Shown in pieces: positions 1-64,000 of a stretch of 64,000 nt of DNA. Where the stretch lies: the NCBI GenBank assembly GCA_963924555.1, contig OZ004596.1, positions 744,001-808,000 of the forward strand, in the 5' to 3' direction. The notes beneath the pieces were generated by a model. It saw only the letters and a list, made by a program, of their open reading frames with translations, was not told the DNA's origin and did no database searches. A program made the translations under genes and the position numbers. Positions within the stretch are counted from its first letter, which is position 1, and every line of letters starts with the position of its first letter. The stretch is from Crambe crambe (Eukaryota; Porifera; Demospongiae; Poecilosclerida; Crambeidae).

Positions 1-2749
1 GTAAGTAGAGTCTGTTGATAGAAAGATTACAGCCTTAAGGACCTAGCCAGTTACACACCAACACAAAACTTACCTACTGCATCAACTACATCTTTGAGAA
101 GATCCAATTGATGTCCTGGTAATTGGATGTTGTCACGGTCTTGTCCTTCTCTCTCATTCCCCACACCTGCACGAGTTCATCAAACATTAGTTTCATCCAA
201 ATGAGCAACTAATGTCTAAAGGCTCACCACTCACCAGTTCCAAGGCAGACCACAGCAGCATCGGCACCTTTGCAAGCCTCAACCACATCATCTTTCTGAT
301 AATCGCTGTAAAAGAAGTGGAATATTATTGAAGACACTCTTTAACACTCATTTGACTTAGCCTCGTTCCCAGGCCTTCCTCTCTCACGAGGCTACATTTG
401 ACTCACGTGCACTTCTCATCGGAACAACCATTTGCATTCTTCACTGTGTTGGCAATCTTGGACTTTCCATCAGTAATAGCCTTCAGAGGTGTGACCACAT
501 AGTCTGTCTATAAAACATAACAAGAATGTAATACTGCATCATATTAGAATGTGTACCATGATATCTGGTGAATAATCTCCGAATAAGAGCCCGGGTGAGT
601 CAATGAATGGACCAACCACCTATATATAGTCATTATGAGATGCTGCACTACTGGTTCTCATTAGCTTGCACTGACACATATGGTGTTCAACGGCTTGATG
701 ATGGGAAGTCCTTTTTCAGCATCATTTTTGAGCAAAACGATTGATTTCACTGCTGCTTCAGTTGCTATTTCAATGTGCTGAGGACTCTGGATATAATCCT
801 TCACATCCAACCTGTCGCAAGATTAAGAGAGAATAGTGAATATCAAGGTTAAGTAGTAATATCTCTTACTTTCTATAAGGGTTCATCTCTGGAGGATCAA
901 ACTCCCCAAGCCTCATCCGCACCATAAAAAGTCGTTTTGCAGATTCCCTGAAAGTGTTCTCGGAGATAGTTCCCTATATATAGGATCACACAGATAATGC
1001 TAAATACGAAACAAGCAAGTTTGTTTGTTTTAAACCTGTTTCAGTGCCTCTCCAGCATGGGCAAAGACGTTGTCCTCATAATTTGCATCCTCAAGGTCAG
1101 TTCCTCCATTGATGGCTGCTGTGGCTGCATCAGCCTTAGTATTTCTATAATGGTGCCAGTCGATTATGTTTTCTAGGTAGAAGAATAAGAGAAAGATGGG
1201 AACAGTGAACATTACTTATAGTTACTCTGCATATATACCTATTGCTCCTTGATCACTCACGACATAGCCTGCATGTGCAATGAGAACAGCTTATGTCTTA
1301 CATGATAGCTGCATTTTCAATTTCTCACCAGTGAAGTTCCACTCAGTTCTGAGAATTTGATTCAGGATATAGCTATTGGCACAAGCTGGAACTCCATTAA
1401 TGCTAAAGCATTATAAACACAGATTTGAAATCACGTGCCACACACACACTAGCTATGACCTGTTATAACTGCACATCACACTGGCTGAACCTGCTTCAAT
1501 GCATGTCTTGAACTGTGGCAGAAAGGTCATCCTCAAGTCAATCTCTGAAACCTTTGCATCAAAGGAAAACCTGGACACTGGAATGTTTTCTGGCCCTCCA
1601 TGCACATCAAAGTGCTTGCAACCAGCATTGGCCTCAAGGTAGCGTGGATCATCTGCATGAATTGGATCCTTAGAGTGTTATGGGAGGAGCCTCCTTTTTG
1701 TCCTCACCTCCTTGCAAAGCACGGACATAAGCACTGCCGAGGAAGCCAGACAACCATGGGTCCTCTCCATATGTCTCCTGGTTCCTCCCCCAGCGTGGGT
1801 CACGCAGGATGTTCAGAACAGGACTCCAGCAACTGAGACCAGTGTGGAAGTTGTAATTTCCATTTGCACTATAATTGTTGCTCTAAGTGGAAAAAATCAA
1901 GGATGGATCATGGGGGGGGGTTATTATAGTTAATGCCAGGTCATACCTTGGCCCTCACTTCATCACTGACGGCTCTGATAACCTTGAACACTGTATCATT
2001 GCTGAAAGTGGCAGCCTATTAAAAAACATATAGTCCTATGCAGAGCTACCAGGGGAATTTGTTTGTGTGACCAATTTTAGGTCAAAAGTGAATTTAGACA
2101 TCATGTTGAATGCATTCACTAATGTTATTCATAACAAATTTATGCAGATACATAAAATGATCTGAACTCTGGAGCGCACCTATTTAGAGCTGATGGGAAT
2201 TCATAGTATGTTTGTCTCTTGACTCAAGTATATGTTTGGGTACTGGTATTATTGGCAGGTGTGCCTGCAGTTAGTTAGTTAGTCATGATCATGCAACGTA
2301 CAAGTCCAATAGACATGGGGAATGAAGTAGCAGGTCCAGCTCCAACGTCACCACTCAAACACTCTGTCCCCCACTGGTATGGCTTGATCCCTAGACGTGG
2401 TATCGCTGGTGCAGGTCCTGATGGAAACAGTTATAATTGAGTTAATCATGAATGACATTAACTGAAACATGCTCACCATTATTACTTGCTCCCCCGTGGG
2501 ACATTTGGGCTATGATTTCATCAATTGTCAAACGACCAACTAAATCCTAAAAGACAAAATGTATTCAGTTAGCTGGCTCAAGTATTTTGCTGTTGTTTTA
2601 GGCCAATTTACCTCAACTCTTGCTTCAAAAGACAGCGAAACATTCCAGAAAGGGAAGTTCTGAGGCTGGAAAGAAGGCCTGCTATGAGTCTCCATTGCTG
2701 CTAGCAAGAGGAATGTCAGAGCCAACATGATACTCTTCCAAGCTGCCAT
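1..2749 (-). CDS. Glycoside hydrolase family 3, beta-xylosidase/beta-glucosidase-like, 3' end missing
   Basis: A multi-exon gene read on the minus strand that runs off the left edge, so its C-terminus is absent. The start at 2749 gives a hydrophobic signal peptide ([19 protein letters not shown]), so the enzyme is probably secreted or lysosomal. Exons then read in family order: [20 protein letters not shown] (about 2545), [16 protein letters not shown] (about 2380), [18 protein letters not shown] (about 1800), the KHFDVHGG block (about 1610), SVMCSYN (about 1480), and YVVSDQGAI (about 1245). The Asp of VVSD is the expected GH3 nucleophile. Later exons carry the [14 protein letters not shown] and SIVLLKN segments that lead into the C-terminal GH3 domain. 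The wording is closest to the beta-D-xylosidase branch of GH3, but substrate specificity cannot be read from sequence. It lies 399 bp head-to-head from the next gene. Confidence 0.88.
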
Positions 2750-3148
2750 GAGACTGATGTCACTCCGACACTGACTGGAGAGTAACGAGATTGACTTAGC
2801 TAATAGCTATTGCTAACTAGCTCTAATTATGTGGCTCTGAGGCTGAGCTGAGCATGCATGCAGTGTATTACTACTATCTAGCTACCATGTGACTGCCATT
2901 GAAAAATAAAGGAGACTAAAATTGGACAGACTACACATGCACTGCACACACTAAGCTGATCACACGCCATGATGGCACGAATACATGGAAATACAGGATT
3001 TAGCTAGCTGCATGCTATGGCTACTACCTTTAGCAGTACTAATATAGCATGCACACAGTACTTTCACGCATGCGTATTTAGGCCTGATAAATATGGTAAA
3101 GGGTAAGTGAGGTAACGAGTGCAACAAAAGGGGCGTAGCTAGTTAAAG
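2750..3148. promoter_or_regulatory. Divergent intergenic region (GH3 / dehydrogenase)
   Basis: This 399-bp interval between two divergent start codons holds no gene that I can see. It must carry the promoters of both flanking genes. It is rich in GCATGC-like and TAGCTAGCT-like short palindromes, for example near 2855 and 3010. No clear TATA box was found for either gene. Confidence 0.45.
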
Positions 3149-5093
3149 ATGGCTTTGCCCACTTCTATGAAGGCTTTGGTGAAGGAAAGGCCTGGAGTTT
3201 CCTACACGTATACTGAAGTTCCTGTAGTTCCTCCACAGGGAGATGAGTTGCTTGTGAAAGTGAGCAAGGTTGCTCTGTGTGGTTCAGACATCAGCCTTTA
3301 TCAATGGAACAATGGTAATAGCTAAGACCTGGCCAGTGACTAGCTGATATTGAAATATTCTTGCAGTGGCACAGACCATAGCTAAGACACCTTTTACTCC
3401 TGGTCATGAGACAGTCGGAGAGGTCTGTTATTAAAACACCATAGGTCTAGCTATTAAGCCGTGGTACTGATACAGATCATAGCTGTGGGTCCTGAGGTGC
3501 CTCCCGAGTATACAGTCGGACGGAGAGTGTGTGTGGAGAACCACTATTTCTGTGGCAAATGTTACCAGTGCACTCATGGTATGAAGGATGTCCAAAACCT
3601 TGAAGCAATAATTGAATGATATATATTATTTCCAGACCAGCGACACATTTGCCAGAGACTGAATCAGTTTGGGCACGGGAAAGGAACCATATATGGAGGA
3701 TGTTCAGAATTCACCATCATCCCTGCCAAATATGCCTATCTTCTTGCCACAGATATTGATGATGAAGCAGCTGTAATCATGGAACGTAAGTTAATTAATA
3801 GGGCCACCCCCAAAGAGGAGAGCCAACAGTACAAAAACAAAGCACAGAACACGCACTTGCCGTCCGGTTTCTTTACTGTTTCTGTTTTCCGTTTAGCTTG
3901 TGGAGTGGCACACCAAGCCTTGGAAGAGATTGACCCTAAAGGAGATAATATTCTCATACAAGGTACGCTGCTGAGTCTTCTGTGATCATGTGGCATCATG
4001 TGACCTATCACTCTGCATCATGTGACCTATCACTCTGCATCATGTGACCTATCACTCTGCATCCTGAAGGTTGTGGGCCTGTTGGTTTGTTTGGAGTGGG
4101 ACTGGCTAAAGTTATGGGGGCCATAAAGATGTAAGTCGAAGTGGAATATAGTAACAGAATCATCACATGACGATCACATGATGCCTTTCAACTGTGCAGT
4201 ATGGCCACAGACATTATTCCCGAGCGTCTTGAGATGGCAAAGAAACTAGGAGCAGACGTCATTATCAACTGCAAGACTGAAAACTTGAGAGAAAGAGGTA
4301 TATCATGACTACACACTTGTGAGAGTAGTCATGGAAAGTGGAAAGATCAAGAATCGATCTTTCTGATTACATGCAGTGATGGAAGAGACAGGAGGTGATG
4401 GTGTGGGACGGTTGCTTGAGTGCACTGGAGCAGAGCCTATGGTCAACAATTGTTTCTCTCTTCTCAGGTAATCTATACCAGTATCCATTTTGTTTGTGAT
4501 TATAGAAGAAACTCGTGATACAATAGGAAAGGTGGGCATATTGGACTTATTGGACTGCCTAAGGTTAGTTTTGGATTGGAGTTTCATACTTAAGGTTTGG
4601 ATTTGTGAATTTTATGATATTTTTTCTCTCAGACTCCAATTCATGTGGAGAAGCCACTAGAGAACGTGATCTTCAAGTCACTGACAATGAAGACAGTTCA
4701 TGGTAGGAAGATTTTCCACACATGGGAAGAGACTGAGAAAATATTCGCTGATAAGAAGTGAGTGAATAACTGCAAGTTTTGTTGAGTTTGGTGTCATTGT
4801 TATGTGTTAATCCTATTTCAGGATAGATACAAAGCTTTTCATCACTCACGACTTCCCAATGAGCGAATTTGAAGAGGTAGTGCTCTCAAATTTTCAAAGT
4901 TCAATGGTCATGTATCTGTAATGGGTAAATAGCACGAATAATTAGGTGAACCACTAGGGCTAGGGTCAGGGCTCAGTTGTGTTGACTTAATAGAGTGTAT
5001 CTGCTATGATTGTCCTACATTTATTTTTCTCAGGCTTTCAAGGTGCTAATGAACGGGGCAGGTTGCAAAGTCCTCATTTCACCTGGCAAATGA
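3149..5093 (+). CDS. Zinc-dependent MDR dehydrogenase, L-threonine 3-dehydrogenase-like
   Basis: Twelve exons splice in consistent phase from ATG 3149 to TGA 5091-5093 and give a full-length medium-chain dehydrogenase/reductase of roughly 355 residues. The catalytic zinc ligands are the Cys of VALCGSD and the GHE pair. The structural-zinc lobe is CGKCYQCTHDQRHIC. The Rossmann motif GCGPVGLFGVG follows, then GGDGVGRLLECTG. The C-terminal block IFKSLTMKTVHGRKIFHTWE matches the pattern of the bacterial-type L-threonine 3-dehydrogenase more than sorbitol or alcohol dehydrogenases. The likely reaction is NAD-linked oxidation of threonine or a related polyol or amino alcohol, in cytosol or mitochondria. 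Animal threonine dehydrogenase is normally an SDR enzyme, so this MDR type is notable. The exact substrate is uncertain. Confidence 0.9.
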
Positions 5094-5134
5094 TGCTTAC
5101 CATGTATAAATAACTTTCTTTATACAACATTTTT

Positions 5135-5140
5135 AATAAA
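5135..5140 (+). terminator. Polyadenylation signal of the dehydrogenase gene
   Basis: A canonical AATAAA lies 42 bases after the stop codon, in an AT-rich stretch. It is the expected 3'-end signal for the upstream dehydrogenase transcript. Confidence 0.6.
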
Positions 5141-5450
5141 ATGATACAAAAAATATAACATTGAGTTTTTCAGATGAAAGTGATTCACAAACTGTTGGGT
5201 GGATTGGATTTGCAGCACACTTGAATAAATACACACCACACCTAACACACACACTCTCTCTCTCTAGCTTGCAAGAGGTGCTATAACATATTGTCCTACT
5301 GGATGGCTCCATGGAGGAAAGACATCACTTGGAGATCCCTTTTCTCTCTCTCCTTCTCTGCATCCTATCACAATTGCAATGCAATGCAATGGGCTGGTAA
5401 TTAAATACAGTCACCCTGAAAGAGGACAGACCTCTTAACAGAGGACATTC

Positions 5451-5999
5451 TACAGTGGAACCTTAGAACAAAGGACACCTCTCTGTAAAGGACACTTGTT
5501 GCTGTCCCACCATAGTACTTTGTGTATTAAATGACCTCTGAATAAAGGTCACCTCTCTGTAAGGACACTTGTTGCTGTCCCACCATAGTACTTAGTGTAT
5601 TAAATGACCTCTGAATAAAGGACACCTCTCTGTAAAAGGACATCCCACCATAGTATTAAATGACCTCTGAATAAAGGTCACCTCTCTGTAAGGACACTTG
5701 TTGCTGTCCCACCATAGTACTTAGTGTATTAAATGACCTCTGAATAAAGGACACCTCTCTGTAAAGGACACTTGTTGCTGTCCCACCGGCACCATAGTAC
5801 TTTATGACCTCTGAATAAAGGAGACCTCTCTCGATTTCAATGGCCTCAACATGTTGGAGGTTCCATTCTAAAAGTGCCTCTACATCTCTCAATAGACAAT
5901 CTAAAAGTGCCTTTACATGAAAATTAATGAGGACAACCTCTCTACAAAAGGATAAAAGGTTGGGTCCCAAGTGTGTCCATAACTGGAGGTTCCACTGTA
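5451..5999. mobile_element. Miniature inverted-repeat element with internal tandem array
   Basis: The outer ends are inverted copies of TACAGTGGAACCT (left 5451-5463, right ending 5999). Each is bounded by TA, the target duplication typical of Tc1/mariner-type elements. Inside is a tandem array of about 73-bp units, seen at 5490, 5563, 5692 and 5766. The units carry a GACACTTGTTGCTGTCCCAC segment and a TGACCTCTGAATAAAGG segment. There is no transposase, so it is non-autonomous. The right end overlaps the last coding exon of WDR41. Confidence 0.7.
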
Positions 6000-8900
6000 C
6001 CCTCAATGGTAAAATGGCATACCTTCCACAAAATGATAGTGCTGTCTGCACTGCTAGTCACCAGGCCATGGTCCCCTAGATCCATTATCACCTGTCACCA
6101 GGACACAGTGTCATTTGGTAAAGGGTCATCACTGCTTACTGACTTACCTTCACGTGATTGGAGTGGAGTAAGAGTTCTCCTAGCAACATAGGGGTCACAG
6201 GAAAGGAGGGAGTTCCCCTCTTAGAGCGTGATCGCTGAGTACTGAGTCTGAATGATGCACAGTAACACACACACATAATATAATCGCAATAGTGGGTGTG
6301 GTCTTACTCCATTCCCAGAAACTCTTCAATGAGGAACCTCCCACTGATCTGACTGTCAGTCTCTGCAAGCAATACAGCATGAACTGTCAGTGCTCTATTC
6401 TACAGCTCCATCCATCCTATGATTGGACTAACAACTTCCACAATAGCTCAATCCTAATTCCTTAGCGACATTTTAGTTCTTGCAATAGCCAATGACCATT
6501 ACAATGGATTTGCACCATCCAATAATCCTTCCACTAACCAATAAATAGCCTAACAATAGTTTCTCAGCGCAGAAAAATGGCTACTGTAGTTGCCATGGAG
6601 ATCATTATTAGAGACTATAGGCTGTAGGAGCTGGATAGAGTGTGTTACCTATACCATTCCATTGTTCTGCTATTGGATGTAGTGACATGAACCTGTGTCA
6701 TGCTATTATGTTACTATCTCAATAAGAACTTACCACTTTCTCTTTTCAGTTTGTTAGGGCATCCCCAAAGACGAACTGTGTTATCTTCAGATGCAGTTGC
6801 CAGCATTGCTCTATTGGGACGATAGCTTACTAGTAATCTCATTAGTAATACACTAGTAATCTGACAATCATACTAGTGTAATCTCGTACCTATTTTCTAT
6901 GAAGTCCATACTTGTGATTGGTTGCTGGTGAGCAGTGGTCACACTTGCCAGCGGTTTTGGGTGTCCTTGAGTATCTAAACAATAAAGCATATTATAGAGT
7001 GCCAATATTAAAGATCTCCATACCAACCTTCATATGTGAGAACATCATAAACTTTGAACCCACAACCAAAAGCTGCAAACAAGTACCGCTAGTAGGAATA
7101 GGTAAAGGGTTATAAACGCATGAGCTACAGTACATATTGCACCACTACCTCTCCTATGACAAGAATGTGTTTGATTTCAGTGAGTTGGGTTGCAATTGGA
7201 GTGGACGAAATGGGGCTGGCCTGCTCACCGGAGAGGGTGAGATCTCTAGGGTTGCGATCAGCACACTGGAACATCTTCATGGCACTCAGAGAATTAGTGG
7301 ACCACAGAAGAATCACGCCATCACGAGATCCAGATGCAAAGAAATTAGCTAGGAAGAAACAAAAGATAAATTTTGGGTTGCATTGTGGGAAATGCTGGTT
7401 GATTTTTTGGTCAGAACTAGCCTCAACCCCAATTAGCCTGGGTTTGAGGGTGACCACTTCCTCATGTCACGACTCATCACATTACATAATGATCTCTCTT
7501 GTCGAAACACGCTCTGTATAGTCCTGACACCTCTGCTCTCTCATCACTAATAAACGAGGGACTAAACTTTGAAGTGTTTCGGTCACCTGATATGCTTGTG
7601 AGACAGCAAATGTTCTCTGCATGGGAACTCAACAGGTAGCGAATAAACTGGAGATCGTACTCGTCTGTCTGGCACATTGTCGACTTAGTAATGTCGTACA
7701 CAGCTGTGAATAAAAGAGAGTGATACACACAAACCAGAATCTAAAGCCATAGTCACTCAATAGCCAAATTCTTTGGTCACCTAAGCTCTTGTAATCGGAA
7801 GCTGCCACTACCCCAAAATGCCTGCTGTCCAACTTGAGGACAGAGTGGATGTTAGCTGCAAACAACAAACAAAACAAATAAACAAACAAATATGATAGCC
7901 CCAAAGGTGTCTGTACTTTGTTCTTCCAGTTTCTTCCTGCTGTATTTGGACAGGAGTCTTCCTCGTCTGTCCCACAGGCACAAGTCCACACCTCCCGAGC
8001 AGATCAACTCTTGATTAAACTGCACCAAACACTAAAGAAAGAAAAAGAGATATTACAAGGTTTCCATTAATCCCTGGTCTAGACATTCTCATTTTGATGT
8101 TGTTGGTTAGATAATCCTGACCAGATGTATGCATTTACTTTCATATTCTTTGAAGCATGAGAAGATTAATTTTATTTTCAATTCTCAAAAATTGGGAAAA
8201 TTTTTTTATCACACATCATTTGGTGTACCTTTATCAGGCCCTGGTGATCTGTCACTACTTTTCTGTATGGGCTCTCCCTTGCGGGATCATCGATATTCAT
8301 ATTCCATACCTGTAGGAAGAATTTCAAACCCACATCAAAAAAGCATTTCAAAAACTTCAAAGCATTCCCAAAAGTTGCTTACATGAAGTTTGCCCAAGGA
8401 ATCAGCAGTCATGATGCTGTGAACGGCTGCTGAATCATTGTAGGGTTGGAGAGGAAGGACGCATGTCAGAGCAACTTTCAACCTCTCGTTGTGTCTGTGG
8501 TCCAGGACTTTGACCTTCTTTCCAGTCTGAAAATCAAATAAAAAGGCACCACATCTTGTGACATCAGAACTTGTACCATCAGCCGCAGCATAACCCAGTC
8601 AAAGTCCAATATTTATGGTTCACAAGTCATTAGTTTCATACTAGTCTTATCATATACCAGTATGTTTGGGATCTCCATGGGAACAACACCTATTCAACTG
8701 AGAGGTACAATTGGTGTGTCTTGTTTCTGGACAAGACTTACAGTGCTATTGCCACAGAATTAACCAAGATAAACACAGAGAAGTGACTCTATAATGTCAA
8801 GCTACAGGCACTTTACAAGATATCCAACAGTACTTAGTCCTTAGTCAGATACTCTTACTGAGATTTCCCATATGATCTAGGATCTTGTGTGGGATCTAAG

Positions 8901-9451
8901 AGTTGCAGATAGGGTTCTACAAAGGACCTAAGGGTTTCTGAATCACGTGGAAACCAACTAAATTATGTAATTGGATCATAACCAAGGAGTAATCTATGAG
9001 AATAGGTGTTTATGAGAATCAGATGATGTTTACATCAGCACAGATGTAGACCTTAATTATACTCTAGAATGAAGTTTTAAACCATTACCGTTGCATTCCA
9101 AACTATAGCACAGCCATCATTGGAGGCAGTGATGAATCTGTACAATGAAGATAAGTTATGCATGGACAGACATACTTGAACTCCTGTATGGCTTAACAGA
9201 GACGACTTACCTCTGATCATCCACCATCTCAATCTGGTGTACAGCACTAATATGGCCAGTCAACACCAACACTTCATTATATGGATTGTACAGCTGGTCA
9301 TGGCTCAACTCTGGGCAGCCCCCCTCTGTTTGCTGTGATTGATTAAAATAGAGCCATGATTAAGCATACACTCTGATTGAATTCTCACCTTCCTACTATG
9401 AGCCTTTTCATTGCTTGATTTCCCACCACCTCCTTGAAACCACTTAAACAT
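5942..9451 (-). CDS. WDR41: WD repeat-containing protein 41
   Basis: Minus-strand beta-propeller gene with the start at 9451 (MFKWFQGGGG, which resembles the vertebrate MLRWLIGGG start). The first exons are 9389-9451, 9211-9332 and 9089-9137, with clean GT-AG junctions. In order they give NPYNEVLVLTGHISAVHQIE, RFITASNDGCAIVWNAT, LGKLHVWNM, LICSGGVDLCLWDRRGRLL, HFGVVAASD, FFASGSRDGVILLWS, FGCGFKVYDV, AMLATASEDNTVRLWG and DHGLVTSSADSTIILWK. These line up one after another with human WDR41. WDR41 is known to join C9orf72 and SMCR8 in a complex that regulates lysosomes and autophagy. The exon junctions around 6130-6330 are not resolved. The last coding stretch, after IILWK, reads into an inverted-repeat element and stops at 5942-5944. 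The family assignment is firm; the exact C-terminus is not. Confidence 0.88.
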
Positions 9452-10051
9452 TCTCTCTTCTTCACAAGCCACACCCCCATGATAAAACTCTAAATAGCGC
9501 ACAATAGAAGGCGTAGCCGGCGTATTGTTATGTAATCACACAATACATGCATGCTTATCGATACATCTCATAAACCAGATTTGTTGGTTCAAGCTATTAC
9601 TTTACTAATAGCACTACCTTACTGCAGCGAAGTATATCGAGCTAGCTCTACCTATTCATGTGAAAATTCTATTGGATCCGAACGTTCTAAAAGCAGCTGC
9701 CCGCAAAGGTCTTGACAGCGACATCCCAACAAGACTTCTCCTGCTCCTCAAATTATCTACAGTGTAAACTACTAATATTGTACAGTGAAGAGGTAACCTT
9801 TTGATGTGTTGCTGCTTATCTAGTGGTCTAGCAACGCTGCAACAAATTCGAATGTGAGCCCTCGCCAGGATTAATTTCGAATCATTATAAACATTGCCCT
9901 GCTCATATGCCCTGCTGCAGTGCAGGTTGGGTTGGACCAGGCTCAATAGTTGCTTATAAACAGTTGTTTCAAGCCAGGAGTCCATTGACTCCTAATATTT
10001 AATTCCCATCTCAAGGGAATAGAACTGCAATCAACTACTGCAAAGTCTGAA
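9452..10051. promoter_or_regulatory. Divergent intergenic region (WDR41 / PDE8)
   Basis: A 600-bp head-to-head interval. A 109-codon minus-strand open frame at 9656-9985 has no recognisable motif and is probably chance. I see no TATA box, RNA gene or repeat here. It presumably holds both promoters and the 5' untranslated regions. Confidence 0.4.
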
Positions 10052-13000
10052 ATGGCTGTTGAACCTATAATTCCTCATAGAACTTTTGTTGTTGAAAAAG
10101 TTCTTTCCAGCAAGGTGAGTCTTTGTAATGTAAGGGATAGGAATTGACTTGAATAATGTTTAGCTTGTTGCTATGTTATGTTTTGATTAATCGTTAGTTG
10201 ACTAATTTGAATCTCAAAGAGTCTGAGCTCTGTGAATTTTTCTGCACTACATAGTTCTGAAGTCATAACACCACATCACTATTTATTACTACAAAATAAT
10301 ATTTTTGGTAGACCTGTGTGATATTTTCTAAGTGGTTGCTGCCCTTAGCAAAGAGAACTACTGAGAGGGAACTCCGTGCCAAAAATTTTTTTCTTGAATT
10401 GTAGGTATGACGTGTATGGATCCATGAAAATAAACAGATTTTGAGGGTTATGTTAGAAGGTGCCACACACACCCTTAATTATGGCTTAGTGCTATATGAG
10501 ACCAAAATGTCTTTTGATAGGTTACCTGGCAGCTTCAACAGAGGACATAGAACAGGCCATTTTGTATATCCTCTTCATCTTATATAGGCATCAGTGTCAT
10601 CATTTGATCTGGCAGTGCAGGCCTGTGTAGCCTGGTTGGGATGAAATTTTAATGTGCTAGCATAGAGCTAGAGGCTAAGAGGATTAGATGTGACTTGAGG
10701 AAGTGAGCGAGTGAACCAAGTTCCAATTGAGTAACTGAGGTACTCTTCATATGCATCATTTCTATCAATTGTGATTAGTACTCACTCCTCTGTCTGGTTT
10801 GATTATTAACATGAATGTGATCCTCTTTCAAGACTCATCAACTCCTGTAGATGTCTCGATGGACAAAACGTTACAAGCCCCCTTATTTTCCATTGTGTAG
10901 AAATTCATTTTTAAGAGTTGCCATTAGATATGCTTTTGTGTCCATGATTGAACATACTTTTGACATTCTATCTTGGTCAAGTGATCTTGAGAATACTAGA
11001 AATAGAGCCAGCAAAAGGAGCCAGACATGATACCTGTCATTCTCTATTGGAAAAGTAATTATCAACATACATCAAGTGTATTGTTTATGCTCCATAGTCC
11101 AGTAATGATATTCATTTCATCCCTAGAAACAATTGGGAGGTCATCCTTTCAGCAAAAAAAAAAAAAAGAAAAAAAAAAAGAAGCTCTGCCCACCCCTATT
11201 TTCACTTGAGCAACTGTTGACTCATACAGGATATGAAATCCTACGACTGTTCCCTCACATTGATAAATTTGTTGGCTAACCTTGTCATTCCAAGGTCGTT
11301 CTCAACCTTTGTTGCCATTGGCAACAACCCTGCTCTTATTTGGTCTGAAGATTTCTTTGAAGGAGCAAGTATGAGAATTAGCATATGTGGTGCAAGTTTG
11401 TTAATTGAATAGAGAGTAGATCATAGTAGGCAGTGTAGTCTGATCTGCTGATCATAAAAGTATAAAGATAATTATCCTCTTGGCTACAGTGGAAACACTG
11501 TTTGTGGACACATTAGGAGTTTTTCAGAGTAGAAGTTTACCTCAACTTGCAGGGGGTGCCACTTACTGCAGAAGTTAAATAAGTCAAATTCTTGTTAACA
11601 AAAAAAAATGCTGTTGGCTTTTGGAGGATTTCATGCTAGGGTGCTTGTCAATTTTGTCCTGCACCTCAAATATTAATGTCTCTGGTATCTATAGGAAAAC
11701 CATTCGTGTGTGTGTGTGTGCACAATGTTATGTGTGGAATGTGGTTATGATCTGGACTCTTGACTTCTAGGAGGGGGTCCTTATTGTGAAGGGCTAGGGG
11801 TTGGTATTAGATCAGATGGGGGAGTAACATGGATGGGTTCGAGAAACAAAAGGGAGATTTGGAGATAGAGAGGCATTAGTTACGATAATCATTGCATTTT
11901 GGACCTTACTATTGGCCACTTTCCAACAACATACATGAAGCAGGCTTTCCCCCACATTGTAATTCTGTACTGATTTTTCCACCCTTCTAGGGTTTGAATT
12001 TCACAGTAAGGAAACACCATTATCCATGTCATTTGGAGTTGTTATTCCTTGTAATCTCTTCCTTCATTTGACCAAGTGGTGTTTATCTCTGATAGTGTGT
12101 ACATCCTGATCTGATGACTCTAAAAAATGATTTCCCCCATATTGTACATTGCATTCTAATCCCTGGATGGAGGGGGAGGGGATTACATCAAACATAGCAC
12201 CTTGTATCATCACTACAGTATGTAAGAACTCAGTGAGCATCAGTAACTCAATCTTTACAAAGGTTCTTCCTACGGAGTCCTCATGTTTCCCCATGTGCTT
12301 TTCCAACCACATCAAAGGAAAATGATCAGTTAATTAGATGACTTTGGGAAAGGGTTCTATTCTCCCCACTAGAGTGTGATCTTTCAAGTTCACCCACCTT
12401 TAGTGTGATGAATGGGGTGCATAACCTCTGGCATTGACACTGCAGCCAACTGTGTAGTTCACCTTGGCAGATTATACTGAACATAATAGTGCTTGCATAA
12501 TAGACCTTTCTAGAATAGAACATTTCTTGGAATTTCTGCAAAAGTACAACTTTGGAGTGTTAATCCCTCCCTCTTTATGGACCCAAGGGAGTTTTTTTGT
12601 AATGTACTACTTAAGGAGAAGCAGCATGCTTTTATTGTTTATGTTCTCATAGTCAGTTATTCTTACTGGGGCTGATTATTGATGTTGGAGCATTTGATAC
12701 AAAATGGGTTTAGTGGGTGTACTCCCATCCATCCATTCACTTACAGAGGAGTGTAATGTGAAAAAAAGCAACTTAAAAATTGATTCAGCTAAATTTATTT
12801 GTTTGCTTGTATATTTGTTCAATTGATGAATTTATAAATTCCTTTCTCTGTAGGATGGCTACATTGAGACATACTTCTGCAAAGTGAAGCTTGGAATAGC
12901 TCCAATTAGGGTAAGGGTCCAGTCTGTTATAATATAATCATCATCATTGTCCCTAAAATGGTAATTGTTTCCTACTGTATGATATTACTTCCTGGACATT

Positions 13001-14279
13001 TAGCAAGTTCTCAGGGGAAAACTCTGAAATAATTCCATTATTAAAGAATAATATCCACACCCCCACCCCTTAGAACTTCTGGAATCCTGTGCATGTGTGT
13101 AAATTCAGCAAGTACAAATTTTTTTTGGAGGAGTGTTTATAAGTTCAAATATTTAATTAAGCACTCCTGCCTTGCTAAAATCAATTCCTTGAAGGGTTCA
13201 GATATTGGAACTAATTTAGTGCATCATTAAAGTGAGACAATTATTTGACTGTTTTAGTAGTAGTATTGAAATGGTAGTGATGGCCTGGTCATTCGCTCTA
13301 GCATTTTGCATGTTTAATTAATATCTCCAAAGGGTGACACTTCAGTATGTCAAGTGGTATTTTACTCTGTCTCCTTTCCCCTCATCAGATTATTAATCAC
13401 TAGCATTCTTGGCCTTAGGGATCAATCATCCACACTTCCTCATGATTCATAAACCTGAGTTTACTCTTTCCCTAGCAATTATTAAAAATATATAGTGGTT
13501 TTGGCTCCATGAGTTAGAAAACCAAGTGTTGGATGGGGTATACAGCTTAGGTATACAGGTGGTATGTGTTTAAATACTGATGGAGTCTTTATTTTACTTA
13601 GCTTGAGTAGCTTTGTTATTAGAAGCCAAATAGGAATCTAAGGGAAAGGGCATGTATTGTTGACATTATCTGTCCAAGGTCAAATTCCTGTGTGGTCGGC
13701 AGTCAGGGCTCTCCAGTTGCCCTAGTGATACAATGGATTTTTAATTAGCTACTGCTAGACTGATTGTATAAGGCTGGTGTGAAATTACTGTGTGTAAGTC
13801 ACTGGATACTGCTTGTTAGCCAACAGAGACTGTGGCTATAATACACAAAGTTGGATTATTATAGGGTGAGATTATCAGCTTGAAAAAGTAGTGCTCCAAT
13901 TTCCATATGTCATTTTCTGTATTGAATTACATTATATTTTGATCATTTCATTGTTCGTTGGCCCTAGAATAGAATTTTCAACCTTTATATTAGGGAGGGG
14001 TGGGAGGGGGTGGGGGTGTGTTGACAATGAAGAACTGCATCACTTTACTACCTGACTCTTCAAAGGTTTGTGTGTACAAAGGATGTAGTACGTCTGACCC
14101 TGACCAGCGATTATGTACGATGTACAAGCTACCTAAAGCAGATTATATTACAAAGGTCGTGTCTGATCTTATGTAGGTTTAGTCCAGGTTTACAACTTGA
14201 GCACAGTGTGGTTACATGTTGGTGATAATGGGTCTGGGACACTTCTCGTTTGATATTTAAAAATTCAGGCCAGGCAAGC

Positions 14280-14317
<38 letters not shown>

Positions 14318-14554
14318 ACTAAGTGGTATATATTAAATGGCTTGTGGTCAGATTGTGGAATTTTTATTGTTTAGTTCTGATCATATTCATAGATTACCTT
14401 TGTATATACAATGGGGAGCTATATAAGGGTGACCTGTGCATGTGAATATAGTAGCTAGGGACACCCACAATGTGACCTTCTGTGGATAATCATACAGGCT
14501 GTCTTCCCATTGTATTGATAATGGGCAAGACAGTATACATGTACTATTGTAGTA

Positions 14555-14597
<43 letters not shown>

Positions 14598-15065
14598 TTT
14601 TAGTGAATCAGTTGAAGCCATTGCTTTATATGGGTTTCTTATATAGCAGTTACATAAATGCATGGTTAATTCAAATTAGCTGTGAAGTGACTGTTCCTTC
14701 CAATATTAATTCCTTACCACTTACTCCTCTTCAGGTAATACTATGCTTATCTGAGGGTGATCCTTTGGGACATTTGCTGCTGAAGAGATGTCGGGAGGCC
14801 GACTACAACTGCTGCCTGCTACACAGTGGCAGTAGAGTGATGGAGACACTAGAGGGCTTCCGAGAACAGGCCCTCATCTTCATCGACACTGACATGGCCA
14901 ACTCCACTCATCCTGAAACATCCACATTACAAAATGATTTGGAGCATCTCTCACAGTGAGTGAAACAGATGCAGGGCTGCATTTAGAATTCAACAAGGGG
15001 GGACAGAATAGCTGCTTTGACATTTCAGAGGGGGATGAAGATGCACCTGAATACCTTAGTCTACA

Positions 15066-15103
<38 letters not shown>

Positions 15104-15737
15104 GAAGATGCACCTGTTTAATGGAATACCTTAATCAACTAGGCTACAGGCTGGGGTAAATGCTCCCTCCCACTCCCCCCCCCCCCCCCCCCCCCCCCCC
15201 TGTAGTAGACACAAATTGGAAGTTGCTTTGGTATCCCAAGTGCTTATATAATTCCTTTCGTAAAGGAGAAACATTGACCCACTTCCCTCCCCTGAATAGC
15301 ATTCCTTGGTATAATATATATGGCTTCTCTTTCCTCCTTCCTTCAGGTTTGTACTTACCCTCTGTACCTTGCGCATCAAAACAGCAGTCCTTATCCCAAT
15401 AATAAATTTCAGCTTTCCTTAGCCCATAAAAATCAATAAAATTTCAGCTTTCCTTATCGATAAGATTTTGTTGTTGTATGCTGGTGTGGTTATCAACATG
15501 CACGCACTGTGCAGCCATGAGTAGAGAGTTCAGGTCCAGGGTTACATTAACCTCTAGGTGGCACACCGTGGAGTTTTCTTCTTGTGGTTAACAAGATTAG
15601 GGAACTAAATGCCCATAATGTAGACTTTGACCTTTTTATGGTTATTAAAAGCATGTCAGCAGGTGGTAGTGATAGTGTAAATGACCCCATCCCCAGAAGT
15701 TTACTCCTACTGCAATGACCTTCAGTATAAATGAATT

Positions 15738-15783
<46 letters not shown>

Positions 15784-18700
15784 ACTCCTAATAATAGCCC
15801 ATAAACCCTAAAATTAGTGTGAATAACTTGAAAGGGATTTAGGTTTACTGGCTAGTCTGAGTGATCCTCTTTGGGGAAAAATTTGAGATGCTTGAATAGT
15901 CAGTATCATACCTTACCACAGACCAGCTGGAACAGAGTTCAACCATTATCTTTAATCAATAAAGAATTTGAGCCAGTTTAATGTGGCTAATTGTAAAAAG
16001 AAAGTTGGCCTGTTGTTCTGGGGTCTAGACTTCTCCAATAAAGAATTTGAGCCCCAGTTGAATGTGGCTAATCGTAAATCTAGGTAAAAGAAAGTTCAGC
16101 CTGTTATTCTGGGGTCTAGACTTCTTCCAGACCAGGAGTTCCATGTCAGTAATGGTTGTATAAACTGGGGTGGTTGATAAGGCCATGGGGAAGTGGTTTC
16201 AGTGGGATTAGCTTGAGGTGAAGTGGGATGACTGCTTCCATACTCCAGGCCCATGTCGTAGGTCCAATCAGGTTATCTGTATATATCTACTGACAAATCA
16301 TTTGCCACGTAGAAATCATGATCCTTCCCTTTCTCAGGTGTGTCATTGGACAAGGACTGGAGTATTCTGTGGGACTGGTTGGGATAGTCAAAGACTTGAG
16401 TTCAACCAAACTCATGGACAAGCTCTTACAGAGTGGAATTTCTAGGGTTAGTTGATTTGTCTGTTGTTGTTGTTTTTCTTCTCATTTAACATTTCAAAGT
16501 TAAACTCCTTTTATTCCACAGGTTTTGACTCGTGAAGAGTGCTTAGGAGATCGATTCATATGGGAGCTAAAAATGCTAGAAAAATCTGAAGTCGCTATGA
16601 AAGAAAAACAAATGTATGTATTAAAACCTGGGGGGAGGGCCAATTTTTTTTTTTTTTTTTTTTAAGCTGGAAATTTGTTTGGAATGCAGATTTGGACTGG
16701 CGTTGTACGAGGCTGTGGAGCAGACAACTGATGCAATTCAGATTACAGATAAAGAGAGCAACATCATGGTACGTTGGACCATCAGGCTGGGTCTTTCATT
16801 GGACCATTAAGCTGGGTCTTTCATTGGACCATTAGGCTGGGTCTTTCATTACTCAGTGCAATAATTCAAGGAGTTAATGAAATTATCAGCAAGTTTAAGT
16901 GGGAATCAATTCTTGTTTTTGGCCCAGATAGTTATTGCTTTTATTTTTGTTACACCTGCAGTATGTCAATAGAGCTTTTTTGGAGATGAGTGGATACAGC
17001 TTTGAAGAGGTGATTGGCCAGCCAGCCTGGGACATACTCAGACCTTTTGATAGTGCCAAACCAGTAAGAACTGATTAATTATTTTTTTTAATCAACTGAA
17101 CCTTCAAATTTTTTTCAGGATAATGGACCAAAGGTTGCAGTTAAGAAGGGGAAGGTTTGGGATGGAATTTGCATGGGAAGAAGGAAGTCCGGATCCGTCC
17201 TCAGACAACATCTAAAGTTTATTCCTGTTCATGGCTCAGCGGAGTAAGTGGCTAACACATGTAGGATGAGTACTGTGGTTAATCTGGTTGGTCCGAGAAC
17301 ACTTATGGATCTTACTGAAGAAGAAACATGCATTCTTGTGGAAATAGTTCATGAGTCTTAACTAAATTGGTGTTTAATGGGGGATTAAGTGATGCTATAA
17401 AATGAACATCCTGCGTCATGCCATGTCCACGCATGCATGCTGACTTCCATGTTGATTGTGGCTTCTCCTGTTTGGATAGTTGCTTTGTAGTGGTGGCCTT
17501 CCATATAGATCATACACACTCCATTGAACCTGACCCAATTGTAGTAGCAAGTAGCAGATGTAGCACTTTCCTGCTCTGCACAATAGGGTACATATGGGCA
17601 TCCAAACATTCCACCACTCTTGTCCAACACGTATCAGACTTCCATCTCAGTAAACCATTATTGGAAGTAGAGAAAGTCTACAAACACTACCATTATATAC
17701 CTCCTTATGAGCTCAGTGTACCTTCCCTCTCTCTGCAGCAAAGTCTATCATCATGTGACCATCCAAAGGCTCTTGTCCATTCATGACTCTACAGCTACAG
17801 ATCACTCCCGGGTCACCAGTCCTGCTCGTAATGGTATCCACAACTTTCCCATAATATCATAACTGCTCATCATGATGCCCTTCTCTTTAGACTTCACTCC
17901 TCCTTACATCCAAAAGAGAATGGCCTCTCGCACCAAACTAACTTCATATTTAGAGTCACCATTAATAAAAGTGTGTTTTCTCTAGATCTTGGGTATTCTG
18001 TTCAGTTTGGTTTGACTTTATTTCCTTAGACTGTTCAGATGTTGAACTTGGCCAGGGACAATGCCAGCACACCTCAAGACATCAAGGAAACTTTAGACAA
18101 AGCCATAGTAAGTACTTTCACATTGTTAAAATATCAAGCAGAATAAGCATTACAACTTTCCTTTGTAGGAATCTCTCTCCAATTCTGAACTCTACACCAT
18201 TCCAAGCAACCAATCAGGAAACATCGTATCAGGACTCTTGCAGGTTTGTGAGCTAGTACGGTAGTGGAATGCGAGTCTACAGTTGATACTCTTTACCAGG
18301 AGACTGGACGGACTGCATCTGGAAGTTTTATGAGAACTCATGCCCATCCTTTGAACAGCACTGCCATAACTGCACCCCCTCCAGCAGTAAGTACAATAGG
18401 ACATTGGATAATGGCAAGGCTAGTCATTCTACAATACTTTTCAAGGTTAAAGAGGCTCTGACGAATATAGAAGATTGGACATTTGACATTTTGAATATGG
18501 AAGCTGTATCTGAATCAAGGTATACAGTCTTGATTGGATAATTACTTTTAATAACAATATTCATACCTTTCTGGTATGTCTAAAACCCAATGAGTTTGTA
18601 CTTACAAGTCCTTTATAAAAGAGCAAGCTTCATACTCCAGTCCAGTTTTCACTGCTATGTCACCTCTATGGCTCACAGGGCCCCTCAAACTATTGGGGTC

Positions 18701-19681
18701 ATAAGACAACTTCTCTCATTGCTCATGGTTAGTATCAAATCAAGCACACAGAGGCACAGTACCTCTCAAGCGTGGGCTTTCCAAAAATTTACATTAGAAA
18801 TGGGGGTTAAATATTTCCATGTAGCCATGGTAAATGTTGGATAATAGTTTCATTAAGGGGCCCTGTGAGCCACAGAGGTTACATAGCAGTGAAAACTGGA
18901 CCATGTAGCCATGGTGAATGTTGGATAGGGGCCCTGTGAGCCATAGAGGTGACAGCAGTGAAAACTGGACCATGTAGCCATGGTGAATGTTGGATAATAC
19001 TGCAGGGCACTGTACTATGTGGGGATGAAGCTGTTCAACAAGTGGAACCTATGCAATGATCTGGACATTGAAGTTGGAATTTTGTCATCATGGCTGAAAC
19101 TGATGGAGAACAACTACAGACACAATCCTTACCATAATTCCACTCATGCTGCCGATGTCCTTCAAGCCACTGCTTATTTCATCGACATCTTACAGGATCA
19201 GCTAATACAACAAGGGGTATGTTAATCCAGGGGTATGTTAATCCAGGGGTGTGTTAATCCATGGGTATGAAATTCCTGACCAACTTGCTTGGAGGTATTT
19301 GCTTAATAAATGAAACAACATACTTGTCTACATGAAGCTTCTCTCAGACGCATTACATAATGTGTTTTTAATCTAGGAGAGTTTGGAGAGAATGGAGATA
19401 GCTGCTCTGCTGATCTCAGCGGCCATTCATGATTTGGATCACCCTGGACGCACCAATCCTTACCTCTGCAACACACGAGATCCATTAGCCATCCTCTACA
19501 ATGACAAGTAAGTCCATAGACTAAGGGAACGTAATTTACTATTTCCCAACTTCAGAGCTGTGCTGGAGAACCACCATGTGGCCTACTGCTTTAAGCTGAC
19601 TGAACATAGCAAAGATGTCAACATCTTTCAAAACTTAGACGAGTAAGCTAAAGCAGCATTCATACATGCTGAAAATATAAG

Positions 19682-19775
<94 letters not shown>

Positions 19776-20942
19776 TAGGGCTACATTTCGTAGCTTAAGA
19801 ACATCCATCATTGATCTGGTTCTAGCCACTGACATGGCAAAGCACTTTGAGCATCTGACAAAATTCAATATATCATTGGTAAGAATCTGCCCCACCCACT
19901 GCATATAACATTTTCATGGGTGATTTTGCAAGAATTGCATATTTTCATATTTTTTTTCAAAAGCACAAAAATAAATTCCCAGTATTTGATAGTGCAATTA
20001 CTTATCCCTTGCCATGTACTAGGTTGATGGAGATACAGGATCTGCAACCAGTTTAGTCAACAAAGACACCAGTCGTGAAAATAGGATGGTCATGAAAAGG
20101 ATTATAGTCAAGTGTGCCGACATCTCCAACCCTTGTCGACCACTCAAGCTGTGTAAGGTCTGGGCGGCAAGAATAGCAGAAGAATACTTTGCACAAGTAA
20201 GTATAGGACACCTTTTGAATGCAGGACACCATTTAAACTGTCCTATTATCATTATGCCTAATCTCTACATTAACATACTAAACTGTCAGTGTACCAGCTC
20301 CCCTAGGTGTGTTTATGAATCTTTTTACTTGCAGACGGACAATGAAAAGCAACGGAAGCTACCAGTTGTATTTCCAGACTTTGACCGTCATACGTGCAGG
20401 CTCCCAGTCACCCAGGTAATGCATGCATGCATGCATACATACATACATACATACATACATACATACATACATACATACATACATACATACATACATACCA
20501 TGTCATGCTGATTTCTCCTGTTATAGGTCAGATTCATTGATTTCTTCATCACTGGATTATTTGAGGCATGGAATAGTAAGTAATTAGCTATTGTGTATTT
20601 TCTGAGCTGTATGTACAAACATGGTAATGATTGTGTTGCAGCTTTCTGTCCTATCCCTGCTGTCATGGACTACCTTAAGTCCAACTATGAGCAGTGGAAG
20701 AGCCAGTGTCCGGACTCACCCAACTACTCCGAAGAGGAACCTGATACTGTGAGTACACATCCATCATGCATCACTTTCCATTTGTGTACAGCTGTGACTG
20801 CCCCCAGCTCAAAGTAACTGCTGCTGGCTATTTTTGATCAGTTTTCAGTGTTTTTTTGGGGGGTCAAATCATCTGAAAAAATTTGTTTAGAGTTCTGCAA
20901 TGATTGAGTGTTCTTTTTCTTCAGAATCCCAATTCTACCTGA
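10052..20942 (+). CDS. PDE8: High-affinity cAMP-specific 3',5'-cyclic phosphodiesterase 8
   Basis: The gene starts at ATG 10052 (MAVEPIIPHRTFVVEK); exon 2 is near 12855 and exon 3 near 14735, so the first two introns are 2.7 and 1.8 kb. Exon 3 encodes a receiver-like N-terminal domain (ILCLSEGDPLG ... ALIFIDTD). A PAS domain follows (EQTTDAIQITDKESNIM, NRAFLEMSGYSFEEVIGQPA, about 16690-17240). The catalytic domain begins at the exon near 19006 (ALYYVGMKLFNKW). It has the metal-binding motifs HNSTHAADV and HDLDHPG, then DLVLATDMAKHFEH, IVKCADISNPCRP and FFITGLFEAW. The order REC-PAS-PDEase is specific to PDE8 among animal phosphodiesterases. The enzyme hydrolyses cAMP. The short last exon (20925-20942) ends NPNST-stop. 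The two exons between PAS and catalytic domain at about 17740-18500 are less certain. Confidence 0.92.
14282..14316. repeat. (GA)n microsatellite in PDE8 intron
   Basis: An uninterrupted GA dinucleotide run lies in the intron before exon 3. A second GA run lies in the next intron. Confidence 0.95.
14556..14597. repeat. (AAT)n microsatellite in PDE8 intron
   Basis: About fourteen AAT trinucleotides lie about 140 bases upstream of exon 3. Confidence 0.95.
15006..15205. repeat. Poly-G and poly-C tracts within a short tandem duplication
   Basis: A run of 37 G (15066-15102) is followed 72 bases later by a run of 26 C (15175-15200). The bases before and after the G run are direct repeats (TGAAGATGCACCTG ... 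ATACCTTA ... CTACAGG). The C run is followed by an inverted copy of the CTACAGG flank, so the two homopolymers can pair as a hairpin. Run lengths may be affected by assembly error. Confidence 0.85.
15739..15782. repeat. (GA)n microsatellite in PDE8 intron
   Basis: A 44-base uninterrupted AG run lies between the receiver-domain exon and the next PDE8 exon. Confidence 0.95.
18637..18990. repeat. Fold-back repeat in PDE8 intron
   Basis: A segment at about 18640-18690 (CAGTTTTCACTGCTATGTCA ... CTCACAGGGCCCC) recurs in inverted orientation at about 18858-18902. It recurs again at about 18929-18972, where the copy continues into GGACCATGTAGCCATGGTGAATG. The two right-hand copies form a tandem pair of about 71 bp. 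A partial third copy starts near 18818. The whole intron fragment could fold into a long hairpin just upstream of the first catalytic exon. Confidence 0.85.
19684..19770. repeat. (TC)n microsatellite in PDE8 intron
   Basis: About 43 TC dinucleotides lie immediately upstream of the acceptor (AAATCTAG) of a catalytic-domain exon. The run effectively serves as a very long pyrimidine tract. Confidence 0.95.
20419..20499. repeat. (CATA)n microsatellite in PDE8 intron
   Basis: A short GCATGCAT stretch passes into about eighteen CATA tetranucleotides between two catalytic-domain exons. Confidence 0.95.
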
Positions 20943-21626
20943 TTTTCTTCACTATCATGCACAAAACTTCCTGTTTTCTGTTACCGTCCATTATGCGTAC
21001 CTACCTACCTACCTGTATACCAAGACTCAGATATTAACGACTCAACAAGTTCATCTATGGTTTTTGGAACCCACTAAGATATGTATTGTCCCAGTACTTT
21101 GCACTGCTGTCATATAATTGTAATGGTATGACTATTATTTATGACTTCATCATGTATACCATACTAACTGCACTGGCACTGTAACTCACTTTCAGTTCAC
21201 TCTATAATACTCACTTTAAGACAGCACAAGTGACTAAAATACATCTTTTTTTTCTCTTTTTTTTTTGCACATCTTTTTGTTGTTTTTCTTTCTGAATTTC
21301 AGCAGGTTCCTGGCCAATGTCATATCTGATCATCTTAATCAACTCCTCTGTTGAACATAATCTTTAAATTTTAATTATTTTCTTTCCATATAACTATACT
21401 TATTTTTATCATGCATTATTATTATTATATTATTATTATTATTATTTCACTGTCATGACAACACCTACATTCAATGTAAGTGATAATTATTATAATAAGA
21501 ATAATCATTGAAAATGAACCAAAAAATAGATTGTTGCACTATTCGAAACTGATTTTTAAAAATGAAAAAATGAGACAACTGACAAAAATAATTGACACCA
21601 TATTTGTCACTGATAATTATGAAATC
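20943..21626. other. Convergent intergenic region (PDE8 / PRODH)
   Basis: A 684-bp AT-rich tail-to-tail interval. It holds (TTA)n tracts near 21415-21447 and T-rich stretches near 21247-21270. No gene is visible. The 3' untranslated regions of both neighbours must lie here. Confidence 0.6.
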
Positions 21627-24344
21627 TTAGTCTCCTCTGTTGGTGATACGTCTTATCAGTTCCTTCCACACTAGGGAACGTTCTCTGAGAGCACCTGCAA
21701 AGATTCCCCTGTTTTCATTGGCCCGACGTGAGAGGTAAGGTAATACCTCCTTCACTGGACCATACGGCATATATTTGTATGCACTATAACCGGCTTGACC
21801 TGGAAAGTGCATGGAATGATTAAGCATTGGCTACATAGATGGTTACATGTTCATACCTAGTGGAAAAGTTATATGATCACACATCCCTAGAAGCTGCCCA
21901 AACACCACTGTTCCATCAGACTTGGACATCATGTACTCCTGCATCCTAATAGCAATGAAGTATTGTGGCTGTAAATCTTTGAAAAATAAGTAACACTAAG
22001 TGGATAATGATTAATTAAGGGTTGGCATACACACATACACTACACTCACTTTTCTATGGCTCTCTTGATAGTGGCCTCGTTGTGAGATGCCACCATGAAG
22101 TAAACGGGCGAAGGAGGAGTTCCTGTCTTCTCCTGCATCAACAGCTCCATCAGCTTGTGGTAGCAATTGTCTGTGGACTGCTTGTTCGGCCAAATGGGGT
22201 CAGGATACCCTCCTTCCTTGGCCCTTTCTCTTTCCTGTTCCATGTATGCCCCACGGACTAGCTTGACACAGTACAGACAACCAGTCATTTTGGCCAGAGC
22301 AATTTCCATTTTTAGATATTGCTCGGCATCCTAAATGCAGAACAAGTGATATTCACGCAATAAAGGGTAATTCCGAAAGGTAGGGTAATTCTGAACGGTT
22401 CAAGTAATATTCTACTGTCATAGTAGATTATATCTTCCAACTTTGAGCTCAGAAGTAGTAGTTCCAGAAGTATTAGAATTACCCCACTTTATCTTAATAG
22501 ACTGCTATTAATTTAAGCTATCAGCTTACTTTCAAGTAGCACTGAATGGTGTTATAGATGGTTGGTGAGTCCATGTTGTATTTAGGCATGAGTACATTGA
22601 CAGCTATGTGTCTGATGGCAGGTTGGAAGTAGGTCTGTTCAGCATCAATCAGCAGACGCACGCCTTTCTCCTGTGCAAAGTCTGCAAGTTGTTCTGCCCG
22701 TTTGACAACCTTGTCCATTTGATCTAGCTCATCTTTGCGGAGGACTGCAGAGAGTGATCCATCCTGAAGGAAGGAGGGGGCGGGGGGAGGGGAAAAAAGT
22801 GGGATGATAATTATGAGCCTGTGCAAAGTATCAACTGCTTACTCCTTTTTTCTGGAATAAATGATGGAGTTTTGTATCTGGCTGAAATCTGTTACAAAAC
22901 TCGTAGATATTCACTTTCCTACATATGTGAATAGGAATTCACATGATTAATAGGAGGGACGGCCCCATTTCAGGGATAAGTGTTATCACACACAAGGCTT
23001 ATGGGTTACATTTCTAATGATTGAATTACCTACCCTGTTTTATCTTCATCCAGCTGATGAAATAGCCTCTCAGCTTCAGACTCGCTAAGTTGAAACTGTG
23101 ATTCAAGGTGTCAGACAAGTGAAGGGAAGATGTATTGAAACTCTTACCATTAGCTGTTATAACTTAAGTCTAGTTACATGGACACCTATGAACTATATTA
23201 TACTAAGCCTTTACTATACCTTGGTTTCCCTCAAACCCTCATAGAATGATTGTGGTGTGATGCAGCCCTTTGTGACATCGTTTGAGGCTGCCAGCTTCAG
23301 GAAAATCCGCTGGTTATTAGTTACCACTTCACTGAATCGAAGCTAAGGATGAAAGGAGAGACATAAATGAGTCTTCCTGCATCACCTTCTTTCATGTGGT
23401 TAGAACAAGGAAATAAGAGTTTGACTTACAAGGAATTCAACTCTCCCCAAACCTGTTAGTTTGATGGCAGCAAATGCATCTTTCTGATGGTTAGGTTCAT
23501 TGGCTTGTGATGCTGTCTCTATGCAAGACATGAAATGTTTGATGTTCTCTTCACACTGTTCTTCACCGGAATAGAAATGTGTCCGTGCACTCGATTTAGT
23601 GGTGGGTCCAGCCCCCTTGACTTTCCTGGGCTTGAACTGAGGGCTAACGGTGGTGGAATCTATGGGTAACGATGATGCCTGGGCGGGGTCAGTCAGTCGT
23701 ACCTCCATCACTACTTCTTGTTCCTTCCCCAAGTCTTCCTCCACTGCATAGTCAAGGATAGAACGAACACCACTCTGTCGAAGACGGGCTATCATTGGCT
23801 TGATAGCAGCAAGATTTTCTCCCGCTACAAATTGGCCATAAACAGTCTTTTTCATGATCCATATGAAAATTCTTTGACCGAACAGTTTCTGGCATACTTC
23901 CATTAACTATTAGATATACAACCATAACTATTAGATATACAACCATAACTATTAGATATACAACCATAACTATTAGATATACAACCATAACTATTAGATA
24001 TACAACCATAACTATTAGATATACAACCATAACTATTAGATGTACAACCATATAAAATTATGCAATAGTCATAATAACTTGCATGCTCTTAAATGGCTGG
24101 CTACCTCACTCTTTAGGTAGGGTCTTACTGTTTTATTATTATCCACTAAAATCTTGAAGGAGAATATTTTAAACACGACATAGTTTCTCAGAAGTTCGGA
24201 GAAAGTCTTAGATCTGTATGCTTCTTTCGTGTTGCCGAAATCCAACTGCTCGTGTTCGGATGTTGTTTTATCCTGTTTTGCCGTGCTGATGTGTCTCAAG
24301 TACAGCGTCCTCAGAGGTACCTTGGGTCTCAACAACATAGCCAT
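21627..24344 (-). CDS. PRODH: Proline dehydrogenase, mitochondrial
   Basis: Minus-strand gene from ATG 24344 to TAA 21627-21629. The N-terminus ([20 protein letters not shown]) is basic and hydrophobic, as expected of a mitochondrial targeting peptide. The conserved core follows: [115 protein letters not shown] and [20 protein letters not shown]. This is the FAD-binding TIM barrel that oxidises proline to pyrroline-5-carboxylate. A linker exon pair near 22760-23060 contains FHQLDEDKT and GSLSAVL, a degenerate EF-hand-like loop as in other animal PRODH; the splice between these exons is not fully resolved. A second, damaged copy of its first exon lies upstream. Confidence 0.93.
22361..22495. 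mobile_element. Miniature inverted-repeat element, family A copy 1
   Basis: An intronic segment in PRODH with inverted ends (AAAGGGTAATTCCG versus AGAATTACCCCACTTT). Its centre (TAGTAGATTATATC then TTGAGCTCAGAAG) recurs in the ROGDI intron at 33427-33642. It has no coding capacity. Confidence 0.7.
23904..24050. repeat. 21-bp minisatellite in first PRODH intron
   Basis: Seven near-perfect head-to-tail copies of AACTATTAGATATACAACCA plus T span exactly 147 bases. Only the last unit shows a substitution (GATGTACA). The array lies between exon 1 and exon 2 of PRODH. Confidence 0.93.
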
Positions 24345-24422
24345 AACTTTCTCACTCGGCTGTGGTTTCCCTGATGTTTACGGTGATGTCACACCCATGG
24401 CACGCCCCCTTAGGGTGTGCTT

Positions 24423-24724
24423 TAAGTTTCTCATAAGTTCAGAGAAAGTCTTAGATCGGTATGCTTCTTTCATGTTGCCGAAGTCCAACTGCTCGTGTTC
24501 GGATGTTGTTTTATCCTGTTTTGCTGTGCTGATGTGTCTCAAGTACGTATAGTCTGGCGTAGCGGCGACCCTTGTCCTGTTTTGCTGTGCTGATGTGTCT
24601 CAAGTACAGCGGTACCTTGGGTCTTAAGAACCCCAACATAGCCATAACTTTCTCACTGGCTAATTCTAAGTGGTTTCCCCAATGTTTACGATGGTGATGT
24701 TACGCCCCCCTTAGGGTGTGCTTT
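24423..24724 (-). pseudogene. Damaged duplicate of PRODH exon 1 and its promoter
   Basis: The sequence repeats the PRODH first exon and upstream region. The part at 24425-24546 matches the exon body ([20 protein letters not shown], with T to M in the next residues). The part at 24570-24724 matches the exon start (MAMLGFLRPKVPL) plus the upstream motifs TGTTTACG and CCCCTTAGGGTGTGCTTTA. The two parts share a roughly 30-base overlap duplicated at the junction. Reading from the duplicate ATG meets a frame change and a stop, so it cannot simply replace exon 1. It could still act as a second promoter or noncoding first exon. The outer end overlaps the 5' region of TMEM199. Confidence 0.8.
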
Positions 24725-24753
24725 ATTTAGAGCTGTACACATCACATGGAATA

Positions 24754-25773
24754 ATGATGTCTTCTGAGTTGGACTTATGTTACGTAGAATCCACAGACCT
24801 GATCCAGAACGCTGTGAGGCATGTTTTGAGTGTCAGCAGCTGCGATGAGAAGCTGAGAAAGGAATTGAAGCAATGGCAGCAGCTAAGCCTTGTAGCAGAA
24901 GGAGAAGGAGGGAAGGACCCAGGCATATACTGCAGGAAAGAGTCCTGTATTTCATTTGAGTTGATAGTTTCACTTCATCAGCAGCTGCAGAAAACTCCAC
25001 TTGGTATGTGCATAAATACACACACACAGTACGCAGTGCAAAGCAATCTTTCCTATTATTAGCTTCTGGACCAATCTACTTACATGAACTGGTGAATGGT
25101 AGTTCTTTCTGCCTGCCTGAAGTAAGATTTCCGCCTAGAGTGAGTATGGTAAAAGGTTTTCTTGATACAAGTTGGGGAATGGTGTCTTTTTCTTTTTCTT
25201 TTTTTTCTTTTTTTTTTGTCAGAATCCAGAATTGGTGGCTAAGCTGGAACGCATTCAGGCTAAAGCTGACAACAAAGCATACAAACGCATGGTAAAGAAT
25301 GTGGACGTATCAGTGAGTTGCTAATGTAGAGTAGACCCCACCTCAGTGTATTATTGTCACTGTATACAGAGAGATGATTCTGAGTTCCATCGTCTTGGAT
25401 TGGAAGGTGAACTTTCACATGATGTATTATCATACACCATGAGGTTTTTTGTTGTTTTGTATTAGTACAAGCTACTAGCAGGCAGATTTATGTCGTCCTG
25501 AACTTTGTCCTCACTGTCGTGGGCTCCTCCTTATTCGGATACTTTGCGGCATATTATGCTGGTTACAGCACAACAGCAGTAAGTTGCTGGTTGTACGATA
25601 GCTCACAATGTTCAAGCTGTATTATTTCTCTCTCTCTCCTCCAGTGTGTTTTTATAGCACTGATCTGTGGCATAGTGGTCTTCTTGGCTGATATGTACTT
25701 CATAGTCAGAACAGACTTAGTTCCACCAAAGTTACCTGCTTCAAAGCCTCAAATCAAACAGAAAAAAGACTAA
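24754..25773 (+). CDS. TMEM199: TMEM199 / VMA12-like V-ATPase assembly factor
   Basis: Six exons (24754-25003, 25063-25139, 25223-25312, and three more to TAA 25771-25773) splice in phase to a protein of about 230 residues. Human TMEM199 has 208. Landmarks are ISFELIVSLHQQLQK, IYLHELVNGSSFCLPEVRFP, PRNPELVAKLERIQAKADN and YKRMVKNVDV, then two hydrophobic segments (YVVLNFVLTVVGSSLFGYFA and FIALICGIVVFLADMYFIV) and a lysine-rich tail. The family acts in the ER to assemble the membrane sector of the vacuolar proton pump, as yeast Vma12 does. The lysine-rich C-terminus (KQKKD) fits an ER-retrieval signal. I chose the tandem ATG at 24754. An in-frame upstream ATG at 24718 lies in the duplicated PRODH promoter block. 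Confidence 0.9.
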
Positions 25774-25869
25774 CATTATTATTTTACGGCTCATTTAGCT
25801 ACTATACAAAAATGAATAATATCAAATCCAGAGAGCTGGAGTACAATGGCTACATGTAGGACTAGATAG

Positions 25870-28800
25870 CTATTTGTGTATGACAATGTGACGTTCGTTT
25901 CCACTTCCCATAGTTTTGTGGCTGATTCTGAGCCTTTCGGCAGTTTCGTGGACTAAGAGTCGCTCGTAAGAACTCAATGTGGGGGGGAAATGAAATTCTG
26001 AAGACCCACTTGATGCAAACGCTGTTACCTGTTTGATCACATCACTGGTTGTCCCGTCCACAACCTTTTCGGTAGTTAGTCTCAGATCTGCACTTCCATC
26101 AAATTTCAGTTCCAATTGAACTCCATTCTGATTCTTGTAATCTGAAAACTCGTTCCAAAACTTCCTAAATATGTCCTGTAGAGTCTTTTTGGTGGATGGT
26201 GTGTCTTGCACTGCAAAAGATAAACCAGACGTGTAGTTGTTTCCATCTGCTACAACATCAAGTCCACAAGAGAGAAGTTGGCGGATGAATTTTGGCAGTC
26301 GAGCCTCCACAAGAGTTAGTAACTCCCACTCCAATGCTTGTTCACTTGCATCAAACAGCAATTTCACAGGGATGTACCCCTGAGGAGGGAAATCAGGTCT
26401 TACCATCATTTCTTCGTAGCAGGAGGCTGGAAGAACGTCTTTTCGTTCACAGATTTTAGCAAGTTTCTTGAACATATCTGAGATTCGAGGGATGTATTCA
26501 AAAGGTACAAAATCTCCAAAGAGTTTTTGCCACTTTGAAGTTGGGAGTAGAGAAGTGTGGGTCACAAACTTCTTGAATAATGTATCACAGTTGATGGTGG
26601 CTTCTTTGTCAGGATAGTGGTCTCTGTGACTCTTGATGAACTCAGCCAGTAACTTCACCACATGGAAAGTGCGAATGCAATGAAAACTGTTCCCTTTCAA
26701 TCTTTGTGCCGCTAGGACTTGGACTGTCATCTCAACAATCACTCCAAACATTTCACAAGTAACAAAATCCTTCAAAATTCCTTCAATTTTCTCCTGGAGG
26801 ATAGGACCAGAGAGAGCGGTTCGACTTGCCTGATCATCAGCTCTCAAAACCTTTTCAAGATTATCCCTCAGAGACTTCACAGGAGACCGACTGGAGGAAT
26901 TGAAAACTTCGGAAGAGGACAGGATGGCAAAAATGATATCATAATCAATTGATGGAGTGTTTTTGAATTGCAGCATGAGTTTCAGCCGTGGGCATCTTGA
27001 GCTGTAACCCTTGTGGATATGAGTGATGCCACACTTTTCCATCTGATCTGCAAGTTTCTCCAAGCAGTCGAATTGGGTAAATTCGGGTGGCGCTAGAAAG
27101 CAAAGGTCAACATCGCTTCTTCTGCCGAGAACATGAGAACCAAAGACAAGGGTAATGGCACTAGGATCCCCTTGGAATCCTGTGATTTTACAAAATTGTG
27201 ATCCAATGAACTGGATGCCAGCTCGAGCAGCTGCAGTATGCTCTGGACTTGGCAATAACCCACGGGTTATTAGGAAAGTACCAATGGCTGACTTTGAGCT
27301 CTCGGGTAAGGGCACAGACTGGGTTATACAGGTTGAATCAATGATTTCAAAATCGATTTTCCTTTTTCGAGGTATCAGGGAAAACTGTCTCACAGCCTCC
27401 AAATTGTCTTTCCGATCATCCCAAAACTTCACTAGTGTGACATCAGGGAATTTCTCAAGGAGCTTGCTAAGGGAACGTGCTTTGAAAGCAGGACTAGCTT
27501 CCTGAGCATCATAGGATTTCAGAATCAGTAAATCAGCAGACAGCTGGTGGTCAGTTAGCACTCTCCTCACAGCTTCTTCCACTCTTTGAAGTCTTGCAGT
27601 AAGAATGACAGTGTAGCTCTCCGCTCTACCAAAATGGCTACGATAATCTGGCAAGGCAGGTCCAGGATGGATTCTCAAAGGTGGGAGAAGTGACTCTGGT
27701 CTGCTCAGCCATCCCTTATGGGGCCACCTGTGACCCATGCTCTTCTCATAGAGCTGTTGTCCAGCAACAGGATCTGGAGTATCGAAGAGAGTCCCATCAA
27801 AGTCAAAGATATAAAGCTTAGTGACTTTTTGAACACCCATGCATATTGAGACAGCATCTGGTGAAGGTTTTGATCCAGTATCTCTGATTCGAGCTGAGAT
27901 TTGATCTGGGAGTAATCTTGGAACGATTTCACCCATAAAGTGCTTCTTAGACAAAACTGTGTACGTTTCAGCCTCCGAAAGATCCTTAGAGACAGTTACT
28001 TCTCCCTCTGGCTTCAATTCTTCAGGAAGAGCCTCTCTTACAACCACACCCACTATCCCTTCCAGCTGCAGCGGGTTTGGGAGAGGAGTAACTGGCTGGG
28101 ATCGCAGCATCTCATTAGCAAACTTTGGGGCTGATGTTTTCTCCATTGAAACAGTGATATGAGGATGCAGGTTGATACTGTGAACCCCTTTTGGCAGATC
28201 AACAGTTACGGCTTGGATTTGGGAACTGTCTGCCACACCCCTGACTGTGACTGGCACTCTTTTGCCGATACTCATTCTCTTGATAGCACTCAAAGGTGGC
28301 ATGAATGTCAAAGTGACATGATCTGCCAGGATTTTTGGATGTGACGGAGGTACAGAAGAGACCAGCTCCCATTGGGATTTTGGCGTCAGGAAAATCCCCA
28401 CGTAAACGGGAACCAAGGGGGTGACAGCTGCCCGGAACTTCTCAGGAAGATATCCAGGATGATACAGAGAGAGGAGAGAAAGATTAGGAACCTCAAGGGT
28501 AGAATCAGCGCTTTGAGGATACACTAACTTCGGTGGAACTAACACAGCTCTGTCATCTGCTTCCCAGCGATCAGTCAACAACTTTATTGATGTAGCATTC
28601 ACCTTATGAAGGTTCCTTGAGCTATACTTACTGGCAATGTCATGACTGGGATGTGGTATCTCCAGGATATGATACTCTATTCCCAACAGCTTGCAGAGAT
28701 AGATGTACAGTTTGTATTCCCAGATCATGGAATTTGTATTGTCAACGATTACCACTTTCTTTTCATCTTTCACTGCCTGAAGGAAACTCTCGCAACATTT

Positions 28801-30779
28801 AGCGTGGGCCTTGGGGAGAGATCTTGGATTGAAGTTATAAGTACCCCCGGCTTCATTAAAGTAATCGTCAGCACTACAAATGGCGATGTCCTCCTCAGAG
28901 CAGTGATTTGATAAATACGACTTGCCACTCCCAGGAAGACCTCTCATGATAACCACTTTACTCTTCCAGGAATTAAGCATTTGTTTATTCATGTGGACGA
29001 GCTGATAAATAGTCTTGATGGCACTATCAAAGTTAGTGGTACTAGAAGATTCAGAAGTGGAATTAATAAGCTTATCACCTTCAATTTCATCGATTAGATG
29101 ATTTTTTTGGAGTTGGTGGACACACTTTGAGAGAATAGAGGGAACAGTAGGTGATAAGTAGACCAGCGAATTTGAAACAGAGTGAAGTCGTTTATAAAAT
29201 CCATCCTCTGGTTGTATTGGGTCAATCTTTGAACACAGATGGATAGTGTTTATACACTGTTTCCCTATGTCCATCTCACTAAACTGACAGTAAGATCTTT
29301 CATCGATGATTGTGGTGTGAACATCACGTTGCATTGGTCGAGACATCTTCACTAGGGTCATGTGCGGGGTGAATTTTTCATGATTTCCAGGGGTCTTCAA
29401 TCCAGCATTCTTGAAGTGCTCAATGAGATAAGACGAAAATTTGTTAAGAGCTGTGTTGGGCAAAACTTTAGCGTAGACCAATCGACCACGGAAATGATCC
29501 ACACCAGTAAATACAAGATCAGTACATCTCGGAAGATATTGGATAAAATGCTTTTTAGCATCCTCCAACACTTTCCTTGCGGTGTCAAGATGAGATGTCT
29601 TTTCTAACTGGACCATACACATTGTAACATGGAGAGCAGTGAGAGGCAAACAGCCTTCACCCAAGTGTGGATACTGACTAACAATGTGTTCTTGGATTCT
29701 TTGAACGTTGGATATGATGCCTTCATTGGTGATATGAATGCAAACAAAATGAGTTGGTCTGTCCTGATGCATATGTTGCTGATTTGATGGTGGAATGTCC
29801 TCCTTACCCATCTCTGCATCAACAGCTCCACTTCTCATCTTTTCATCACTGCTGCTTTGCTTCAAAGTGTAAGCTTCAATGATATCTTGTACAACTTTCC
29901 CCCCTCTTGATCCAAAAACATTGTCCAACTGTTCCCTCTTATCCCACACGACTTCATCTCGATATTTGAAGTACTGGATCCGATGTTTTGGAATAGCAAG
30001 AACTTTTGGTCCGACGGTAGCCAGGTCTTCCCAGCTGAAAGCACTAAAGGGTTTCTCAATAATACCAACGAACCTATCCAAGTATCCAATGGTGAATTCT
30101 TCCGTTTTCAAGTCTGGATCCCACAAAATCCGAGAAATGACATCAGCAGCAGTCCTCATGGAACTCTTCTTTGATTCGTTCCTTTGGGCAGAGCTATCAG
30201 ATTCTTCCGTAACATTCACACTCTCTTCAGATGATGTGACAGGGACTAAGTTTTTATCCTTGTCTTGTTTTGACTGACTAGACTTCGAACCAGGGTGATA
30301 GTTTCGGCATTTATCACCAAATCTACAGTTCCCTTTGGCAAAGAACTTGCAGATGTTCTGTGGAGGACTCTCCTTGACAGGTGATTTCTTAGTGACGACA
30401 GGACCGGTGTTCATAGAGAAAGGGTGGCTGTCAATCCACTCCTTCACAGCACTGAATAGTTCAAACAACATAGGAGAGCCAACCAGGTTCTTTATTGAGC
30501 TCATGATGTGTTGACGTAAGCCCACAGCTTCCAAGTGGTCTGGAAGAACGAGCATAGGAATGACTTCAGGGTAGTTTCCTAAGCAACACATGAAAGGGGA
30601 AAAAATAAAAGTGGAAAAGACAGCAAAGTAAGTGATTTACTATTAATCTCGACTCTCAGTATTGGCTCTCCATTTATACGGAACAGGACTACTTTTGATT
30701 CACTGTTTCCTTCAGCCACCAAGAGTTCCTCTGAGTAGACACATTCAACTGCTTCCAATTCTTCCTTCAATGCTTCCAT
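25870..30779 (-). CDS. Multidomain RNA-end repair protein (RWD-CCCH-MJ1316-2H-kinase-2H-HAD-nucleotidyltransferase-R3H)
   Basis: Two exons (30641-30779 and 25870-30578, joined in phase) give 1,615 residues. Residues 1 to about 100 look like an RWD domain with the YPEVIP motif. A CCCH zinc finger spans Cys123-His141 (C-x7-C-x5-C-x3-H). An MJ1316/DUF504 domain lies at about 190-270 (VISRILWDPD, YLDRFVGI, VWDKREQ). The first 2H phosphoesterase domain, AKAP7-like, has His363 (HVTM) and His452 (HMTL). A P-loop kinase carries GLPGSGKS (593-600), SADDYF and VDNTN. A second 2H domain resembles the tRNA-ligase phosphodiesterase (HVTLTF at 800, HPHITVS at 851). A HAD phosphatase has DFDGT (972-976) and WDDRKDN. 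A nucleotidyltransferase has GSHVLGRRSDVDL plus a DYD third acidic site (1258-1260). R3H closes the chain (about 1576-1615). The front part matches LENG9 in layout. All catalytic residues appear intact. The predicted role is sensing and healing cleaved RNA ends; no ligase domain is visible. Confidence 0.9.
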
Positions 30780-31003
30780 AACTGAGATGGCTAGCTAGTA
30801 AATCGTATGATATTTGACCCAATAGCTAGATAGCTAGCTCATCTTTATGTGAATGGACGCTGATGATTGCACCATAAAGATTGCAAGGTGTGGTGCAACG
30901 GTAGCTAGCTCCACCCCGGAGCCACACCCCACCCTCTTATTACGCATGCGCAGAAAGAGCATCTCTCTTCTAAGCACATGGTGGTAAGGTGTAGGTCTGT
31001 AAG
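30780..31003. promoter_or_regulatory. Divergent promoter (RNA-repair gene / RPL23A)
   Basis: A 224-bp head-to-head interval between start codons. The ribosomal-protein side contains ATGCGCAG near 30943-30951 and a pyrimidine-rich TCTCTCTTCT at 30962-30971. The latter resembles a terminal oligopyrimidine transcription start typical of ribosomal protein genes. The region is too short to hold two separate classical promoters. Confidence 0.5.
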
Positions 31004-31651
31004 ATGCCGAAGGAGAAGGAGAAGCCAGGAACCGGTAAGTATATCAACAGTCGTGTTTAGAATCATTTGCATAAGTCTCTGGTTACCGTCTCATTCAGCT
31101 GCCAGCAAGGCAAAGGCCAATGCCCTCAAGGCAAAAAAGGCTGTTTTAAAGGGAAAACACACTACCATCAAGAAAAAGATTAGGACAAAGGTGACCTTTT
31201 ATCGTCCAAAGACTCTAAAGAAGACCCGTCAGCCCAAGTACCCTCGACGGTCAGCTCCAAGGAGAAGCAGAATGGACCACTATTCCATAATTCGGCATCC
31301 CCTGACAACTGAGTCAGCCATGAAGAAAATTGAGGATAACAACACCCTTGTGTTCATGGTGCATCTGCGTGCCAATAAACCACAGATCAAAGTGGCAGTA
31401 AAGAAGCTCTATGATATAGATGTGGCAAAGGTTAACACTCTAGTCAGGTAAAGGGTCTTACATTTGCTAACCAGAATGGTTTACATTATTCATTCTTTAT
31501 AATAGACCGGATGGACAAAAGAAAGCGTATGTGAGACTTGCTTCAGATTACGATGCACTAGATGTTGCTAATAAGGCGAGTATTAATCGAGTGTCCTAAA
31601 TATGATATAAACCCTGCCTCCTTTCTTTTTCCACAGATTGGCATAATCTGA
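31004..31651 (+). CDS. RPL23A: 60S ribosomal protein L23a (uL23)
   Basis: Four exons (31004-31034, 31099-31447, 31506-31575, 31637-31651) give a complete protein of 154 residues; human L23a has 156. The basic N-terminal extension ([17 protein letters not shown]) precedes the conserved uL23 core: [68 protein letters not shown] and [20 protein letters not shown], ending in GII. It binds 26S/28S rRNA near the exit tunnel. The third intron uses a GC donor (AAG then GCGAGT) instead of GT. The introns are only about 58-64 bases, too short to host snoRNAs as the vertebrate gene does. Confidence 0.97.
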
Positions 31652-31767
31652 GGAACTTAACATTTCATGGTCTCTTTTTCGCAAAAAAATGTTCAATGAA
31701 TGTGACCTTTTTAAAAAACATTCCACTGGTATTGTAATCTTTTGGTTAAAAAAAATACAAGAAAAGT

Positions 31768-33034
31768 TAATATGTTGCCCTTCCACCAGTTATATCAAAG
31801 CAGAAGCCAGTATTGAAACTAGCCTCCTTGGACACAATGAACTTGGTGATGCTGGCAATTTCTGCAATAGTGCAGCACCTAGATAGCAAATATTCCATCT
31901 AATGCACACTGTTACAAAAAACTGCCATCAACAACACGCACCTTTTCATTGGGATCTTATCGGTCATGTACTTGACCTGGTCAGGGTCCATGCTCTCCAC
32001 CATGGCTGTCCGAACAACTGCAGGAGCTATGGCATTGATTGTGATTCCTGTCTCTGCATATTCTTTTCCAACAGATTTCACCAACCCGATCACAGCTGCT
32101 TTACTTGTGCTGTATGCAGACATTCCTGCATTACCCTATCAATACTCAATAATGTAACAATAAGTCACTTTTCCAGTTACTACACACACCTCTTTTCCTG
32201 CAATGGAAGCAATGAGAAGGACACGGCCATAGTTGTTCTTCTTCATCTCTTGTAGGGAGTATTTTGTCATCAGGAAACTTCCACGAACATTAACTGTGTG
32301 GAATTATATTTGCAGCATAAGTTAAAGGGTATGTGCATGTGGAGTCATATTGCAGAATAATTGCAGCACAAGTTAAAGGGCATGTGTATGTGGAGTCATA
32401 TTGCAGAACAAGCCAAAGGGTATGTGCATGCAGAGTCATATTGCAGAATAATTGCAGCACAAGTTAAAGGGTATGTGTATGTGGAGTCATATTGCAGAAC
32501 AAGCCAAAGGGTATGTGTATGTGGAGTTATATTGCATGTATGCAAAGGTACATAACTACCTTCATAAACCTTGTCAAATTTTGCTGTTTCCACGTCTTCA
32601 ACTTTCAAGCCATTGGGTCCTACTATGCCTGCACTGTTCACCATGATATCCAATCGTCCACACTCGTCTCTGACCTTCTGAAAGCCTGCCTTGACTGACT
32701 CCTCGTTGGACACATCAACCTTGCAGAAGAGTCCTCGAGATTCTTTCAGAGAGCTGGCTACTTTTTGACCTTTATCCTCATCAAAGTCGAATATCACCAC
32801 TTTCGCAGCACCATTATCGCACAGCATCCTGGCAATGCCTTCTCCAAGTCCCTGTCCTCCTCCTGTCACTATGGCTATCTAGAATCAATATGATCAGATG
32901 CTGACATGATAGAAGTGAGGCATCTACAAAGTTTATAGCTAAACTCATGTGGCTATTTGCAAATCTTCTAGTTGCACCTAACTATCTATGGAAAATAGTC
33001 TTACTTGATCAGTGAAAATTCCTGTCTGCGCCAT
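31768..33034 (-). CDS. Short-chain dehydrogenase/reductase, FabG-like
   Basis: Five exons on the minus strand (first 33005-33034, second 32560-32878) run from ATG 33034 to TAA 31768-31770 and encode about 250 residues. The cofactor motif is TGGGQGLGEGIA, followed by FDFDEDKG, VNSAGIVG and the catalytic YSTSKAA (Tyr-x3-Lys) preceded by LLIASIAGKEG. The end reads DITGGRATY, typical of classical SDRs. It belongs to the 3-oxoacyl-ACP reductase-like group, using NAD(P)H on an unidentified carbonyl or alcohol. Its start lies only 89 bp from the divergent ROGDI start, and it converges on RPL23A with a gap of 116 bp. Confidence 0.92.
32322..32545. repeat. 91-bp minisatellite in SDR intron
   Basis: About two and a half copies of a 91-bp unit built from two related half-units (ATTGCAGCACAAGTTAAAGG and GCAGAACAAGCCAAAGG), each followed by GTATGTG and GGAGTCATATT. 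The array sits in the second intron of the reductase gene. Confidence 0.85.
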
Positions 33035-33123
33035 CCTTGGCTTGAATACCTGCTAGCTATATAGCTCAATGAGAGGGTGTGTGTAAAGTGGGTGGGGCAA
33101 GAGGTCAAAGTTCGCATGTGGAG

Positions 33124-34885
33124 ATGACGGATGAGAAGGAGAAGGAAGTTTTGGTGAGCAGTTTTACATACCTATGGGGGGTCTATCTTGCTGCTTCTTC
33201 CTTAGAGGAGAGAATTTGAGTGGTTCCTGGACAAGGAATATCAGCCCAGGCTGGAGTCCATCACCAGGCAGCTGCAGGACTGTGAAAAGAAATTCTCAGA
33301 GGCTTACAGCTCTTCTGGAGCCGGAGGTGAATCAATTGTATGATAGCTAGCTAAGGTTTACTGTCATTTCCTTATATGATGTAGATTTGAGGCCCATCTT
33401 GATCAACCAGTAAGTTTACATTTGCGGTAAGGCAAAGCGGGGCTATTCCGAACGGTGGGCTATTCCGTAGGGTCAAATATTTTCAAAACTCCTCGAGCTT
33501 ATGAGCTCTAATTTGAAAGGTGTATTCTACTATTATAGTAGATTATATCCTCCAACATTGAGCTCAGAAGCTTCAGTAGTTTCAGAAATATTTGAACAAT
33601 ATGGAATTACCCGCCATTCGAAATAGCCCCGCTTTACCTTACCACACTCTCAACTATGGATTTTCTCTCAGAACTAGGCAGCTCTGAGATATTGATACTG
33701 AACATCTCTTCTTGCTACAGCAATATTAATAACTTGCATTGAGTATATAGTCACTGCTTCCTATTCAGGGGAGACATGGTGCTATGCACAGCAGCCATTG
33801 AAGGTGATAAAATCATCAAGGCTGTGAGTTACCCAGGGAATTCTCTGCTTAGTACATGAAAGAAGTTTGTGTGTGTGTGTGTGTGTAGGAAGTCAATTTG
33901 AAGTTACCAGGACGAGGGAGTCGTCCAGTTAGGACAACCATCAAAGAACATCACCCATGGAAACTTAAACAGGTAATTAAGAGGGAAAGATAATCACCAA
34001 CAGACTGCACACACACTTGTCCAGTTCCTTAGGACATTTGCTTTACTTTTGATTTGTCTCCTTGTCATGTCCATGACTCAGATTCAAGATTCTGCCAATT
34101 ATCTGAAGGATGCATGCAAGTGTCTGGATGAGATTAAAGGTAGACCCAAGAAGGTGTCTTGTGACTCTGAGGAGACTGAAAAGGTGACAAAGGGACCAGT
34201 GGAGATCAGAAAGGCTTTTGAAGACCTCACCGAATCCCTGAGAAGAGCCGAATCAGCACTAGTTCTCCCACAACCCGTCAGTGCTCTGCAGATCTACAAT
34301 TCTGAGAAGAAGGTACATACACTCTATAAGTCCATATTTGAAAAAAGAGGAGGCAGTGTTTGGTACGTCTTTATAGGCACTGCTAAGACCTGTATTGCCC
34401 GAGGACATCCTGGTTCACTTCCACATCAGCTCAGCCATGTTAGTCCTGACAGTTCTAACTATCACACACATGACCAAAGGCCAGCAACACACTCAAACTG
34501 TCACTGTAAGTCAGTATGCTTGAGGAGGTCCCATAATAGAGTGTTCTGCTAATGTAATTTTGAAATCCCCTGTTTCAGGATGAGGGCACAGGTAGTTCTT
34601 ACTGGATGGGAACCACCTTGTAAGTGTACAGTGTATTTACAGCTGCACTGGGTATTATTACATAACTATACACCATCTCACACACACATGTGCTGAGGGT
34701 TGTTAATGCATTTCCACAGTGAGCAAGGCTCCAATGTCTACGAAGTGTCAAGCCAGTTGCAAGTGAGTTCTCTGATTCCGTGGGTGTCGGTGGTACTCCA
34801 GCTTCTTCAAGGAACACTTCGAGTGGCACAGGACTTCATTGATAAAGTACGCCAATCCACTGCATTGTCATGTATGTTATTATGA
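33124..34885 (+). CDS. ROGDI: Rogdi homologue
   Basis: ATG 33124 opens a short first exon (MTDEKEKEVL). Later exons read FEWFLDKEYQPRLESITRQL, LRPILINQ, MVLCTAAIEGDKIIKA, AEVNLKLPGRG, WKLKQIQDSANYL, SALQIYNSEKK, RPVLPEDILVHFHISSAMLV and SSLIPWVSVVLQLLQGTLRV, with the stop at 34883-34885. These match human ROGDI in order (KMPRN, QWKLQQIQDARNH, PALPSDLLVNVYINLNKL, VECVIPWLNDAL). ROGDI is the animal counterpart of yeast Rav2, a subunit of the RAVE complex that reassembles the V-ATPase. It is an all-alpha protein with a leucine-zipper-like region. The first intron after the DLRP exon contains a miniature inverted-repeat element. Confidence 0.9.
33427..33642. mobile_element. Miniature inverted-repeat element, family A copy 2
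   Basis: A 216-bp intronic element in ROGDI. Its terminal inverted repeats are about 29 bp: the left end starts GTAAGGCAAAGCGGGGCTAT and the right end is its inverse with about three mismatches. The interior contains TAGTAGATTATATC and TTGAGCTCAGAAG, shared with the copy at 22361-22495. It has no open reading frame. Confidence 0.85.
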
Positions 34886-35130
34886 AATGGATCCATGGTA
34901 ACTCAGCTCAAAGTCTTCGAGGCATTGGGACTAGATCTCAGACCACAGTAACAGGATAGTAACAAGATGTCATTAGCATACCATTCATCTTTTATTATTT
35001 TGCTCATATTTTCTCAATTTTTTTGCCTACAAAATTAATAATCACCTGTTTCTTTAATAATTATTACAATTTGTCAGACATGCCATAAGAGTGTTAGAGA
35101 TGAACATCAGAGAGAGACACTTACGACTGA

Positions 35131-37557
<2,427 letters not shown>

Positions 37558-37765
37558 ACTGCCTTTATAAAAAGTTATGCCATGTGTCATCAAAAACTTT
37601 TCACCTGCGACTAATTGACCTTCGACCTATCAATCACATGATAATCATGTGACACCAACCCTTTTCGGGGGAAAAAATCGAGTAAATTTTCCACAAAGAG
37701 ACATCCACCTTACAGTTCTCCTAGCAAGTAGTTTTCGCTTCTATTAGTGTTAGCTGAGACTAGGC

Positions 37766-48715
<10,950 letters not shown>

Positions 48716-48901
48716 GTTTCTGGTGTGACAAATACCATTTTGTGCACTTGAAATTAATTATACTCTGCACTTATTTTTAATCAAAAAAAATTTTCCCTTG
48801 TATTTACGGTATGCCACGTGGACATGTCTGACAATAATATAATGAAGACGGTGTCTGAGCTGCTGACTGCAATCCTTACCACATAAACCACCTCTAAGAG
48901 A

Positions 48902-56973
<8,072 letters not shown>

Positions 56974-58073
56974 GAATGTAGTGGAATTAATACTCCATGT
57001 GTATTTGTGTGTACAAGATGTGAATGTTATGTTCATTGGACCAGAATAATTCTTATTCAGAATTATTGAATTAACTCCTATCCCATTGTAAGCATGTTAA
57101 TAGTAAGTCATACTATGGTGCTGCTTTCTCAAAAACTCTCGCCTGCCTCTTTTCAGCATTCCAGTGGATTTCCATGGCAATATGGCTGCAGGTCGTTGTA
57201 GTTGCACTTATGTTGCTTGAAGTGACAAACATGTTGCATCCAAGCATGGAAAATAACAGGAAAATTCCACTTTGCATTGCAAACTTTTGAACTTAAATGG
57301 TAAATGTTTTTTGCCAAACACAACAGAACCAAAACATCCCACACATTATACAAAAGGTAAATCTAGACCCATACCATTAGTTGTCATCCTACACAAAAGA
57401 CAAACCAATCAGCAGCGGGAGGGGAAAGAAAATTTTACTTATTTTGTCATTGTTGGGTACCATTTTCATAAGTAAATTGTATATATTGAGTTAAAGAATT
57501 GTGGCTACTTCAGTACTCAATCTGGAGACGTGGCAGAGGATATCGGTTTGACATTGATGATTCTATATCAGCCAGGACATGGACATTGCATGTGTGTACA
57601 GGTGTCATTATGCATAATGCACACATGCATGTGCTGGCATGGCAGGATCTACAATGCACAGTCAGCATGCATGCATGTGCTGATCTTATCCAGTTGCTAT
57701 GTATGATGTAATGGTCACAGGTGTGTGCAAGTCCTATCCATCCATGTTTTGCACCAGCAGTGGTGCAGTGGAGGAGAGAGAAAAACAGCTGTCAGTTTAG
57801 TCAATTGACTTTGCTCAGCAGTAAGTTAGCTATCGCTTCTTAATGGGTTTGGATGTCTCAAAGCCTTTGATGAAAGATGTTTGAATTTCCATTACACAGC
57901 CATTAGATAATCAATCTGTTAGTATAACAATTTTTTACAATTTCAATTTATAGAATTTTGGACATGTTATAGTGAGGATAATGAGCATAAAACTCTGTGT
58001 GTGAAGTGTGCAAATGATGGTATGATTTAGACAGTTTGTCTTGAACGAAGTGATTCTGTGGGAGATCCCCTCT
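56974..58073. other. Convergent intergenic region (ZCCHC8 / Dlish-like)
   Basis: A 1.1-kb tail-to-tail interval without a recognisable gene. It contains ATGCATGC-type repeats near 57590-57680 and AT-rich stretches near 57920-57950. The untranslated 3' ends of both flanking genes lie here. Confidence 0.55.
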
Positions 58074-60466
58074 CTAGATGACAGGAGGGACAACCAGATG
58101 GAGAGGCACATAACCACACTGATCCGATCGCGGACAATAAGCCCAGATTCGTTCTGCTCCTGCCTGCTTCAGTACATCAGCGTAAACTGTCTCAGCAAAC
58201 TGAATGCTTAGTTCGTCCTCTTGAATGGCCATATAGTCCATCAAGACGATCAGTTTTGATCCAATTCGCTGTATTTCTTCCTTGTCCATCAGTACTGGGT
58301 TCTGTGCGTTATTCCTCTGGCGTGCCAACTCGTGGAATCTTTGTTTAGCCTGTGTCCTTGCCTGTCGGGCTGCCATTTGAGCTCTTGACTGTCTCTGGTT
58401 GTAGTAGTAACGTCTGGTGTTTCTGCTTCCAGACCCACTACCAGGAAACTGCTTGTTTGCAAAGTTTTGTCTGGAAGAATTGCTTTGGAGACCTGTACCA
58501 GAGAAACAGGAAAGAAAATTAAGATTTTTTTCAAATCACTAGAGATTTGTTACGTCTCAAGAATTGGCCACCATGTTAATTACATTCAGAGCTATAAGCG
58601 TAAACCTGTACCAGGCCACAGTGTCTATCATCATGCCTTAATACAGAGCTGTATCATTTAGCAAGAAAGTAGTAAATTCATACCCAAAGGCTTCTCTAAT
58701 TCTCTCTGTAGCCTTAGGCTCTTCAAATGATTAGCAAGTCATTTGTGGTGAAATAAGCACTAGAAGCCCCTGGACATTCTCACCACCAGTGGCCACTTCC
58801 AGCATAGCAACTAATTTCCCCACAAAGTGGGGCCCAAGTGTAACCTTAGCCGACCATTGCTACAGAACTGATGGGTTCCAGGGCTTTAAGAATGGAAACA
58901 ATGATTCATATGGGATGGGGGGGAGGGGAGAGAGAAAGTTAGTCCAGTGGATTTTGATTACAAAAAGAAACATTGACTCATGGGATAGGGATTTTCAAAA
59001 GTACTATGCTAACTTGCAAAATGTCTTAATTTACACAACGGTTGCAGGATTACCATTTCCCTTGTCATATAATTTACGCAATGCAGGATTACTATTTTCC
59101 CCACACAATCCATGAACACACAGTCAAAGGTTTCAAGATCACACACACTTACTGGGATGGTTTCCAAGAGAGCAGCAGGACCTGGGCACAAATCCTTGAG
59201 GTCCTGGTGTGGTTTCAACCCATAGCCAAAATGGATCATCTGCATTCATCACTTTGACCCTCTCTCCTTTGCTGATGAGTACTTCGTCTTCCTCTTGGGC
59301 CTCAAAGTCGTGGATCACAACCAGTTCTTCCAGGAATTCACGTGTGAAAGAGTCCATTCCTGGTTTTCCCTCACTTGGTCTCCGATTAGCTGTGTGAGCT
59401 GGTGGTGTATCATCTGCATCTACAATACTATGCAGTGATCGGGCTGGTCTTGGGTGCCATCTTGAATCGGGACTGGGAGGACATTCTACAGCTGATGTGT
59501 ACCCACTTGCATAGCGTGAAGGGATTCTGGAGGACGGTCCGCTAGTTGGACTGGAACCGCCACTTCCAAGACGTGTGGATCCCTGGTTTTGACGATATTG
59601 CCGCTGCCCATACTGCTGCCGTGGGTGATCCTCAGGACTCTCTCTGAAGCCAGTGTGAATGCTATAAGTAGGAATACGATCTCCAACCTGTGTTCTCGGT
59701 GGTCCATACCTCCTCCTGTTCGACATTGGCATATCGGTGTCATATCCAGACTGGTAGACATCAGTATCAGCCATGTACTCTGGTTCGGACTGGTAGCCAG
59801 CATATTTGCGAGATGGACGGACAAAGTTATAAGGAACATATCCTGTTTCACCAGTTTTTGTTGCACAAAATACCCAATCATTGTTCTTATAAAGTACTTT
59901 CACTCTCTGACCCTTTCTGAGAGCCAGTTCTTCGTTGCAACATGGATTGTAATCCTTCACTGCAGTCATGCGAATATTTGCTGGTTTGCTCCTAGTGGCC
60001 ATTCGAAGCATCTTGCCTTCAAAAGTTCCATCATCAGTTTGGTAACCTGAGGTGTGAGTAGAATGACTTTCAGCACTCTTCTGGGAATCATTTTCGCAAT
60101 TTGAATGATTGTATGGTTCAGGAGGGTATTGGTGATGGTGATGGGCAAAAGCCTTACCAGGAGCTGGTTTTGTGCATTCTCGTTCGGATAGGATGGTCTG
60201 CGGTGGATGCTTGCGAACTATAGGGCCTTCCAGTTGCTGAGTGGTAATACCAGTGGAGACAAACTGAGTCAAGATTGGCGCCACGCTACTGCTCGGAGCT
60301 TTCTTGGAGCTGTGGTGGTGGTGGTGGTGATGATGGTGGCCTTTCTTTCCTGCAAATAGCAAATGAGAAAAAGAAGTAAAATACTTACTGTATCAAAAAA
60401 CAACAAATTTTGCAGACCTCTTCCAGACTTGGTGGAAGGTTGGATGCACATTGATAATAGCGACAT
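58074..60466 (-). CDS. Triple-SH3 protein, Dlish (Vamana)-like
   Basis: A large exon (59153-60349) and a last exon (58074-58492) splice in phase. The N-terminal part has a run of nine histidines and a Ser/Pro-rich region. SH3-1 is TAVKDYNPCCNEELALRKGQ ... NDWVFCATKTGETGYVPYNF. SH3-2 is LVVIHDFEAQEEDEVLISKG ... GPQGFVPRSC. SH3-3, in the last exon, is LIVLMDYMAIQEDELSIQFA ... IWAYCPRSDQCGYVPLHL, followed by VVPPVI. Order, spacing and wording follow Drosophila Dlish, an adaptor that links the cadherin Fat and the myosin Dachs in growth and planar-polarity control. A Tyr-rich repeat (YQSEPEYMADTDVYQSGYDT) separates SH3-1 from SH3-2. The first exon is not secure. ATG 60466 reads MSLLSMCIQPSTKSGR and could join in phase only through a weak GTCTGC donor; 60349 is the firm 5' boundary. 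Confidence 0.82.
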
Positions 60467-60479
60467 GTTTCTTTCTTCC

Positions 60480-60962
60480 TTTCACTTTAGCAACCGATAC
60501 TTCGATTTCTTCTTTCCCTTTTGCAGTGCAACTACTTTCCTCGAGTTCAGTTCACGCCTGGGAGCTGAAGTGTGAAAAATGCAGTCAATTGCTGCGAATC
60601 TTCTTTTATAAGAGTAGCTCCTACGTCACAATTATTGCCGCCACGAAATTCGTACTGACCACTAATGTAATCTATTGATCAAGCGGTTGTCACAGTACAA
60701 TACTCAAACCCTTTGATCTGAATGCGATAGCATTTCCGGTGAAGATTATAACGTGACTTATTATTCATAACTGTGTAGATAACCATATGCTAAGAGTAAG
60801 TAAACCACATGGAAAATAGCATCAGCAGCACACCTGGGCACTATAATTATTGCAACTGCATAAGATATGAAGCACTGCATGATTAATATCAGTGCACTAT
60901 CAATAATAATAATAATAATAATGTTTCAAAAATTTGCACACTGTTAGCTGAGTTCTAGCTCA
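60480..60962. other. Region without a recognised gene
   Basis: An AT-rich stretch upstream of the Dlish-like gene. It includes a short (AAT)n run at about 60905-60922. It presumably holds that gene's promoter; nothing else is visible. Confidence 0.4.
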
Positions 60963-61196
60963 TTAGTTTTTTTCTTTTTTGCTGTTGGAGCGATGATGGT
61001 TTGAGTCAAGTGATGAAGAAGAGTGTACTTGTTCTTGAAGGGCTATGGAAGTTGAGGGAGGAGTTGAGGTGCAACCAGTGATGTCGGTGTGAGAAGAAGA
61101 GGAAGGAGGAGGAGGAAGAGGGAGCTGTCGTTTGGAGTGCTTGAGTTGGTGAAAATATTGGAGTCGCTTCCAAATGGATAAACACATTGCCTCCAA
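60963..61196 (-). other. Possible 3' exon, Pro/Ser-rich
   Basis: An open frame of 77 codons follows a good acceptor (TTATTATTATAG) near 61197. It begins LEAMCLSIWKRLQYFHQLKH, then a PPPPSSSS low-complexity tail. It could be an alternative last exon of the unidentified gene just upstream on the minus strand. No homology is recognised. Confidence 0.25.
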
Positions 61197-61666
61197 CTAT
61201 AATAATAATATTACAATTGGCAGATCATGTTGTATGGCTTGTTAGAGTTACCAGGGCCAGGGCCAGGGTTGTAGTTATGACTACCACTGGGTTTCAAATC
61301 AAAGGAATTGTGTTTACATCATTACCCTCAATACTTAAACATAATGAATAATCATTAAGGAAATAGTCGTTTTGAGTCACATCTCTCTTGCTAATACCAT
61401 CCACATCATGAATACACACAACACAATGAATGCTGGAAATACCATCGGCATCCACATTATGAAATACACAACTTTTAACTCCTTTACTGCTGAAAATACC
61501 ATCCATTTTATTATGAAATACATACAAAACTTTAACTCCTTTCTGCACTGAAAATACCATCCACATCATGGACACACACACAACCACACAACTTTAACTC
61601 CTTTACTGCAACTGAAGGATAAATTCAAAAAGATTGGTGCCAATGAAAACAAGAGTTGAACTATGT

Positions 61667-63540
61667 TCAAGTCCAGGTCACAACACAATCTTCCATAGCA
61701 ACAGGCATAAAGAACCAGAGAGCAAAGTGTTCCTCGGTGCCTCTAAAGGTACTTACACAATACCAGTTTTTCCTTCAGCCAAGCAAAGTTGTACCGAATC
61801 ACTACTGGAATAATGCTATGTCGGCAAATATCACTTCAAAGGCAGCCCACTCACAGGGAGTTTGATAATCCATGAAACACATGTGAGGCAAATCTGATCA
61901 CTGGGTTGATTGACTATACAAGTGTATCGTAAATACACACTATTTTTAACCTGTGTGTTGCTATACAAAGGACAAGGTTTATCAATGGTGCATAAAAGAA
62001 CCAAGATCGAGCACCTCATGGAACTTGTAGCTGCCAACAGTGGCAAAGTTTATGATCTCCCTCCAAAAGCCGCCTGATAAATCTTCAAGTAATTCTTTAA
62101 TGCAGTGGGGTATTGAAGAGTGAATTGGAAGACAATTGTCACATTCCATTCTCTGCAGTACTAATAGACTAAAAGGGCAATTCAAAAAAATAAAGGTGTG
62201 GAACTCCTGGTTGTCATGGCAACAGACGCAATAATTACCTAAACTCTTTGAAAAGCCGCCCACTGAATCAGAGCAATCATGCTACCTTTGATATACAAGA
62301 CTTTTAAATTATGGACACTTAGCAATAAATACACAGGATATTTCTAATAGATTATTATTTCTAATAGGAGTAAGAGTAGATGGGCTCTGGTGCCAAAAAA
62401 AAAGGTGGCCTACAGGTGTTGAGTTTAAGAGAACGCCATCCCTTGGCCTTAAGAACTTCAGAGTCTCTCAATACGGAATATTCTCAACCAAAAAAATTAG
62501 GATGTCGCGTCCTTAATTAAGAGTGAATATACTATAGGATGGAAATAATTCTGGGTTTATGACTGAAGTTCGACTTCTAAAGAGAAAGTAGACATGCTCC
62601 AAGAGAAAACAAACCCTAAAATGATGAGGATTCACTCCCAGACTAGCTCCATCAGAAGGGGAAGGGACTACTGAACAGAATATCAACAATAGGCCTCAGT
62701 ATAGTCTGAAGTACACTTGTAGAGATTGAGTATTTTCCCTCACAGATGCAAACAGGTTCTCTCTCTTCTTTGTATCCAACCCGTGCTTCAAAGCGGCTTA
62801 AAATTGTTTTGTCTCCAAGATGTAATTGAATCTTTCTCTCCCCCCTAGTTCTTATATCTGTGGGAAAACCAGGACTGGTTCTCATCCTCAACACCACAAC
62901 GCCACAGTCCAATACACAACACCACTGACTCTTATACACAACACAGGAGAAAAATTTCATGCTTCAGTTTGTGGACTCTCTCTTGTGTGGATAGCCTGTG
63001 GTTGCTGTGGGCAATTCATGTGGGCAATTCAGCTCACTCACTCGGCCTTTGCTCCATTAGTATAGCATGCATAATATCATCATTAACAACAACAATAACA
63101 ACAACAACAACAACAACAAAATCGATTTAGAAGAAAGTCAGTGTGCACCAGAGCTGCTGACACTTTTAATTAAGGCACATATGATGTTAATATTGATTAT
63201 TAAGGGGATTCTGGCTCATGTACATGGAAGAATTCCAAAGGGAGAGAGAGAGAAGGAGGGAAGGAGGGGGGAGCTGAAACTGGTATTTTCCAATAACAAG
63301 TCTTTGAACTCATTTCACCCTCAATTAGTTCCCTCAAAGCCATCATGTTAATACCTGCATCATGAAGGCTTTGATCTCATACAGCTGTCTATGTTCTCTC
63401 CTTACTGCCAGGAGTATTTCTTTCATATTAAAGCCGACACCAATGCTAACTTTCCTAAGTGCATCTAGCTGAGAGTATTCATAGAGGAAGGAAGCATTTG
63501 ATCTCATCGGCATGTAATTCCCTTTAAATGACATGTACAT
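61667..63540 (-). CDS. Exons of an unidentified protein
   Basis: Several minus-strand open segments have coding-like composition and plausible splice sites. They are YEYSQLDALRKVSIGVGFNM ... RREHRQLYEIKAFMMQ (about 63357-63480), RGERKIQLHLGDKTILSRFE ... VGYKEEREPVCI after acceptor CCCACAG (about 62740-62869), and RMECDNCLPIHSSIPHCIKE ... FWREIINFATVGSYKFHE (about 62016-62160). Then come VVIRYNFAWLKEKLVL (about 61760-61810) and GTEEHFALWFFMPVAMEDC ending at a stop at 61667-61669. I do not recognise the family. The boundaries and even the membership in one gene are inferred. No signal peptide or catalytic motif is visible. Confidence 0.4.
63083..63120. repeat. (AAC)n microsatellite
   Basis: About a dozen AAC trinucleotides with one AAT interruption, in a putative intron of the unidentified gene. 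Confidence 0.9.
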
Positions 63541-64000
63541 GTTGGTGGGTTATTTTTCCTTTGATAGTTTCAGATGTTAATGATATTCATTGTTAGACAT
63601 ACAGCTGCTAGGTCACCAGTGAAGGAATCATGGCAATTAAGCCTCAGCGCCTGTTGGTAAGGCTTCAAAGCCCTCTGTTATGACAGGCTAGGCTAATACT
63701 ACACAATTTGGTATCATATTCTTCTTTCAGAATCTAATTTGTCAGTAAAGAATCTCAAGAATCAGACTACAGAGGGACCGTGCAGATCGGTGTGGCCATC
63801 CATGCAAAACTGACGTGCCACCATCTTGAATAGTATTCTTAACACACTACTAAGAAAATTAAGCACGTTGCTAGTGCCAACTGTCATTATATGTTCTCTA
63901 TGCACCTGTCCAAGCACACTGACCAATTACCTAAACAGTAGGCAATGTAATAAAATAATAATAATAATTAAAAATAATAAAAACAATAATTATTATTATA
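63541..64000. other. Right-edge region, no gene seen
   Basis: AT-rich DNA that ends in (AAT)n-like sequence (63950-64000). No coding segment with convincing splice sites was found. It may be intron or the upstream region of the unidentified gene. Confidence 0.4.

Follow-up and report, generated by a model that had tools for sequence, protein, structure and literature searches.

A sponge gene predicted to encode a multidomain protein for the healing and tailing of RNA ends

A stretch of 64,000 nucleotides from the genome of the sponge Crambe crambe (referred to here as the window) contains a gene on its minus strand whose product was predicted, from the letters of the DNA, to carry an almost complete set of RNA-end repair activities. 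The locus raises the question of whether one protein is really encoded, which of its proposed enzymes are borne out by family matches, and whether the broken RNA ends on which they would act are being prepared for rejoining or for some other fate. Two routes of RNA ligation are described in animal cells (PMC5434554), and which enzymes heal the ends for the 5'-phosphate route is still unsettled; CLP1, ANGEL2, CNP and TRPT1 have been put forward as healing partners of RLIG1, although their joint action remains a proposal (PMC11071452, PMC13247085).

A spliced model running from an ATG at 30779 to a stop at 25870 encodes exactly 1615 residues, in agreement with the extent and length first claimed. 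The splice was placed at a 62-base GT-AG intron because joining the exons there completes the RWD domain, and the exon 1/exon 2 junction is in this sense inferred (Table 1). The description of the protein as lying in a single frame holds for all residues after the first 46, which are encoded by exon 1. The main exon lies inside a stop-to-stop frame of 1588 codons, and the next longest such frame within the window is 417 codons. Under a simple base-composition model the chance of a given frame that long is ~10^-43, which rules out a chance open frame; for exon 2, two separate genes read as one are ruled out by the single open frame, and the claim of one continuous protein is supported. An Rfam scan of positions 24000-33000 gave nothing above gathering scores.

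Table 1. Exons, intron and domains of the gene, with positions in the window
Feature	Positions	Strand	Residues	Basis
Exon 1	30641..30779	-		Start codon 30779-30777; first half of RWD; sequence and splice model, RWD match on the spliced N-terminus
Intron, 62 bases, GT...AG	30579..30640	-		Placed where splicing would complete the RWD domain
Exon 2, remainder of the 1615-residue protein	25870..30578	-		1588-codon open frame; stop 25872-25870
RWD domain, split by intron	30433..30776	-	2-95	PF05773, E 8.6e-8, 32.8 bits (cut-off 22.8)
CCCH zinc finger	30298..30357	-	121-140	PF18044 (zf-CCCH_4), E 4.4e-6, 26.7 bits (cut-off 24.6)
MJ1316 domain	29938..30159	-	187-260	PF04457, E 4.6e-27
First 2H phosphoesterase, AKAP7 type	29176..29757	-	321-514	PF10469 (AKAP7_NLS), E 3.5e-33
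P-loop polynucleotide-kinase-like domain	28600..28956	-	588-706	PF13671 (AAA_33), E 3e-11
Second 2H, tRNA-ligase-CPD-like	28078..28404	-	~772-880 (limits by eye)	PF08302, E 0.0021, 18 bits (below cut-off 23)
HAD phosphatase-like domain	27337..27822	-	~966-1127 (start by eye)	PF10307 (HAD_SAK_1), E 1.3e-9, residues 1033-1127
Nucleotidyltransferase palm and following region, poly(A)-polymerase-like	26680..27207	-	1171-1346	Profile alignment to bacterial PAP domain
R3H domain	25873..26040	-	1560-1615	PF01424, E 1.4e-12; SMUBP-2 structure 1msz, E 4.8e-5

Seven of the nine domains score above cut-off with one or more Pfam models (RWD, CCCH, MJ1316, the AKAP7-type 2H, the P-loop kinase, HAD_SAK_1 as a partial match, and R3H), and the second 2H and the nucleotidyltransferase score below it. 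The domain list of the original prediction, to which Pfam adds the N-terminal RWD domain, thus stands with seven members above cut-off and two on weak evidence. Every motif quoted in that prediction occurs once in the protein sequence, at the mapped residues, and the catalytic motifs expected of the five enzymatic domains are all present by reading. Three other listed Pfam CCCH models score below their own cut-offs, and the MJ1316 domain is the sole match to its family found across the genome. Structure prediction had been named as a check; AlphaFold without an alignment gave unusable models for two segments (pLDDT 39.0 and 36.2). A viral_contigs scan with six peptide patterns from the 1573-residue frame, which detects close relatives only, gave no match. 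RNA-end healing, proposed at the outset as the theme that the domains share, is supported.

The first 2H domain is of the AKAP7 type, matching the AKAP7_NLS family and carrying two H-x-T motifs (HVTM at 363 and HMTL at 452), both of which are aligned in phmmer matches to AKAP7/AKAP18 structures (5jj2, 2.3e-11; 2vfk, 1.2e-10). AKAP7 is reported to cut 2'-5' bonds, leaving a 2',3'-cyclic phosphate, and an oyster relative is reported to cleave 2'-5' bonds likewise (PMC8406329). Both 2H domains had been credited with opening cyclic or 2'-5' phosphates; on family grounds the first is more likely a 2'-5' phosphodiesterase and, since an enzyme of this type leaves a cyclic phosphate behind, the opening of such ends would be better assigned to the second.

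Profile searches had been suggested as a check on the kinase, HAD and nucleotidyltransferase domains; the first two match Pfam families above cut-off, the HAD in part (Table 1), and for the nucleotidyltransferase no family scores above cut-off. The kinase region carries a Walker A motif (GLPGSGKS, 593-600) together with SADDYF, DNTN and SSRN, and matches phrog_2071 (ATPase, 9.9e-20) and phrog_505 (polynucleotide kinase, 1.1e-9). Its substrate is not fixed by the matches, because AAA_33 takes in P-loop proteins in general and the PNK model of NCBIfam scores far under its cut-off (0.0014); a PDB sequence search with the kinase segment gave no significant match, the Pnkp hits standing at E 0.74 and above. 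Two PADLOC models also touch this region (6e-10 and 0.0064), which is taken as a shared P-loop signal.

In the HAD region the motifs DFDGT (972), ILTAR (1038), FKAR (1078) and WDDRKDN (1099) can be read. The HAD_SAK_1 match reaches 38.6 bits against a cut-off of 25.6, which upholds the proposed tie to HAD_SAK proteins; it covers profile positions 75-177 of 203 and therefore excludes the DFDGT motif. The family phrog_415 matches residues 961-1111 (7.1e-8). Both the kinase and HAD regions match PHROG families named polynucleotide kinase, and also phage proteins, and relatives of the HAD domain stand alone in two large uncultured phages. The motifs of the second 2H domain, HVTL at 800 and HITV at 853, were read directly. 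PDB sequence searches gave no significant match with the HAD segment and no significant relative of the second 2H segment, for which a phage search returned one match only (E 0.7).

The nucleotidyltransferase has the expected palm motifs: GS at 1193, SDVD at 1201-1204 (D1202 and D1204) and DYD at 1258-1260 (D1260). No significant match was found in the Pfam, NCBIfam, PDB, phage or plasmid sets. A Pfam match of the MTPAP-like kind reached 0.026 (below cut-off), the phage and plasmid searches gave zero matches at E up to 1, and the Pfam hits of the segment, listed to E 5, do not include the OAS family. The segment was also aligned to a profile of bacterial MJ1316-EEP-2H-poly(A)-polymerase (PAP) proteins, for which 12 of 13 loci were used (L018-L027 and L033-L035, with L027 excluded as partial; L036, L037 and the seventh plasmid record, H29, also lie outside it). 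Each row spans the longest open frame between stops at its locus and so includes residues ahead of the actual start codon; because most rows are closely related, the profile is shallow. The score was 30.0, against 23.2 for the best of 200 shuffles (0/200 reached 30.0), with an hhalign probability of only 8.6%, or 14.2% with a narrower segment; the stretch 1300-1575 alone scored 21.0, less than the top shuffle reached with the longer segment. On this moderate evidence the domain is most readily grouped with enzymes of the poly(A)-polymerase kind, and with such a placement its product could mark RNA for decay just as well as rebuild an end.

No ligase domain was found in the 1615-residue protein with Pfam, the matches with ‘ligase’ in their names being to 2H families. 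The toolkit first described as almost complete therefore holds several RNA-end enzyme domains and lacks a detected ligase, and rejoining would need a separate gene. Candidate ligases do appear as separate genes of the same genome. Two loci match RNA_ligase (PF09414), one on contig C19 (C19:5787373, 2.9e-29), with a two-exon model of 259 residues, and one on contig C18 (C18:1548144, 5.5e-13), where the matched stretch is interrupted by a stop. Five RtcB-family matches lie at C5, two with an internal stop, and a Tpt1-family match also has a stop inside its matched stretch; introns may explain the stops in each of these cases. Searches of the genome for Trl1-type and RLIG1-type ligases gave no match and say nothing either way, because the controls were likewise silent. 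A separate PNK3P (PNKP-type) gene is present at C8:3556417, so the pairing of kinase and phosphatase is not unique to this protein.

Burroughs and Aravind reportedly described in 2016 a set of ‘Swiss Army Knife’ (SAK) RNA repair proteins with several RNA-end enzymes per chain, and the Pfam description of HAD_SAK_1 carries the same name. The sponge protein is like them in its HAD_SAK_1 match and in having kinase, HAD and AKAP7-type 2H domains above cut-off in one chain, but differs in that no ligase domain was found. Vertebrate LENG9 consists of CCCH, MJ1316 and AKAP7-type 2H domains; compared by architecture alone, the same three in the same order form the N-terminal third of the sponge protein, which adds the kinase, second 2H, HAD, polymerase-like and R3H domains. 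The PNK/CPDase of the lancelet Branchiostoma floridae is described as a healing enzyme of kinase and CPD only, its ligase being a separate protein (PMC3400036, PMC5434554), and is reported to favour DNA in the kinase assay (PMC5434554). A kinase, here with its Walker A motif, followed by a 2H cyclic phosphodiesterase is the arrangement of this enzyme and of the yeast Trl1 module, but the CPD match here reaches 18 bits against the PF08302 cut-off of 23. T4 Pnkp and metazoan PNKP also combine a P-loop kinase and a HAD phosphatase in a single protein, whereas here the two are separated by the CPD-like domain and, in contrast to PNKP, the HAD matches HAD_SAK_1 and not PNK3P. The bacterial MJ1316-EEP-2H-PAP proteins (Calothrix, Nostoc, Embleya, Nonomuraea) share an MJ1316 front, a middle with a phosphatase-type enzyme and 2H, and a polymerase end, but in them an EEP-type domain replaces the kinase, CPD and HAD; RWD, CCCH and R3H were absent from the Pfam matches of three that were scanned, two as the matched stretch only. 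The occurrence of these parallel proteins, on plasmids as well as chromosomes, points to more than one origin or spread of the design. Among the titles and abstract openings of the literature matches listed, there was no description of the architecture seen here.

We consider it probable that the protein is a SAK-like enzyme for RNA-end healing and tailing, which would prepare both ends of a broken RNA for sealing by a separate ligase. The CCCH, MJ1316 and R3H parts would bind RNA, with MJ1316 favouring 2',3'-cyclic ends by its published assignment. The second 2H would open the cyclic phosphate, and the HAD domain would strip off the 3' (or 2') phosphate that is left, giving a hydroxyl. The kinase would phosphorylate the 5'-hydroxyl of the other fragment, and the poly(A)-polymerase-like domain would then extend the healed 3' end with nucleotides; the first 2H would most likely cleave 2'-5' bonds. 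For sealing a separate gene would be required, and either of the two RNA_ligase loci is the simplest candidate. We infer every activity, the order of the steps, the partners and the site of action from an open frame, motifs and family matches that are observed directly. On this reading, RNA-end sensing (by MJ1316), 2'-5' bond cutting and tailing would be united in one molecule, and one protein with healing chemistries in a genome with separate ligase genes is a concrete, testable candidate for the 5'-phosphate route.

The RWD domain may recruit the protein to Gcn1 and stalled ribosomes; Gcn1 is reported to sit on stalled ribosomes and to bind the RWD domains of Gcn2 and Gir2 (PMC8040806). A fuller scheme, which we think unlikely to hold in all its parts, is that the protein is held in this way on Gcn1, senses cyclic-phosphate ends on cleaved RNA (tRNA, rRNA or mRNA), heals the two ends, extends the 3' side and passes the pieces on to a separate, Rnl2-like ligase encoded in the same genome. 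If true, such a workstation would give animals a route of RNA repair that runs parallel to RtcB.

Alternatively, it is possible, if somewhat doubtful, that RNA fragments are conditioned for decay rather than repair, with the RWD domain putting the protein at collided ribosomes. Exonucleases act poorly on fragments that carry 5'-OH and cyclic-phosphate ends; the kinase would turn the 5' end into a substrate of Xrn1-type enzymes, and on the 3' side healing would be followed by tailing through the polymerase domain, for 3'-5' decay. A protein in which Pfam finds no ligase domain would fit this role; yeast Trl1 is reported to phosphorylate 5'-OH ends from no-go decay (PMC6949252), and poly(A)-polymerase-like tailing suits decay as well as repair. 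The Gcn1 binding of Gcn2 and Gir2 (PMC8040806) also speaks for it, but applies to the RWD domain here only by analogy; furthermore, the HAD_SAK family is named for RNA repair proteins and the genome holds two RNA_ligase-family loci, both of which count against decay.

The strength of the AKAP7-type match (3.5e-33), the reported activity of AKAP7 and its oyster relative on 2'-5' bonds (PMC8406329) and the polymerase-beta-type palm motif set could instead point to what is mainly a 2'-5' oligonucleotide enzyme, in which the 2H destroys 2-5A-like signals that a PAP/OAS-type nucleotidyltransferase could make. This is improbable, as the kinase, HAD and second 2H would be left unexplained, the polymerase region aligns with the poly(A)-polymerase profile, and even at E values as high as 5 the Pfam search of the segment brings up no OAS family. 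Least probable of all is that some of the enzymatic domains have decayed into RNA-binding scaffolds, as with vertebrate CNPase, whose kinase-like domain is reported to be without kinase activity (PMC5434554); the divergence of the second 2H and of the nucleotidyltransferase speaks for it, but in all five enzymatic domains the motif residues to be expected can be read.

The locus appears to be a single, very long gene of animal type. It lies head to head with an RPL23A-like gene (ATG at 31004; named by reading), and a second, decayed copy is found on a 9.2 Mb contig; together with the predicted intron and the 6.5 Mb contig on which the gene itself resides, these make bacterial contamination of the assembly unlikely.

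The gene had been predicted to encode 1615 residues and this length proved exact, with the reading running from the ATG to the stop on the minus strand. A short intron is predicted by a splice model, and the splice is favoured because the RWD domain becomes whole across the junction. The stop-free frame holding exon 2 is 1588 codons long and the second-longest stop-to-stop frame within the 64-kb window is 417 codons; in this window, therefore, so long an exon is unusual. An RPL23A-like gene (named by reading) lies head to head with it, the start codons being at 31004 and 30779. The 224 bases separating the first bases of these codons suggest a common promoter region.

Locations of the gene, its domains and related loci (C, other contigs of the same assembly; L, retrieved loci; exons and intron in window numbering; domains numbered on the 1615-residue protein)
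Feature	Location	Strand	Evidence or score
Exon 1	139 bases, from ATG 30779	-	sequence and splice model
Intron	30640-30579, 62 bases	-	predicted from sequence, GT/AG ends
Exon 2	30578 to stop at 25870	-	open frame
RWD	residues 2-95		Pfam 8.6e-8, spliced N-terminus
CCCH	residues 121-140		Pfam, above cut-off
MJ1316	residues 187-260		Pfam 4.6e-27
First 2H, AKAP7-type	residues 321-514		Pfam 3.5e-33
P-loop kinase	residues 588-706		Pfam 3e-11
HAD_SAK_1	residues 1033-1127		Pfam 1.3e-9
R3H	residues 1560-1615		Pfam 1.4e-12
Phage HAD proteins	L015:2489-3007; L016:2492-3016
RNA_ligase PF09414	C19:5787373-5787747 (L005, L012)		2.9e-29
RNA_ligase PF09414	C18:1548144-1548662 (L006, L013)		5.5e-13, one stop within stretch
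RtcB matches (five)	C5		stops inside two of five
Tpt1-family match	C13		two stops inside
PNK3P gene	C8		separate gene
Decayed copy of gene 3' end	C8:5904387-5904781 (L002)		with stops
Calothrix thpR_2 gene	L017:476-3448 = AP018209.1 75375-78350		plasmid

Each tabulated domain exceeds the cut-off of one or more Pfam models. Confirmation of the kinase, HAD and nucleotidyltransferase domains by HMM or structure had been set beforehand as a test; by HMM the kinase and HAD pass, and the nucleotidyltransferase stays below cut-off. The HAD_SAK_1 match is partial (profile positions 75-177 of 203), leaving the DFDGT motif outside; phrog_415 (named polynucleotide kinase) spans residues 961-1111, and the motif therefore falls inside that match. 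The presumed functional HAD residues, found by reading, are D972, D974, T1040, K1079, D1100 and D1101. Two PHROG families match the kinase region: phrog_2071 at 9.9e-20 (ATPase) and phrog_505 at 1.1e-9 (polynucleotide kinase). A whole-frame phage search gave 320 records at E ≤0.01 and, among the matches listed (20 of the 320), all fall on the kinase or HAD. Two of the matches to the HAD domain are stand-alone HAD proteins, from a 635-kb and a 642-kb uncultured phage; their genes have alike neighbourhoods. Structure prediction without relatives was unusable (pLDDT 39.0 for a 420-residue piece and 36.2 for a 346-residue piece).

The second 2H domain, at about residues 772-880, has HVTL and HITV motifs; its best Pfam family is the fungal tRNA ligase cyclic phosphodiesterase (CPD), at 18 bits, below the cut-off of 23. 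A PDB sequence search found no significant solved structure for it, and a phage search with this segment no convincing relative. In Trl1 and in the lancelet PNK/CPDase, both described as active in vitro (PMC5434554), a kinase likewise precedes a CPD. The same source gives the lancelet enzyme a preference for DNA in the kinase assay, and caution is therefore needed over RNA as the substrate of the kinase described here. The lancelet ligase is described as a separate protein (PMC3400036).

In the nucleotidyltransferase region the motifs GS, D-x-D and a third Asp were recognised by reading. Matches to the Pfam mitochondrial-poly(A)-polymerase-like palm (0.026) and to NCBIfam MntA (0.019) are below cut-off, and nothing significant was found for the region in PDB, phage and plasmid searches. 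The sole plasmid match to the protein (E ≤0.01) is of its MJ1316 domain, to a Calothrix gene annotated thpR_2 whose 991-residue product has MJ1316, EEP-type, 2H and poly(A)-polymerase domains. Scans with this product, each of which recovered the query's own record, found 10 loci among Calothrix and Nostoc genomes (one partial) and seven plasmid records. Two actinobacterial stretches have the same four parts by Pfam. Proteins of this kind, three of which were scanned with Pfam, come from plasmids as well as chromosomes of Calothrix, Nostoc and actinobacteria (loci L017, L018-L026 and L033-L035). The PADLOC ‘oligonucleotide-cyclase’ model matches the polymerase part of the Calothrix protein at 1.9e-7.

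Residues 1171-1346 align to a profile of 12 MJ1316-EEP-2H-poly(A) polymerase proteins, mostly near relatives, with an hhalign score of 30.0. This was reached by 0 of 200 shuffled segments (maximum 23.2; ten earlier shuffles gave at most 18.2), and the reversed segment scored 15.7. Two stretches containing the region scored 29.4 and 29.8, four without it 13.1 to 16.7, and the kinase, second 2H, HAD and LENG9-like (CCCH, MJ1316 and AKAP7-type 2H) segments 11.5 to 15.5. The hhalign probability is 8.6%, or 14.2% with a narrower segment, and stretch 1300-1575 by itself scored only 21.0. Taken at the level of sequence, there is moderate evidence that residues 1171-1346 are poly(A)-polymerase-like.

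Cleavage by many ribonucleases produces 2',3'-cyclic phosphate and 5'-OH ends. Before a 5'-phosphate ligase can act, the cyclic end has to be opened and cleared and a phosphate added at the 5' end. We infer every domain activity in the mechanism proposed here. The MJ1316 domain, described as recognising cyclic ends (PMC6514570), would sense them; opening, clearing and 5' phosphorylation would be supplied by the second 2H, HAD and kinase domains, and the polymerase domain might replace a lost nucleotide or tail the RNA. We propose the opening of cyclic ends for the second 2H domain and not for the first, because AKAP7-type enzymes are described as cutting 2'-5' bonds and leaving a cyclic phosphate (PMC8406329). 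Since the RWD domains of Gcn2 and Gir2 are reported to bind Gcn1 on stalled ribosomes (PMC8040806), the protein could act there, its RWD domain contacting Gcn1. Alternatively, healing may serve decay, which would share its chemistry with repair and differ in the fate of the RNA: in yeast no-go decay, 5'-OH fragments are reportedly phosphorylated by Trl1 (PMC6949252), and a tailing-type polymerase domain and a protein in which no ligase domain was found fit decay as well. We regard this as the main alternative and as less likely; that the protein heals RNA ends for repair is the reading we lean towards.

To judge from the Pfam name HAD_SAK_1, the protein stands close to the Swiss Army Knife (SAK) RNA repair proteins described by Burroughs and Aravind in 2016. 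That work is cited in PMC6514570, which deals with release factors, and in two papers on bdelloid rotifers (PMC11258130, PMC10809525). The full architecture was not found in the literature as searched by title and abstract opening; the protein may be a variant near the SAK proteins, and its architecture may already be present in public eukaryotic protein records.

Candidate sealing and related enzymes are encoded separately in this genome (143 Mb, 119 contigs). Internal stops in the RNA_ligase, RtcB and Tpt1 matches need not mean decay, as introns are not skipped by the search. For the C19 ligase, a two-exon model yields 259 residues with KVDG, EG and KLVR stretches and a single Pfam match, RNA_ligase (1.3e-32). 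Genome searches for RLIG1 and Trl1-type ligases were empty, their controls being silent too, and carry no weight either way. Two PF09414 loci and RtcB matches occur together in one intron-bearing genome. In bdelloid rotifers, RNA-ligase-type genes are reported to go up on fungal attack (PMC11258130) and on radiation (PMC10809525).

Profile searches of the contigs gave one match genome-wide for MJ1316 and one for HAD_SAK_1, in both cases the gene described here. A proline-dehydrogenase-like frame (named by reading) adjoins the decayed copy on C8 and is also found near the intact gene, an apparent segmental duplication.
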